Both the position numbers and the translations under genes were made by a program. Shown in pieces: positions 1 to 64,000 of a stretch of 64,000 bases of DNA. The notes under the pieces are model-generated. The model was given only the letters and a program-made list of their open reading frames with translations. It had not been told where the DNA came from and ran no database searches. Source of the stretch: Bacillus pumilus (GTDB lineage: Bacteria > Bacillota > Bacilli > Bacillales > Bacillaceae); NCBI RefSeq assembly GCF_003431975.1, contig NZ_CP027116.1, forward strand, positions 3,873,400 to 3,937,399, given 5' to 3'. Within the stretch, counting starts at the first letter, position 1. Each line of letters begins with the position of its first letter.

Positions 1-1533
1 CTCTGGAGAGTATTTCATGGCATTGGAAATGATATTATCGAGCACCTGTGTGATTTTATCTTGATCGATCTCCACATATAATTCACGCTGCGGCAGGTTT
101 CGGATAAAATCGACGTGCTGTTCCTTCGTCATTTCAAAACGATCAATGACCAATGAGATAAATCTGATAAAATTCGTCCATTCACGGTTGAATTGATAAT
201 CCTTGCTGTCAAACTTAGACAGCTGCAGCAGGTCATTGACAAGCCGGATCATGCGCTCTGTTTCATTTTGTGTGACACTGAGGAATCTTGGCGCAAGCTC
301 TTTATCACCAATCGCCCCTTCAGCCAGTGCCTCAAGATAGCTTCGCATCGTCGTCAGCGGTGTGCGCAGCTCATGTGATACGTTTGCAACGAATTCACGG
401 CGTTCTGCATCAATTTTCTCCTGCTCTGTGACGTCATAAATGACTGCAATTAAACCATCAATCTTCCCATGCTCTTTCTGAATCACTGAGAAATTTACAC
501 GTAAAACAGATAGCTGATCTTCGCGTTCGATTTCTAGCAGCATGGAATCTTGATTTTCAACTAAATCTTCAAAGGTATGCGTGTCCTCAAGGCCCAGTAA
601 GGACGTGATCGGCATCTCTAGTGCTGTTTCACGTGAAACGTTCAAAAGCTCTAGTGCCGGGCTGTTTAATAGAATAATGGCACCGTTTTGATTCGTGGCG
701 ATGACACCATCCGTCATATAGGCAATAACAGAAGAAAGCTTCTTACGCTCACCCTCTGTCATGAGCTGCGCTTCCTCCAGCTCTCTCGTCAGATGGTTAA
801 AGGTCGTTGCAAGCTGGCCAATCTCGTCATGTCCATACTTTCGGACCTTCCTAGAAAAGTTCCCTTTGGCAAGCTCGATCGCCTGTTTTCTCATATCTGA
901 AATAGGATGAGTGATCGTTCTGAAGATGAAGATCCCAAGGAGTGCAGTCGTTCCAAGGGCGATTAGTGTGCCCGTCGCCAAAATGGTGTTAATGGTTCGC
1001 ATTTGGTTAAACACGCTCTCCATTGATGACACAACATAAATCACACCGACCGTTTCTTGGTTTTCATTTTTCACGGCTGTCGCAGAAATACGCACCCGTT
1101 TATTTGATTCTGGGTCATAGAATTTCTTTTCATAGTCTTTGCCCACTGCGAAAATCCGGCTAATGATTTGATCTGTGATTTTCTTGCCAGCAATCTCCTG
1201 ACTGCCATTATTCACAGAGGCAATCACCTCTCTGCTTTCGTCAATATAGCTGACTTCAGAAATTTCATTAGACTCGTCTTTGTTGTTAAAGTCGTTTAAT
1301 ATCTTTTGAGCATCCTCTTTTAATTCTGCCTTGCTTTTCGATGAATCTTGTTCTAGGTAATACGATAACGAGTAGATTCGCTGATTCAAGGAATTATCAT
1401 ATGAATTGATTAAGGACTGCTCTAGCTGCTTCACAAAGTACACACCAATGATCTGCATGGCGACGATGATCAGCAGCACGTAAATTAAGGTCAATTTGAA
1501 ATGAATCGAGCGAAAAAAACCTACTTTACTCAT
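1..1533 (-). CDS. walK: Sensor histidine kinase WalK (YycG), C-terminus cut by window edge
   Basis: Membrane sensor kinase of the essential WalRK system that controls cell-wall turnover. It phosphorylates WalR, encoded immediately upstream. The reading frame is open to base 1, giving 511 residues of an expected ~610. Visible order: TM1 (about 9-30), an extracytoplasmic Cache-like domain, TM2 (about 183-203), HAMP, PAS, then the dimerisation helix with VSHELRTPL; the phospho-accepting His is residue 387. The frame reaches the N-box (DNIISNAMKYSPE) at the very edge, so most of the ATPase domain is missing only because the window ends. Start is the ATG at 1533, seven bases after the walR stop, consistent with one operon. 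A parS site lies inside the gene. Confidence 0.95.
   Translation of the reverse strand, partial: MSKVGFFRSIHFKLTLIYVLLIIVAMQIIGVYFVKQLEQSLINSYDNSLNQRIYSLSYYLEQDSSKSKAELKEDAQKILNDFNNKDESNEISEVSYIDESREVIASVNNGSQEIAGKKITDQIISRIFAVGKDYEKKFYDPESNKRVRISATAVKNENQETVGVIYVVSSMESVFNQMRTINTILATGTLIALGTTALLGIFIFRTITHPISDMRKQAIELAKGNFSRKVRKYGHDEIGQLATTFNHLTRELEEAQLMTEGERKKLSSVIAYMTDGVIATNQNGAIILLNSPALELLNVSRETALEMPITSLLGLEDTHTFEDLVENQDSMLLEIEREDQLSVLRVNFSVIQKEHGKIDGLIAVIYDVTEQEKIDAERREFVANVSHELRTPLTTMRSYLEALAEGAIGDKELAPRFLSVTQNETERMIRLVNDLLQLSKFDSKDYQFNREWTNFIRFISLVIDRFEMTKEQHVDFIRNLPQRELYVEIDQDKITQVLDNIISNAMKYSPE
625..640. other. parS site (Spo0J/Noc-family ParB binding) inside walK
   Basis: TGTTTCACGTGAAACG is a near-perfect palindrome. 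It differs from the Bacillus parS consensus (TGTTNCACGTGAAACA) only at the last base. Spo0J nucleates here and spreads. It lies within coding sequence, as many parS sites do. Confidence 0.85.
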
Positions 1534-1540
1534 AAGAATC

Positions 1541-2248
1541 TTAGTCCTGCTCTGGGTTTCTTAAATAGTAGCCGACGCCTCGTCTTGTCACGATCCAGCT
1601 CGGGTGGCTAGGGTTGTCTTCAATTTTCTCACGAAGACGGCGGACTGTGACGTCTACTGTACGGACATCCCCGAAGTAATCGTAGCCCCAAACGGTTTGC
1701 AGCAGATGCTCACGTGTCATGACTTGTCCAATATGCTTCGCTAAGTAATGAAGCAATTCGAACTCTCGGTGCGTTAATTCAATCGTTTCCTCACGCTTAG
1801 ATACCACATAAGCATCTGGGTAAATGACGAGTGATCCAATTTCAATATCATTTGATTCAGATTCATCCTCTGTCTGAGGCGTAGCAATTTGTCTTCTCAA
1901 ATTCGCTTTCACACGGGCAAGCAGCTCACGCGTGCTGAATGGCTTCGTCACATAATCATCTGCGCCAAGCTCCAGACCGATGACTTTATCAATTTCAGAG
2001 TCTTTTGCTGTCAGCATGATAATCGGCATGTCATATTTCTTTCTCACTTCACGGCAAACTTCAACGCCATCTTTGTTTGGCAGCATAATGTCGAGCAGAA
2101 TGATGTCCGGCTTGATTTCTTCTACCATATCAAGGGCTTCATTTCCGTCATACGCACAATGAACCTCATAGCCCTCTTTTCTTAAGTTAAACTCCAATAT
2201 ATCAGCAATCGGTTTTTCATCATCTACGACAAGAATCTTTTTTTCCAT
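1541..2248 (-). CDS. walR: Response regulator WalR (YycF)
   Basis: OmpR-family DNA-binding response regulator of 235 aa, the usual length. The receiver domain (about 1-120) has the acidic pocket VVDDE, phospho-acceptor Asp53 in LLDIMLPN, and the conserved Lys in YVTKPF. The C-terminal winged helix (about 135-232) includes the LTHREFELL and RRLREKIE regions. Start is the ATG at 2248, preceded by GCAGGAGGAAA; a longer in-frame ATG at 2275 would lie upstream of that ribosome site and is rejected. It is the first gene of the walRK operon, and its partner kinase follows directly. Confidence 0.97.
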
Positions 2249-2306
2249 TGTGATTTCCTCCTGCATTTTTAGCATCTATGTCATTCCATTTTGCATGTCT
2301 CATTAG

Positions 2307-2347
2307 ACCTTTTTCGTTGGAGCGAAAAAGGCTCACTGTCTATTATA
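2307..2347 (-). promoter_or_regulatory. walR upstream region: -10 TATAAT and a leader hairpin
   Basis: Reading toward walR, a TATAAT (2342-2347) sits about 95 bases before the start codon. No good -35 hexamer is seen. Just downstream a strong inverted repeat (CCTTTTTCG / CGAAAAAGG, 2308-2331) would form a hairpin in the leader. It has no U-run after it, so it is not a normal terminator and could affect translation or stability. The promoter call is moderate. Confidence 0.45.
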
Positions 2348-2504
2348 ACGTTTTACGTGGCAAAGATAAAAACAATAACGGCTTTCTTTTCTAGTAAACG
2401 TTGGATAGGAAGTCACGTCTCAAAGAAATGTTAGCTTTTTTCCTTTTTTATTGAAACTTTTCCAGTCACCAATCGTCTATATAGATGTAACGTCTTCTTC
2501 TTAT

Positions 2505-2545
2505 GGAGCCGGGCCCTACCTAGGTCCGGCTTCTCCCTTTTTATG
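2505..2545 (+). terminator. Orphan hairpin with T-tract on the plus strand
   Basis: AGCCGGGCC pairs with GGTCCGGCT around a short loop and is followed on the plus strand by TCTCCCTTTTT. No plus-strand gene precedes it, so it is either the end of an unannotated short transcript or fortuitous. It lies between walR and the tRNA terminator. Confidence 0.4.
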
Positions 2546-2560
2546 CCTTCTTTTCATAAA

Positions 2561-2593
2561 ATAAAAACGCACCTGCGATTGCAGATGCGTTTG
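2561..2593 (-). terminator. Terminator of the tRNA operon
   Basis: On the minus strand ACGCATCTGC and GCAGGTGCGT form a ten-pair stem with an AATC loop. A TTTTTATTTT tract follows immediately after the last tRNA (Phe). Confidence 0.85.
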
Positions 2594-2597
2594 GAAG

Positions 2598-2670
<73 letters not shown>

Positions 2671-2697
2671 ATCATCAAAAAGATGAATATGTATAAA

Positions 2698-2774
2698 TGG
2701 CGGTCCGGACGGGACTCGAACCCGCGACCTCCTGCGTGACAGGCAGGCATTCTAACCAACTGAACTACCGGACC
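2698..2774 (-). tRNA. tRNA-Asp (GTC)
   Basis: A 77-base gene including an encoded CCA. Acceptor stem GGTCCGG/CCGGACC, anticodon loop CTGTCAC (GTC), T-loop GGTTCGAGTCC. Third of four in the operon. Confidence 0.97.
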
Positions 2775-2856
2775 TCAGTAACTTGCCCGAAAAAGCAATC
2801 GTGGTGCTCCTTCAAGCAAGTGAGGAAAAAATTAGCTTAACGCTAAAGTAAATCAA

Positions 2857-2928
2857 TGACCCGTACGGGATTCGAACCCGTGTTACCGCCGTGAAAGGGC
2901 GGTGTCTTAACCGCTTGACCAACGGGCC
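2857..2928 (-). tRNA. tRNA-Glu (TTC)
   Basis: A 72-base cloverleaf with acceptor GGCCCGT/ACGGGTC (one G-U pair), anticodon loop CTTTCAC (TTC) and T-loop GGTTCGAATCC. CCA is not encoded. An 82-base spacer separates it from the downstream Asp gene. Confidence 0.97.
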
Positions 2929-2934
2929 AATACA

Positions 2935-3010
2935 TGGTGAGCCATGAAGGACTCGAACCTTCGACCCTCTGATTAAAAGTCAGATGCTCTACCAACTGAG
3001 CTAATGGCTC
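2935..3010 (-). tRNA. tRNA-Lys (TTT)
   Basis: A 76-base gene with encoded CCA. Acceptor GAGCCAT/ATGGCTC, anticodon loop CTTTTAA (TTT), T-loop GGTTCGAGTCC. First tRNA of the Lys-Glu-Asp-Phe cluster, six bases from the Glu gene. Confidence 0.97.
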
Positions 3011-3124
3011 TCGGTTTGTGAAAAGTAATTCTGAAGAAGTTGTATTGCGTCAAACCAATCGCTTTAAAAAAGCTGGAACATCGCATCCTAACAAGTTTCA
3101 GAGACCTTTGCAACAACGAGATTT

Positions 3125-3154
3125 ATAATATCATAGAATAATTACATATGGCAA
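3125..3154 (-). promoter_or_regulatory. Promoter of the tRNA cluster
   Basis: TTGCCA, an 18-base spacer and TATTAT read toward tRNA-Lys: a SigA-type promoter about 115 bases upstream of it. The rest of the tRNA-to-peroxiredoxin gap (3011-3353) shows no gene. Confidence 0.6.
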
Positions 3155-3353
3155 TACGTTTTTCGACATTTTTTTAAAAAAAGTGTCGGATTTGAAATCT
3201 CCTGCCAAAGCCTCCAATCTTGCAACCGCCTTCAATTTTGATGCATCTTTTCCATCACCCTTGCCTATTCAAGCACATAGAAACGTTTTAAGCCGCTCGA
3301 AAATGGTTATACATGAAACAAGTGACATTGTGATTGAAAAAGGAGGAAGCAGT

Positions 3354-3878
3354 ATGAGTTCATTCAAATTAGGAGATAAAATGCCCAATTTTTCACTTCC
3401 AACCATTCAGGGCGAACATATTGATTTTCACAAACATTTAGAGGAGCATCAAAGCTGGCATCTCATCGTCTTCTTTAGAGGATCTTGGTGCCCAGTATGT
3501 GTAGAAGAGTTAAAAGAGCTTGAACAGCAGCAATCATATTTTCAAGACAAGGATATCCACTTAATGGCGATTTCAACGGATAACTCTGATGACTTGAAGG
3601 AATTTGCAGATAAAGAAGGGCTATCCTTCCCGATCATGTCTGACAAAGACCTTACTTCATTAAAAGCATATGAAGTCCACTATCACGGAGAAGACGCTCC
3701 TTATGAAGATCACGGAGTTCACGGGGAACCTGCCTATTTCTTATTAAATGATAAGGGCCAAGTCCTCTATCAGCAAAGACAAACAAGCCCGTTCGGCAGA
3801 CCGCATGCCAACGAACTGCGCAAAATCATTCAGTACATCCGCAAAAACTTAAAAGGCCAGTATAAAAGCGTGAAATAA
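3354..3878 (+). CDS. Peroxiredoxin-like thiol oxidoreductase (AhpC/TSA family)
   Basis: A 174-aa cytoplasmic protein with a thioredoxin fold. The active site is FRGSWCPVC, with Cys46 and Cys49, followed by the TDNSDDLKEFADKEGLSFPIMSD region typical of peroxiredoxins. It probably reduces peroxides or acts as a bacterioferritin-comigratory-type enzyme; the true substrate cannot be read from sequence. Start is the ATG at 3354, after AGGAGG. The frame is open further upstream to 3183, but that extension is rich in low-complexity residues and has no ribosome site. It is monocistronic, with a terminator directly behind it. Confidence 0.85.
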   Translation: MSSFKLGDKMPNFSLPTIQGEHIDFHKHLEEHQSWHLIVFFRGSWCPVCVEELKELEQQQSYFQDKDIHLMAISTDNSDDLKEFADKEGLSFPIMSDKDLTSLKAYEVHYHGEDAPYEDHGVHGEPAYFLLNDKGQVLYQQRQTSPFGRPHANELRKIIQYIRKNLKGQYKSVK

Positions 3879-3879
3879 G

Positions 3880-3909
3880 AAAGAAGCCCTCCTGACGAGG
3901 GCTTCTTTT
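3880..3909. terminator. Bidirectional terminator, peroxiredoxin / small membrane protein
   Basis: AAGAAGCCCTC and GAGGGCTTCTT form a stem with A-rich and T-rich flanks. It serves both the plus-strand peroxiredoxin and the convergent minus-strand operon, whose stop codon lies at the stem edge. Confidence 0.85.
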
Positions 3910-4117
3910 ATGAATTCCTTTTATTATATAACCGGTCTGCGGCGAAAAAGACAAGAAGACCCGACATGAGAATGACAAAGGTGACGGGTGGTTTATCCTC
4001 CTGAAAATACGTATACAGTGCATGTCCTCCTAATGCGAGAAGATAAAAGATAAATGCCGGCACAGCTGCTTTATGTGCATTCGCTTGTTCTCTTTGCGTA
4101 CTTTTTTTGAAAAACAA
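3908..4117 (-). CDS. Small two-helix membrane protein, unknown function
   Basis: A 69-aa protein with a short basic N-terminus and two hydrophobic segments (about 19-37 and 44-61), ending in a basic tail. I recognise no family. It uses a TTG start with AAGGGGAA nine bases upstream; this ribosome site overlaps the stop of the preceding DUF418 gene, so the two are translationally close and surely one operon. Its role may be tied to that membrane protein. The strong ribosome site and tight spacing support a real gene. Confidence 0.65.
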   Translation of the reverse strand: MFFKKSTQREQANAHKAAVPAFIFYLLALGGHALYTYFQEDKPPVTFVILMSGLLVFFAADRLYNKRNS

Positions 4118-4132
4118 TGTAACGATTCCCCT

Positions 4133-5266
4133 TTATGCTGCTTTTTTCTTCGTCACCCGGCGAAGTGCCTGCGAACGAATATATTCCACCGGACCCATTC
4201 TCCAAACCTTTAGACAAAATGCTGAAATGGCGATTTGCAGAAGTGAAATGAGCAGCCATGCCAATACGATAAGAGGGGCGTTGATTTGTCCGCCAAGACC
4301 CAATCCCCAGCTATAAAAAAGTACCGAGCAGATGATATTTTGCAGGATGTAACAGCTGAGCGCCATTTTGCCTACATATTCAAACCAATTCCACATAAAC
4401 CATGACTCCCTGTGTACCAGAAGTTTCGCAATGACAGCAATATAGAAAAGTGAGAGGAATGGTGAAAACGCATAGCGCACCACGAATTCCACTATTTCAT
4501 TTGGCACAAAGACGAGTGCATTCAGCGGTAGACCAATCCATAAACCGATTCGGAATAATGTTTTCCGCAGAGAACGCCCGCGTTCATTTTCATAAAATAC
4601 ACCAGCTCTCATCATCCGAACACCTAATAAGAACAGAAATGTGTTCATTGGGATGATGAAGATCGCTTCTTCTCGGTACATGAAAAAGTGTTGTAATCGT
4701 TCTTGAACCTGCGAGATCCATGTCTCTGGCAGCTGCTCTTCCAGAGCGGGTTCACTAACTTGATCATACGATGCTGTTTCCATTTCAGACAGGGCGAACA
4801 CCGTCAGACATGACAGAACGATCAAATGAATGACTCCAGAGAAGAGCATACCCTTTTTGATGCGCCGATTCCCTCCTCGTACAATAAATGCCACAAGCAA
4901 ACCGGTCACAGCGTAGCTCATGAGCACATCATATTCCATCACAAGTGCAAAATGGACAAAGCCTTCGATCAATAAAAATAAAAGAATCCATAAATATGTA
5001 CCTGGCCAAGGCGTGTTTTTTCTTTTGGCCTGCTGGTATTTCAGCTCTAGCCCTACACCAAACATAATCGTGAGCAGCGATAGCATTTTCCCATAGACGA
5101 ACATGGAAACAAGGCTTTCTAAAAAACTGCCATTCTCATATTCATCTGCAATCTGATCTGTCGCAAAGGTGTCCCCTGCATACGCAAAAAACCAGACGTT
5201 CGTTCCCAATGTGCCTAATATGGCGAAACCTCTTAAAATATCTAATAATCTTATTCTTTCTTTCAC
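4133..5266 (-). CDS. DUF418-family multi-pass membrane protein (YeiB/YxaH-like)
   Basis: A 377-aa integral membrane protein with about nine to ten hydrophobic segments. The N-terminus (RIRLLDILRGFAILGTLGTN) and the C-terminal part, with SCYILQNI and PVEYI near the end, are hallmarks of the DUF418/YeiB family, related to acyltransferase-type membrane proteins. Function is unknown; an envelope role is inferred. It has a GTG start with GGAAGGAGC upstream. It leads a two-gene operon with the small membrane protein. Confidence 0.85.
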   Translation of the reverse strand: MKERIRLLDILRGFAILGTLGTNVWFFAYAGDTFATDQIADEYENGSFLESLVSMFVYGKMLSLLTIMFGVGLELKYQQAKRKNTPWPGTYLWILLFLLIEGFVHFALVMEYDVLMSYAVTGLLVAFIVRGGNRRIKKGMLFSGVIHLIVLSCLTVFALSEMETASYDQVSEPALEEQLPETWISQVQERLQHFFMYREEAIFIIPMNTFLFLLGVRMMRAGVFYENERGRSLRKTLFRIGLWIGLPLNALVFVPNEIVEFVVRYAFSPFLSLFYIAVIAKLLVHRESWFMWNWFEYVGKMALSCYILQNIICSVLFYSWGLGLGGQINAPLIVLAWLLISLLQIAISAFCLKVWRMGPVEYIRSQALRRVTKKKAA

Positions 5267-5349
5267 TAGAACGCTCCTTCCCCCTATACAGTTATCATAT
5301 TTTGGTAATGACCGGAAGCCTGTTCTACTGAAATTAAGAAATATTTAAA

Positions 5350-5390
5350 CAAAAAAACACCAGTAAAATGTGCAATTTTACTGGTGTTTG
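5350..5390 (-). terminator. purA terminator
   Basis: AACACCAGTAAAAT and ATTTTACTGGTGTT form a 14-pair stem, followed on the minus strand by TTTTTTT. It lies just after the purA stop. Confidence 0.9.
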
Positions 5391-5402
5391 ATCAGTCTAT
5401 GA

Positions 5403-6722
<1,320 letters not shown>

Positions 6723-6743
6723 TTATCTCTTTCAAACACATTT

Positions 6744-6772
6744 ATTTTATCAATGCAAAACGAAAAAGTCAA
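6744..6772 (-). promoter_or_regulatory. purA SigA promoter
   Basis: TTGACT, an exact 17-base spacer, then TAAAAT, reading toward purA about 50 bases before its start codon. Confidence 0.85.
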
Positions 6773-6777
6773 CGTGA

Positions 6778-6818
6778 AATCCGAACATTAATATCTCGAA
6801 ATCAAATTTTGTTCGTTT
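6778..6818. promoter_or_regulatory. PurR operator (PurBox pair) upstream of purA
   Basis: AATCCGAACATT on one strand and AAAACGAACAAAAT on the other form the inverted PurBox arrangement, with 24 bases between the CGAAC cores. This matches the known Bacillus pur operator layout. It lies directly upstream of the promoter, implying adenine/PRPP-responsive repression by PurR. Confidence 0.75.
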
Positions 6819-6902
6819 TAAATGTGAGAAAAAGCGCTTTAATCACTTCGTAAGTAGTTAAAAAGGGAGATTTTGAGTAAAAACAACGATTTTGAGTATT
6901 CT

Positions 6903-7490
6903 CTATTTCGATTGATTTTCAATCAACTGAATCATCGAGCTTGCCATAAAATCAGGTGAGTAAGGTCTTCCTGCCCTCAGCCACCATTCAGCCGTTCCAG
7001 CATAAGCCGACATGACGAATTGCTTCTGCATGTCGATAGGAACGAGTTGCGAATCAGGCTTTGAACCTGCGACCTCCTCTACCCCTAAAGAAAAGCTTTC
7101 CTCAAAAAAAGCACGAACCGTTTGACGAATATTGAGCTCTCGGCCTCTTTTCAAGAGAATTTGATACTCCTCTTCATGTTCCTGCAAATGCTGATAAAAT
7201 CGAAAAATATACACATAAGCTGCATGCCCTTCTTTCCAATCTCCTTCCGATACAGGAGCAAAAATGGTCTCTTTCATCACATCGAACATCTCACCCATTA
7301 CCTGCTGGGCAAGATCAAATTTATCCTCATAATGCTGATAAAAGGTCGTCCGGTGGATGCCTGCCCTCTTCGTTAAATCCTGTACAGAGATCTTTCCCCA
7401 CTCTTTCTCTCTTAATAATTGAAATAACGCTTTTCTTAATTGCTGCTTCGATTCCGTCGCGCGCTTATCCCCTCTGTAGCAGTCCGCCAC
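6903..7490 (-). CDS. TetR-family transcriptional regulator
   Basis: A TetR-type repressor of about 195 aa. The N-terminal helix-turn-helix is visible as LRKALFQLLREKEWGKISVQ followed by DLTKRAGIHRTTFYQHYEDK. The C-terminal ligand domain resembles the TetR_C_7-type (Bacillus YkgA-like) architecture. The GTG at 7490 has AAGGGGAG eight bases upstream; a longer form from a TTG at 7520 lacks a ribosome site. It is divergent from the P450 gene, so that gene is a likely target, by inference from position only. Confidence 0.8.
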   Translation of the reverse strand: MADCYRGDKRATESKQQLRKALFQLLREKEWGKISVQDLTKRAGIHRTTFYQHYEDKFDLAQQVMGEMFDVMKETIFAPVSEGDWKEGHAAYVYIFRFYQHLQEHEEEYQILLKRGRELNIRQTVRAFFEESFSLGVEEVAGSKPDSQLVPIDMQKQFVMSAYAGTAEWWLRAGRPYSPDFMASSMIQLIENQSK

Positions 7491-7626
7491 AAGCCGCTCT
7501 CCCCTTCCTCTTTTCTTCAACAGATTTCGTCTTTCTGTTGGTTGAATCCTCCAGGCTGATGAAGTAACTTTAATCTAACACAATGAAAAAAAGGAATCAT
7601 CTGACAACCTATAAGGAGTGATGACC

Positions 7627-8832
7627 GTGGAAACAACAACACCAAATGCCGTGCAAAAAGCGTTATTAAGAGGGAAAAATAAGCAGGATCCGTATCACCC
7701 ATTTGATTGGTATGCCCACATGCGTCAGACATCCCCTGTTCACTTTGATGAAGACAGCCAAACATGGAGTGTATTCACCTATGAAGAAGCAAAACGTGTG
7801 ACAATCGATAAAGATACCTTTTCTAGTCAGCCTCCTAAAGACCGGCGGAAGACTTCCATGATGAAAACAATGGTGATGATGGACCCTCCTAATCATACTC
7901 GCATCCGTTCCATTGTTAGCAAAGCCTTTACACCTCGCGTCATGAAATCGTGGGAGCCGCGTATTCAAGAATTGATGGAAGAACTCATGGAAGAAATTGA
8001 AGGGAAACAAGAGATTGATCTTGTTCAAAACATCTCGTATCCACTCCCTGTCATTGTGATTGCAGAGCTTTTAGGTGTGCCGTCAGAGCATAAACAATCC
8101 TTTAAAGAATGGTCAGATCTTCTCGTCAGCATGCCTAAAAGCGAAAATAAGGAAGATGTCGCAGAATGGCAGAAAACCCGGGACAAAGGAGAAGCAGACA
8201 TGATGGCGTTTTTTGCAGACATTATTGAAAAGAAGCGTCACAACCTCGGTGATGATTTGATTTCCCTCCTGATTCAAGCAGAGGAGAATGGAGATAAACT
8301 GTCAGCGGATGAATTAATTCCATTCTGTAATCTTCTTCTTTTAGCCGGCAACGAAACAACCACCAATCTCATCTCCAACATGATCTTTAGCTTGTTAGAA
8401 CAGCCGGGTGCGTATGAAGCGCTCGCTCAATCACCTGAACTCATTCCACGAGCGGTGGAGGAGGCTGTCCGTTTTCGTGCACCAGCTCCTACGATCGTCC
8501 GATATGTCACAGAAGACACAGAGCTTGGAGGGAAAGTGTTGAAAAAGGGAGACAATGTGATTGTGTTTCTTGCTTCTGCCAACCGGGATGAGCGTCAATT
8601 TTCAAATGCACATGAGTTTGATATACACCGCCATCCTAACCCTCATATTGGTTTCGGGCACGGCATCCATTTCTGTCTTGGCGCACCACTAGCCCGCCTT
8701 GAAGCATGTACAGCTATAAAGATTTTAATAGAACGTTATGAGACGCTAGAGCTCCTCTCGTACGTTCCGATGACAAGCAGCAGCATGTATGGACTGAAAG
8801 AGCTGAAGCTGCGTGTCACGCCTCGTTTATAA
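7627..8832 (+). CDS. Cytochrome P450, CYP109 family
   Basis: A soluble heme monooxygenase of 401 aa. I recognise close similarity to the B. subtilis CYP109B1 (YjiB) type. Landmarks: substrate-side IINMDPP-like motif MVMMDPPNHTRIRS, oxygen-activation I-helix LLLAGNETTTN, the ExxR motif in EEAVRFRAP, and heme-ligand loop FGHGIHFCLG with Cys350. Relatives hydroxylate fatty acids, ionones and steroids; the native substrate is unknown, and redox partners are not encoded nearby. I chose the GTG at 7627, eight bases after AAGGAG; GTG 7618 and ATG 7621 overlap or abut the ribosome site. Confidence 0.9.
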   Translation: METTTPNAVQKALLRGKNKQDPYHPFDWYAHMRQTSPVHFDEDSQTWSVFTYEEAKRVTIDKDTFSSQPPKDRRKTSMMKTMVMMDPPNHTRIRSIVSKAFTPRVMKSWEPRIQELMEELMEEIEGKQEIDLVQNISYPLPVIVIAELLGVPSEHKQSFKEWSDLLVSMPKSENKEDVAEWQKTRDKGEADMMAFFADIIEKKRHNLGDDLISLLIQAEENGDKLSADELIPFCNLLLLAGNETTTNLISNMIFSLLEQPGAYEALAQSPELIPRAVEEAVRFRAPAPTIVRYVTEDTELGGKVLKKGDNVIVFLASANRDERQFSNAHEFDIHRHPNPHIGFGHGIHFCLGAPLARLEACTAIKILIERYETLELLSYVPMTSSSMYGLKELKLRVTPRL

Positions 8833-8835
8833 CAG

Positions 8836-8867
8836 AAAAGACTCCCGGGCATGGGAGTCTTTTTTTA
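8836..8867. terminator. Terminator between P450 and yycE
   Basis: AAAAGACTCCC and GGGAGTCTTTTTTT enclose a six-base loop. The T-tract is on the plus strand; the convergent yycE stop codon sits at its edge. Confidence 0.85.
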
Positions 8868-9278
8868 AATGGGGGTGATTCCGTCTGTGTTCATGAGTAC
8901 AATGCGATACCCATCTGGATCTTCAATCGTTGCTCCTCCCCGTTCCCAATATGGATTTGTAGAGGTGACTTGCCGTCCGCCAAATGAAAGCAACCTCTTT
9001 TTCATTTGCCTGAATTCCTCAGCATCCGGAATATAGAACACAAGAAGCTGTTCTGGATGGGGGGCAGGCAGACTTTCTTCTTCTTCATGCTTCGTGATTT
9101 CTAAATGAACATGCTGATGAGGGAGCCCCAGCATGACACCATCATATCCTTCATGCTGATCAAATGAGCCTATTCTTTTGAGTCCTAAGCCTTCTTCATA
9201 AAAGGAAACAACCTTTTCCATGTTAACGGTTGGGCGTGCGATGCGTAATTGAGCGGCTTCGAATTGTTGAAATTTCAT
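8865..9278 (-). CDS. yycE: YycE-like glyoxalase/VOC-fold protein
   Basis: A 137-aa protein of the vicinal-oxygen-chelate superfamily. It has one betaalphabetabetabeta pair; RPTVNMEKVVSFYEEGLGL and the C-terminal IEDPDGYRIVLMN are typical. Its position between purA and dnaC and its length match B. subtilis YycE, a protein of unknown substrate. Start is an ATG with AAAAGGAGTGATGACTG upstream. Confidence 0.85.
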   Translation of the reverse strand: MKFQQFEAAQLRIARPTVNMEKVVSFYEEGLGLKRIGSFDQHEGYDGVMLGLPHQHVHLEITKHEEEESLPAPHPEQLLVFYIPDAEEFRQMKKRLLSFGGRQVTSTNPYWERGGATIEDPDGYRIVLMNTDGITPI

Positions 9279-9378
9279 CAGTCATCACTCCTTTTCTCCT
9301 TTTAGTATACGGTTTCTCTGTCTTGCCATCCTCCTCATTTGGACTGTTTTTCAATCATTCTTTCGATGTAGATCAATC

Positions 9379-9411
9379 AAAAAAAGCCCAGCTTCTTGAG
9401 CTGGGCTTTAA
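9379..9411 (-). terminator. dnaC terminator
   Basis: AAGCCCAGC and GCTGGGCTT pair, with TTTTTT following on the minus strand. The dnaC stop codon lies inside the first arm of the stem. Confidence 0.88.
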
Positions 9412-10772
9412 GCACCGGGCGGAACACCCGCATCGTCAAATCTTCTTTCCAGGTTGACGAATTTGTTATATTCTTTGACGAACGCCAGTGATACTGTACC
9501 CACTGGGCCGTTACGCTGTTTGGCAATGATGATTTCAATAATATTCTTATTCTCTGATTCTTTGTCGTAGTAATCATCACGATAAAGGAATGCCACGATA
9601 TCGGCATCCTGCTCGATACTTCCTGATTCACGAATATCAGACATCATTGGACGTTTGTCCTGACGCTGCTCTACTCCACGTGAAAGCTGAGACAATGCAA
9701 TAACCGGAACTTCAAGTTCCCTTGCCAGCGATTTTAATGCCCGAGAGATTTCAGACACCTCTTGCTGGCGGTTATCGCTTGATCGTCCGCTCCCTTGAAT
9801 GAGCTGTAAGTAGTCAATCAGGATCATGCCAAGACCATTTTCTTGCTTCAAACGGCGGCATTTCGAGCGAATTTCACTTACTCTAATTCCAGGTGTATCA
9901 TCAATGAAAATCCCACTATTGGATAGCGAACCCATCGCCATTGTCAGCTTGCCCCAGTCCTCTTCTGTGAGATTACCAGTTCTTAAGTTCTGTGCATTGA
10001 TATTCCCCTCTGCACAAAGCATACGCATGACGAGCTGCTCAGCACCCATCTCTAAACTAAAGATGGCGACACTTTCGTCCGTTTTGGTCGCGACATTTTG
10101 TGCGATGTTCAATGCGAAAGCCGTTTTCCCTACTGATGGACGAGCCGCTACAATGATTAAGTCATTTCGCTGGAATCCAGCCGTCATCCGGTCAAGCTCT
10201 GAGAAACCTGTTGGAATCCCTGTAATATCGCCCTTTCGGTTATGAAGCTGTTCAATATTATCATATGTTTGAACAAGAACGTCCTTAATATTTTGAAAAG
10301 CCCCTGAGTTTTTACGCTGCGCCACTTCCATAATGGTCTTTTCAGCATCACTCAACAGATCCTCTACTTCATCCTCACGCGTGTACCCATCCTGTGCAAT
10401 GGTTGTCGCCGTGCGGATCAGACGTCTTAAAATTGATTTCTCTTCTACAATTTTTGCATAGTATTCAATGTTTGCAGCAGTTGGGACAGAGTTCGCAATA
10501 TCGGTTAAATACGAAATCCCGCCTACCTCTTCTAGCAAATCTGTATTGGCAAGTTCAGAAGTCACCGTGACGAGATCGACCGGTTCTCCTCTATCGCCAA
10601 GGACAAGCATCGCATTGTAAATCTTTTGATGCGACATTCTATAGAAATCCTCTGGAATTAATACCTCAGAAGCGAGCGTGAGCGCAGATGGTTCTAAAAA
10701 AACAGCACCTAATACGGCCTGCTCGGCTTCTATATTTTGCGGCGGCAGCCGGTCATCGAGAAGTTCCGTCAT
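9408..10772 (-). CDS. dnaC: Replicative DNA helicase DnaC (DnaB-type)
   Basis: Hexameric 5'-3' replication-fork helicase, called DnaC in B. subtilis and DnaB in E. coli, of 454 aa. The N-terminal collar domain starts PPQNIEAEQAVLGAVFLE. The RecA-type motor has Walker A AARPSVGKTAFALN (about 207-220), Walker B MILIDYLQLI and the C-terminal arginine-finger region QRNGPVGT. Start is the ATG at 10772, matching the B. subtilis length; the open frame continues 44 codons upstream without family similarity. The ribosome site AAAGGACGG is 11 bases from the ATG. Confidence 0.97.
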   Translation of the reverse strand: MTELLDDRLPPQNIEAEQAVLGAVFLEPSALTLASEVLIPEDFYRMSHQKIYNAMLVLGDRGEPVDLVTVTSELANTDLLEEVGGISYLTDIANSVPTAANIEYYAKIVEEKSILRRLIRTATTIAQDGYTREDEVEDLLSDAEKTIMEVAQRKNSGAFQNIKDVLVQTYDNIEQLHNRKGDITGIPTGFSELDRMTAGFQRNDLIIVAARPSVGKTAFALNIAQNVATKTDESVAIFSLEMGAEQLVMRMLCAEGNINAQNLRTGNLTEEDWGKLTMAMGSLSNSGIFIDDTPGIRVSEIRSKCRRLKQENGLGMILIDYLQLIQGSGRSSDNRQQEVSEISRALKSLARELEVPVIALSQLSRGVEQRQDKRPMMSDIRESGSIEQDADIVAFLYRDDYYDKESENKNIIEIIIAKQRNGPVGTVSLAFVKEYNKFVNLERRFDDAGVPPGA

Positions 10773-10911
10773 GCCAAGCACCGTCCTTTCATAAAAAAAT
10801 ACGCTACTCATCATTTTAACATTTTCATCAATAAAAAAGTGAAAAACATCGACTATAGTCAAAATTACCATGAGGATGTTTCGTTGAACAGCCAACCAAC
10901 GCATTTCAATA

Positions 10912-10944
10912 GAAAAGACTCTGTAACATAAATTGTTATAGAGT
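10912..10944 (-). terminator. Terminator of the tandem unknown genes
   Basis: GACTCTATAAC and GTTACAGAGTC form an imperfect 11-pair stem on the minus strand, followed by TTTTCT. It separates this accessory operon from dnaC. Confidence 0.65.
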
Positions 10945-10992
10945 CCTTTATTGTCGCTAATGGGATTAGTATCTGTTGTCGATCACATTTTG

Positions 10993-11949
10993 TTAATCTA
11001 TCGTTTTCTTCACTCCATAATTGTCTTTTTGTCCAATGTCTTGTAAAGACCCGTTTTGATACCCAATAGATAACACCAAATCTGGAATAGAATCATACCC
11101 GTTTTTCGCTAGATCAAATAGCTGTGCACCATAATGTGAAGCGGCAATGCGCGCATTTTCTGCTGTGTATGGGTTTTTCAGGAGTTCTTCTTTGTATATA
11201 TCAAAAATATTGGTACCGTTAGCCGTTACAAATTGACCGTTTACAATGCTTAAATCTTTTAAATTGTAGCCTGTCACCGTTTTGATTTGATTGACAAGAT
11301 GGAACTTGGCAAGAGAATCAGGTGTAAATTGAGTAGAATCATCATTTCTACTTTTCATAATATGGAAAAATAATTCTCTTGTATTGTTGGTTGTATTTAA
11401 TAAGTCTTCTATTTGTTTCATCAGCGATTCGTCTTTTGAACCACCCACCACTAATTTAAAATTGTTCGGGTCAATGGTAAAGGTTAAATTTGTGTTTTTA
11501 GGAATGGTTATACCGTTTTTAGAGAATAAATCTTGTAATTGTTCGTTGACCTTTTGACGATTGAGTATTTTCTTTTCTACACTTTCTTGCGTAGGATCAT
11601 ACCTTTTTTCATTACGGAAGATGGCGTCATTAAAATCGTATTGTCCACCTTTTCCAGAATTAGCCCAGCCAATTTCCATCGTATAAGCAGCTTCTCTCTC
11701 TACTTTAGTTAGATCACTCCTGAAATAAGGAGAGCGTGGATTTCGATACTTATCGTGTATATGACCATGAGGATTTTTGAAACGTTTATTTTGTTCATTT
11801 ATTTTTTCGTATTTCTCATCTAATATTTTCATTCGTCTATCAGATTCGGTCATCACCTCATTTGTACTTTTAATAGCTGGATGGCTATTGAAGTCTGTAA
11901 GGTTCTGATTGTTTAGAATAGCAGTTGTGTTTGATGTATTTATCTTCAC
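10993..11949 (-). CDS. Unknown protein, second copy of a tandem pair (possibly DUF4885 family)
   Basis: A 318-aa protein without signal peptide or clear membrane segment. It is nearly identical to the upstream gene from about residue 30 on (ESDRRMKILDEKYEKINEQN, NTTNNTRELFFHIMKSRN, NPYTAENARIAASHYGAQLF); most differences are in the first 30 residues and the tail. The region from about 40 to 60 looks helical and charged. From memory it resembles the DUF4885 family, which I could not verify. It begins with GTG in a four-base overlap with the upstream gene's TGA, so translation is coupled. DNA is more A+T-rich than the neighbouring core genes. Confidence 0.8.
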   Translation of the reverse strand: MKINTSNTTAILNNQNLTDFNSHPAIKSTNEVMTESDRRMKILDEKYEKINEQNKRFKNPHGHIHDKYRNPRSPYFRSDLTKVEREAAYTMEIGWANSGKGGQYDFNDAIFRNEKRYDPTQESVEKKILNRQKVNEQLQDLFSKNGITIPKNTNLTFTIDPNNFKLVVGGSKDESLMKQIEDLLNTTNNTRELFFHIMKSRNDDSTQFTPDSLAKFHLVNQIKTVTGYNLKDLSIVNGQFVTANGTNIFDIYKEELLKNPYTAENARIAASHYGAQLFDLAKNGYDSIPDLVLSIGYQNGSLQDIGQKDNYGVKKTID

Positions 11950-12893
11950 TTTGATACTCCGTAATTCACTTTTTGTCCAATATCATATAAAGACCCGTTT
12001 TGATAACCAATAGATAACACCAAATCGGGAATTGAATCAAACCCGTTTTTGGCTAGATCAAATAATTGTGCACCATAATGTGAAGCGGCAATGCGCGCAT
12101 TTTCTGCGGTGTACGGATTTTTAAGAAGTTCTTCTTTGTATATATCAAAAATATTGGTACCGTTAGCCGTTACAAATTGACCGTTTACAATGCTTAAATC
12201 GTTTAAATTGTAGCCTGTCACCGTTTTGATTTGATTAACAAGGTGAAACTTGGCAAGAGAATCCGGCGTAAATTGAGCAGAATCTTCATTTCTACTTTTC
12301 ATAATATGGAAAAACAGTTCTCTTGTATTGTTGGTGGTATTTAAGAGATCTTCTATTTGTTTGACCAGTGTTTCGTCTTCTGATCCACTCACCACTAATT
12401 TGAAATGATTTGGATCAATCGTAAAAGTTAAATTAGTATTTTTGGGAATGTTTAAACCATTGGCAGAAAATAAAGCTTGTAGTTGTTCGTTTACTTTTTG
12501 ACGATTGAGTATTTTCTTTTCTACACTTTCTTGGGTAGGATCGTATCGTTTTTCATTGCGGAAGATGGCGTCATTAAAATCGTATTGTCCACCCTTATTA
12601 TTCCTTGCCCAACTCATTTCCATAATGTAAGCAGCTTCTCTCTCCACGGAAGTTAGGTCACTTCTGAAATAAGAAGAGTATGGATTTCGATACTTATCAT
12701 ATATATGGCCTTGAGGATCTTTGAAACGCTTATTTTGTTCATTTATTTTTTCGTATTTCTCATCTAATATTTTCATTCGTCTATCAGATTCGGTCATCAC
12801 CTCATTCGTACTTTTAATAGCTGATTGACCTTTAGGGTCTATTCGGTTCTGATTATAAGAAGTGCTGGCTGTGTATGACGTATTGATATTCAT
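11946..12893 (-). CDS. Unknown protein, first copy of a tandem pair (possibly DUF4885 family)
   Basis: A 315-aa protein, paralogous to the following gene along its whole length at both protein and DNA level, so the duplication is recent or kept alike by conversion. The N-terminus MNINTSYTASTSYNQNR is polar, like proteins exported without a cleaved signal, but this is only a hint. A good ribosome site (AAAAAAGGAGAATCAAA) precedes the ATG. A GCCGATAT element of SigD type lies about 40 bases upstream, suggesting expression with motility genes. Function unknown. Confidence 0.82.
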   Translation of the reverse strand: MNINTSYTASTSYNQNRIDPKGQSAIKSTNEVMTESDRRMKILDEKYEKINEQNKRFKDPQGHIYDKYRNPYSSYFRSDLTSVEREAAYIMEMSWARNNKGGQYDFNDAIFRNEKRYDPTQESVEKKILNRQKVNEQLQALFSANGLNIPKNTNLTFTIDPNHFKLVVSGSEDETLVKQIEDLLNTTNNTRELFFHIMKSRNEDSAQFTPDSLAKFHLVNQIKTVTGYNLNDLSIVNGQFVTANGTNIFDIYKEELLKNPYTAENARIAASHYGAQLFDLAKNGFDSIPDLVLSIGYQNGSLYDIGQKVNYGVSK

Positions 12894-12932
12894 TTTGATT
12901 CTCCTTTTTTAAAAAAATAGTGATTATTAAAT

Positions 12933-12960
12933 ATATCGGCAATTAAGTTAAAATTTGTTA
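12933..12960 (-). promoter_or_regulatory. SigD-type promoter for the tandem unknown genes
   Basis: On the minus strand TAAC, 16 bases, then GCCGATAT. The -10 element is a perfect match to the B. subtilis SigD consensus (TAAA-N15-GCCGATAT). The -35 has one mismatch and one extra spacer base. Confidence 0.6.
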
Positions 12961-12975
12961 GTTTTGATCCGATAT
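12949..12975 (+). promoter_or_regulatory. SigD-type promoter for the secreted protein gene
   Basis: TAAA, exactly 15 bases, then TCCGATAT: one mismatch from the SigD consensus with ideal spacing. It overlaps the opposing SigD-like promoter, so both divergent units could be switched on together. Confidence 0.65.
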
Positions 12976-13002
12976 AGTAATTATTACAAGGAGGGTTAAA
13001 AT

Positions 13003-13860
13003 ATGACAAATACTATCTTCAAACTTTTTTTATTACCTGCATTGGTATTAGTGCTTATTACTAGTCTGTTTGCACCTAATTCAGCAGAAGCAGCGATTAC
13101 GGGGAATAACAGCCCTAACACAGCAAGCTCAATGGGATATTGGAAATATAGTCGTCCAGATACGACAATCTTGCCTGAAGGTGAAAATGAAGCGTATTAT
13201 CAGTTCACGATTAACAAGGGTGAAAGAGTTTATGTAAGAAGTTCGTATAATAAGCAATATACAGGGATGAATATCGAGGTGTATAATTCGAAATATTCTA
13301 GGACAGGGTCCGAAGTTATTAATCCTCATTCAGTAACGCCTTTTATTTTTGCCAATACTGGTGATGTTACTTCAACTTCAGAAACTTATTTTGTGAAAGT
13401 GACCCGTGGTACATATACGGGAAATATGTATTTTACTGTTTCCATTCAAGATCGTATTAAATCTGGAAATGGGACATTCAACTTTCTGGGGTCTGCTACC
13501 AACTTGGGGAATTCTTCTTTAAATTTTTTAGGGGTTGATTCTTCTGTCATTACAATGGATTTAACTAATAATCCTGCAGTTCCTAAACGTGCTATTGTTA
13601 AATCGATTTCGACGACTAGTACTCAAACACCTAACCAAGGGAATGTCACACACAAACTGATGGCTGATGAAAACAAAATTTGGTACCAATCACTTTTTTC
13701 ATCTGCAACAAGTGGTTCTTATCGTATTTCTCTGGAAGATCAATTAAAAGTGGCTCAAAAATGGAGCTTTAAGTACAACGCAAAAGCTACAGCGAGATCT
13801 ACTATGAGTAATGTCAAAGCTGATATCCGTTACGAATATGATGTCACAGATGGATTCTAA
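13003..13860 (+). CDS. Secreted protein of unknown function
   Basis: A 285-aa protein with a clear Sec signal peptide: MTNTIFKLFLLPALVLVLIT, then a cleavage region at NSAEAA (about residues 26-31). The mature part is rich in Ser, Thr, Asn and Tyr and looks all-beta. Residues about 35-140 (including EAYYQFTINKGERVYVRSSY) recall bacterial pre-peptidase C-terminal or adhesin beta-sandwich domains, but I cannot assign a family. AAGGAGGG precedes the ATG. It is divergent from the tandem unknown genes and shares their putative SigD control region. Confidence 0.85.
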   Translation: MTNTIFKLFLLPALVLVLITSLFAPNSAEAAITGNNSPNTASSMGYWKYSRPDTTILPEGENEAYYQFTINKGERVYVRSSYNKQYTGMNIEVYNSKYSRTGSEVINPHSVTPFIFANTGDVTSTSETYFVKVTRGTYTGNMYFTVSIQDRIKSGNGTFNFLGSATNLGNSSLNFLGVDSSVITMDLTNNPAVPKRAIVKSISTTSTQTPNQGNVTHKLMADENKIWYQSLFSSATSGSYRISLEDQLKVAQKWSFKYNAKATARSTMSNVKADIRYEYDVTDGF

Positions 13861-13896
13861 TTGAATGGTGCTTGTAGACATGTACACCAATTGATC

Positions 13897-13927
13897 AAAA
13901 AGTAAGGGGACATCCCTTACTTTTTTC
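13897..13927 (+). terminator. Terminator after the secreted protein gene
   Basis: AAAAAGTAAGGGG and CCCTTACTTTTTT form a strong stem with a T-tract. Confidence 0.85.
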
Positions 13928-13964
13928 TTTTTAACATTTTCATGAATAAAAAAGAGAATGTTTG

Positions 13965-14183
13965 TTAGTGGTGGTTTTGATGGAGGGCGTATTGAAAGAG
14001 AAGGATAGTAATCATACCGGTGGTCTGCTGGTACAAATCCCATTCTTCATAGGCCGCAAATGTCATCCGTATTTCGTGTAATGATTGCTTCATTTCATGA
14101 TATTCTTCCATTGTAAACGTATTTTTTAGTTTGAGCTGATTTTCAAGCAGTTTTAGTCTCAGCTTTCCTAATGAAGTTTTCAT
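13965..14183 (-). CDS. Small protein of unknown function
   Basis: A 72-aa charged, helix-rich protein (KTSLGKLRLKLLENQLKLKN, then MKQSLHEIR) with a more hydrophobic C-terminal third. It has no recognised domain. An AAGGGA ten bases before the ATG is a usable but weak ribosome site. It is convergent with the secreted protein gene. It may be real; the call rests on the open frame and amphipathic character only. Confidence 0.45.
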   Translation of the reverse strand: MKTSLGKLRLKLLENQLKLKNTFTMEEYHEMKQSLHEIRMTFAAYEEWDLYQQTTGMITILLFQYALHQNHH

Positions 14184-14553
14184 TCTGCTTACATTCCCTT
14201 CAATCTTGTCTTTCTTAGAAAATTGTATATGAATTGACCCATGTTATTGAATAAGTTGTGAGATAAGATCACCAGTTTTTCATAAAATCCTCCTCTTTTT
14301 CCCTCAAAAATACAATTAGGTCTATAGACTTATTTTTTCCTCCGAGTTATTTCAAGAAGAAAAACCTATATATATTCCTGAATCAAACAGAAGAAAATGG
14401 TAAATATTCCGGGACGGTCAAGGTCTTTTAGCATTTCTCTGCTTTTTAAATGACACAGTCTGGCATTCCTATTTTCAATCATTTGGTAGTTAGTTAGTCC
14501 TTTAATTTCTGAATATTCTAATTTAATTGCCTATTACACAACTTCATGAACAT
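14184..14553. other. A+T-rich intergenic stretch, nothing recognised
   Basis: About 370 bases between the small unknown gene and the bacillibactin promoter. No open frame with a ribosome site, RNA gene or clear repeat was seen on either strand. It looks like the joint between two accessory segments. Confidence 0.5.
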
Positions 14554-14618
14554 TTGACTTCGTAATTGATAACTATTATCATTTGATTTGCTTGCGTGAT
14601 AAATGAGAATCATTTTCA
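14554..14618 (+). promoter_or_regulatory. Bacillibactin operon promoter with two Fur boxes
   Basis: TTGACT (14554-14559), a 17-base spacer and TATCAT (14577-14582) form a SigA promoter. A Fur box TGATAACTATTATCA (14567-14581) overlaps the -10 element, and a second, TGAGAATCATTTTCA (14604-14618), covers the initial transcribed region. Both fit the 7-1-7 Fur consensus TGATAATNATTATCA with one or two mismatches. Iron-replete repression of the whole dhb operon is expected. Confidence 0.88.
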
Positions 14619-14716
14619 TTTGAAGGAACCATTCTTCAATCTCTGCACTCATCCAATATCCGCAAGCCAGATTTTATCAACGTATGAGGGTCAATTTGAG
14701 GAGGGGATTTTTTCAT

Positions 14717-15598
14717 ATGTCCAAACGCCCTGAAGGAATGGGTACAGAGGTTTCACTTTTCGGAGAAAGCCGTCCTTTTTTTATACCTGGGACGGAGCAA
14801 CTGGATATTACAGCACACCCATACAGACTTTTTATATTTAAACCGAATACTACTCCTCCAGCGGCTGGTTTTCCAGTCATGTACGTGCTTGATGGGAATT
14901 CACTTTTTGGCACAATGGTCGAAGCACTTCGTTTACAGTCAAGAAGGCCTGAAAAAACAGGTGTCGTACCTGCCATCATTGTGGGAATTGGCTATCAGAC
15001 AGAAGCGCCCTATCATTCGCTCAGGCATTATGATCTCACTCTTACCAGCCCTGACGCTTCCATTGGGGGCAAAAGAAAGGATTTTTCCGTCCATACATAT
15101 GGCGGGGCCTCTGCTTTCTTTTCTTTTTTAGAAAAGACTATAAAGCCTTATATCGAGCAACGCTTTCCTATCAATCAGAGTCGTCAAACACTGTTTGGGC
15201 ATTCTCTTGGCGGTCTTTTTGTATTACACACACTATTTGAGCACCCCGATGCTTATCAGACATATATTGCGGGCAGTCCTTCTATCCACTGGAACAAAGA
15301 ATTATTTCTAGAAAAAGAACACCAATTCACCAATCGTATACGTCAAGTGCCTATGGATGTAAGACTGCTTGTAGGTGTAGGTGAGTTAGAAAAACATCAT
15401 CCCTGTCAAATGAATGCTCATGCAAAGTCACTAGTAAATCGTATGCTGCCTTTATCCTCGGATGGCTTGCATACAACGTATCACGAGTTTCCTGAAGAAG
15501 GACATACGTCTGTTTTACCAGTGCTGATGAATTACGCTTTTCGTTTTGCACTTTATCATCATGATCCTTTAACAACCCCAGACATGAAAGAAAGGTAG
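14717..15598 (+). CDS. Alpha/beta-hydrolase esterase, first gene of the bacillibactin operon (IroE/BesA-like)
   Basis: A 293-aa cytoplasmic hydrolase of the esterase-D/IroE type. The nucleophile elbow GHSLGG has Ser163; the N-terminal part has VMYVLDGNSLFG and the C-terminal part EEGHTS with the likely catalytic His. By family it would hydrolyse the trilactone ester of ferric siderophore to free iron. Start is the ATG at 14717, ten bases after GGAGGGG; an in-frame upstream start at 14684 lies before that site. It is the promoter-proximal gene, followed by dhbA after seven bases. B. subtilis dhb lacks this leading esterase. Confidence 0.85.
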   Translation: MSKRPEGMGTEVSLFGESRPFFIPGTEQLDITAHPYRLFIFKPNTTPPAAGFPVMYVLDGNSLFGTMVEALRLQSRRPEKTGVVPAIIVGIGYQTEAPYHSLRHYDLTLTSPDASIGGKRKDFSVHTYGGASAFFSFLEKTIKPYIEQRFPINQSRQTLFGHSLGGLFVLHTLFEHPDAYQTYIAGSPSIHWNKELFLEKEHQFTNRIRQVPMDVRLLVGVGELEKHHPCQMNAHAKSLVNRMLPLSSDGLHTTYHEFPEEGHTSVLPVLMNYAFRFALYHHDPLTTPDMKER

Positions 15599-15605
15599 TG
15601 AACAC

Positions 15606-16391
15606 ATGAAACAGAGTGGTCTGTCTCATAAGATTGCCCTTATTACAGGTGCAGGACAAGGTATTGGACAAGCAGTCGCAAAAAGATTATCCGATGAAGG
15701 TGCGATCATTGCAGCAGTTGACACAAATGAAGGTCAACTGCAAAGCACCGTGCAGCAATTGAATGATAAAGGCATACGTGCCTTCGCCTATCCAGGTGAC
15801 ATTACCGACCAAGCATCTGTTCAGCACATTGTCGATCAAATTGAAAGGCAGCTTGGGCCCATTTATTTACTGGTCAATGTAGCAGGTATTCTTCGAATCA
15901 GTTCGATTAACCAGCTTAGTACAGATGACTGGCAACAAACCTTTGCAGTCAATACACATGGTGTCTTTTACGTATCTCAAGCCGTCTCCAAATACATGAT
16001 GAAAAGATTAGAAGGGGTCATTGTGACCATCAGCTCTAACGCAGGTGCCATTCCTAGAATGAATATGGCTGCCTATGCCGCTTCAAAAGCAGCAGCTACT
16101 TCCTTTACAAAAACGCTTGGATTAGAGCTGGCTGCCTATGGAATCAGATGCAACGTCGTCTCTCCCGGCTCTACCGCAACACCTATGCAATGGGCCTTAT
16201 GGTCTGATGAGCAAGGAGCCGATCAGGTGATTAAAGGTTCATTAGAAACGTATAAAACCGGTATTCCTTTACAAAAAATCGCTGACCCTCAAAACATTGC
16301 TGATGCAGTCATTTTCTTTGCATCTGAGCAATCCAGTCATATTACGATGCAGAATCTCACGATTGATGGTGGCGCAACACTCGGAATCTAG
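15606..16391 (+). CDS. dhbA: 2,3-dihydro-2,3-dihydroxybenzoate dehydrogenase DhbA
   Basis: A short-chain dehydrogenase of 261 aa that makes 2,3-dihydroxybenzoate with NAD+, the last step of catechol synthesis for bacillibactin. NAD-binding TGAGQGIG lies near the N-terminus; VNVAGIL and the catalytic pair YAASK follow a Ser in ISSNAG. It is second in the operon, just after the esterase. Confidence 0.95.
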   Translation: MKQSGLSHKIALITGAGQGIGQAVAKRLSDEGAIIAAVDTNEGQLQSTVQQLNDKGIRAFAYPGDITDQASVQHIVDQIERQLGPIYLLVNVAGILRISSINQLSTDDWQQTFAVNTHGVFYVSQAVSKYMMKRLEGVIVTISSNAGAIPRMNMAAYAASKAAATSFTKTLGLELAAYGIRCNVVSPGSTATPMQWALWSDEQGADQVIKGSLETYKTGIPLQKIADPQNIADAVIFFASEQSSHITMQNLTIDGGATLGI

Positions 16392-16417
16392 TATTTTATC
16401 AAAAAGGAGGCCTTTTC

Positions 16418-17599
16418 ATGAAACATTTATTATTGTCATCAGAAGAAAAAGTACAGTTGATTCAAAACTATCAACCAGGCGCTTTTTTCCTTGCTTCCCC
16501 TAAACGTACAATACTTGCAGAAGGGATTTTCCAGCATATTGAAACCAATCAACTCAATGAATTATCCACAAAAGTAGCGCACGTTCTTGAGACTGCCGAA
16601 CAAGCTGGTATTCAAGCACCCATTGTTGCTGGTGCTGTTCCGTTTGATCCGGCGCAACCCGTTCGTTTAAATGTGCCAATCCATGTACAGTTTAGTGATC
16701 CACTCGAATTTCATCAAGGTGATGAGGAAACGGAAGTGACATCACCATCCTATGAGGTGACTCCTGTCCCTTCTCATGAAGTCTACATGAATGGTGTGAA
16801 AGAAGGGTTAGCTAAAATTGAAAAAGGAGAGCTTAGCAAAATCGTAATCTCTCGATCTCTCCATCTCAAATCAAATCAAGACATTCATACGAAAGCAATA
16901 CTCGAACGGCTGGCTCGTCATAATACAACTGGCTATACGTTTGCTGCAAATGTAGCTGACCCGGCATCTTCCCAAAAGCGCACACTTCTTGGGGCAAGCC
17001 CTGAGCTGCTTCTTTCAAAAACTGGTTCATCTGTGATGTCCAATCCACTCGCTGGTTCTCGGCCGCGCAGTTCAGATCCAATAGAAGACCAGCGCCGCCG
17101 CGATGAACTCCTTACTTCAGCGAAAGATCTACACGAGCATGCAGTGGTTGTCGAAGCTGTCACTAAAGCGCTTGCTCCTTACTGTCATAAGTTAGATGTG
17201 CCTGCATCACCATCCGTCATCCAAACAGAAACGATGTGGCATTTATCTACTGTCATAAAAGGTGAATTAGAAGATTCCAGTATATCCTCAATTGATTTAG
17301 CGTTGAGCCTTCATCCAACACCCGCAGTATGCGGAACACCTACAGCAGATGCACGTGAAGCAATCCAAGCGATTGAACCCTTCGATCGAGGATTTTTCAC
17401 AGGAATGATCGGCTGGGCAGATGCACATGGTGATGGTGAATGGATTGTCACCATTCGTTGTGCAGAAGCTGAGGGTCAATCCCTTCGCCTCTTTGCTGGT
17501 GCAGGAGTGGTCAAAGGATCTAAGGCAGAAGAAGAGCTAGCCGAAACATCTGCAAAATTCAACACAATGCTTCGTGCGATGGGCATGCATCAGCTATAA
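16418..17599 (+). CDS. dhbC: Isochorismate synthase DhbC
   Basis: A 393-aa chorismate-utilising enzyme that isomerises chorismate to isochorismate, opening the 2,3-dihydroxybenzoate branch. Conserved signatures: [42 protein letters not shown] and the Mg-binding ERG-like [21 protein letters not shown] precedes the ATG. Confidence 0.95.
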
Positions 17600-17623
17600 A
17601 AATACATAGGAGATGACAAAAAC

Positions 17624-19243
17624 ATGTTTGTTCAACCACCTACATGGCCTGAAGAATTTGTAAAACGCTACCGTGAAAACGGCTGTTGGCGTGGGGAAAC
17701 CTTTGGCGGTATGCTTCGTGAACGCGCCTTATCGTTAGGGAATAAAACAGCGATTACATACGCTGATACGCACATGAGCTACCAAAAACTTGATGAGCGC
17801 GTCAGCAGTTTAGCCGCCGGTTTTCATCAGCTTGGAATTCAAAAGAGAAGTCGAGTTGTCGTGCAGCTTCCTAACATTCCTGCTTTTTTTGAAATCATTT
17901 TCGCTTTATTTCGAATCGGTGCTTTACCCGTCTTCTCACTGCCATCTCATAGAAGCAGCGAAATCACTTATTTTATTGAGTTTGCCGAAGCAGACGCATA
18001 TGTCATACCAGATATCCATGATGGCTTTGATTATCGATCACTCGCACGTCAAGTGAAAGAAAAGCTCCCCTCATTACCTCATGTCATTGTTGCAGGGAAG
18101 GCTGAGGAATTCCTTAACTTGGATGATCTGCGCAAGGACCCAGCACTTGATCCTCAAATTCATGTAGAGGCAAGCGATATTGCGTTTCTTCAGTTATCTG
18201 GAGGCAGCACAGGCCTTTCTAAGCTTATTCCTCGCACACATGATGACTATATTTATAGTCTTTGGAAAAGCAATGAGGTGTGCGAGCTCACACAAGATAG
18301 TGTGTATCTAGCTACACTTCCAGTTGCGCACAACTATCCATTAAGCTCGCCTGGAGTCCTTGGGACGTTATACGCAGGTGGAAGAGTCGTTCTTGCACCT
18401 GGATCAAGCCCTGATGTCGTCTTTCCACTCATCGAAAAAGAACGGGCAACTATTACCGCTGTCGTTCCACCTATTGCATTGATTTGGCTAGAAGCCGCTA
18501 CTCATCGATCAGATGACTTATCTAGTCTTGAGGTCTTACAAGTCGGTGGTGCTAAGTTAAGCGCTGAGGCAGCAAAAAGAGTGATGCCTACCCTTGGGTG
18601 TAAGTTACAGCAAGTTTTTGGCATGGCAGAAGGTCTGGTCAACTATACCAGATTGGATGATCCTGAACATGTCATTATTCATACACAAGGACGCCCGATG
18701 TCTGAATATGATGAGGTACTAGTGGTAGATGATGAGGACAAGCCCGTCCCGAATGAAGTGGCTGGACACCTTTTAACAAGAGGACCTTATACGATTCGCG
18801 GCTACTATAAAGCCGATGAACAAAACAAGAAAGCATTTACACCCGATGGCTTTTACAGAACAGGTGACATCGTGCGATTAACCAAAGAAGGAAATGTTGT
18901 AGTAGAAGGCAGAGACAAGGATCAAATCAATCGTGGTGGCGAAAAGGTTGCCGCTGAAGAAGTTGAAAATCATTTACTTGCGCATCCTGACATTCATGAT
19001 GCCGCCATGGTGTCCATGCCAGATCCATTCCTAGGCGAACGCTCATGTGCCTTTGTTATTGCGAAAGGAAACAACAAGCCAGCACCACACGCCTTAAAGT
19101 CATTTCTAAGAGAACGCGGGCTCGCTGCCTATAAAATTCCTGATCGCATTGAATGGATCGATGAGTTTCCACAAACAGGTGTAGGCAAAGTCAGTAAAAA
19201 AGCATTAAGAGAATTAGCTGCAATCAATACTGCCAACATATAA
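17624..19243 (+). CDS. dhbE: 2,3-dihydroxybenzoate-AMP ligase DhbE
   Basis: A stand-alone adenylation enzyme of 539 aa that activates 2,3-dihydroxybenzoate and loads it on the aryl-carrier domain of DhbB. The P-loop is [10 protein letters not shown]. Aryl-acid pocket residues are suggested by the [10 protein letters not shown] region, and [20 protein letters not shown] and the C-terminal catalytic Lys in GVGKVSKK are present. Confidence 0.95.
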
Positions 19244-19261
19244 ACAAGAGGAGTGAAAATC

Positions 19262-20170
19262 ATGGCAATCCCTACTATTCCTGCGTATTCAATGCCGAGC
19301 ACACAAGATTTACCCGAAAATAAGGTGAACTGGATACCAGATCCGAAACGTGCTGTTTTGCTGATACATGACATGCAGCAATATTTTTTAAATGCATTTC
19401 AGCAAGATGCATCACCGATTACAGAGTTAGTGCAGCATATTGAACAATTACGTGATACATGCAAGGAACTTGGCATTCCTGTCGTCTATACAGCTCAACC
19501 TGGTGACCAAGACCCGAAGGATCGTGCCTTATTAACAGATTTTTGGGGACCTGGACTTGGTGATGATGAAGCATTGACAAAAATCATTGATCAGCTTGCT
19601 CCATCTGAAGCAGATACAATGCTGACAAAATGGCGTTATAGCGCATTCAAAAAATCCAATTTTTTAGATATTCTTCAAGAAGGCGGGCGTGATCAATTAA
19701 TCATTACTGGCGTATATGCACATATTGGCTGTATGCTGACAGCCGCAGAAGCATTCATGCTCGATATTGAAACCTTTTTTGTCGCCGATGCGGTTGCTGA
19801 CTTTTCACTTAAGCATCACAAAATGGCGATGACCTATGCAGCTGAACGCTGTGCGGTCACCACCACAACAAACCAAATCATTCGTCGTTTAACAGGACAG
19901 GAAGCAGACAGTGATGAGCTATCCTTTGAAGCAATTGTTCACCAAGTAGCTGAGTATCTCCAAATCGAACCGAATGAAATACCGTTTGACGAGAATCTCG
20001 TCTACCTTGGGCTTGATTCTATTAGAATGATGAGCCTAGCGGAAAAGTGGAGACAGCAAGGCGCGACAGTCAATTTCATTGAGCTCGCAGCAAATCCAAC
20101 GCTCACGTCTTGGCGAGCTCTTCTTTTCCCAGAAAAACGACCATCTATCCCAAATATCGATTACTTGTAA
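19262..20170 (+). CDS. dhbB: Isochorismatase / aryl carrier protein DhbB
   Basis: A two-domain protein of 302 aa. The isochorismatase domain (about 1-205) hydrolyses isochorismate; LLIHDMQQYFL, KWRYSAF and GVYAHIGCMLTA are the family motifs. The C-terminal aryl-carrier domain (about 225-295) carries the phosphopantetheine Ser253 in LGLDSIR and presents dihydroxybenzoate to DhbF. Start is the ATG at 19262, eight bases after AGGAG; a GTG nine bases earlier lies too close to it. Confidence 0.95.
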   Translation: MAIPTIPAYSMPSTQDLPENKVNWIPDPKRAVLLIHDMQQYFLNAFQQDASPITELVQHIEQLRDTCKELGIPVVYTAQPGDQDPKDRALLTDFWGPGLGDDEALTKIIDQLAPSEADTMLTKWRYSAFKKSNFLDILQEGGRDQLIITGVYAHIGCMLTAAEAFMLDIETFFVADAVADFSLKHHKMAMTYAAERCAVTTTTNQIIRRLTGQEADSDELSFEAIVHQVAEYLQIEPNEIPFDENLVYLGLDSIRMMSLAEKWRQQGATVNFIELAANPTLTSWRALLFPEKRPSIPNIDYL

Positions 20171-20185
20171 AGGAGGTATAGACCC

Positions 20186-23100
20186 TTGTCGATCCAGTCA
20201 GTCGATTCATTCCCACTAACCGGTGCCCAATCAGGCATTTGGTATGCGCAGCAGCTTGATCCATCTAATCCTATTTTCAATACAGCTGAGTATATAGATA
20301 TTAAAGGTCCCATTGATCCCGTACACTTTGAAGCAGCCATTAGAAAAACTGTCTTAGAAGCAGATTCATTGTATATGCGCTTCGTTGAGGATACTGACGG
20401 TCCAAAGCAATGGTTGACACCTAAGAAAGAGGTTCCATTTCAATATATCAATTTACAAAATGAAAAACAGCCGCTTGATGCGGCTAAAGCATGGATGAAG
20501 ACAGATCTTTCAACACCAGTCTTTTTAGAGAAAGATGTATTTTTTCGTGAAGTACTTTTTCAAATTGCTGACGACCGATTTATCTGGTATCAGCGCATTC
20601 ATCACATTGCCATTGATGGATTCGCTTTTTCGCTCATTGCACGCCGTGTTGCTGAGGTTTATTCATCTCTATCGAAAGGGACACCTGTGCCTCCTCAAAC
20701 ATTTGGTGCCTTACATGATGTAGTCCAAGAAGAAATCACTTATCAACAGTCCAAACAATATGAAGATGATCGAGCATTTTGGAAAAATCGTTTTGCTGAT
20801 CAATCTGAAATTGTCAGCCTTGCAGAGCTGGCCCCAAGAACGTCGGATCATTTTATTCGAAAAACGGCTAGATACGATGCCGAAAAGGTATGCAAAATGA
20901 AAAAAAATGCTCAAGCTTTCGGTGGTACGTGGCATGAAATGATTCTTGCGGCATCCGCACTATATATGCATCGTATGACTGGTGCACATGATATTGTTTT
21001 AGGATTACCTGTTATGATGCGCCTTGGATCGTGCGCCTTACAAACACCCGGAATGGTCATGAACCTGGTACCACTACGTGTAACATGCAAACCAGAAATG
21101 ACGCTCTCAGCACTTGTTCGTCAAGTATCTGATGAACTGAAAGCCATTCGGCCTCATCAAAGGTATCGTCACGAAGACATGCGAAGAGACTTTAAGCTCA
21201 TCGGAAGAAATCAACGATTATTCGGTCCACAGATCAATATCATGCCATTTGATTATGATCTCATGTTCGACCAGAGCATGGGTCAAGCGCATAATCTTTC
21301 AGCAGGACCGGTAGATGATTTATCGATCAACATATACGACCGCGCAGATGGGAACGGATTTCAAATCGACTTTGATGCAAACCCTTCCGTTTACAAAGAG
21401 ACAGTCGTTGACGCTCATCAGCATCGTTTTCTTCAATTGTTGGAGGAAATAACCGGACTAGAGCAAGATCAGACAATCAGTCAATTCAACCTTCTTTTGT
21501 CTGAAGAAAAAGAGACCATACTCAAGCACTGGAATGATACAAAACGAGAATTACCAAAAGAATCTTTACGGGAACTATTTGAAAAACAAGTCAGCAAAAC
21601 GCCACACGCAAAAGCATTACAGTTTGACGAAATCATTTTGACCTACGAAGAGTTGAATCAGCGGGCAAATCAATTAGCTCATTATTTGAAAAAGTATGGC
21701 ATTGGACCAGAACAATTTGTCGCAATGGCTTTGCCTCGGTCCATCGATATGGTCGTAAGTCTATTAGCCGTTGTGAAAACGGGAGCCGCTTATCTGCCAT
21801 TAGACCCTGATTACCCTAACGATCGAGTCGCCTATATGCTAGATGATGCCAAGCCGGCATGCTTGCTTACAGTCAAAGAGATAGCAGACCGTTTGGACCA
21901 TCCACATATCATTCAACTGGATGATTCAACGACTCATCAGGAGATAGCTGGCAGTCCGCATCTTAATCCGACTTGGAGTGAAGGCTCCCCGCATCACCCG
22001 GCTTACATCCTCTACACGTCAGGATCGACGGGCAAACCAAAGGGTGTTGTTGTAACAAAACGAAATGTGATCAACTTTATATTGTCTATGCAAGATTCAT
22101 TTTTATTAGATCAAGGAGACCAGCTTTTAGCGGTAACGACCATTGCCTTTGATATTTCTGGGCTGGAAATGTTCCTACCGCTTTTACATGGGGCTGCTCT
22201 TTTATTAGCAAAAAAAGAAACCATACAAGAGCCAGCAAAGCTTTCAGATATGATTCGTTCTCATCATGTCACAATCATGCAGGCTACACCAACCTTGTGG
22301 CATGCACTAGCAGATGAATACCCTGACGTGATAACAGGTATGCGTGTTCTTGTTGGAGGAGAAGCACTCCCTGCCTCCCTTTTGCACACATTGCAATCTC
22401 TTCAATGCGACATTACCAATTTGTACGGACCTACAGAGACGACGATCTGGTCTACGTTGGAAAATGTCACAGCACATCGAGAGAATAGTGGGCCGGCGAT
22501 TGGTAAACCCATTTGGAATACGAGCATTTACATTTTAGATGAAGGACTAAACCCAGTCCCAGCAGGATCAATCGGTGAACTTTATATTGCAGGTGAAGGA
22601 GTATCTAGAGGATATCTTGGACGATATGATTTAACGGCTGAACGATTTGTCGCTAATCCATTCGGTACAAAAGGCATGAGAATGTATCGTACTGGTGATT
22701 TAGCCAGATGGCGTGAGAATGGTTCGATTGATTATATCAGCCGTGCTGATCATCAAATTAAAATTCGCGGCTTCCGTATTGAACTAGGTGAAGTTGAAAC
22801 AGTCATTATGCAACACCCAGCCATAAAGCATACATCTGTTATCGTTCGTGAGGATCAACCTGGACAACAGCTGCTTTGTGCGTATGTTGTGCTGACAGAC
22901 GGCTCTTCTCTTCATCCTTCAGAGCTTAGGCAGTTTGTGGCTGCGTTACTTCCAGATTACATGGTGCCTTCTGCTGTTACCCTTTTGCCAGAACTTCCAC
23001 TTACACCAAACGGAAAAATAGATCGCAAAGCATTACCAGCACCAAATATGTCTTTAGTTAGTTCAGATCGTACACCTAGAACACCTCAAGAAGACATGTT

Positions 23101-26100
23101 ATGTAGTTTATTCGCAGAAACACTTGGCCTATCTCAAACTGGCATAGATGATAGTTTCTTTGACTTAGGCGGACATTCTTTACTCGCCGCTCGTCTGCTT
23201 AGACGTATACGCGATACATTTGGTGCGGACCTAAGCATGAGTACCATTTTTGAATCACCTCGAGTTGCTGAGCTTGCGCAGCACTTGGACAAAGCGAAGG
23301 ACATTCGGCCGCCGCTTCAGGTAGAAAATAAGCCAGATGAGATTCCGTTATCCTTTGCCCAGAAACGGCTCTGGTTCCTTCATTGCCTAGAAGGACCAAG
23401 TCCAACTTACAATATTCCACTTGTCATTCAACTGACAGGTACACTAGATCAAAAAGCTCTAATTGGTGCATTAGCAGATATCAGTGAAAAACATGAAACC
23501 CTTAGAACCATTTTTCCAAATAAGAACGGCATGCCAAGACAGGTTATTTTACACCCGAAACGTGTTCAGCCTGAACTCCATGTCACAGCTTCAAGCGATC
23601 AACAAATTGAGAATCAGTTAAACGAAGCCATTCGCTATAGCTTTAAGATTGAAGAAGAACCTGCACTGAGAGCTGAATTATTCATGCTCGATGCAAACCG
23701 ATCCGTACTGCTGCTATTGTTACATCACATTGCTGGTGACGGCTGGTCACTTGCACCATTGACACGAGACTTAACTACTGCTTATGAAGCTCGTATTCAA
23801 GGGAAATCAATCTCATTGCCAGCCGAGCCTATTCAATATGCTGACTATGCTATTTGGCAGCAGAAACTGTTGGGCAGTGAGAAAGAGACGGATAGTCTAT
23901 TTGCTAAGCAACTCAGCTATTGGACAGGTGCTTTACATGACCTGCCTGAAGAACTGGAGCTTCCCTATGACTACCCGCGTCCACAGGAAGGAAGCTTTAA
24001 CGGTGCTACGATCGACTTTACGATTGAGCCCGCTTTACACCAGCTCCTCCTTGAACTTGCAAAGCAGCATCAGGTGAGCTTGTTCATGGTGCTTCAAGCA
24101 TCACTTGCAGCATTACTGACACGCCTTGGGGCGGGTACAGATATCCCCATCGGCAGCCCAATTGCTGGACGGAATGACGATGCACTTGACGACATTGTCG
24201 GATTGTTTGTGAACACACTAGTATTACGTACAAATACAGCTGGTAATCCAACCTTTAGTGAGCTATTGAATCGAGTGCGCGACGTTGACTTAGCAGCTTA
24301 TGAGCATCAGGATCTGCCATTTGAACGACTAGTGGAAATCCTAAATCCAACCCGCTCCAGATCACGCAATCCATTGTTCCAAGTCATGCTTGCCTTCCAA
24401 AATACACCGAAGGCGGAAATGAAGCTGACACAACTTGATTCAGATCTCTACGTAAAACCAGTAGGGTCAGCTAAATTTGATCTGACCATCGAATTGACAG
24501 AACAAAGAACTGAAACTGGATCAGCAGCAGGATTAACAGGATTGTTTGAATTCAGCACAGATGTATTTAAACAAAGTAGCGTTCGAGCAATCGCTGACAG
24601 AATGAAGCGCTTTTTAACAGAGGTAGCTGAGCGCCCTCATCTGCCAATTGGTCAAGTGAACATTTTATCAGATCAAGAACGACAAACATTTATACCTGAC
24701 AAAAAAACATTCACTCAGTCAGACCAATCACCTAGTCTCCCAGCCTTATTTGAAAAAACGGCGCAGCAATTCCCTGATCGAGTAGCTGTAACGGATGGCA
24801 AGAGACAGCTTACCTATCAAGAGTTAAACAACAAAGCCAATCGTCTTGCTCATTTATTAATAGAAAGAGGCGTTGGACCAGAACAGTTCGTTGCACTTGC
24901 TCTGCCTAGGTCAATCGATATGCTCGTAAGTTTATTAGCCGTTCATAAAGCAGGCGCAGCCTATGTTCCGCTTGATCCTGACTATCCAGCAGACAGACTG
25001 GCATACATGATACAAGATGCCAAACCAGTTTGCAGCATCACAACAAAAGCAGCTGCATTACATCTCCCTGCTGATTGCGATTTGATTTTGTTAGACGAAA
25101 AAGAAACGATTGATCAATTGCTGACTACGCCAAATCACAATCCAGCTGATGTAAACAGAATTGAGCCGCTATCTTCTCTGCATCCGGCCTATATTATTTA
25201 TACGTCCGGTTCTACAGGGAAACCAAAAGGAGTGGTTATTCCACACCAAAATGTCATCCGTCTTCTGACATCTACTGAACATTGGTTCCATTTTGATGAA
25301 GAAGATGTTTGGACAATGTTTCATTCGTATGCCTTTGATTTTTCAGTATGGGAAATTTGGGGGCCACTTTTGTATGGCGGTCGACTTGTCATTGTTCCTC
25401 ATACCATCTCTCGCTCTCCAGAAGAGATGCTGCAACTTCTAGTCGAAGAAGGTGTGACTGTGCTTAATCAAACACCTTCTGCCTTCTATCAGCTCATGCA
25501 GATAGACAAGGAACAACAAACACTTGGTCAAGCATTATCACTCCGCTATGTCATCTTTGGCGGTGAAGCATTAGAGCTTAGCAGATTAGAAGATTGGTAC
25601 AGCCGTCACTCAGACTGCAAGCCAAAGCTAATTAACATGTACGGCATTACAGAAACCACCGTTCACGTTACGTACAATGTACTCAATCGAGACATGATTG
25701 CAAAGAAATCTAGCAGCTTAATAGGCGAACCGATTCCTGATTTACACGTGTACGTACTAGATGAATACCTACAACCTGTTCCACCTGGGACGACAGGTGA
25801 AATGTATGTAGCTGGAGCTGGTTTAGCAAGAGGTTATCTAGGCAGGCCTGACCTGACCTCAGATCGATTCCCCGCCGATCCTTATGGAGCACCTGGCACA
25901 AGAATGTATCGTACAGGCGACCTCGCTCGCTGGACAGAAGAAGGGGCACTAGATTACATTGGCAGAGCTGATCATCAAATTAAAATACGCGGGTTTAGGA
26001 TTGAACTTGGAGAAATCGAAGCTGTTCTGGCACGCCATGATGAAGTTGCACAAGTTGCCGTCATTTTGCGAGAGGATCAACCTGGTGACAAACGCTTAGT

Positions 26101-27334
26101 CGCATACATCGTCACAACTGAAGAAGACCGTTTCGATATAGAGACCCTTCGCCATTTTGCGTCAGCCAGTCTTCCTGATTACATGGTGCCTGCGGCTTAT
26201 GTACAGATTGATACGATGCCACTTACAGCAAACGGGAAGCTTGATCAAAAATCACTACCGGCACCTCAATTGCATATACAGCAAACGGATGGCCGCGGCC
26301 CAAGAAACCCGAAAGAGGAAGTTCTATGCCACCTCTTTGAAGAGGTGCTTGATTTGCCAAAAATCAGCATTGACGATCGCTTTTTTGATATTGGCGGGCA
26401 CTCATTACTTGCGGTTCGTTTAATCAGCCGCATTCGTGATGCACTTGGTGTCAAACTAAGCATCGGAACGTTGTTTGAAGCACCGAACGTTGCAAGCTTG
26501 GCAGAGAAACTAGAAACAGGAAGCGATGAAAACGCACTAGAAATCCTGCTGCCGCTACGAACAAATGGAGACAGATATCCTCTCTTCTGTGTTCACCCAG
26601 CAGGTGGTCTTAGCTGGTGCTATGCAGGTCTCTTGAATACATTAGAGAAAGACATCCCTATTTATGGATTACAAGCACGAGGAATCGCAAGAAAAGATGA
26701 CTACCCGCACACACTAGATGATATGGCTGCGGATTATATCAAGCATATCCGAACGATTCAACCAAAAGGCCCTTATCATCTTCTTGGCTGGTCACTCGGC
26801 GGAAACGTTGTACAAGCAATGGCTACTCAACTCCAGCAGCAAGGTGAAGAAATCGCTCTCGTTGCGATGCTGGATGCCTATCCAAACCATTTCTTACCGA
26901 TTAAAGAAGCACCTGATGAAGAAGAAGCACTAATCGCGCTTCTTGCACTCGGCGGTTATGATCCAGATACCTTAACAGGTGAACCACTCACGATGAAAAG
27001 TGCCGTCGACATTTTGAAGAAAGACGGCAGTGCACTAGCAAGCTTAAGTGAAGATGCTATTAGAAATCTAAAAGAAACCTATGTCAATTCAGTTCGATTG
27101 CTCGGAGAATATCAGCCAAAAGCTTATCATGGGGACATATTATTCTTTAGATCTACCATTATCCCAGATTGGTTTACACCAATTGATCCAGAAGCATGGG
27201 CACCTTACATCAATGGAACAATTGAACAGCATGACATTCATTGCCGGCACAAAGACATGTGCCAGCCTAAACCCCTAGCAGAAATTGGTGTCATCTTAGA
27301 CAACGCTCTGCATCGGGTCAAACAAAAGCACTAA
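20186..27334 (+). CDS. dhbF: Bacillibactin dimodular non-ribosomal peptide synthetase DhbF
   Basis: A 2382-aa synthetase with domains C-A-T-C-A-T-TE. C1 active site HHIAIDG (139-145), A1 core YTSGSTGKPKG from 610, T1 Ser998 in GGHSLL, C2 HHIAGDG (1180-1186), A2 core near 1672, T2 Ser2073, and thioesterase Ser2203 in GWSLGG. A1 pocket residues read D-I-L-Q-L-G-L-I-W, the glycine code; A2 reads D-F-W-N-I-G-M-V-H, the threonine code. It thus builds DHB-Gly-Thr three times and the thioesterase cyclises the trilactone. TTG start after AGGAGG. Confidence 0.97.
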   Translation: MSIQSVDSFPLTGAQSGIWYAQQLDPSNPIFNTAEYIDIKGPIDPVHFEAAIRKTVLEADSLYMRFVEDTDGPKQWLTPKKEVPFQYINLQNEKQPLDAAKAWMKTDLSTPVFLEKDVFFREVLFQIADDRFIWYQRIHHIAIDGFAFSLIARRVAEVYSSLSKGTPVPPQTFGALHDVVQEEITYQQSKQYEDDRAFWKNRFADQSEIVSLAELAPRTSDHFIRKTARYDAEKVCKMKKNAQAFGGTWHEMILAASALYMHRMTGAHDIVLGLPVMMRLGSCALQTPGMVMNLVPLRVTCKPEMTLSALVRQVSDELKAIRPHQRYRHEDMRRDFKLIGRNQRLFGPQINIMPFDYDLMFDQSMGQAHNLSAGPVDDLSINIYDRADGNGFQIDFDANPSVYKETVVDAHQHRFLQLLEEITGLEQDQTISQFNLLLSEEKETILKHWNDTKRELPKESLRELFEKQVSKTPHAKALQFDEIILTYEELNQRANQLAHYLKKYGIGPEQFVAMALPRSIDMVVSLLAVVKTGAAYLPLDPDYPNDRVAYMLDDAKPACLLTVKEIADRLDHPHIIQLDDSTTHQEIAGSPHLNPTWSEGSPHHPAYILYTSGSTGKPKGVVVTKRNVINFILSMQDSFLLDQGDQLLAVTTIAFDISGLEMFLPLLHGAALLLAKKETIQEPAKLSDMIRSHHVTIMQATPTLWHALADEYPDVITGMRVLVGGEALPASLLHTLQSLQCDITNLYGPTETTIWSTLENVTAHRENSGPAIGKPIWNTSIYILDEGLNPVPAGSIGELYIAGEGVSRGYLGRYDLTAERFVANPFGTKGMRMYRTGDLARWRENGSIDYISRADHQIKIRGFRIELGEVETVIMQHPAIKHTSVIVREDQPGQQLLCAYVVLTDGSSLHPSELRQFVAALLPDYMVPSAVTLLPELPLTPNGKIDRKALPAPNMSLVSSDRTPRTPQEDMLCSLFAETLGLSQTGIDDSFFDLGGHSLLAARLLRRIRDTFGADLSMSTIFESPRVAELAQHLDKAKDIRPPLQVENKPDEIPLSFAQKRLWFLHCLEGPSPTYNIPLVIQLTGTLDQKALIGALADISEKHETLRTIFPNKNGMPRQVILHPKRVQPELHVTASSDQQIENQLNEAIRYSFKIEEEPALRAELFMLDANRSVLLLLLHHIAGDGWSLAPLTRDLTTAYEARIQGKSISLPAEPIQYADYAIWQQKLLGSEKETDSLFAKQLSYWTGALHDLPEELELPYDYPRPQEGSFNGATIDFTIEPALHQLLLELAKQHQVSLFMVLQASLAALLTRLGAGTDIPIGSPIAGRNDDALDDIVGLFVNTLVLRTNTAGNPTFSELLNRVRDVDLAAYEHQDLPFERLVEILNPTRSRSRNPLFQVMLAFQNTPKAEMKLTQLDSDLYVKPVGSAKFDLTIELTEQRTETGSAAGLTGLFEFSTDVFKQSSVRAIADRMKRFLTEVAERPHLPIGQVNILSDQERQTFIPDKKTFTQSDQSPSLPALFEKTAQQFPDRVAVTDGKRQLTYQELNNKANRLAHLLIERGVGPEQFVALALPRSIDMLVSLLAVHKAGAAYVPLDPDYPADRLAYMIQDAKPVCSITTKAAALHLPADCDLILLDEKETIDQLLTTPNHNPADVNRIEPLSSLHPAYIIYTSGSTGKPKGVVIPHQNVIRLLTSTEHWFHFDEEDVWTMFHSYAFDFSVWEIWGPLLYGGRLVIVPHTISRSPEEMLQLLVEEGVTVLNQTPSAFYQLMQIDKEQQTLGQALSLRYVIFGGEALELSRLEDWYSRHSDCKPKLINMYGITETTVHVTYNVLNRDMIAKKSSSLIGEPIPDLHVYVLDEYLQPVPPGTTGEMYVAGAGLARGYLGRPDLTSDRFPADPYGAPGTRMYRTGDLARWTEEGALDYIGRADHQIKIRGFRIELGEIEAVLARHDEVAQVAVILREDQPGDKRLVAYIVTTEEDRFDIETLRHFASASLPDYMVPAAYVQIDTMPLTANGKLDQKSLPAPQLHIQQTDGRGPRNPKEEVLCHLFEEVLDLPKISIDDRFFDIGGHSLLAVRLISRIRDALGVKLSIGTLFEAPNVASLAEKLETGSDENALEILLPLRTNGDRYPLFCVHPAGGLSWCYAGLLNTLEKDIPIYGLQARGIARKDDYPHTLDDMAADYIKHIRTIQPKGPYHLLGWSLGGNVVQAMATQLQQQGEEIALVAMLDAYPNHFLPIKEAPDEEEALIALLALGGYDPDTLTGEPLTMKSAVDILKKDGSALASLSEDAIRNLKETYVNSVRLLGEYQPKAYHGDILFFRSTIIPDWFTPIDPEAWAPYINGTIEQHDIHCRHKDMCQPKPLAEIGVILDNALHRVKQKH

Positions 27335-27354
27335 GAATAAAGGAGAGATGACAA

Positions 27355-27582
27355 ATGACAAATCCCTTTGATCGTGAAGACGGTGTATTTCTTGTGCTTG
27401 TCAATGAACAAGGACAGCATTCACTTTGGCCCTCATTTGCATCAATACCAGATGGATGGGAAAAGGTCTTTGGTGAAGACACTAGAAATGCCTGCATCGA
27501 TTACATCCAAACACACTGGCAGGACTTACGGCCATTAAACTTAAGAAAAGAACCTGCCCTAGCACATGAAAATACGGAATAA
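27355..27582 (+). CDS. MbtH-like protein
   Basis: A 75-aa adenylation-domain partner that stabilises and activates non-ribosomal peptide synthetases. Conserved features: NPFDREDG near the start, [19 protein letters not shown], and a later conserved Trp before DLRP. It is the last gene of the dhb operon, 20 bases after dhbF, and the obvious partner of its two adenylation domains. Confidence 0.95.
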
Positions 27583-27586
27583 ATCA

Positions 27587-27618
27587 TCGCACCCTGATCT
27601 CACTCAGGGTGCTTTTTT
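27587..27618 (+). terminator. Terminator of the dhb operon
   Basis: GCACCCTGA and TCAGGGTGC pair around a short loop, followed by TTTTTT. Confidence 0.92.
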
Positions 27619-27667
27619 AACAGAATAAACATCACCATCTTTCCAGCTCTTTCTGCTACAATTTAAT

Positions 27668-27682
27668 TGAGAATGTTTATCA
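27668..27682 (+). promoter_or_regulatory. Fur box upstream of btr
   Basis: TGAGAATGTTTATCA matches the Fur 7-1-7 pattern in both half-sites with few mismatches. A TACAAT -10-like element directly precedes it (27657-27662), so Fur would block transcription of the regulator when iron is plentiful. Confidence 0.75.
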
Positions 27683-27706
27683 ACCAATAAGAGATCAGGT
27701 GGTTTT

Positions 27707-29332
27707 ATGAGAAACAACAATCAATTACGTACAATCCCAAATGCCGAACAATTCATCTATCGATTAACATATGTTGAAAAAATAAAGAATGCAGAGCTTC
27801 CGCATAAGGAGCAGCAGTTATCAGATACATTTTGCCTTCTCTTTAGCATAAGTTGCAGCGGCTTACTCACGCTGAACGATCAAAAATGGCGATTGAAAAA
27901 TCTAACACTCTATACAATCCTGTCTGGTGAGACATTTATGTTGAAAACAGAGCCTTATCAAAAACACGAGCTCTATCTGCTTCGCTTTCAGATGTACACG
28001 CCGCAAGGTCAACACATAGAAGAGGTATCAATTGAACATGCCCGTTCTTTACTGAATGTATGGCAATTTATCGATATTAGCTCGATTGAACAAATCCATT
28101 CTTTACTGTCTGACATTACAGAGGAATGGCAAAGGCCTGAATCCATTAGCTTTTTTAGAAGCCAAACCCTTTTTCAACAGCTCATTATGCAGCTTTTCAC
28201 ACTGCATAATGAAGATATTTGTGACACGACACATGCCCTTTTTAAAACAAAACAATATATCGACCAACATTACGAAGAACCTCTCAGCCTTACAAGTCTT
28301 TCTCATATGGCTGGCATCAGCGCCAATCATTACAGTGAGCTATTTAAAAAGCATTTTGACGTGAGTGTCACTGATTATATCACTAAGAAAAGGATGACTA
28401 GAGCCAAACAGTTAATGGCAAAAGGCAACGCAAAACTCAAAGACATTGCACTGGAAATCGGCTATCAAGATCCCTATTACTTTAGCCGCATCTTTAAGAA
28501 AAAAACGGGCATGACCCCTTCTACTTATATGAAAAGCCGTCAGCGGAAAATTGCAGCCTATGGCCATTCCATACTCGGTCAGCTCACACCCATTCATATC
28601 ATCCCATATGCTGCCCCTCTTCATCCTAAATGGACAGCACATGATTTTGAGCATCATGCAGAAGAAATTCCGATTCACCTAAGTGCACATCGGATTAACG
28701 AGCACGCTGAAGCCAATTTACAACAATTAAAAGAAACAAAACCTGAGCTAATCATTGCCAATGATCTTTTGACAGAGAAAGAAAAGCAATTATTGGAAAC
28801 CATCTGTCCTGTTCATTTTGTTCCATTCACACAATTGGATTGGCGCACTCAATTCAGACAAACAGCTATGTTCCTAAACGAAGCGAAGGAAGCAGAAGAA
28901 TGGTTGATTCATTACGAGGAACTCGTCATTCAAACGAAAAAGGCATGCCTTGTTGATCACTCACCAAAAACCGTCCTGCCTCTTCGTATCTTTCAAGATC
29001 AGCTTTACTTGTCTGTAAATCGCACCATGTCAGAAGTGATTTTTCATGACATTGGTCTTCTGCCAGCTTTTCAGAATAATGGTCAGCTAATAGAAAAGAA
29101 AATCAGCATTCACTCCATACAACAACTAGATCCAGACGCCATCTTCCTCCTCTTGCATAAGGAGCCAAAAACCATTGCTTTTTATCAAAAGCTACAGCAA
29201 CAGGAAGCTTGGCAAAATCTCAAGGCTGTGACTCAACAAGCCGTCTATCCACTCACTTCTGACCCTTGGCGTGAATACACAGCAGCCAGTCATCAACGAG
29301 TCATTCAGGACCTTTTATCTTTTTTTCCGTAA
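27707..29332 (+). CDS. btr: Bacillibactin-responsive AraC-type activator Btr
   Basis: A 541-aa regulator. The N-terminal part (about 1-165) is an AraC-type sensory domain, and two helix-turn-helices follow (LSLTSLSHMAGISANHYSEL and LKDIALEIGYQDPYYFSRIF, about 180-280). The C-terminal half (about 285-540) is a periplasmic-binding-protein fold (SAHRINEHAEANLQQLKETK, LIIANDLL) that senses ferric siderophore. This AraC-plus-FhuD layout is that of B. subtilis Btr, which activates feuABC. It lies between the dhb operon and the binding-protein gene. Confidence 0.9.
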   Translation: MRNNNQLRTIPNAEQFIYRLTYVEKIKNAELPHKEQQLSDTFCLLFSISCSGLLTLNDQKWRLKNLTLYTILSGETFMLKTEPYQKHELYLLRFQMYTPQGQHIEEVSIEHARSLLNVWQFIDISSIEQIHSLLSDITEEWQRPESISFFRSQTLFQQLIMQLFTLHNEDICDTTHALFKTKQYIDQHYEEPLSLTSLSHMAGISANHYSELFKKHFDVSVTDYITKKRMTRAKQLMAKGNAKLKDIALEIGYQDPYYFSRIFKKKTGMTPSTYMKSRQRKIAAYGHSILGQLTPIHIIPYAAPLHPKWTAHDFEHHAEEIPIHLSAHRINEHAEANLQQLKETKPELIIANDLLTEKEKQLLETICPVHFVPFTQLDWRTQFRQTAMFLNEAKEAEEWLIHYEELVIQTKKACLVDHSPKTVLPLRIFQDQLYLSVNRTMSEVIFHDIGLLPAFQNNGQLIEKKISIHSIQQLDPDAIFLLLHKEPKTIAFYQKLQQQEAWQNLKAVTQQAVYPLTSDPWREYTAASHQRVIQDLLSFFP

Positions 29333-29398
29333 AAAGTCCATCATTTGACAGAGATTTGTCTATGGATAAAAGGACGAAAGCCTAATACAATCTTTAAT

Positions 29399-29413
29399 TG
29401 AGAACAATTATCA
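29399..29413 (+). promoter_or_regulatory. Fur box upstream of the siderophore-binding lipoprotein gene
   Basis: TGAGAACAATTATCA fits the Fur consensus closely and lies just downstream of a TACAAT -10-like element. Confidence 0.78.
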
Positions 29414-29430
29414 GTTAAAGGAGAAAACAA

Positions 29431-30396
29431 ATGAAAAAATGGTTCGCATTGCTTACCCTTAGTATCATGACGATCATAACAGCAGCCTGTGGTGCTACAG
29501 AAAATAAACCTGCTTCAAACACAGCCAAAAGCAAGTCAGCTGAAATAGCAGAAACAAACATCAATTACTTAGATCAAACGTACAAACTCAAAACACCAGT
29601 GAAAAGAGTTGTCATCGCTGGAAGCCTAGAATCTATGGAAGATGCAAAATTACTTGATATTGAGCCTATTGGTGCTTCTACTGTAGGCGGCACGTTCCCT
29701 GAATTATTTAAAGACATCACAGCGAAAACAGAAGGCATCGGTGAAAAAACAGAACCGAACCTAGAGAAAATCTTAAAACTAAAACCAGACGTAATACTCG
29801 GATCAACAAAGTTCCCACCTGCAACAATTAAAAAATTGGATAAAGTCCAAACGACGATCCCAGTATCACATGTCTCTTCTGACTGGGAAAGCAACCTTTT
29901 ATTGCTTGGTACACTTACTGGAAAAAGTGAAAAAGCGAAAAACATCATTTCTGATTACCAGAAAGAGCTCAAACAAGCGAAAGAAACCCTGAAAGACAAA
30001 AGCAACAACAAAACAGCTGTCATTTTACGCATTAGACAGGGTGACCTGTACGTGTATCCTGAAGACGTATACTTTAACTCTACCTTATATGGAGACTTAG
30101 GATTTACAGCACCAAGTGATATCAAAAAAGCCAAAGCACAAGCAATGATTTCAATGGAGCGCCTGGGCGAACTCAATCCTGACTATATTTTTGTTCAGTT
30201 CTCTAAAGAGGAAAACTCATCGAATCCTAATGCATTAAAGGACTTAGAGAAAAATAAAATTTGGACAAGCCTAAAAGCTGTAAAAAATGGCCACATCAAT
30301 GAAAATGTCGTTGATCCTATGCTTCAAGGAGGAACTGCACTAAGCAAAACAGCGTTCCTTGATAAAGCTGTCAAATGGTTAGAGAAAAACAACTAA
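29431..30396 (+). CDS. feuA: Siderophore-binding lipoprotein (FeuA-like)
   Basis: A 321-aa extracellular binding protein anchored by a lipid: the signal ends in the lipobox ITAAC with Cys20, followed by a Thr/Lys/Asn-rich linker. It has the helical-backbone fold of class III binding proteins (VKRVVIAGSLESMEDAKLLD, LKPDVILGS, LGELNPDYIFVQF). Position and control point to ferric bacillibactin uptake. No permease or ATPase genes follow, unlike feuABC in B. subtilis, so it must use transporters encoded elsewhere. Confidence 0.85.
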   Translation: MKKWFALLTLSIMTIITAACGATENKPASNTAKSKSAEIAETNINYLDQTYKLKTPVKRVVIAGSLESMEDAKLLDIEPIGASTVGGTFPELFKDITAKTEGIGEKTEPNLEKILKLKPDVILGSTKFPPATIKKLDKVQTTIPVSHVSSDWESNLLLLGTLTGKSEKAKNIISDYQKELKQAKETLKDKSNNKTAVILRIRQGDLYVYPEDVYFNSTLYGDLGFTAPSDIKKAKAQAMISMERLGELNPDYIFVQFSKEENSSNPNALKDLEKNKIWTSLKAVKNGHINENVVDPMLQGGTALSKTAFLDKAVKWLEKNN

Positions 30397-30443
30397 AAAA
30401 AGAAGACAAAGGGCTAAAATTTTTAGCCCTTTGTCTTCTTTTC
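30394..30443. terminator. Terminator between feuA and the second esterase
   Basis: A very long perfect stem (AAGAAGACAAAGGGCTAAAA with its complement). A- and T-rich ends flank it, and the T-tract on the plus side is short (TTTT). Some readthrough into the esterase gene is possible. Confidence 0.85.
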
Positions 30444-30476
30444 AGCGTAGTTGAAAATCTTGAGGAGTGAATACAC

Positions 30477-31211
30477 ATGAATGGAACGTTTCTATATGAT
30501 GAGTTTAACGGGCGTCAGCTTGATATTTACCTTCCACAGAACACCTCTATTAATGTTCCAGCTGTCTTTGTACAAGATGGCTCTTCTTTGTTTAGAACAC
30601 ATCTGCTAGAGATCGAAAGACTGATCGAAGCCAAAACCATCTCGCCAATCATCATTGTCGGCATACATCCTTTCAATCGACTTGACGAATATACACCATG
30701 GAAAGCATCATCACTGCGATCTGGGTTTCCTGACTTTAAAGGTGAGGCGGAGACGTACGTGTCATTTTTAGCGAATGACTTGCTCCCATATATCAAAAGA
30801 GAATATCCAGTCAAGCAGAACTGTCATGAACATAGTCACATAGGTGCCTCATTGGGTGGGCTATTTGCTATGTATACCTTATTGATTTACCCTGCCCTTT
30901 TTAAAAACATCGCATCTATCTCCGGGTCATTTTGGTATCAAAATTTTTTACCGTTTGCTAAACAACAAAGCATTGAATGTGTGGATCACCTTATTTATTT
31001 GTCTGTAGGCAGTGAAGAAGGTAAAGGCAAAGCATCCGCTCAAAAGCACATGCCTTTATTCAATAAACAACTACATGACCTTTTATTACAAAAAGGAATG
31101 CAGGAATGGCAGCTGCAATATCACATCGAACAAGGGGAGGGGCATCACCTGACACAATTCCAAAAGAATTTCTTATCCGCCCTAAAGTGGTTTTATCAAA
31201 GAGAACTCTAG
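30477..31211 (+). CDS. besA: Ferric-bacillibactin esterase (BesA-like)
   Basis: A 244-aa cytoplasmic alpha/beta hydrolase of the esterase-D/Fes family. The nucleophile elbow GASLGG has Ser125; PAVFVQDGSSLF near the N-terminus and the GEGHHLTQF region with the likely catalytic His complete the pattern. It would hydrolyse the bacillibactin trilactone and release iron after import. It lies behind the feuA terminator with no obvious promoter of its own, so it is probably expressed by readthrough. It differs clearly in length and sequence from the esterase that leads the dhb operon. Confidence 0.85.
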   Translation: MNGTFLYDEFNGRQLDIYLPQNTSINVPAVFVQDGSSLFRTHLLEIERLIEAKTISPIIIVGIHPFNRLDEYTPWKASSLRSGFPDFKGEAETYVSFLANDLLPYIKREYPVKQNCHEHSHIGASLGGLFAMYTLLIYPALFKNIASISGSFWYQNFLPFAKQQSIECVDHLIYLSVGSEEGKGKASAQKHMPLFNKQLHDLLLQKGMQEWQLQYHIEQGEGHHLTQFQKNFLSALKWFYQREL

Positions 31212-31283
31212 TTTTTTATCAGCATGGCACAAAGCCGATATGATATATTGGAACTTATAGATTAAAAGAGGAGGGTTTTGCAT

Positions 31284-31430
31284 ATGAGACCTTTACAAAT
31301 CTCAGCCGATACCGCACAAAAACTTGCGGCATCACTCAATGTACCCATTGAACAAATCATGCATATGCCGCAGCATATCTTAATCGCTAAACTAGCAGAG
31401 CTTGAACAGAAGAAAGATCATTCTTCTTAA
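31284..31430 (+). CDS. yycC: YycC-like small protein
   Basis: A 48-aa protein, MRPLQISADTAQKLAASLNV onward, recognised as the YycC family of Bacillus. It is helical, has no membrane segment, and its function is unknown. AGAGGAGGG lies eight bases before the ATG. The next gene, yycB, follows in 22 bases, as in B. subtilis, so the two are likely co-transcribed. Confidence 0.85.
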   Translation: MRPLQISADTAQKLAASLNVPIEQIMHMPQHILIAKLAELEQKKDHSS

Positions 31431-31452
31431 ACAAATAAAGGAGTTTACATTC

Positions 31453-32667
31453 ATGGAACAACAACTAGACCAATCAACCTTACACCCTCGCAGTAAAGGA
31501 CAAACCATCCTGCTGATTGCTGGAATTTTACTCATTGCATTTAACTTACGGCCTGCCATTACGTCCGTAGGACCTCTCATCGGCGTCATTCGTTCCGATT
31601 TGCAGCTGTCAAATGGACTTGCGGGTTTTCTCACGACATTACCACTGCTCTCATTCGCATTACTTTCTCCCATTGCACCTAAAATCGGAAAACGACTTGG
31701 CAATGAACGAACCCTCTGGCTAGGGCTTGCTGTCCTTCTATTTGGGATTGTGATTCGCTCATTGGGCTCGATCACCTTCTTGATGTTGGGAACAGCGCTT
31801 GTCGGTGTCGGAATTGCGATATGTAATGTGCTCTTACCGGGGCTCGTGAAGCATAAATTTCCTGCACATGCTGGTTTGATGACAAGTGTATATACGACCT
31901 CGATGTCCGTCTTTGCGGCACTGGCTTCAGGTGTCAGTGTTCCGCTCAGTCATACGATGCCTGGCGGCTGGAATACATCATTCCTCGTATGGGCTGGCCT
32001 TGCACTACTCGCGATGATGGTCTGGGCGCCGCAGCTTCTTCATCAGAACACAGCGGCCGTCAAAAGCATTTCGCTCACAGAGCAGCCGATATGGCGTTCA
32101 CGTGTCGCATGGCAGGTGACCTTTTTTATGGGGTTGCAGTCATTCCTTTTCTATAGCAGTATCGCCTGGTTTCCTGATATTTTAACATCACATGGAATGA
32201 ACCTGTCGACAGCCGGCTGGATGCTGTCCATTATGCAGTTTGTTGGGCTGCCATCCACCTTTTTAACACCTGTTTTTGCAGAAAAATTAAAAACACAAAG
32301 ACCGCTTGTCGTCGGCCTTGTCCTTGTGTATTTATTTGGCATGATCGGACTTCTTCTCGGAGGATCGACGCCTATTCTTGTCATCTCTGTTTTATTGATC
32401 GGTGTTGGACAAGGGGCTAGCATTAGTCTTGCCCTCACATTTATCGGATTGCGGACGACCAATATGGAGCAAGCCGCTGCCCTTTCTGGAATGGCTCAGT
32501 CTCTCGGTTATTTATTAGCCGCCGTTGGTCCATTCATGATCGGTATCCTTTTTGATCTTACACATACATGGACGCCATCCATTATCATCTTTATCATCAT
32601 CCTATTTTTCATGCTTTTATCCGGTATGCGTGCCGGACGAAGCGTCTATATCTCAGATCCATCATAA
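31453..32667 (+). CDS. yycB: MFS transporter YycB (CynX/NimT family)
   Basis: A 404-aa membrane transporter with 12 predicted segments. The N-terminus ILLIAFNLRPAITSVGPLIG is the signature of the CynX/NimT (cyanate / 2-nitroimidazole) group; substrate unknown. Start is the ATG at 31453, nine bases after AAAGGAG; an in-frame upstream start at 31402 overlaps yycC and is rejected. Confidence 0.92.
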   Translation: MEQQLDQSTLHPRSKGQTILLIAGILLIAFNLRPAITSVGPLIGVIRSDLQLSNGLAGFLTTLPLLSFALLSPIAPKIGKRLGNERTLWLGLAVLLFGIVIRSLGSITFLMLGTALVGVGIAICNVLLPGLVKHKFPAHAGLMTSVYTTSMSVFAALASGVSVPLSHTMPGGWNTSFLVWAGLALLAMMVWAPQLLHQNTAAVKSISLTEQPIWRSRVAWQVTFFMGLQSFLFYSSIAWFPDILTSHGMNLSTAGWMLSIMQFVGLPSTFLTPVFAEKLKTQRPLVVGLVLVYLFGMIGLLLGGSTPILVISVLLIGVGQGASISLALTFIGLRTTNMEQAAALSGMAQSLGYLLAAVGPFMIGILFDLTHTWTPSIIIFIIILFFMLLSGMRAGRSVYISDPS

Positions 32668-32705
32668 AAAAAGAACCCGCCTCCTCGTGAGACGGGTTCT
32701 TTTCT
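32665..32705. terminator. Bidirectional terminator yycB / rplI
   Basis: AAAAGAACCCG and CGGGTTCTTTT form the stem, with A-runs on the left and TTTTC on the right. It serves both convergent transcripts. Confidence 0.9.
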
Positions 32706-32708
32706 GCT

Positions 32709-33158
32709 TTATGCTTGTTCAGTCACATGAACCTTTAACGTTGCTTGTACTTCTGGATGAAGCTTCACCGGTACATTTGTGTAACCTAATGCACGGATGG
32801 CGTCATTCAGCTCGATTTTACGCTTATCGAGTTTGATTTGATGATCTTTTTGCAATTTATCAGCGATTTGTTTGCTCGTAATTGATCCAAACAGACGGCC
32901 GCCTTCACCTGATTTTGCTGTAAGTTCTACTGTTAGCGCCTCAAGTGTTTCTTTTAGTTGTTTCGCTTGTTCAAGCTCTTGGATGGCATTCTTTTTCTCT
33001 TTGTTTTTCTGCCCTTCCAATGCACTTAGGTTCGTTGGATTTGCTTCAACCGCTAACCCTTGTTTGATGAGGAAGTTGTGAGCGTATCCATCTGCTACAT
33101 TCTTGACTTCGCCTTTTTTCCCTTTTCCTTTTACGTCTTTTAGAAAGATGACTTTCAT
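32709..33158 (-). CDS. rplI: Ribosomal protein L9
   Basis: A 149-aa 50S protein. The N-terminal RNA-binding domain [20 protein letters not shown] is the L9 signature; a long helix and a C-terminal domain follow. It overlaps the end of gdpP by four bases (ATGA) and has GAAGGAGGGG as ribosome site, completing the yybS-gdpP-rplI operon. Confidence 0.98.
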
Positions 33159-35134
33159 CTTTGAACCCCTCCTTCGAAATATTCATCAATGGCAGCTTTT
33201 AACTGCTCTACTGCTTCTTCAATGGTTATACCATACATTTGAGTGGCAGCGTTAGTCAAATGACCACCGCCATCTAACGCTTCCATGATAATTTGGACGT
33301 TGATATCTCCTAACGATCTCGCACTAATGCACACCGTGTTGTCATCTCGTCTAGCGACAGCAAATGACGCTTCTACCTCACTCATTGACAACAGGGAATC
33401 AGCCGTCTGCGCAATCGTAATTTGATCATAATACTCCGATCTGTCAGACGGCAATGAGGCAATCGCCACCTGGTTTTGATACAGCTCTGTATGCTGAATG
33501 AGCTTTGCCCGTTTGATGTAATGATCCACTGTCTCTTTTAAGAACTTTTGTACAAGGACAGGATCTGCTCCCTTCGCACGTAGATAGGAAGCGGCATCAA
33601 ACGTTCTTGATCCCGTTCTCAGTGAGAAGCTCTTCGTATCAACGATAATCCCTGCGAGAAGCGCAGTAGCCTCAATCATGTTAATGCGTAATTTCTTCGG
33701 CTGATACTCTAAAAGCTCTGTCACAAGCTCTGCTGTAGATGAAGCATACGGTTCCATATAGACAAGTAAAGGATCACGAATAAATTCCTCGCCGCGTCTA
33801 TGATGGTCAATGACCACGACGTTTTCAATCTTATTCAGCAGTCGTTCTTCCATGACGAGAGACGGTTTATGTGTATCCACGACCACAAGCAATGTATCAT
33901 CCTTTGCAAGCTCCATCGCTTCCTCTGGGGTGATAAAACGTGACCAAAGATCTTCATAATTCTTAATTTCACTAATTAAGCGCTGAACACTGTCCCCAAT
34001 CTGGTTGGCATCAATGACAATATAGCCTTCTTTCCCATTGGCTTGAGCGACCTTTAAAATCCCGATGGATGCACCGATCGAGTCCATGTCTGGGAACTTA
34101 TGTCCCATGATCATGACATTCCCGCTTTCAGCTACAATTTCTTTTAAAGCATGAGAAATGACCCGTGCGCGTACGCGCGTTCTTTTCTCCATTGGGTTCG
34201 TTTTACCACCGTAGAATTTCACTTTTCCATTCGGCTGCTTAATGGCTACCTGATCTCCGCCTCGTCCAAGGGCAAGGTCAAGACTTGACTGCGCAAGTGC
34301 CCCAAGCTCTTTTAAAGAAGGAACAGACGCACCGATCCCGATACTGAGAGTAAGCGTCGCACTATGCGCCCCTGTTTTCTCACGGACTTCGTCTAAAATG
34401 GAGAACTTCGACGCCTCCAGTTCAGCCAAGATGCTCTCATTGAGAACCGCCATAAAACGTTCTGACGAGATTCGCTTCAGGAAAATGCCATATTCCTGTG
34501 CCCAATTGTTTAATAAAGACGTCACTTCACTATTAATAGCGCTACGTACCTGATCATCAAGGCCTTGCGTGACATCGTCGTAATTGTCTAAAAAGATATA
34601 AGATAACACCGTTCGTTCATTTTCGTATTGTCTTTCAATCTGTACCTGTTCCGTGACATCAAAGAAATACAAAAGGCGCTCTGAGCGTTTAATAATGACT
34701 TTGAATTTTCGGTCATTCAGCGTCACATTTTCTGTCTCGACCTCTTGTTTAATGAGAGGCACAATGGACTCGAATGTATCATACAAAGATCTGCCGACAA
34801 GTGTGCTTTCATGAAAGCACGAAGCGAGAAATGGATTTGTCCATTCGATATAATACTGGTCATTAAACAGCATAATACCAATTGGCATTTCCATTAGTGC
34901 TTCTTCTCCAACCTTTTTGACTCGATAGGATAATGTTGAAATATATGAATCAATTTCTTTTTGAACTTGCGTATCTGCCCATTTTAAGAAATAGAGCACA
35001 CCTGCAAGAACAAAAAGACCAACCGCTCCTATGATCCAATTAAAATAAAGGTTGAGGAGAACTGTGACCATCGCAAAAACAATGAGCGCGATGATCGGAT
35101 ACTTGATGACAGGTTTTCTATAGAAGCTTGGCAC
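33155..35134 (-). CDS. gdpP: Cyclic-di-AMP phosphodiesterase GdpP (YybT)
   Basis: A membrane-bound enzyme of 659 aa that degrades c-di-AMP to pApA. Two N-terminal membrane helices (about 10-55) precede a heme-binding PAS-like domain, a degenerate GGDEF domain, and a DHH/DHHA1 catalytic part with [19 protein letters not shown] and VIDHHRRG. Start is the GTG at 35134, nine bases after AGGAG, giving the B. subtilis length; a TTG at 35143 directly abuts the ribosome site. Confidence 0.95.
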
Positions 35135-35164
35135 TGATATCAACTCCTCAACATTCAGAGTGAA

Positions 35165-36103
35165 TTATTTGTTTTTTACTTTTCCCCTTAAATCAAAGCC
35201 TATGTCAGCAATCCCTATTATACGCACAATCACACCGATCGTCGGATAAAGGAACCCTAACACGATAGCGAAAATGGGCACCGCTTTTGAGATGCTCTTT
35301 TCGTGGCAATAATAGAAGATAAAAGAAAATCCCTGAATAAGCACCAGTATAAATAAAATTCGAAATGCACTCGTTTGAACGAGCCATAAAAAGCTGCCTT
35401 TTTCCGTATGAATCAGCAGCAAAAGCATTGTGAGTAAATAATACCATACCATGCTTTTTCGCAGCCGCATATCCTTAAATTTCTTCAAGGCTGGCATGTC
35501 TTTGACAAACCGTTTGATCAGAGGCTGCACGAACCAGTGGTTCACAAACGCCAGCAGTGTCACACCAATTAACAGCGCTACAGGCAAAGCACTCAATGCA
35601 GCATCTTGTATCTCTCTGAACTGCTTCAGCTGCTTTGCGATGTCCCGCTCAGAAATGCCGGATTGCTTTAAGGCACTCTCTAACATCGGCATCACTTGTT
35701 CAATTGACTCTTTCGTGATACTCATCATATCGATTTGAAAAAGCTGAACACTGACAACAAATGAGATGAGAAAACTGAATAAATAGATCAGCGCACCTGC
35801 AATGATGGCATTTCCTGGCTGTCTTCTGCTGTAGAAAATTCCCATGCCTAATCCGGCAGCGATCAATATAGGTGCACTGAGTAGCCCATTAATAGACCCA
35901 ATTAAAAAGCTGATCACTATCCCAATAGCGCCAGCAGCAATTCCTTTTTTCAAGCCGTGCCTGATTGTATAGAGGATGATTGGAATCGGAGCAGCTAGAA
36001 AGAAAATAATGGATAATAGTGGCACATACAAATAAAACAGCGTCATGACAGAAAAAATACTGATCATGATAGCACCCTCTACTAACGCTTTTGTTTGTTT
36101 CAC
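35165..36103 (-). CDS. yybS: YybS-family membrane protein (DUF2232)
   Basis: A 312-aa membrane protein with about eight hydrophobic segments. It begins KQTKALVEGAIMISIFSVMT, as B. subtilis YybS does. Function unknown; always linked to gdpP and rplI. I chose the GTG at 36103 (AGAGGTG just upstream); a TTG at 36119-36121 would add six residues but sits against AAAGGA. Confidence 0.85.
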   Translation of the reverse strand: MKQTKALVEGAIMISIFSVMTLFYLYVPLLSIIFFLAAPIPIILYTIRHGLKKGIAAGAIGIVISFLIGSINGLLSAPILIAAGLGMGIFYSRRQPGNAIIAGALIYLFSFLISFVVSVQLFQIDMMSITKESIEQVMPMLESALKQSGISERDIAKQLKQFREIQDAALSALPVALLIGVTLLAFVNHWFVQPLIKRFVKDMPALKKFKDMRLRKSMVWYYLLTMLLLLIHTEKGSFLWLVQTSAFRILFILVLIQGFSFIFYYCHEKSISKAVPIFAIVLGFLYPTIGVIVRIIGIADIGFDLRGKVKNK

Positions 36104-36249
36104 ACCTTCACCTCTATCCAATCCTTTTACTATATCTTGCTCAATGTGTCCTTCTATGTATACGTAAGATGTAAGCTACATCCTGTCTTGCCCAACCTTT
36201 ATTTTACCATAGCGGCAAATCCCAAGTAAAATGCAGGCTATTCTCAGAG

Positions 36250-36265
36250 CGTTTCACGTGGAACA
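36250..36265. other. parS site upstream of ppaC
   Basis: CGTTTCACGTGGAACA differs from the perfect Bacillus parS (TGTTTCACGTGGAACA) only at the first base. It lies in the yybS-ppaC intergenic gap (about 300 bases, otherwise holding only the ppaC upstream region). Spo0J is the expected ligand. Confidence 0.85.
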
Positions 36266-36404
36266 CTAATATGAAATCGCACATGCAACTTTTCAATTAG
36301 CATGTTACAATTTTTTAGATTATTCTTAGCTATAAACCCTGAATTCAAGGTCAAAAGCTGTTAGAATAGAAACATCATCAATAAATGTAAGAAGGAGAAT
36401 TCAC

Positions 36405-37334
36405 ATGGGAAAAACACTCGTATTCGGACACAAAAATCCTGACACAGACACGATTTGCTCTGCTATCGCTTACGCTGATCTAAAAAACAAAATTGGCGTC
36501 GAAGCAGAAGCGGTCAGACTTGGAGAAATCAATGGAGAAACACAATACGCATTAGATTTCTTTAAACAAGAAGCACCTCGTTTCATTGAAACGGCTACAA
36601 ACGAAACAAAGCAAGTCATTCTTGTCGATCATAACGAATTCCAGCAAAGTGTAAGCGATATTGATCAAGTACAAGTGACTGAGGTTATCGACCATCACCG
36701 TATTGCCAACTTTGAAACAAGTGAACCTCTTTACTATCGCGCTGAGCCTGTTGGCTGCACAGCAACGATCTTGAACAAAATGTACAAAGAGAACCAAGTG
36801 ACGATTGAAAAAGAAATCGCTGGTTTGCTTTTATCTGCCATCATTTCTGATTCCTTACTATTCAAATCCCCAACTTGCACACAGCAGGATATTGATGCTG
36901 CGCATGAGCTGGCAAAAATCGCGGGGGTAGACCCTGAAGTATATGGTTTAGACATGCTGAAAGCAGGAGCTGACCTAAGCCAAAAAACGATTCAAGAATT
37001 AATCACACTGGATGCAAAAGAGTTCGCACTAGGCAGCAGCAAAGTGGAAATTGCACAAGTTAATACAGTAGATATCGCCGAAGTAACAGCAAGACAGGCT
37101 GACATTGAAGCGAAAATCAATGAAGTCATTGCAGAGAAAGGTCTTGATGTATTCGTTCTAGTGATCACAGACATTCTAGAAAATGACTCCCTTGCACTTG
37201 CACTTGGTGCCGAAGCTGCAAAAGTAGAAAAAGCATTTAACGTCACACTTGAAAACAACACCGCTTTACTTAAAGGTGTTGTATCAAGAAAGAAACAAGT
37301 CGTACCTGCACTAACAGACGCACTTTCTTCATAA
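36405..37334 (+). CDS. ppaC: Manganese-dependent inorganic pyrophosphatase PpaC (YybQ)
   Basis: A 309-aa family II pyrophosphatase of the DHH superfamily that hydrolyses pyrophosphate from biosynthesis. Metal-binding motifs: [29 protein letters not shown]-terminal substrate site [17 protein letters not shown] precedes the ATG. The coat gene cotF, present near here in B. subtilis, is not seen. Confidence 0.97.
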
Positions 37335-37342
37335 AACACGAC

Positions 37343-37373
37343 AAGACTGCTGAATTGTTCAGCAGTCTTTTTT
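37343..37373. terminator. Terminator ppaC / rsiV
   Basis: AAGACTGCTGAA and TTCAGCAGTCTT form a 12-pair stem followed by TTTTT on the plus strand; it may also end the convergent sigV-rsiV transcript. Confidence 0.88.
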
Positions 37374-37386
37374 CTCTATCTTCTTT

Positions 37387-38244
37387 TTAATGAATGTACA
37401 TATCACTGACAAGGATATCCTTTAACACACTTGTTGGAATCGTGAATTCCACTACACCCATGTATCCAGGCGCCACATCATATTCATTAAAGGAAATCAC
37501 AAGCTTCCCTTTTGAATTGATATAGAAGCTTTGATCTGGCTTAATTTTCTTAAATGGATCCGCCATATCTTGCTTGCCAATCCAATACATTTTGTTTGAA
37601 TCCTCTTTCATCTGTTTCTTCATTTGTTCTTTAATATTTTCACTAATCACATCAATATAACGATCATCTTTAAACAGGCTTGGTAATGTAATGAGTACAT
37701 GGTTTTTCTTATCAACCGTATCATACGTCATTTCTTCTGACGCAGAAGCCTGAGTCGTCACCTTGTATCGACCTAGTGAAAGAATTTGATCATTGTTTGT
37801 TCTCACTTCATATCCACTCTCAACACTTAAATGACCATTTTTATAACCCTTTGTTTCCTTTTCAAAATCTTGATACAGCTTTTTGTTTTCAGCTAAATAT
37901 TTTTGATTCAGGCTGTCTTGTAATGTTCCGTCCCCAAGCCCAGAAACGTGTGGTGTTTTAAGGTCAATATTCGTTCCTTGATCGCTCTTTTTAAATTCTG
38001 TGAATGTCACGACTTTCACCAGCTCGCCAATGACAGGTACCTCTGAAATGGCTCTTGCCGCCTGTGGACTGACATTCACAGTCGTGACAAATAGAGCAGC
38101 CGCAGCAACAAGTCCGATAGTCCATTGTTGAAAATGAGGCTTTTTATTTTTTCGTTTCAATGTTCGTTCAACCATAGCATCATATTCCGGTGGAATAGGG
38201 ATTTCTAAATATTCATCTTTTAACTGTTCCAAATACTTATCCAT
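37387..38244 (-). CDS. rsiV: Anti-sigma factor RsiV
   Basis: A 285-aa single-pass membrane anti-sigma factor that binds lysozyme directly and holds SigV. The cytoplasmic N-terminus is followed by one transmembrane segment (about 42-60) and a DUF4179/DUF3298 extracellular domain (SEVPVIGELVKVVTFTE, then FYINSKGKLVISFNEYDVAP and GYMGVVEFTIPT). Length and sequence match B. subtilis RsiV closely. Lysozyme triggers its cleavage and SigV release. It starts one base after the sigV stop. Confidence 0.92.
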   Translation of the reverse strand: MDKYLEQLKDEYLEIPIPPEYDAMVERTLKRKNKKPHFQQWTIGLVAAAALFVTTVNVSPQAARAISEVPVIGELVKVVTFTEFKKSDQGTNIDLKTPHVSGLGDGTLQDSLNQKYLAENKKLYQDFEKETKGYKNGHLSVESGYEVRTNNDQILSLGRYKVTTQASASEEMTYDTVDKKNHVLITLPSLFKDDRYIDVISENIKEQMKKQMKEDSNKMYWIGKQDMADPFKKIKPDQSFYINSKGKLVISFNEYDVAPGYMGVVEFTIPTSVLKDILVSDMYIH

Positions 38245-38739
38245 TTACATTTCCTCCTGTGATAATTCTACTTTTAAAAGCCGCAGCGCCTTATATAATC
38301 TTGTTTTAATGGTGTTTTCATTTTCATCTAGAATGTGGGCGATGTCCTCTAGTTTTAAATCTTCAAAGAATCTCAAGATAATGATGACTCGGTACATTTC
38401 GGGCAAATCCTCTATGGCTTGTCGGACGTCTTGATCCTCATAGACATCTGATTCGCCCTGTGATAAGAATTCAAGCGTGTCATCATCTGTCACTTGCACC
38501 CGCTTCTTCTTTCGTAAAAAGTCTAGGGCAGCGTTCACTACGATTTTATAAAACCAGCTATGCATCTTACTTACATCCTCTAGCCGGTGGACAGATTTGA
38601 GCGCTTTATGAATCGCCTCTTGAACGACATCCATCGCATCCTCTGGATTCTTGACATAACTGTAGGACAATCGATAAAAACTATGTTTATGCTCCATTAC
38701 GTAATCAGCAAATTGATCCTCAATCTTTCGTTTCTTCAT
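38245..38739 (-). CDS. sigV: ECF RNA polymerase sigma factor SigV
   Basis: A 164-aa ECF sigma factor with regions 2 (YSYVKNPEDAMDVVQEA, RKKKR) and 4 (LPEMYRVIIILRFFEDLKLE, NTIKTRLYKALRLL). It is paired directly with rsiV and so assigned SigV, the lysozyme-response sigma. The usual B. subtilis partner oatA (peptidoglycan O-acetyltransferase) is not next to it. Region 4 spacing and length are normal. Confidence 0.9.
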   Translation of the reverse strand: MKKRKIEDQFADYVMEHKHSFYRLSYSYVKNPEDAMDVVQEAIHKALKSVHRLEDVSKMHSWFYKIVVNAALDFLRKKKRVQVTDDDTLEFLSQGESDVYEDQDVRQAIEDLPEMYRVIIILRFFEDLKLEDIAHILDENENTIKTRLYKALRLLKVELSQEEM

Positions 38740-38792
38740 TTTACAAAGAGCTCCTTTATCTTAAATGCGCATCGGTTATTTCTTACAATGGA

Positions 38793-38821
38793 TAGACGCG
38801 CACCTTTTGAAAATAGTTTGC
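38793..38821 (-). promoter_or_regulatory. Probable SigV (ECF) autoregulatory promoter
   Basis: Reading toward sigV: GCAAAC, 17 bases, CGTCTA. CGTC is the typical ECF -10 core and AAC the ECF -35 core; the start codon is about 55 bases downstream. Fits autoregulation by SigV. Confidence 0.6.
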
Positions 38822-38865
38822 GCTCGATTATTTTTTAACATGTCGTCCCATTTCTATTTCTATAC

Positions 38866-38897
38866 AAAAAAGAGCAAACCAGACGGGTTCACTCTTT
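38866..38897 (-). terminator. Terminator of the racemase-like gene
   Basis: On the minus strand AAAGAGTGAACC pairs imperfectly with GGTTTGCTCTTT and is followed by TTTT. The gene's own stop codon lies inside the stem. Confidence 0.8.
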
Positions 38898-39545
38898 CAA
38901 TGCAGATATCGTTTGATAAACAAACTGTTTTAATGGAGAAAGCGGATGAATGATGGGGACACCAGTCTCCTCTTCCATCTGCTGCGAAGCACGAACCATG
39001 GATAACTGCATCACACAAATGTCTCCGCTTTTTTTTATACATCTTCTGAGCTGCTTTTTAATCTGCTCCTCATAAGCCTGCATATCACCATTTAGGCAAA
39101 GGTGAAAGACATCCTCCATCACGATCACTTCTGCATCAATCTGTTTGCCTCGATCTTTGGCATATGACTCAAGCCGCTTCATCGTCCCTTCCACTGTAGC
39201 GGGGTTTGAAAACACAAGTTGAAGAGATTCTTTTTTCTCACAAATCAGCTCAAATACTGGTTCATCAATCGGAACAATCGGTTGTTTAAACAGGTGCTGC
39301 TGTTCACCCAAAGCTGCAATGTATTGTGTACACGTGAGCAGAGTAAGATCAGCTTTATCTTCTTGCATCAGTTTGTTAATGGCATAGGCTTGCTGCTTGT
39401 GATGATCAAAAGTGGGATCTTGTGTAGCGCGTTCTATAAAGGATGAATCGACCGTATGATAAAGCGCAAGATCGGTATCGCCAAAAACATCTTCTATATA
39501 TGACTGATTGGACGGATGGGCGTGAAGGCAGTGTAATCGAATCAT
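38889..39545 (-). CDS. Asp/Glu racemase-superfamily-like protein
   Basis: A 218-aa protein resembling the aspartate/glutamate/hydantoin racemase superfamily. The first catalytic-type motif LTLLTCTQYIAAL (Cys72) is present, but the second expected Cys-Thr motif appears replaced: the region reads ICVMQLSMVRAS, with the Cys offset. Racemase activity is therefore doubtful, and a decarboxylase-like or binding role is possible. Single gene with its own terminator; divergent from the catalase gene. Confidence 0.7.
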   Translation of the reverse strand: MIRLHCLHAHPSNQSYIEDVFGDTDLALYHTVDSSFIERATQDPTFDHHKQQAYAINKLMQEDKADLTLLTCTQYIAALGEQQHLFKQPIVPIDEPVFELICEKKESLQLVFSNPATVEGTMKRLESYAKDRGKQIDAEVIVMEDVFHLCLNGDMQAYEEQIKKQLRRCIKKSGDICVMQLSMVRASQQMEEETGVPIIHPLSPLKQFVYQTISALKE

Positions 39546-39590
39546 CAGGTTCGCTCCTCGTAAAAGTTTTCAATCATTATATCAATCCTT

Positions 39591-39621
39591 GTATGAAATA
39601 GGGAGAAAGATGACCATATTG
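39591..39621 (+). promoter_or_regulatory. Possible forespore (SigF/SigG-type) promoter for the catalase gene
   Basis: GTATG, 16 bases, GACCATATTG. The -10 element agrees with the SigF/G pattern GGNNANANTR in all but one fixed position. The spacer is one base longer than usual. The call is tentative; it fits the forespore control known for katX. Confidence 0.4.
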
Positions 39622-39650
39622 TTAGGGAGATATTGAAGGAGGGATTTGAA

Positions 39651-41239
39651 TTGAAAGAAGATCAACAGCCTAAGCCATCTTCAGAGTCAGATGACACTTT
39701 AACGAACAGACAAGGTCACCCCGTAACAGACAATCAAAATATGAGAACCGTTGGAAATAGAGGACCAACTACGCTTGAAAACTACGATTTCCTAGAAAAA
39801 ATCAGTCATTTTGATCGCGAACGTATTCCTGAACGTGTCGTCCATGCGCGCGGGGCGGGAGCTCACGGTTACTTTGAAGCCTATGGCACATTCGGTGATG
39901 AACCTATTTCTACTTATACAAGAGCAAAATTATTTCAGGAAAAAGGGAAAAAGACACCTGTTTTCGTCCGTTTTTCTTCTGTTATTCACGGCGGTCATTC
40001 GCCAGAAACATTGCGCGATCCGAGAGGGTTTGCGATTAAATTTTATACAGAAGAAGGCAATTGGGACCTCGTAGGAAACAACCTGAAAATTTTCTTTATC
40101 CGAGATGCTTTGAAGTTTCCAGATTTGGTTCATGCCTTTAAGCCAGACCCTGTTACGAATCGGCAGGACGGCGAGCGTATTTTTGACTTTGTCTCGCAAT
40201 CTCCTGAAGCGACACATATGGTGACATTTCTCTTTTCACCATGGGGCATCCCAGCAACTTATCGGCACATGCAAGGCTCAGGTGTCCATGCGTACAAATG
40301 GGTAAACCATGAAGGAAAAGCAGTGCTGGTCAAATATCACTTTGAACCAAAGCAAGGCATTCGCAACCTGACACAAGAACAGGCGCAAGCGATTCAAGGT
40401 GAAAACTTCAATCATGCCACACAGGACTTATATGAAGCCATTGAGCAAGGAGATCATCCTGAATGGGAGGTTTATGCGCAGATCATGGAAGATGATGCAC
40501 ACCCTCACCTTGACTTTGATCCGCTTGATCCGACAAGCTATGGTACAAGGATGACTATCCTTGGAAACCAATCGGACGAATGGTGTTAAACAAAAATCCA
40601 GAAAATTATTTCGCAGAAGTCGAGCAAGTCGCCTTTGGGACAGGCGTTCTCGTAGACGGTTTGGATTTCTCAGATGATAAATTGCTTCAAGGACGAACCT
40701 TCTCCTACTCTGACACGCAGCGCTATCGTGTGGGGCCAAACTATTTACAGCTGCCAATCAATGCACCGAGAAAGCATGTCGCCACGAATCAAAGAGATGG
40801 GCAAATGGAGTACCACGTCGATCAAGGCAAAGGACAAAACCCTCATGTGAATTATGAACCATCGATCCTTGGCGGATTAAAAGAAGCCAAGCAGGATGGA
40901 AAAGATCATACGCCTTTTGTAGAGGGTGACGTCAAACGAGAGGCCATTGACCGTCCGAACAACTTTGGACAAGCCGGAGAAACGTATCGCCGCTTCAATG
41001 ATTGGGAACGTGAGGAACTGATTAAAAATTTAGTCAACACCCTTGCTACCTGTCAAAAAGACATTCAAGAGCAAATGATCGAAAACTTTACGAAGGCAGA
41101 CCCTGATTACGGAAAGCGAGTCGCTGACGGCTTAAAAGCCTTTAAACAAGAACAACCAAGCGGACCTATAGGCTCTACAGGCGCAGCCCAAGCCGTGGAC
41201 GAAGCGATCAACAACAGCACACCATCAGATCCTTATTAA
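39651..41239 (+). pseudogene. katX: Catalase (KatX-type), interrupted by a one-base deletion
   Basis: Heme catalase related to the spore catalase KatX, about 529 aa if restored. The first frame runs to 40589 and holds the distal His motif [15 protein letters not shown] and FSTVIH-like [20 protein letters not shown]. The rest is in the +1 frame and holds the heme-ligand Tyr in [10 protein letters not shown]. The two frames meet near 40533-40537: ACAAG appears where ACAAAG is expected, restoring the usual DPTKLW...[14 protein letters not shown] sequence. Start is a TTG at 39651, eight bases after AAGGAGG. It is either a true inactivating mutation or a base-call error in an A-run. Confidence 0.85.
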
Positions 41240-41241
41240 AT

Positions 41242-41277
41242 AAAAAAGAATGCAGCGTCTAGGCTGCATTCTTTTTG
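41242..41277. terminator. Terminator katX / quinone reductase
   Basis: AAAGAATGCAGC and GCTGCATTCTTTTT form the stem, with A- and T-runs on both sides; bidirectional for the convergent transcripts. Confidence 0.9.
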
Positions 41278-41287
41278 TATCCATCGA

Positions 41288-41902
41288 TTAAGCGTTTTGA
41301 CCTTTTTTAATCCATTCTGCAACATTGACTGTACGTTTTGCTTGATGTTTTGCAGCAGCTTCTGCATCCTCTTGGATCTTTCCATTTTGGTCAACAGTGA
41401 CACTCACGCCGTAAGGGTTGCCCCCTGCACCGTATAATGAGTCATCAGTGTATCCAGGAGCGGCGATAATAGCTCCCCAGTGGAACATCGTTGTGTAAAG
41501 GCTGAGAATGGTTTGCTCCTGTCCGCCATTTGGGTTTTGTGCAGATGTCATCGCACTTACTGCTTTGTTTGCCAATTTTCCTTGGAACCACAAGCCGCCA
41601 GTTGTGTCTAAAAATTGCTTCATTTGAGCCGGTAAGTTACCAAAACGTGTCGGCATGCTAAAGATGATGGCATCTGCCCACTCTAAATCACTCAATTGAA
41701 CCTCTGGGACATCCTTTGTTTCATCTAAATGTGCTTTCCATGCTGGATTTGACGCCACAACTGATTCAGGAGCCAATTCAGGAACCTTTAATATTTTGAC
41801 TTCTGCTCCAGCTTCTTTCGCTCCAGCTTCAGCCCATTTTGCCATCTGATAGTTTGTACCTGTTGAACTATAATAAATAATCGCTAACTTTACGTTTTCC
41901 AT
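41288..41902 (-). CDS. WrbA-type NAD(P)H:quinone oxidoreductase
   Basis: A flavodoxin-fold quinone reductase of 204 aa that reduces quinones by two electrons and avoids semiquinone stress. The FMN-binding loop YYSSTGTNYQMAKW is N-terminal, followed by MPTRFGNLPAQMKQFLD and YGVS. Third gene of a quinone-response operon. I prefer the ATG at 41902, nine bases after AAAAGGAG, which gives the usual WrbA length; a TTG at 41956 with GGTGGGG upstream would add 18 residues and cannot be excluded. Confidence 0.88.
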   Translation of the reverse strand: MENVKLAIIYYSSTGTNYQMAKWAEAGAKEAGAEVKILKVPELAPESVVASNPAWKAHLDETKDVPEVQLSDLEWADAIIFSMPTRFGNLPAQMKQFLDTTGGLWFQGKLANKAVSAMTSAQNPNGGQEQTILSLYTTMFHWGAIIAAPGYTDDSLYGAGGNPYGVSVTVDQNGKIQEDAEAAAKHQAKRTVNVAEWIKKGQNA

Positions 41903-41974
41903 TTGTTCCATCTCCTTTTGATTGGTTTGTCCAAAAAGTTTTTGTAAGAATCCCAACTGTATTCCCCACCTTAT

Positions 41975-42580
41975 TTAAAATTGACGACGATACCATAAAG
42001 CCGCAGCATCGACTTCTTCTCTCGTTAGCTGATGTCCACGATTTTCCCAATGAAGTGTAACAGACGCGCCTGCCTCCTGAAGCAATTGCTCAAGCTCCTG
42101 TGATTCCTCTGGACGGCACATTGGGTCATTTTCACCAGCTGCTATAAAGACTTGTTTCCCCACTAATGAAGGCATTGAAACCCCGCGTCTCGGGACCATT
42201 GGATGATGCAAGATAGCTCCTTTTAACGCATCCTCGTAATGGAATAAAAGACTTCCTGCAATGTTCGCCCCATTGGAATATCCGAGAGCGACGACATTGT
42301 GACGATCGAACCCATATTCTTCTGCTGCCTCGCCGATAAATGTATACAGTTCCTCTGTCCGCTCAATTAAATCCTGTTCATCAAATACACCCTCTGCCAA
42401 ACGTCTGAAAAAGCGCGGCATACCGTTTTCCAACACATTTCCTCTCACACTAAGAACAGAAGCGTCCGCATCTACTAAATCGGCAAGCGGCAATAAATCT
42501 TCTTCCGTTCCGCCAGTACCATGCAGTAATAACAAAACAGGTCTTTGTTCATTCTTTCCTTTTCGAAAAAGATGTTTCAT
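41975..42580 (-). CDS. mhqD: Carboxylesterase MhqD
   Basis: A 201-aa alpha/beta hydrolase of the phospholipase/carboxylesterase family, closely like B. subtilis MhqD. Motifs: LLLLHGTGGTEEDLL, VRGNVLENGMPRFFRR, nucleophile Ser102 in LGYSNGAN, catalytic Asp and His near NDPMC and GHQLT. Induced by hydroquinone stress in relatives. Start is the second of two adjacent ATGs (42580), seven bases after AAAGGAG and overlapping the dioxygenase stop. Confidence 0.92.
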   Translation of the reverse strand: MKHLFRKGKNEQRPVLLLLHGTGGTEEDLLPLADLVDADASVLSVRGNVLENGMPRFFRRLAEGVFDEQDLIERTEELYTFIGEAAEEYGFDRHNVVALGYSNGANIAGSLLFHYEDALKGAILHHPMVPRRGVSMPSLVGKQVFIAAGENDPMCRPEESQELEQLLQEAGASVTLHWENRGHQLTREEVDAAALWYRRQF

Positions 42581-43530
42581 CATGCATCTCCTTTCCCTTT
42601 CAACTCTCTCACTTCTATTGGCAGTACAATTTGTTCAATCTGACTGCGCTGCGCCTCATATTGAGGTGGCAGTTTCAATGCTTCACCCATTGTTTCCACT
42701 GATTCATCGTGTGCAAACCCTGGAGGATCAGTCGCAATCTCAAATAATATGCCGCCAAGCTCTCTAAAATAAATGGCATTGAAGTAATTTCGGTCTTGCA
42801 CAGGAGTCACTTGATACCCGCTTTGCGCAATATGTCTTTGCCAATCTAATTGATCCTGATCATCTGTTGCTCTCCATGCAATATGGTGCACCACCCCAAC
42901 ACCCATACGTCCTCGTGCAACAGGTGTTTTGTTCACATCAATCACATTGCCAATCTCACCAAATGAACGGAATCTCACATAGTCCTCTTCTGCTCCGACT
43001 CGTTCAAAACCCATTGTTTTTTCGAGTAGCTGCATCGTTTGCTCAGGCTGTGACGTTAACAAAACCGCTCCGCCAAATCCTTTGATCGCAACATCTGGTG
43101 TGACTCCGTTAAATGTCCACTCATTTTGTTTCCCTTCCGCACGCTCTACAAGTTCAATTAACAAGCCGTGTGGATCTTCAAATGAGAGAAAGGCTTCACC
43201 AAAGCGTTCAACCATTTCATAAGAAATATCAAATTGCTCTAGACGTTTTTTCCAAAAAGAGAAAGCGCCCGGCGGCACAACATATGTCGTCACACCGACT
43301 TGACCGGCGCCAATTTGTCCTTTTTGAGCACCTGGCCAAGGGAAAAACGTAATAATCGTTCCTGGAGTTCCTCCTTCATTTCCAAAATATAAATGGTATG
43401 TGCCCGGATCATCAAAATTCACGGTCTTTTTCACGAGACGAAGCCCTAAAACACCTGCATAAAAATCAACGTTCTCCTGAGGATGCCCTACAATGGCTGT
43501 AATATGGTGAATTCCTTCAGTTTTCTTCAC
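42580..43530 (-). CDS. Ring-cleaving dioxygenase (MhqO/MhqE/MhqA family)
   Basis: A 316-aa VOC-fold dioxygenase with two homologous halves, acting on hydroquinone or catechol-type compounds. Metal-ligand His in GIHHITAIVG, the second set in GVVHHIAWR, and Glu in ILFEIATDPPGF. B. subtilis has three paralogs (MhqA, MhqE, MhqO), and I cannot choose between them. Start is the GTG at 43530, nine bases after AGGAGG; an ATG at 43551 lies before that site. First gene of the operon, under two MhqR-type operators. Confidence 0.9.
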   Translation of the reverse strand: MKKTEGIHHITAIVGHPQENVDFYAGVLGLRLVKKTVNFDDPGTYHLYFGNEGGTPGTIITFFPWPGAQKGQIGAGQVGVTTYVVPPGAFSFWKKRLEQFDISYEMVERFGEAFLSFEDPHGLLIELVERAEGKQNEWTFNGVTPDVAIKGFGGAVLLTSQPEQTMQLLEKTMGFERVGAEEDYVRFRSFGEIGNVIDVNKTPVARGRMGVGVVHHIAWRATDDQDQLDWQRHIAQSGYQVTPVQDRNYFNAIYFRELGGILFEIATDPPGFAHDESVETMGEALKLPPQYEAQRSQIEQIVLPIEVRELKGKGDA

Positions 43531-43598
43531 TTCTAATGACCTCCTAATCATGAAGTAACAAGCCTCTATTCATTATGTCTTTACTGACGCCTTTATAT

Positions 43599-43616
43599 TA
43601 TCTCGAATTCGAGATA
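43599..43616. promoter_or_regulatory. MhqR operator, perfect palindrome
   Basis: TATCTCGAATTCGAGATA, an exact 18-base palindrome matching the MhqR binding consensus of B. subtilis. It lies about 70 bases before the dioxygenase start, so repression by the MarR-type quinone sensor MhqR is expected. Confidence 0.88.
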
Positions 43617-43636
43617 TTAAATCAAAAAAATATATT

Positions 43637-43654
43637 TATCTCGAATTAAGGATA
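43637..43654. promoter_or_regulatory. Second, imperfect MhqR-type operator
   Basis: TATCTCGAATTAAGGATA keeps one full half-site of the palindrome 38 bases upstream. It may strengthen MhqR repression or be a decayed copy. Confidence 0.6.
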
Positions 43655-43696
43655 TGATGTTTTTTAATAAATGTCAACAATTTTTGTTTTTTCTTT

Positions 43697-43737
43697 TAAA
43701 AAAGCAGATCTGCTTGATACATGACAGACCTGCTCTT
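43697..43737 (-). terminator. Terminator of the OpuF-type transporter operon
   Basis: On the minus strand AGCAGGTCTG and CAGATCTGCT form the stem, followed by TTTTTT. Confidence 0.85.
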
Positions 43738-43743
43738 CCTTAA

Positions 43744-45261
43744 TTATTTCAATAATTTTTTCTTTTTTAAATAGGCTTTCGCTACCTGAAATGCTTCCTT
43801 ACCTTTCACATTCACTTCATAATTCATCTCTCTCATCTCATCGTCTGTGATTTGGCCACCAAGCTTATTGAGAGAGGTCTCAATCTCAGGGTACTCAGTT
43901 AATGTATCCTGCCTTAGCAGTGGTGCTCCTTGATATGGCGGGAAAACATGCTGATCATCATCGAGCACCTTTAATTTATATTGTCTCAATTCACTGTCTG
44001 TCGAATATGCATCGACCAAATTGATATCCCCTTTTTGAATGGCTCGATACCGAAGCTTCGGTTCCATCGTGACCACATCGTCAAAGGAGAATTGATAGAC
44101 CTTTTGAATACCTCGATACCCATCCTGACGATCAGAAAATTCTAACGTAAAACCAGCTTTTATACGATTCTTGATCTTGCCTAAATCTGAAATATTGGAT
44201 ACATCATATTGATCGGCCAGCGACTGAGGCACAGCTAAAGCATACGTATTGTTGTAAGCCATCGGCTCAAGAAGACGGAGCTGAAAGGATGATTCCAAAC
44301 CGCGCCGCGCTTGCTCATACACTTTTTCTTTATCTGTGCTTTTCGCTGTTTCTTTAAGGAACTCAGAAATTGCAGTACCTGTAAACTCAGGATAAATATC
44401 AATATCACCGGAGCGTAAAGCTTGAAAAACAAAGGACGTCTTGCCAAGACCAGGCTTAAGATTGACTTGAATATCCGTATCCTGCTCAATTAAAAGCTTA
44501 TACATTGAGATCAAAATTTCAGGCTCCGCCCCTAACTTTCCACCAATGGTGATTTCTTTCTTTTCTTGTTGAAACAGTAATGGGCCCGCGACAACTGCTC
44601 CTGCAATCACAGCAAAAGCCGTCACAGAGATCAACGTCTTTTTAAAGGATATTTTTTCAAAAGTACGCAGCACGACATCAAATAAGAGAGCGAGCAGGGC
44701 AGCTGGTATGGCGCCGATGACAATGAGCGACATATCATTTCGATCAATTCCAAGTAGAATCAGACTTCCTAATCCTCCAGCTCCGATCAGTGCGGCAAGA
44801 GTGGCAGTCCCCACAATGAGAACCATCCCAGTTCGGATACCAGCCATGATGACTGGCATGGCCAGAGGCAGCTCCACCTTTAATAACCGTTTGCGGTGAT
44901 TCATTCCCATGGCGAGAGCCGCTTCTCTTAGGGAAGGGTCGACCTCCTGAATGCCTGTATATGTATTTCTTAAAATAGGGAGTAGGGCATAGACGACAAG
45001 CGCGATAATGGCAGGAACTTGCCCAATCCCAACGAGAGGAATCAGCAAGCCAAGCAGCGCGAGCGACGGAATTGTTTGCAAGACAGCCGTCACCCCAATC
45101 ACCCACTCCGCTAGCTTCGGTACCCTCGTTAAATAGATACCTAATGGAATGGCAATCAAAATCGCTAAAAATAAAGCAATAAAAGAAATTTGAATATGCT
45201 CTAGTAAGGCGTGACCCAATTGTTCTTTTCGGTCCCATAACACACTGGTCCAATCATTCAT
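43744..45261 (-). CDS. Fused ABC permease / substrate-binding protein for compatible solutes (OpuFB-like)
   Basis: A 505-aa fusion. Residues about 1-210 form a permease with about five to six membrane segments ([20 protein letters not shown] is the EAA loop). Residues about 235-505 form an OpuAC-type glycine betaine/proline betaine-binding domain displayed outside ([30 protein letters not shown]). This layout is that of OpuF, an osmoprotectant importer described in Bacillus. The frame overlaps the end of the ATPase gene by eight bases. Confidence 0.88.
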
Positions 45262-46219
45262 GTGACTCGCCCCGCTCTCTAGGAAAATCAGCTAAAAACT
45301 GAATCACCGCTTGACGATTCACTAGACCCATTCGCTCCCCATCCTTTTCCACAGCCAATTCCTCATGCTTTGCCAATTTAGATAAGACATCATCCAGCGG
45401 TGCATGTGCTGAAATAACTTCATAGCCTAAAAGAGCCTCCTGAGTCATTGGTCTAGCTATGGTCTCTAACTCAAACGCTTGATGTCCCACATGGCGAGCA
45501 GCCCCTGAGACAAACTCTCGCACAAAGTCATTGACTGGGTATTGAACCAATTCCTCTGGACGACCAATTTGCACCACTTTACCTTCCTTCATGATACAAA
45601 TTCGGTCACCAAGTCTCATGGCTTCTTGCATATCATGTGTCACGAAGACAATGGTCTTTTGAATACGGCGCTGCAAATCAAGCAGATCATCCTGCAATTT
45701 CTCCCTCGTCAGTGGATCTAACGCACTAAAAGGTTCATCCATGAGGACAATCTCTGGATCAGCCGCAAGAGCACGTGCCACACCGACACGCTGCTGCTGT
45801 CCGCCAGACAGCTCTGACGGCTTTCGATGTCGATACATAGCTGGATCAAGCCCAACCATCTGCATCAATTCATCGACACGTTTATTGATCTCGCTCCGGC
45901 TCCACTGTTTAAGCTCTGGCACCACAGCGATATTTTCTTCAATGGTCATATGAGGAAAAAGAGCGATTTGCTGCAGGACATACCCAATATCCCAGCGTAG
46001 CTCATACATATCATAGTCACTTACATTTTGGCCCTTTATGTAAATTTCACCTTCTGTAGAAGAAATGAGACGATTGATCATTTTCAATGTCGTCGTTTTC
46101 CCGCTTCCACTAGGTCCAATGAATACAAAAAACTCACCTTTCTGAATCTCCAAATCAACCGATTGAACGGCATAGAGGTCATCAGAAAATTGCATCGATA
46201 CCTTCTTAAATTCAATCAT
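45254..46219 (-). CDS. Compatible-solute ABC transporter ATPase (OpuFA-like)
   Basis: A 321-aa ATPase of the ProV/OpuA type: Walker [16 protein letters not shown]-loop [11 protein letters not shown], signature [16 protein letters not shown], Walker [19 protein letters not shown]-like C-terminal part follows ([19 protein letters not shown]). Partner of the fused permease/binding protein. The ATG at 46219 is chosen as the family start; only a weak GGGAAG precedes it, and an upstream TTG at 46240 has none. Confidence 0.88.
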
Positions 46220-46375
46220 CTTCCCACGCCCTGACTGCAATTATTTTCTAGACTACCAATATGACAGATCGACCCCGTATTTGTATAGAACAAACTGTCT
46301 CTTTTACATACTTCCCCTAGGATGCCCACCAAAAACAGCTCAAACCAATTTAAATGAGATTCTTCGTCAAACAAA

Positions 46376-46411
46376 TAAAAAAAGCGAAGAGCTCGAGGCT
46401 CTCCGCTTTTA
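46376..46411 (-). terminator. Terminator of the rpsF-ssbA-rpsR operon
   Basis: AAAAGCGGAGAGC pairs with GCTCTTCGCTTTT on the minus strand and is followed by TTTT. Confidence 0.9.
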
Positions 46412-46421
46412 AGTCAACGAC

Positions 46422-46667
<246 letters not shown>

Positions 46668-46701
46668 TCACACCTTTCCTTTAGTCATTTTTTCAGATCA
46701 A

Positions 46702-47247
46702 TTAGAATGGCAAATCATCATCGGAGATGTCAATCGGTTTACCATCATTCGCAAATGGGTCATCATTAAAGCTATTTCCCTGATTACGATTTTGTTGGTT
46801 GCTTTGATTGCCATATGGATTTTGACTTGGTTCATTTCCGAATGGATTCTGATCGTTTTGGCTACCGCCATAATACTGGCCTCCGCTATTACCACCGCCG
46901 CTGTATCCACCTGAACCAGCACCGCCGCTCTTAGGCTCAAGAAATTGAACACTTTCAGCTTGAACCTCTGTCACGAAGACACGCTGTCCTTGCTGATTTT
47001 CATAGTTTCTTGTCTGCAAACGACCGTCTACACCGGCAAGACTTCCTTTTTTCAAGAAATTAGCCACGTTCTCGGCTTGTCTTCTCCAAGTAACACAGTT
47101 AATGAAATCGGCTTCACGCTCTCCAGATTGATTCGTAAACGTACGATTCACAGCTAGAGTAAACGTGGCTACAGCCGCACCATTAGGCGTGTAGCGAAGC
47201 TCAGGGTCTTTTGTTAGTCTTCCGACCAATACAACACGGTTTAGCAT
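46702..47247 (-). CDS. ssbA: Single-stranded DNA-binding protein SsbA
   Basis: A 181-aa SSB. The N-terminal OB fold ([40 protein letters not shown]) is followed by a Gly/Gln/Asn-rich linker and the acidic tip DISDDDLPF that docks replication and repair proteins. Located between rpsF and rpsR, as usual in Firmicutes. Confidence 0.98.
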
Positions 47248-47283
47248 ATTGAAAGACCACCTTTAAATATATATTTCAATGAT

Positions 47284-47640
<357 letters not shown>

Positions 47641-47646
47641 TTGTAT

Positions 47647-47675
47647 ATTATAACAAATTACTTGGCCTATGACAA
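47647..47675 (-). promoter_or_regulatory. rpsF operon promoter
   Basis: TTGTCA, a 17-base spacer and a perfect TATAAT, reading toward rpsF. Confidence 0.85.
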
Positions 47676-47679
47676 GAAC

Positions 47680-48780
47680 CTATACGTTAAAACGGAAATG
47701 AATGACGTCTCCATCTTTCACTACATATTCTTTACCTTCTAGACGGACTTTTCCTGCCTCTTTTGCAGCAGACATACTTCCGCCAGCTAGTAAATCCTCA
47801 TAAGCAACTGTTTCAGCACGAATAAATCCACGCTCGAAGTCCGTATGAATGATTCCAGCACATTCTGGTGCCTTCATTCCTTTTTTAAATGTCCAAGCAC
47901 GTACTTCCTGCTCACCTGCTGTGAAATAAGTAGCTAACCCAAGAAGTGAATAAGACGCTTTGATCAGCTGATCTAAACCTGATTCTTTAATGCCAAGCTC
48001 TTCAAGGAACATTTGCTTCTCTTCTCCTTCAAGCTCTGCAATTTCAGACTCAATCTTTGCGCAAACGACGATGACTTCAGCATTTTCACCAGAAGCAAAC
48101 TCACGGATTTGCTGCACATATTCGTTGCCATCGTGATCCGCTACTTCATCCTCACTCACATTCGCTACATAAAGAACTGGTTTAGATGTCAGTAAATGAA
48201 GCTGTTTCACAAGCTTTTGCTGCTCATCCGTAAATTCTACAGATCTTGCCGATTGCCCAGCTTCAAATGCGTGCATTAGCTTCGACAAAATATCAAATTC
48301 AGCTACCGCTTCCTTGTCCTTTTGTTTCGCAAGCTTACTCACACGAGCCAAACGCTTTTCAACTGTTTCTACATCAGCCAAAATCAATTCTAAATTAATG
48401 GTTTCGATATCCGACACAGGGTCAACCTTACCTGATACGTGTGTGATATTATCATCTGCAAAAGCTCTCACCACATGACAGATCGCATCTACTTGGCGAA
48501 TGTGAGAAAGGAATTTATTCCCTAAACCTTCACCTTTAGAAGCTCCTTTGACAATACCAGCAATATCAGTGAATTCAAAAGCAGTCGGAACTGTCTTTTT
48601 AGGCTGCACCAATTCTGTTAGCTTTTGTAATCTTTCGTCTGGAACTTCTACAATTCCCACGTTTGGATCAATGGTACAAAACGGATAGTTAGCAGACTCC
48701 GCTCCAGCCTGTGTAATTGCATTAAATAGCGTTGACTTCCCGACGTTAGGTAAGCCAACAATACCAGCTGTTAAAGCCAT
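47680..48780 (-). CDS. ychF: Ribosome-associated GTPase/ATPase YchF (YyaF, EngD)
   Basis: A 366-aa OBG-family P-loop NTPase. G1 GLPNVGKSTLFNAI, G3 DIAGIVKGASKGEGLGNKFL, an atypical G4 (NVSE) that favours ATP, and a C-terminal TGS domain (AGKVRLEGKEYVVKDGDVIH). Binds ribosomes and has been linked to stress control. About 100 bases before rpsF. Confidence 0.95.
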   Translation of the reverse strand: MALTAGIVGLPNVGKSTLFNAITQAGAESANYPFCTIDPNVGIVEVPDERLQKLTELVQPKKTVPTAFEFTDIAGIVKGASKGEGLGNKFLSHIRQVDAICHVVRAFADDNITHVSGKVDPVSDIETINLELILADVETVEKRLARVSKLAKQKDKEAVAEFDILSKLMHAFEAGQSARSVEFTDEQQKLVKQLHLLTSKPVLYVANVSEDEVADHDGNEYVQQIREFASGENAEVIVVCAKIESEIAELEGEEKQMFLEELGIKESGLDQLIKASYSLLGLATYFTAGEQEVRAWTFKKGMKAPECAGIIHTDFERGFIRAETVAYEDLLAGGSMSAAKEAGKVRLEGKEYVVKDGDVIHFRFNV

Positions 48781-48977
48781 TCTTTCATCTCCTCTATATA
48801 AAACGTGCTCGTTATACTGCGTAATATGAACCTAGAGCAATTATAAGTAGGTTTACATGAAAAGACAAGCTCACCGTTATGCATTATTAATAGAAGAAAC
48901 ATTGCCAAAAAGAAGAAATCAGTGCTTTAAAACATGAATTTGCATCTGCTTCTTCTATACAAAAGACGAATTTCATC

Positions 48978-49021
48978 AAAAAAAGCATGAGGCCTACTTA
49001 AGCAGTTGGCTCCTCATGCTT
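48978..49021 (-). terminator. Terminator of yyzM
   Basis: AAGCATGAGG and CCTCATGCTT pair with a long loop and then TTTTT on the minus strand; the yyzM stop codon lies in the loop. Confidence 0.75.
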
Positions 49022-49204
49022 GACGAGAATTTTCTTCATTTTTCGTTCAAAGTCTCTTCTTGGAATCATCACGCTGTGTCCACAGCCTTCACATTTAATG
49101 CGAATATCCATGCCCAAACGAATGACCTTCCACCGATTGACACCACATGGATGGGGCTTTTTCATCTCTACGACATCGTGTAACCCAAACGCTTTGTCTG
49201 CCAT
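48998..49204 (-). CDS. yyzM: YyzM-like DUF951 small protein
   Basis: A 68-aa protein with motif MKKPHPCGVNRWKVIRLGMD and a CEGCGHSVMIPR Cys pair, typical of DUF951; likely a small zinc or RNA-binding protein. Position next to ychF matches B. subtilis. Function unknown. Confidence 0.85.
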   Translation of the reverse strand: MADKAFGLHDVVEMKKPHPCGVNRWKVIRLGMDIRIKCEGCGHSVMIPRRDFERKMKKILVKHEEPTA

Positions 49205-49498
49205 CAGCCTTCACCTCTCTTGCTCACTTCATTGAATCTATTGTACAAAAAAACGGCGATGAAGAGCAATGCACAAAACAAAGAGCCTCTTTCAATCGTT
49301 CATCCTATTCTTTTTTATAGAAAAAACCCTTCTTTTAGATCATTTTATTTGTGACCAATAGTTACTTAAACTCCGCTTTTTTTCAATATTGTCACAAACA
49401 CCGTAGGTCAAAAGGTTTTTATTGGTAGATCACTGTGGTTTTTCCATATTTTTTGATTTATGATATCTGCATAAATGTTATGTGAGGGAGCAGGTACG

Positions 49499-50818
49499 AT
49501 GGTCAATCGAAAGGATAGATTAACTGATAAAGAATATAAAATCATATCCGATCATGCTGGAAACATAGACAATTACCAGCAGCACCATACGATAGAAATA
49601 GGTCAGCAAACGCTCACTGTCCGCGATTTTCTCAAAGTCGATCATCAATTATATGGTTTAACGATGCAGCCGGAACAATCAGATGAGTTCATCGTCGCTT
49701 TTCACTGTCCACTGCCAAATCAAACGACAGTGACCTCGCCACAAGATATACACACAGCGGCACAGTCATTGCTCAAAACGGATTATGCCTATCCGATTGA
49801 AAAGAAGTCCCTTGAGGGCAATCAAGATCATGCCTTTTTTAAAGGGAAGGAATACATAGAGCAAGTCTGTCAGCAGCATCCAAATGCAGGTATCTATCTC
49901 ACTGGACAAGCACTTGCCGGTGCTGTTTGTGCTTATGTTGCAACAGAACAGCCAGCTGTCAAAAAAGCCGTCACCTTTGATAGCCCAAATATATGGAGCA
50001 GTCTGTCGCCTTCAATTCAGCAGAAGGCACAGCAAGGTCAATATACACGAGTATTGACTGAATATATTCAACCTAGTCATTATGTCGGTTTACTCAATCG
50101 TCAAGATCATGGGGTTGGTCAAGTGAAGTACACCGTACCACCAAGGCAGCAAGACGCCGCCCAAGAATCCGTTAGATATAAAAAAAGAGAAATTGACACC
50201 TTTTTAAAATCAGCTTTTTCGTCTATGAATATAGAATGGAACGAATCCTTTGATACAAACGCTTTTTTAGCTCTTATTTCTGGGAGCTATAAAGTAAATG
50301 GGTATTCATTCCATAAAGATGGATCTGCCCGTATGTTAGATGAACAGCTTGATCATAATACAAGTTTTACAGCTATGCTGTTGCAAGAAATTCATTCTGG
50401 ACGTGCATATGCACAAAGCGGTCTTGAAATTATCATAAAATCCCATTTACTGAAAAACTCATCCTACGATCTTCAGAGCATTATTGAACATGAAGTTCAC
50501 ACTGTATTTGAGAGAATCGATGGGATCGATGAAAGTGTAAAAGACGCCGTCCAGCATGTAAAACAAGAGCTAAAAGGACTCGTCGGCTTTGGCCACTATG
50601 ATTTATTAAGTCCTAGTGATGTGGAAGCTTTGGTAGAGGAAGTGAGGATGGAACAACATCATTCCTCCTTTTATTCACACGACAAACAGCTTAATGCCCT
50701 GTACACCCTAAGAGATTACGAACAGGAACTTTCTACCCTTTCAAGACATATGTACACAATGGGTGATGACTACGCCAAGGCAGATAGACGCCTTGCAGTA
50801 CAAATGGGTATTCATTAA
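49499..50818 (+). CDS. Lipase-fold (DUF2974/DUF6792-like) protein lacking the usual nucleophile
   Basis: A 439-aa protein. The N-terminal half looks like an alpha/beta-hydrolase of the lipase or Mbeg1-like kind: LYGLTMQPEQSDEFIVAFHC, then an elbow region TGQALAGAVCAYVA (135-148) where family lipases have GHSLGG; here the Ser is Ala138. KAVTFDSPN follows, as in lipases. The C-terminal part (about 270-439) is helical and highly charged. No signal peptide. Start is the ATG at 49499, eight bases after GGGAG. It is followed in 15 bases by a coiled-coil partner. Function unknown. Confidence 0.75.
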   Translation: MVNRKDRLTDKEYKIISDHAGNIDNYQQHHTIEIGQQTLTVRDFLKVDHQLYGLTMQPEQSDEFIVAFHCPLPNQTTVTSPQDIHTAAQSLLKTDYAYPIEKKSLEGNQDHAFFKGKEYIEQVCQQHPNAGIYLTGQALAGAVCAYVATEQPAVKKAVTFDSPNIWSSLSPSIQQKAQQGQYTRVLTEYIQPSHYVGLLNRQDHGVGQVKYTVPPRQQDAAQESVRYKKREIDTFLKSAFSSMNIEWNESFDTNAFLALISGSYKVNGYSFHKDGSARMLDEQLDHNTSFTAMLLQEIHSGRAYAQSGLEIIIKSHLLKNSSYDLQSIIEHEVHTVFERIDGIDESVKDAVQHVKQELKGLVGFGHYDLLSPSDVEALVEEVRMEQHHSSFYSHDKQLNALYTLRDYEQELSTLSRHMYTMGDDYAKADRRLAVQMGIH

Positions 50819-50833
50819 GAAAGGAGTCACGGC

Positions 50834-51244
50834 ATGATCAATCAAAATAAGCCTCCTAGTGACGCCCAGCGTTTCTTGCAAAATGTAAGTGCTCGCCGCT
50901 CCATGTCTGTCTTCGAAAATCAATCGGCACCGCACACACAAACGCAGTCCCCTGAAGAAATGGCTGCGATACAAGCCATGCGCAGAGAAGGACAGCGAAA
51001 GGATCTAAAACGGCTGCTCAAAATGCGGCTGCATGATGAATTATCAAACACTCGCGTGCACTTGGAGTATCAATTGGCAAAAACAGAAGACATGATCAAC
51101 CAGACAACCATTGTCAAACAACACATTTCCCAGCATTTAAAGGGACAAGCCATTTCAGAATTAGAAGAACGCCTTCAGCGTCTCAAGCAAATGCCCGTCT
51201 ATGATGATATTAAGGAAGCCATTGATTCAATTCGGATAAAATAA
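50834..51244 (+). CDS. Coiled-coil protein of unknown function, partner of the lipase-fold protein
   Basis: A 136-aa soluble protein with no signal or membrane segment. The first 45 residues are polar, the rest predicted helical with heptad-like repeats (LKRLLKMRLHDELSNTRVHL, AISELEERLQRLKQM). AAGGAGTCACGGC precedes the ATG, and the gene follows the lipase-fold gene at 15 bases, so one operon with linked function is likely. I recognise no family. Confidence 0.7.
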   Translation: MINQNKPPSDAQRFLQNVSARRSMSVFENQSAPHTQTQSPEEMAAIQAMRREGQRKDLKRLLKMRLHDELSNTRVHLEYQLAKTEDMINQTTIVKQHISQHLKGQAISELEERLQRLKQMPVYDDIKEAIDSIRIK

Positions 51245-51281
51245 GCACAGCTCTAACAAAGAGATGTGCTTATTTTATTTT
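51241..51281. terminator. Terminator of the two-gene unknown operon / YkvI-like gene
   Basis: ATAAGCACAGCTCT and AGAGATGTGCTTAT form the stem, followed by TTTATTTT on the plus strand; it can also serve the convergent minus-strand gene. Confidence 0.85.
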
Positions 51282-52328
51282 ATCAATATAATTTTTAGAG
51301 CGGGAAAATATCTTTTTACTTAAAATCGGATATAGCATTAAACAGACAAGCAAATAAAGATTCAATAAACTATATATCGGATACAAGAAAGCAATCAAAT
51401 CTGCAAATCCAAGTGATGTCAAAGGCGCCATCAAAAGAAGCATCACCAGCACAACCAGCCAGCGAGGCAATCGTACAAGAGAGAGCATTCGGCTGGATAG
51501 ACCAAATAAACCAGCGGCTGTCGTCGTATAAATGGCTAGACAAAGGACAACAGTCATAAACACAAACAATGACGTTGGCGCCCCTTCTAATACTGTAAAC
51601 AAAGGAATGCCCTCTGCTGATAGGCTCCCAGATATATCAACTAGTATTTCGTTATATACGTACGAGATCACTCCAAAAATGAGACCGCTTAATATACTCG
51701 CCACTTTGGCCTCTCCAAGTCCCTTCATTTCTTTCCCAACCGAAGACAGCACGGCCACAACAGATAATATATTCAAAGAAGCAAAGACAATGCTGGCAGG
51801 CCAATTGTACTGCTGCCCAAAATCAATCCGCCACATATGATCATGGTTCATATAATAAAAAACAAACGCATAGATGAGACCCGCCACCAAAATTGGTATA
51901 ATGAAAGCATTCACAGATAAGAGCCCTTTCACATCCCAGAAAAAAATCATAAATGAAAACAGACAAAATGCACCGATACCCACCCAAAATGGCACATGAT
52001 ACATCTCGAGCGTCACCCCGCCACCGGCAATCATGACCGTCGTTGTCGTGAATAAATAAAGGACAATTAAAACGTCATACACTTTAGCCAGCCATGGACC
52101 GACAAGCCGCTCTAGCACTGGCACAAAGTGATCGGCACGCACCTCATAACTGATTTTCAACACCACATAGGTAGACAGCATAAACATCAATGTAAACAGT
52201 AGAATGGCTAGTCCGCTATCAATGCCAAAAAACTGCCAAATTTCTTGGCCGGAAGCATACCCCGCCCCTATTAAGCTTCCTAAAATTAAAAGCGTCCACC
52301 TTGAACCAGCCTTCCACACAAACATCAC
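51270..52328 (-). CDS. YkvI-like membrane transporter (LeuT-fold family)
   Basis: A 352-aa membrane protein with about ten hydrophobic segments. The N-terminus LILGSLIGAGYASGQEIWQF with its Gly-rich unwound helix is typical of the YkvI group related to amino-acid/sodium transporters. Substrate unknown. The first codon is GTG with TGAGG close; the ATG next to it or a GTG at 52319, eight bases after GAGG, are also possible starts. Confidence 0.8.
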   Translation of the reverse strand: MMFVWKAGSRWTLLILGSLIGAGYASGQEIWQFFGIDSGLAILLFTLMFMLSTYVVLKISYEVRADHFVPVLERLVGPWLAKVYDVLIVLYLFTTTTVMIAGGGVTLEMYHVPFWVGIGAFCLFSFMIFFWDVKGLLSVNAFIIPILVAGLIYAFVFYYMNHDHMWRIDFGQQYNWPASIVFASLNILSVVAVLSSVGKEMKGLGEAKVASILSGLIFGVISYVYNEILVDISGSLSAEGIPLFTVLEGAPTSLFVFMTVVLCLAIYTTTAAGLFGLSSRMLSLVRLPRWLVVLVMLLLMAPLTSLGFADLIAFLYPIYSLLNLYLLVCLMLYPILSKKIFSRSKNYIDKIK

Positions 52329-52397
52329 CTCATAGGTATAGAATTAAGCTTGTTTCCGTATACTGTTACTAACTACTATGACAAGGAAGTGAGACCT

Positions 52398-53024
52398 ATG
52401 AATAGCAAGAACGGTCTTTTTTTTAGAAATAGGGTGAAAGAATACGTGTCCCATACGGATACAAATGCCATTCAACAACTTAAAAGTATTTTATTCTCGC
52501 ATCTTCAGAAAGCAGGAAAAAGACCCGTTGCCATTGTTTGTATTGGCACCGACCGCTCAACTGGCGACTCTCTAGGTCCACTTGTTGGTGCAAAGCTTTC
52601 CGGTCTGGATTTGAAAAAGCTTCATGTATATGGAACACTCTCTGACCCAGTTCATGCTGTCAATCTAAAAGAAAAGCTCGCTGAAATTGAACAAGCTCAT
52701 AAACATCCGTTTATTGTGGCGATTGATGCCTGTTTAGGCAGAGTGAAAAGTGTAGGTTCCTTCCAAATTGGAGATGGGCCGTTAAAGCCAGGAGCAGGCG
52801 TACAAAAGGAGCTGCCAGAGGTAGGAGATATTCATATTAATGGGATCGTCAATGTGAGCGGCTTTATGGAATACTTCGTTCTCCAAAACACCCGTCTCCA
52901 TCTTGTCATGTCTATGGCCAATACACTTTCTGAAAGTCTATCTCACATTGATCAAATGGATTGGACAAGAGAAAAAAACCGGTCTCTTTTCTCCCCTATT
53001 CAAAATATCACTGGGAGAATATAA
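52398..53024 (+). CDS. yyaC: YyaC, germination-protease-like spore protein
   Basis: A 208-aa protein of the YyaC family, homologous to GPR spore protease (VAIVCIGTDRSTGDSLGPLV, VIAIDACLG-like FIVAIDACLGRVKSVGSFQI). Presumed to act in the developing spore; substrate unknown. Start is the ATG at 52398 after AAGGAAGTG; longer forms lack a ribosome site. Divergent from the YkvI-like gene, convergent with spo0J. Confidence 0.92.
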   Translation: MNSKNGLFFRNRVKEYVSHTDTNAIQQLKSILFSHLQKAGKRPVAIVCIGTDRSTGDSLGPLVGAKLSGLDLKKLHVYGTLSDPVHAVNLKEKLAEIEQAHKHPFIVAIDACLGRVKSVGSFQIGDGPLKPGAGVQKELPEVGDIHINGIVNVSGFMEYFVLQNTRLHLVMSMANTLSESLSHIDQMDWTREKNRSLFSPIQNITGRI

Positions 53025-53051
53025 AAAAGACCATCTCGTATCAAGATGGTC
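53023..53051 (-). terminator. Terminator of the soj-spo0J operon
   Basis: GACCATCT and AGATGGTC pair around CGTATCA, and the minus strand continues with TTTTTT. The stem edge touches the spo0J stop. Confidence 0.85.
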
Positions 53052-53904
53052 ACTCTGCTGATTCTCTCGTAGAAAGCAATTCGAGAATTCTTTCTAAATC
53101 TTCGTTAGAGAGAAATTCAATCTCTATTTTCCCTTTTTTCTTCTGTTTCTTGATCGTCACTGAAGTACCAAAGTAGTTTTGTAAGAAAGACTCTCTTTCT
53201 TTCAAGATTCGATCCTTTGGTGCTTCTTGTTTCTTTGTTTCACGTGGAACATTTTCGTTTAACTGCTGAACAAGTTTCTCAACCTGACGTACGTTTAACC
53301 CCTCATCCACGATTTTCTTAACCAATGGCGCCAGCTTCTTTTTGTTTTTCAAGCTAAGCAATGTTCTTCCATGTCCCATCGATAGCGCTCCATCAGCAAT
53401 CAGCTTTTGTACTTCATCTGGTAAAGTCAAAAGACGGAGGTGGTTCGCAATATGCGGTCTGCTTTTGCCTAATCGCTTCGCTAATTCCTCTTGCGTCACA
53501 CTGAGGTGATCTAGCAAAGAGGCATAGGCTTCCGCTTCTTCCAATGGAGATAAATCTTCACGCTGCAGGTTTTCTAAAAGGGCAATCTCTCTCATCAGCG
53601 TTTCTGAAAATTCTCTAACGATTGCAGGAATCGTTGTCAGACCAGCTTGTTGTGCTGCACGGAAACGGCGCTCGCCTGCTACAATGTCATAGCCTTTAAT
53701 CGATTTACGGACAATGATCGGCTGTAAAACACCGTGCTGCTGAATGGATTCTTTGAGATCAGACAATGCATCATCATCAAACGTTTTCCTTGGCTGATAT
53801 GGATTCGGACGCAGATCCTTTAATTTGATTTCTTCGACAGATTCTTCATTTGAGTCTACATTGTTAAATAGTGCATTAATACCCTTTCCAAGACCTTTAG
53901 CCAT
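53050..53904 (-). CDS. spo0J: Chromosome-segregation protein Spo0J (ParB)
   Basis: A 284-aa CTP-dependent sliding clamp that loads at parS and recruits SMC; it also regulates Soj. Begins [13 protein letters not shown]. The CTP-binding [11 protein letters not shown] and the [14 protein letters not shown] box precede a KorB-type helix-turn-helix ([20 protein letters not shown]), with a C-terminal dimer domain. Start is the ATG at 53904; an earlier ATG at 53910 is less like the family. Overlaps soj by eight bases. Confidence 0.97.
53236..53251. other. parS site inside spo0J
   Basis: TGTTTCACGTGGAACA is a perfect match to the B. subtilis parS sequence (reverse complement TGTTCCACGTGAAACA). It lies within spo0J itself, as in B. 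subtilis. Confidence 0.95.
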
Positions 53905-54658
53905 TCGCATCCACTTCCTTTGCTAAGTCTAAATAGACATCTGCACCTCTTGAACGTGGATCATACAAGATAATCGGCTTCCCATGACTAGGCGCTTCAC
54001 TCAGTCTTACATTCCGCGGAATCACGGTCTGATAGACTTTATCTCTAAAGTATTTCTTCACTTCTTCGATGACCTGAATCCCAAGATTTGTACGTGCATC
54101 AAGCATTGTCAATAAGACACCTTCAATGGCAAGATCCGTATTTAAATGCTTCTGCACGAGACGAACTGTATTTAACAATTGACTCAAACCTTCAAGCGCA
54201 TAATATTCGCACTGTACAGGTATTAAAACGGAATCGGATGCAGTTAACGCATTAATCGTCAGCAATCCAAGTGATGGCGGGCAGTCAATAATCATATAAT
54301 CATAATTTTGTTTCACAGATTCAAGTGCTCTCTTCAGCCTCACTTCACGTGAGATCGTAGGCACAAGCTCTATTTCTGCCCCTGCAAGCTGTATCGTCGC
54401 AGGAATAACATCAAGATTTTCGACCTCTGTCGTTTTAATGACATCTAGAACATCTGCATCATCAACTAAAATATCGTACACACATTTCTCTACGTCGGCC
54501 TTCTCAATACCAATACCACTCGTGGCATTGCCCTGCGGATCAATATCAACTAACAACACTCGCTTGCCTATGTATGCTAAACACGCACCCAAATTAACAG
54601 AAGTTGTCGTCTTCCCAACGCCGCCCTTCTGGTTGGTAATCGCTATGATTTTTCCCAC
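53897..54658 (-). CDS. soj: Chromosome-partitioning ATPase Soj (ParA)
   Basis: A 253-aa deviant-Walker ATPase beginning [20 protein letters not shown]. Walker A' and B ([15 protein letters not shown]) are present. It controls DnaA and works with Spo0J. Start is the GTG at 54658, giving the B. subtilis length; the frame is open 13 codons further upstream with no family match. Confidence 0.96.
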
Positions 54659-54856
54659 GATGTCACCCACTTTCAACTTAACAAGTTTCTCATTCATTCA
54701 TACTTCCTATTCTATCAAAAAAAGTATGAAACGTTTGCTTTTTTTGTTTCTCTATTATAAATTCGTCAGCAAATACCTATTTTCGTACTCGAATGAACGA
54801 AAATAGGCACAATGAAAAATATATTGATATATCTTTTTCAAGGATTGTCTATACAT

Positions 54857-54889
54857 AAAAAACCCTCACTTCCATCAAAGTGAGGGTTA
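54857..54889 (-). terminator. Terminator of the YycO-like gene
   Basis: AACCCTCACTT and AAGTGAGGGTT form an 11-pair stem, with TTTTTT following on the minus strand. Confidence 0.9.
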
Positions 54890-54893
54890 CATA

Positions 54894-55718
54894 TCAAAAA
54901 TTTAATCCACCAATTTTACGGCCTTCGTTCACAATGACCTTAGGAGTCACTGTATGATAGTTTCTCTTTTTTAAGAAACCATAGGGGGTTTTAATGGTAA
55001 ATGTCGCTTGTCCTAAAGCGTCACCTGTTTTGGCATAGGCCTGCCACACAATTTTTGAACAATACGTCGGATCGAGTGATTGGATGGACATAGTGATGGA
55101 GTATCGCGCCTTTGGATGTGCTGTCACATAATCATGTGCCCATTCCCCTGCTAGATCTGCTGTTTCCTCTTGATTGATTCGAATGACCTTCGTATTGGCA
55201 CTATAACGAAACCAACTTTGAATGGAATCAAGTTCAGGATGCTGTCGAAACCCTGGAATGGAAGCATATTTTTTTTCATTAATGACGATACCTGCATGAC
55301 CTATTAAACCATTCAAAGCGCCAGTGCTTGTCACCAATATATCCCCTTTTTTAGGCATAATATCAGTACCAGGGTACGGCTTTCCTAAAAGATGCTTGAT
55401 GGTGTGCGGCTTTTCATCCGTCACCATCTCATCCTGCTTATTTTGCCGTAAGCCATAGTCCTTCAAATCATCGTCAGCTGAAATCAATTCGATCGTATCG
55501 TCCTGAGACGCTTGATCTTGATTTAATTGCTGTACAGTGACCTCCTTAGACACAGCACCTTGTTTCTTCAGAACGTTCAGTTCTTTTTTGGTCACCGGGT
55601 TTTCTTCGGCAGGAGCTGATGATGAATTCACAGCAAATACCATGGTTTCATTTGTTGAAAGAGAAAAAGAAAATAGTAAATAACAGATAATAGCAAAAGT
55701 AGTCTTTTTCATTTTCAT
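54894..55718 (-). CDS. Secreted YycO-like permuted papain-fold (YiiX/NlpC-type) protein
   Basis: A 274-aa secreted protein. The signal peptide covers about 1-30 (MKMKKTTFAIICYLLFSFSL, then cleavage near VFAVN). A charged linker follows, then a YiiX-like permuted NlpC/P60 fold: the His motif GDILVTSTG...LIGHAGIV and the Cys motif TYCSKIVWQAY are both seen, so it is probably an active cysteine hydrolase or amidase of unknown target. It resembles YycO of B. subtilis, which lies elsewhere. It sits between soj and noc with its own terminator; AAGGAGG is 13 bases before the ATG. Confidence 0.82.
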   Translation of the reverse strand: MKMKKTTFAIICYLLFSFSLSTNETMVFAVNSSSAPAEENPVTKKELNVLKKQGAVSKEVTVQQLNQDQASQDDTIELISADDDLKDYGLRQNKQDEMVTDEKPHTIKHLLGKPYPGTDIMPKKGDILVTSTGALNGLIGHAGIVINEKKYASIPGFRQHPELDSIQSWFRYSANTKVIRINQEETADLAGEWAHDYVTAHPKARYSITMSIQSLDPTYCSKIVWQAYAKTGDALGQATFTIKTPYGFLKKRNYHTVTPKVIVNEGRKIGGLNF

Positions 55719-55811
55719 CGAGTAGTTGTCACCTCCTTCCTACTATGAAAATCATATTTTACCAATTTATATATAATAAGTAAATATCAAGCATGTAGAA
55801 AATAAAGCAAC

Positions 55812-55848
55812 AAAAAAAGCTGACGAGTGGCTCTCATCAGCTTTTTTC
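55812..55848 (-). terminator. noc terminator
   Basis: AAAAAAGCTGATGAG on the minus strand pairs with its complement around a short loop, followed by TTTTT. Confidence 0.88.
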
Positions 55849-56723
55849 TATTTAGGAATTCGAATCGTCAATTGGATAAATTCCTCAAATTCTTCTTCCT
55901 CGGTATTTATTTTAAGTCCGCTGTCTTCAACCATATGGAGAGACTGACGAATGGTATTCATCGCAATTCGTGTATCACGGCTAAACGCCTTACGTTTTGG
56001 CTTCGGTTTGCGATCTGTTTTTTGTTCAAGCATCTTCACTACACGCTCTTCAGTTTGTTTCACATTGAGCTGCTTTTCGATGATTTCCTGCAATAGCGTG
56101 ATTTGTAATTCTGGAAGCTTTAGGGGTACAAGTGAACGGGCATGCCTTTCAGAGATTTTTTTCTCTAAAATGGCCTGTTGTACCTCTTCAGGCAACTTTA
56201 AAAGTCTTAATTTGTTTGCAACAGTTGATTGTCCCTTGCCTAAGCGCTGAGCAAGCGCCTCCTGTGTTAAATCATGAAGCTCTAATAGACGTGCATAAGC
56301 ATGAGCTTCTTCAATAGCAGAGAGCTCTTCCCTTTGCAAATTTTCAATCAATGCAACAGATGCCGTTTCCGTATCAGTAAAATCTTTTATAATAGCGGGG
56401 ATTTTCTCCCATTGAAGAGTCTGTACCGCTCTCCAACGTCTTTCGCCGGCGATCAGTTCATATTTACCTTCTTCTTCTGTTGGTCTGACAACAATAGGTT
56501 GGATAATGCCATGGGTATGAATCGTCGTGGCCAGCTCTTGTATCTTTTCTTCTGAAAAAATGGTGCGTGGCTGAAAACGGTTTGGCAAAATTGTGTCGAC
56601 CGGGAGCTCCTGTATCTCTTCCTTTAATGTATCATGCTCAGCAATCTCTGCCTCTATTTCGGTTTCACGCTCAGGATGTTCTTTGTCACCAAGCCCGAAG
56701 AAGCGTGAGAGTGAATGCTTCAT
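55848..56723 (-). CDS. noc: Nucleoid-occlusion protein Noc
   Basis: A 291-aa ParB paralog that binds its own sites and the membrane, blocking cell division over the chromosome. The amphipathic N-terminus [12 protein letters not shown] is the membrane anchor. A ParB-type core ([45 protein letters not shown]) follows. Upstream lies rsmG, as in B. subtilis. Confidence 0.96.
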
Positions 56724-56828
56724 GAACCTACACCACCTTTAAAAACTACCTTTTTATAATTCTATTTTCTCATGTTTTTTCCTTCTGTAAAATCTTAAAT
56801 ATTGAAGAAAAACCGACCTTTTACATGA

Positions 56829-57548
56829 TCAACCTTCTATTGGTGATTTATTAGGTGTTCCTGGTTTTCTAGGATATTTTTTTGGTGTTTGTTTCTTCTT
56901 TTCAATGACAATGATGTTCCGTTCGCTTTCTTCTAAAGGAAGAACAAAGGAATGCTTTTCAATAACCTCTCCCCCGAGGACAGTAACGGCTTTTTTCCCT
57001 GCTTGCATTTCTTCGTCAGCAGCAGATGCTTTTAATGCCACAAACAAGCCTTCCTTTTTTACAAGGGGCAGACATAGTTCGCTCAAGACGGATAAACGTG
57101 CAACCGCTCTAGCAGTGACAAGATCATAGCTTTCACGCTTTTCCTTACGCTGTCCAAACGTTTCCGCACGATCATGATAAAAAGTAGTATCTTGTAAGTT
57201 TAACCCTTTTGCTAACTCATTGAGAAACGTAATTCGTTTCTGAAGAGAATCAACAATGGTCACATGTAGATGAGGGAAGCAAATTTTAAGAGGAATGCTT
57301 GGGAAACCAGCACCAGCTCCAATATCACAAATCGTTGTCACTTTGTGAAAATCAATAAAAAATGCTGCTGAAATTGAATCATAAAAATGCTTTAAATACA
57401 CTTCTTCCTTTTCAGTAATGGACGTTAAATTCATCTTCTCGTTCCATTCTACAAGCATGTGGAAGTAAGTTTCAAATTGTTCAAGCTGCACAGGAGAAAG
57501 GGCCATCCCTTTCTCCTCTAGTGCTGCTGTAAATTGTTCAATGTTCAT
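56829..57548 (-). CDS. rsmG: 16S rRNA m7G527 methyltransferase RsmG (GidB)
   Basis: A 239-aa methyltransferase. SAM-binding [17 protein letters not shown] and LVTARAVA. Methylates G527 of 16S rRNA; its loss gives low-level streptomycin resistance. Directly follows mnmG. Confidence 0.97.
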
Positions 57549-57561
57549 GCCGACATCCTTT

Positions 57562-59448
57562 CTATTCTGCTATCTTCGCAATACGTCCCTGCTCTAAATA
57601 CACTAAAAGGATAGAAATATCAGCAGGGTTAACGCCTGAAATACGAGAAGCCTGTGCAACAGAAAGCGGTCGGACTTCTTTCAGTTTTTGTTTCGCTTCA
57701 GTTGCAATTCCTTTAATGGCATCATAATCAATACGATCAGGAATCTTTTTATTCTCCATTTTTTTCAGCTTTTCTACTTGTTGGAGTGACTTTTCAATAT
57801 AGCCTTCGTATTTAATTTGGATCTCTACTTGCTCACTCACATCAGAAGGAAGCAGTGTTTCAGCAGGAGCTAATGTCACGACAGATTCATAGTTCATTTC
57901 TGGACGTTTCATCAAATCACTTGCACGTATACCGTCCTTAAGCTCACTTCCACCTAATGAACGAATAAATTCTTGTGTTTCTGCTGTAGGTTTGATGATG
58001 ACAGAATATAAACGTTTTTTCTCTGCTTCAATGGCTTCTTTTTTCTGCTGGAATGCTTGGAATCTTTCTTCGGAAATTAATCCAATATGATGGCCAAGTT
58101 CAGTTAATCTTAAGTCCGCATTGTCATGACGAAGAAGCAGGCGATACTCTGCACGGGATGTCAAAAGACGATAAGGTTCATTTGTTCCTTTTGTGACAAG
58201 GTCATCAATGAGAACACCGATATATGCATCAGATCGGCTTAAAATGACTTCTTCTTTACCCAATGCTTTTCTTCCTGCATTAATACCTGCCATAATTCCT
58301 TGACCTGCTGCTTCCTCATAACCAGACGTACCATTAATTTGACCGGCTGTATATAATCCAGAAATTTTCTTCGTCTCAAGTGTAGGCCACAACTGAGTAG
58401 GTACAATTGCATCATACTCGATGGCGTAACCCGCTCTCATCATTTGTACATTTTCAAGTCCTGGGATGGTTGAAAGCATACGCTGCTGTACATCCTCCGG
58501 AAGACTTGTAGACAACCCTTGAACATAAACTTCCTGCGTATTACGACCTTCTGGCTCTAAGAAAATTTGATGTCTCGGTTTGTCATTGAAACGAACCACT
58601 TTATCTTCAATAGATGGACAGTATCTAGGACCAGTTCCTTTAATCATACCTGAATACATTGGAGAACGGTGAAGATTCTCATCAATAATTTGATGTGTTT
58701 CTAAACTCGTATATGTTAACCAGCATGGCAGCTGATCTGTGATATATTCAACCGTTTCATAGGAGAACGCCCGCGGGACATCATCACCTGGTTGAATTTC
58801 TGTTTTACTATAGTCAATCGAGTGACTATTCACTCGAGGAGGTGTTCCTGTTTTAAAACGAACCAAATCGAACCCTAACTCTGCTAGGTGATCCGATAAT
58901 TTGATTGATGGCTGCTGGTTATTAGGACCACTTGAATACGATAGATCCCCTAAAATAATGCGGCCTTTTAAGAAAGTCCCAGTCGTTAACACAACAGACT
59001 TCGCACGATAATTCGCACCTGTTTGTGTAACAACACCTTTACATTCATCATCTTCTACAATTAAATGATCCACCATACCTTGCAGCATGGTCAAGTTTGG
59101 TTCATTTTCCATTGTTTTTTTCATTTCATGCTGATATTGGAACTTATCTGCTTGCGCTCTTAACGCACGGACAGCAGGTCCTTTCCCCGTATTCAGCATG
59201 CGCATTTGAATATGCGTCTTATCTATATTTCGTGCCATTTCTCCGCCTAGTGCATCAATTTCTCTGACGACAATCCCTTTTGCAGGGCCGCCTACGGACG
59301 GATTACATGGCATAAAAGCAACCATATCGAGGTTGATAGTCAATACAAGTGTTTTAGCGCCCTGTCTTGCAGAAGCAAGAGCAGCCTCAACTCCAGCATG
59401 ACCGGCACCCACGACGATTACGTCATAATTGCCAGCTTCATAACCCAT
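57562..59448 (-). CDS. mnmG: tRNA uridine carboxymethylaminomethyl-modification enzyme MnmG (GidA)
   Basis: A 628-aa FAD-binding protein that with MnmE installs the C5 modification on wobble U34 of tRNA. Dinucleotide fold [50 protein letters not shown] and a helical C-terminus. Fourteen-base gap to rsmG; starts 18 bases after mnmE. Confidence 0.98.
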
Positions 59449-59465
59449 TTCTTATGTTCCTCCCT

Positions 59466-60845
59466 TTACTTTCCTAAACAGAATTGAGAGAATAACTGAT
59501 CAATCAAACTTTCATGAACAGCATCCCCAATAATTTCACCTAGCTGTTCCCAGCAGCGTGTTAAATCTATTTGAACAATGTCGATCGGTATATCCATTTC
59601 AATTCCTTCAAGAGCATCCTCAATAGATTGTTTTGCTGCCTGAAGGAGAGCAATATGCCTTGTATTACTTACATACGTTAAATCTCCACTTTCAATTGAG
59701 CCAGTGAAGAACAATGATTGAATCGCCATTTCAAGCTCATCAATGCCTTTTTCTTGTAATAATGATGTGGTGACCACCGGACGATCCTTCGCTAACTGCT
59801 TGACCTTATCTACATCAAGCTTAGGCTCAAGATCTGTCTTATTCACAATTACGATGATATCCATACCTGAGACAGCCTCAAAAAGCTTTATATCTTCTTC
59901 TGATAATTCTTCGCTATAATTGAGCACGAGTAAAATCAAGTCAGCTTCTTTTAAGACCTGTCTAGACCGTTCAACCCCTATACGCTCAACAATGTCCTCA
60001 GTCTCACGTATCCCAGCAGTATCAACTAGACGAAGAGGTACACCTCTTACATTCACATATTCCTCAATGACATCTCTCGTAGTTCCAGGAATATCTGTCA
60101 CAATCGCCTTTGTTTCCTGTACAAGACTATTCAACAAGGAAGACTTTCCAACATTCGGCCTTCCTATAATCACAGTAGATAAGCCCTCTCGAAGAATTTT
60201 CCCCTGCTGAGAAGTCATGAGCAGCGACTCAATTTCTTTTTTGACCGATGTCGCTTTTTCCACTAAAACGCGATGTGTCATTTCTTCAACATCGTCATAC
60301 TCAGGATAATCAATATTGACTTCTACATGCGCCAGTGTTTCCAGGATCTCGCCGCGCAGCCGCTGTATCAAACCGGAAAGGCGTCCCTCCATTTGAGTAA
60401 TTGCTACGTTCATCGCACGATCTGTCTTTGCCCGAATCAAGTCCATGACGGCCTCTGCTTGCGAAAGATCTATTCTTCCATTTAAGAAAGCACGTTTTGT
60501 GAACTCACCTGGCTCCGCTAATCTTGCTCCTTCTCTTAAAGCAAGCTGCAATACTTTATTGACCGTAACAATTCCGCCATGGCAGTTGATCTCAATAACG
60601 TCTTCTCTCGTAAATGTTTTTGGCGCTCGTAGTACTGACACCATGACCTCTTCTATTACTTGATCAGTACTTGAATCTACAATATGACCATAATGAATGG
60701 TATGAGAATCCACTGAAACAAGTTTTTTCTCCTTCGGCCCTCTATACATCCGATCAGCGATTTGTACCGCATCAGGCCCGCTTAAACGAATAATCGCAAT
60801 TGCTCCTTCACCCATCGGCGTAGAAATTGCTGCAATTGTATCCAT
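59466..60845 (-). CDS. mnmE: tRNA modification GTPase MnmE (TrmE/ThdF)
   Basis: A 459-aa GTPase. The N-terminal folate-binding domain starts [20 protein letters not shown]. Helical domain, then G domain with [26 protein letters not shown], and the C-terminal CLGK with catalytic Cys. Partner of MnmG. First gene of the mnmE-mnmG-rsmG-noc block. Confidence 0.98.
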
Positions 60846-61202
60846 TTCTCATTCACCTCTTTCTCTAATTAATAGACATTCTTTATCTATTAAATGGACA
60901 TTGTCCATCTCTATATCAAAAACGCTTAATCCAAAATTTAAAGATACCATAAATGAAAGCGAAGTGAAAGTGTTCCAAATCTAATTATCCACAGCTTTAC
61001 ATCCTATCTATTTTAACACTTAACTTATCCACATGTGAATAACGACGTTCTTCACTTATCTTCACATCTTACACCGAAAACCAATAAATTTAAACGCCTT
61101 GCTCCTCTTACTGACTTGTAAAAATGGCATTTTCCATTCATTTCACACACTAACTTTTTAGAAATAAAGGATGAATCTGCTATAGAAAGACAATTTTTCA
61201 AT
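60846..61202. other. mnmE-jag intergenic region with DnaA boxes
   Basis: A gene-free gap. It holds two perfect DnaA boxes TTATCCACA (60985-60993 and 61025-61033) and one with a single mismatch, TGTGAATAA (61034-61042), immediately abutting the second. This is a small DnaA-binding cluster about 3 kb from the dnaA-proximal origin. It also must contain the mnmE promoter, for which I see no strong consensus, and a short inverted repeat ATGGACATTGTCCAT near 60894. Confidence 0.75.
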
Positions 61203-61243
61203 AAAAAAAGACTAAAATCCAGCTTTGCTGAATCTTAGCCTTT
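61203..61243 (-). terminator. Terminator of the spoIIIJ-jag operon
   Basis: On the minus strand GGCTAAGATTCAGC pairs with GCTGGATTTTAGTC, then TTTTTTT. Confidence 0.88.
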
Positions 61244-61246
61244 CTG

Positions 61247-61870
61247 CTATTTTTTATACAGCACCACAACATGACGTTTACTGCCTGTATCTTCCGATGC
61301 TGTTGCAAGTTCCTTAGAAAATGCGGCAATTGTATCATGAATCACTTTTCGTTCATTCGAAGGCATCGGTTCTAAATGAACCTTTCTCTTCGTTTTTAAA
61401 ACTCGGTTTGCTGTCTTGAGAGCATATTGTTCAAGTGCTTCTTGTCGCTTCTTCCTATAATCTCCAATATCAATGGTAATATGATGATACTGATCAGAAT
61501 AACGATTAAACACTAACTGTACCAATGTTTCTAAAGAGTACAAAGTTTGTCCTCTTTTTCCAATCATTAATGACGTTTTATCTCCATCAATGTGGAAAGC
61601 AATCTTTTTCGGTTCCTGTTTGGAAATAATCTTCGCTTTAGGATCAATGGATTTAACAATATTATCTAAATACTGTGTAGCTAATTTAAGAGCATTTCTC
61701 TTTTCTATCAATTTGACTACAGCTTGTCTTTTACCAAATAATCCCAAAAAACCTTTATTTCCTTCGTCTACTATCTTGATATCTACTTCTTCTTTTAGAA
61801 GCTGAATTTGTTTAAGTCCGGAATCTACTGCTTCTTCGATTGTGCGACCGACAGCAGTTATTTCCTTCAT
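61247..61870 (-). CDS. jag: RNA-binding protein Jag (KhpB)
   Basis: A 207-aa protein with Jag-N domain ([38 protein letters not shown]), a KH domain ([20 protein letters not shown]) and a C-terminal R3H domain ([13 protein letters not shown]). Binds RNA with KhpA and affects division. Overlaps the spoIIIJ stop by four bases. Confidence 0.96.
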
Positions 61871-62643
61871 TTTTTATTCCCGCCAGCGTTTTCTTTTGTA
61901 TCTAATTTTACTTGAGGTGTTTTAATCACTAAAGTTTGAATGATCATGAAAATATTCCCTACAACCCAGTACAATGAAAGTGCGGCTGGGAAACTAATAG
62001 CAAATACAATAATCATAATCGGCATCACCCATAGCATAATAGCCATTTGAGGGTTGTCCGAAGGATTTCCTGCCATCATCAGCTTTTGCTGAATGAAAGT
62101 CGCGACACCCGCAATAATTGGTAATAAGAACAACGGATCTGGACTACCTAAGTCAAACCATAAGAATGTATGCTTTTTAATTTCTGCTGTTCTCATAATC
62201 GCATGGTAAAAACCAATTAGAATTGGCATCTGAATTAAAATTGGGAAACAGCCAGCTAAAGGATTGACACCATTTTTTTGGAAAAGGGCCATTGTTTCCT
62301 GTTGAAGCTGCTGTTGAGTTTTTTGATCTTTAGAGCTATATTTTTCACGAAGCTTTTTCAATTCAGGCTGCAATGCTTGCATCGCTTTTGTACTTCTTAA
62401 CTGCTTAATCATTAATGGTAAAATGAGCAAGCGGATTAACAGTGTAACAATAATGATCGCAACACCGTAGTTTTCACCAGTCAAATTCGCCATGTACGTG
62501 ATTAATTGAGATAGAGGGTACACAATATACGAATTCCAAAATCCCTTACTATCTGATGTGATTGGTTCATTGATTTGTGTACAACCAGCCAATAGAACCA
62601 ACACGCCAATCAAGCTAAATATTAGTAATAATCGCCTTTTCAA
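61867..62643 (-). CDS. spoIIIJ: Membrane protein insertase SpoIIIJ (YidC1/OxaA)
   Basis: A 258-aa lipoprotein insertase. Signal with lipobox VLLAGC, then five membrane segments with the YidC core ([51 protein letters not shown]). Needed for membrane protein insertion and, in B. subtilis, for forespore SigG activity. I choose the TTG at 62643, seven bases after GGGAGG; a TTG three bases earlier and an ATG at 62658 are alternatives. Confidence 0.95.
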
Positions 62644-62807
62644 CAAGATTCCTCCCATTACTTCAAACTTTATTTAAGTTGGAATTGATTACGAAAGTGA
62701 CTCACCTAATCAGTATGGTAACATTTTTTCATTACAAAGTGGTGGTTTCATTTTAATTCACTAGATGAAGGAAGCGCTTTTAAAAATTGATTCAACGAAA
62801 GTTTCTA

Positions 62808-63167
62808 TTACGAAGACTTTTTCGGTTGTTGTTGATAAACAGCGGATTTTCTAAATAAATGTTGGAGAGACTTCTTTGTTTCTTCAAAGGTCAATTCACT
62901 CGCTGGTTTTCGTGCAATGACAATGTAGTCTTTTTCTTGCTTTAACTTATGACCTTCCTCTAAAAACACTTGGCGGACCAGTCGTTTAATTCGATTTCTC
63001 ATGACTGCATTACCAATTTTCTTACTGACAGACAATCCTAAACGAAGTTCATCTTGATTTGGTTGATCCAGCTGGTAAATAACGAATTGGCGATTCGCCA
63101 TTGATTGACCTTTTTTGAACACTTTTTGAAACTCTTCATTTTTTTTTAGCCTGTTTCGCTTCTTCAT
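62808..63167 (-). CDS. rnpA: Ribonuclease P protein component RnpA
   Basis: A 119-aa protein subunit of RNase P; aids the catalytic RNA in maturing tRNA 5' ends. Begins [20 protein letters not shown]; the RNR box [19 protein letters not shown] is intact. ATG at 63167 is chosen; a GTG at 63179 would add four residues but overlaps GGAG. Confidence 0.96.
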
Positions 63168-63216
63168 GTTTTCTTCCACTCCGATAAAAACTGACAGTTC
63201 ATTTACGATTTTATGT

Positions 63217-63245
63217 AAAAAAGACCACTGACATTATTCAGTGGC

Positions 63246-63246
<1 letters not shown>
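63217..63246 (-). terminator. Terminator/attenuator between rpmH and rnpA
   Basis: On the minus strand CCACTGA and TCAGTGG pair around ATAATG and are followed by TTTTTT, immediately after the rpmH stop. It should let only part of the transcription continue into rnpA, matching the far larger need for L34. Confidence 0.8.
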
Positions 63247-63380
<134 letters not shown>

Positions 63381-63425
63381 TTATGACACCTCCCTGAGGA
63401 ATAGCTGTTTAAGACAGTCTAACTC

Positions 63426-63455
63426 ATTATATTTGTGTAACCCATCGATTGTCAA
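63426..63455 (-). promoter_or_regulatory. rpmH promoter
   Basis: Perfect TTGACA and TATAAT with an 18-base spacer, reading toward rpmH about 45 bases before its start. Confidence 0.9.
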
Positions 63456-63582
63456 TATCAATGATAAAACTCTTATTATCAACCTTATAAGCATAACATA
63501 AGTTATCAAACGAAGAAACCTTCTTTTTCAGTTTCCAGCATTTTATTCTTTTTTTCCTCCTAAAAGGCCTTCAAATCTAGAG

Positions 63583-63846
63583 TGTGGATACTTTTCCGGC
63601 ACATTTAGACTATCCACACCCATTATCGACATTTTTTTCACACAAATAACCGATGTGGATAATTATTTTTCAACAGGATGTAAAGTGTGTGGATAAGTTT
63701 GTGACACCCATTGCGCCATCTCGTTTATTTTGATATTATATTTGTGTTTTAACTCTTAATTACTTATCTGACCTATTTATGTTATCCACAAATTGTGGAT
63801 AAGCTGTGGAAAGTTATTACACAGGGTGTTGAATTGTTTATCCACA
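63583..63846. other. oriC: Origin region upstream of dnaA: DnaA-box cluster
   Basis: Perfect 9-mers TTATCCACA or its complement lie at 63654-63662, 63688-63696 and 63794-63802 (complement strand) and at 63782-63790 and 63838-63846 (plus strand). One-mismatch boxes lie at 63583-63591 and 63610-63618. The region between rpmH and the window end has no gene. It is the dnaA-upstream half of the bipartite Bacillus oriC; the unwinding element lies beyond dnaA and is not in the window. Confidence 0.93.
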
Positions 63847-63858
63847 GACTGTGTAATT

Positions 63859-63866
63859 TGTCGAAA
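63859..63866 (+). promoter_or_regulatory. Spo0A box in the origin region
   Basis: TGTCGAAA within TTTGTCGAAAA matches the 0A-box core TGTCGAA. It lies 13 bases after the last DnaA box; Spo0A binding near oriC can restrain initiation during sporulation. Confidence 0.5.
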
Positions 63867-63979
63867 AGACGTTTTTCTACTATATTAATTGTTTTCAACA
63901 ACGTATGTGCACGAATGGTTATGACCATTTGCTCTTTTTCGTGTTCTATAACAGTTTGATACTGGTCATTTTAAAAAGA

Positions 63980-63992
63980 AAAGGAGGGGGGA
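63980..63992 (+). promoter_or_regulatory. dnaA ribosome-binding site
   Basis: AAAGGAGGGGGGA at the right edge is a strong ribosome site. The dnaA start codon is expected within a few bases beyond the window. Confidence 0.75.
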
Positions 63993-64000
63993 GAAGCCTT

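Follow-up and report, generated by a model that had tools for sequence, protein, structure and literature searches.

In Bacillus subtilis, the activity of the alternative sigma factor SigD marks motile cells. The promoters read by this factor follow the consensus TAAA-N15-GCCGATAT, as given in PMC5200910, and ybdO (BSU02050) is listed as SigD-controlled both in that paper and in PMC6323116; ybdN is reported as repressed by AbrB, not as SigD-controlled (PMC8307031). No paper with the term DUF4885 was found in the literature searched.

The window analysed here, meaning the whole stretch of 64,000 nucleotides (64 kb) from Bacillus pumilus, lies at the end of a single-contig chromosome of 3,937,399 bp. 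Two divergent genes, at 11946-12893 (-) and 13003-13860 (+), are separated in it by 109 bp, and the following features were assigned around them:

13003..13860, plus strand: secreted protein, YbdN-like, 285 aa; a hydrophobic N-terminal stretch that closes with an AEA-type site is followed by two beta-sandwich domains
13897..13925, plus strand: terminator-like hairpin after the secreted-protein gene, from the sequence
11946..12893, minus strand: first DUF4885 gene (PF16226, YbdO-like), 315 aa; Pfam 347.6 bits, cut-off 34.4
10993..11949, minus strand: second DUF4885 gene, 318 aa, GTG start; Pfam 358.4 bits, cut-off 34.4

A Divergent Gene Pair with Apparent Counterparts in B. subtilis

Proteins named B. 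safensis and B. pumilus share 91-92% identity with those of the window. The second DUF4885 gene is a tandem paralogue of the first (86% identical), whose end it overlaps by 4 nt; among 13 pumilus-group genomes a second copy was seen in G000, G001, G021 and G024, with some loci lying near a contig edge. Both units had been taken as unknown in the sequence-only reading, and this no longer holds entirely: the minus unit is apparently YbdO of B. subtilis and the plus gene YbdN, names that rest on papers and position and not on a named sequence match. A B. subtilis-like genome (G035) has only one DUF4885 match, at 225 kb, which we take to be where the gene numbered BSU02050 is expected.

A Pfam search with the secreted protein returned no match, PPC included, and PPC was absent from the families matched by 27 of its relatives (E up to 1). 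Its first domain resembles the collagen-binding/PPC domains of collagenases, in fold likeness only, and the protein as a whole has the look of a binding protein lacking any enzyme domain; built of beta sandwiches, it would be exported through the Sec route. No signal peptide was seen in the first DUF4885 protein. The family has no Sec signal and a disordered start, whose sequence in the B. subtilis-type proteins (MRLN...) resembles the N-terminus of flagellin, and its products may be kept inside or leave by another route. The earlier proposal of a co-expressed surface or secretion-related module is borne out only in so far as one of the two proteins begins with a signal peptide-like stretch. 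One database protein of 382 aa (P0120) is a relative of the secreted protein that continues into a DUF4885 part, as if neighbouring frames had fused.

DUF4885 matches were obtained in 33 of 44 genomes of the genus and the secreted protein in 31, which divide into 23 with the gene divergent from DUF4885, seven with a distant relative only (L071-L077) and one with a fragment. Beyond the genus, even draws contained relatives in 10/397 and 11/398 genomes (order and class) and in 5/200 (one family), own-genus genomes included. The divergent pair is present at six further loci in five genera (L084, L093, L094, L104, L105, L106; genera per tool labels), so that 29 loci with divergent YbdN/YbdO-type neighbours and homologous proteins were inspected, 23 of them within the genus. 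Together with eight solo loci these make up the 37 DUF4885 loci counted below, which leave out a DUF4885 fragment (G016), the DUF4885 relatives of a tandem form (counted apart) and six contigs (L078-L083) that appear to come from strains whose genomes are already in the count.

Two Probable Crossed SigD-Type Promoters between the Genes

The inverted ATATCGG/CCGATAT pair at window 12933-12975 had been explained in the sequence-only reading as two back-to-back SigD -10 elements. Direct reading of the letters confirms that the plus strand carries TAAA-N15-TCCGATAT and the minus strand TAAC-N16-GCCGATAT, each with one mismatch against the SigD consensus TAAA-N15/N16-GCCGATAT, and the comparisons given further on support the explanation. 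The elements are as follows:

12949..12952, plus strand: -35 element TAAA of the secreted-protein gene promoter; kept in 12/12 pumilus-group loci with the gene, altered in G019 (without the secreted gene)
12968..12975, plus strand: -10 element TCCGATAT of the secreted-protein gene promoter; CGATAT invariant in 12/12 pumilus-group loci
12957..12960, minus strand: -35-like element TAAC of the DUF4885 promoter, N16 spacer; retained in G019 despite the missing secreted gene
12933..12940, minus strand: -10 element GCCGATAT of the DUF4885 promoter; 35/37 loci have CCGATA on this gene's strand
12988..12994, plus strand: ribosome-binding site AAGGAGG of the secreted-protein gene, read from the sequence
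12900..12906, minus strand: ribosome-binding site AAGGAGA of the first DUF4885 gene, read from the sequence

On the plus strand, the -35 element and spacer fit the SigD requirement (TAAA, spacer near 15) and the -10 element matches GCCGATAT at seven of eight positions, TCCGATAT being also the octamer at the promoter of a chemoreceptor gene (L010) of this genome. The minus-strand -10 element matches at all eight positions, while its -35 element and spacer (TAAC, N16) are off consensus. Between the end of the -10 element and the start codon lie 27 nt on the plus side and, counted on the sequence, 39 nt on the minus side; for motA and the chemoreceptor gene of the same genome the distances are 39 and 34 nt. 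SigD is itself encoded in this genome (TIGR02479, 286 bits, cut-off 189.6).

We consider it probable that 12933-12975 is an overlapping divergent pair of SigD (sigma-28 type) promoters serving the secreted YbdN-like gene and the two DUF4885 genes; the match to SigD elements and its conservation are observed, and from them we infer use by SigD. SigD RNA polymerase at TAAA-N15-TCCGATAT would transcribe the secreted gene at 13003, and at TAAC-N16-GCCGATAT the two DUF4885 genes at 12893-10993, with transcription predicted to begin about 7 nt beyond each -10 element, near 12982 and 12926, at points some 56 bp apart. The -35 elements are crossed, the plus one (12949-12952) lying inside the minus spacer and the minus one (12957-12960) inside the plus spacer; given this geometry, the region should accommodate only one holoenzyme at a time, which would set the two directions in competition. 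As SigD activity marks motile cells, both products would be expected in the SigD-active motile state.

Sites with at most one mismatch number two in the 64-kb window for the N15 class (shuffle mean 0.37) and two for the N16 class (shuffle mean 0.33), a count of two being reached in 5/100 shuffles in either case, and the second site of each class lies elsewhere in the window. A single one-mismatch SigD-type site in 64 kb is within chance and the inverted pair is beyond it: ATATCGG-N15..45-CCGATAT occurs once in the window and in none of 100 shuffles. The 3.94-Mb genome holds it at two places, the other within a CCA-adding-enzyme-like ORF, and 12933-12975 is the only intergenic pair of this spacing (15-45). 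A strict rule, TAAA-N14-16-CCGATAT, yielded 16 sites genome-wide versus 7 for the reversed pattern. Seven of the 16 precede a correctly oriented gene with its start codon 27-94 nt away, and these genes, named from sequence by eye, are motA, those for a chemoreceptor, an FlhO-type flagellar rod protein and the secreted protein, those for a putative lipoprotein and a putative methyltransferase, and one unidentified gene; the other sites inspected lie inside or across coding ORFs. The lipoprotein gene and the unidentified gene, of 182 aa, are preceded by the SigD-type sites L004 and L005. The site before the methyltransferase gene (L007, G000:C1:2509674-2509700, minus strand) reads TAAAATTTGTTAGGTGAGAGCCGATAT, and its first 13 letters are identical to those of the plus promoter described here.

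A Widely Conserved Element on the DUF4885 Side

On the DUF4885 strand, CCGATA is present at 28/29 divergent loci and at 7/8 loci without a close secreted neighbour, hence at 35/37 overall, the two exceptions being G043 (GCCTATAT, broken gene) and G038 (GTCGATAT). When one locus per lineage was counted (13 lineages in total, chosen by the authors), the element lay 30-75 nt before the start in 12/13, against 0.095 expected from dinucleotide shuffles. The -35 element varies much more than the -10 element across lineages (TTAA, TAAT, TAAA, TAAC and poorer).

These counts bear on the possibility that the matches are chance products of an AT-rich region in which SigA-type promoters drive both sides. 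Single 11/12 matches do occur elsewhere in the window, and SigA-like sites (TTAACT-17-AATAAT and TTGTCA-18-AATAAT) overlap the region on the minus strand; however, the 26 SigA-like sites of the region are no excess over the 21.5 plus or minus 4.4 expected from shuffles, and the recurrence of CCGATA at the right distance across lineages makes a chance origin very improbable.

A Lineage-Specific Element on the Secreted Side

On the secreted-gene strand, CGATA was found at 13/29 divergent loci, comprising 12/12 of the pumilus group and one Sporosarcina-like genome (L094, G619) in which the site reads TACA-N15-GACGATAT. In that genome the secreted gene has no ATG at the usual place and the listed ORF begins at a more internal TTG, which may mean a damaged start. 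Among the pumilus-group promoters of this gene, that of G021 is a perfect 12/12 match to the consensus. Within the pumilus group, TAAA and CGATAT are constant while the letters right before CGATAT vary (TC, GT, GC, GA), although the whole intergenic stretch of 109 bp is well conserved there and its conservation is not specific to the elements.

Because the SigD element of the secreted gene is absent at 16/29 divergent loci, those of B. subtilis-like genomes included, joint SigD control appears to be lineage-specific and no general rule. The earlier placement of both units in the motility regulon is supported on the DUF4885 side, which matches the listing of ybdO under SigD in B. subtilis, and on the secreted side would apply to certain lineages only; of the two -10 elements, for which a scan of related genomes had been proposed, the first is present at nearly all loci and the second chiefly within the pumilus group.

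It could be that only the DUF4885 promoter is of SigD type, the plus-strand match being incidental and the secreted gene being read by SigA as it apparently is in B. subtilis. At 10/11 B. subtilis/B. velezensis-type loci the secreted gene is preceded by TTTACA-N17-TATGAT and no CGATA, ybdN is listed under AbrB repression, and the first two letters of the plus-strand -10 element differ within the pumilus group. In the other genera, the loci taken as representatives show nothing on this side beyond SigA-like sites with 9 matches or, in L106, an AT-rich one seen by eye. For the window itself, however, a search of the plus strand from 12861 to 13010 found no SigA-like site with at least 9 matches, and across all 12 pumilus-group loci TAAA and CGATAT are unchanged next to spacer letters that vary. 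As two further points against SigA, both plus-strand elements are gone from a genome without the secreted gene, and a SigD-type -10 element precedes the secreted-type gene at 7/9 loci of the tandem form (both described below). We regard an incidental plus-strand match as rather unlikely.

Reciprocal Losses and a Tandem Form

Two genomes appear to have lost one partner each. G019, whose DUF4885 protein (82-84% identical) places it in the pumilus group and in which a search found no secreted gene, keeps TAAC-N16-GCCGATAT before DUF4885 and has lost both plus-strand elements (TAAA and -10). G043 has the secreted gene with an intact plus-strand -10 element, while its DUF4885 frame stops after 30 codons and the -10 element on that side has become GCCTATAT. 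The losses, reciprocal with one case each, point the same way and suggest that each -10 element belongs to the gene it faces.

A different explanation would make the inverted ATATCGG/CCGATAT pair a two-part operator for a dimeric regulator. Its inverted symmetry would suit such a site, as would a likeness of the arms that by eye reaches beyond the heptamers (CCGATATATTTAATAATCAC vs CCGATATAGTAATTATTAC, window 12913-12988); this likeness might also reflect an origin by inverted duplication of an older promoter. The -10 elements of G019 and G043, however, change only with the gene faced, each arm being lost together with the gene it precedes, which is unlike the behaviour of a two-armed operator. 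The DUF4885-side arm moreover stands alone at 16/29 divergent loci and 7/8 solo DUF4885 loci, and the changes before CGATAT in the plus arm are not mirrored in the other arm. An operator is thus disfavoured, and we give it hardly any weight.

Separate promoters are also indicated by a tandem version of the pair, represented by the nine loci L071-L077, L088 and L089. Distant relatives of the secreted protein (25-31% identical) are encoded there, at 7/9 ahead of a DUF4885-like gene in the same orientation, and CCGATA lies before 7/9 secreted-type and 5/7 DUF4885-like genes, with a chance per region of 0.002-0.022; in this count the start of the secreted-type gene of L071 was set 3 nt late, which shifts its window by 3 nt. 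Most of these genomes are closely related, so that the events are fewer than the loci, with L088 and L089 representing two other genera. On the DUF4885-like side the sites in L073 and L077 are perfect (12/12), the -10 element of L074 begins only 22 nt before the start codon and is without a good -35 element, and a search of L072 and L075 found no SigD-type -10 element. Two separate SigD-type promoters are consequently the best-supported reading, given the DUF4885-side element at 35/37 loci, the secreted-side element at 12/12 pumilus-group loci and in one other genus, the reciprocal losses and the tandem form.

Comparison with Known Systems

Good comparative support exists for viewing the locus as an ordinary promoter kind in an uncommon arrangement, half known from B. 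subtilis. New are the identification of the genes, the observation that the secreted side has changed its promoter type in particular lineages, the two reciprocal losses, and the existence of a tandem form. The locus links the DUF4885 family and a secreted protein of patchy conservation to motility; it is a place to follow a change of sigma factor on one of two divergent genes across species, and a compact system for testing whether overlapping promoters that share one alternative sigma factor compete. As a speculation that we think has a small chance of being right, the secreted beta-sandwich protein and DUF4885 would together make up a module of two proteins within the motility regulon, not previously described as such, occurring in divergent and tandem orders in several Bacillus-related genera, whose secreted side came under SigD more than once; the pumilus-group promoters would be mutually exclusive, with each motile cell alternating between the transcripts, and DUF4885 would possibly leave via the flagellar export channel.

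Set against the collagen-binding/PPC domains of secreted proteases (ColG s3b, 1nqd), the secreted protein shares 12% identity, has no protease domain and gave no Pfam PPC match. The SigD (sigma-28) promoters of Bacillus, e.g., those of motA and chemoreceptor genes, have the same -10 octamer, spacer and start-codon distance, but here two of them, in opposite directions, overlap head to tail with crossed -35 elements, the minus one being TAAC with N16. B. subtilis ybdN, a member of Sec signal-peptide libraries, is also divergent from DUF4885, and the 285-aa window protein is 56-59% identical to its counterparts in B. subtilis-type genomes, whose loci have a SigA-like promoter whereas those of the pumilus group have a SigD-type one. 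B. subtilis ybdO (BSU02050), listed with AbrB and SigD as regulators, is likewise a DUF4885 gene with the SigD-type -10 element kept; the proteins described here are shorter (315-318 aa vs 394 aa) and are encoded by two tandem copies.
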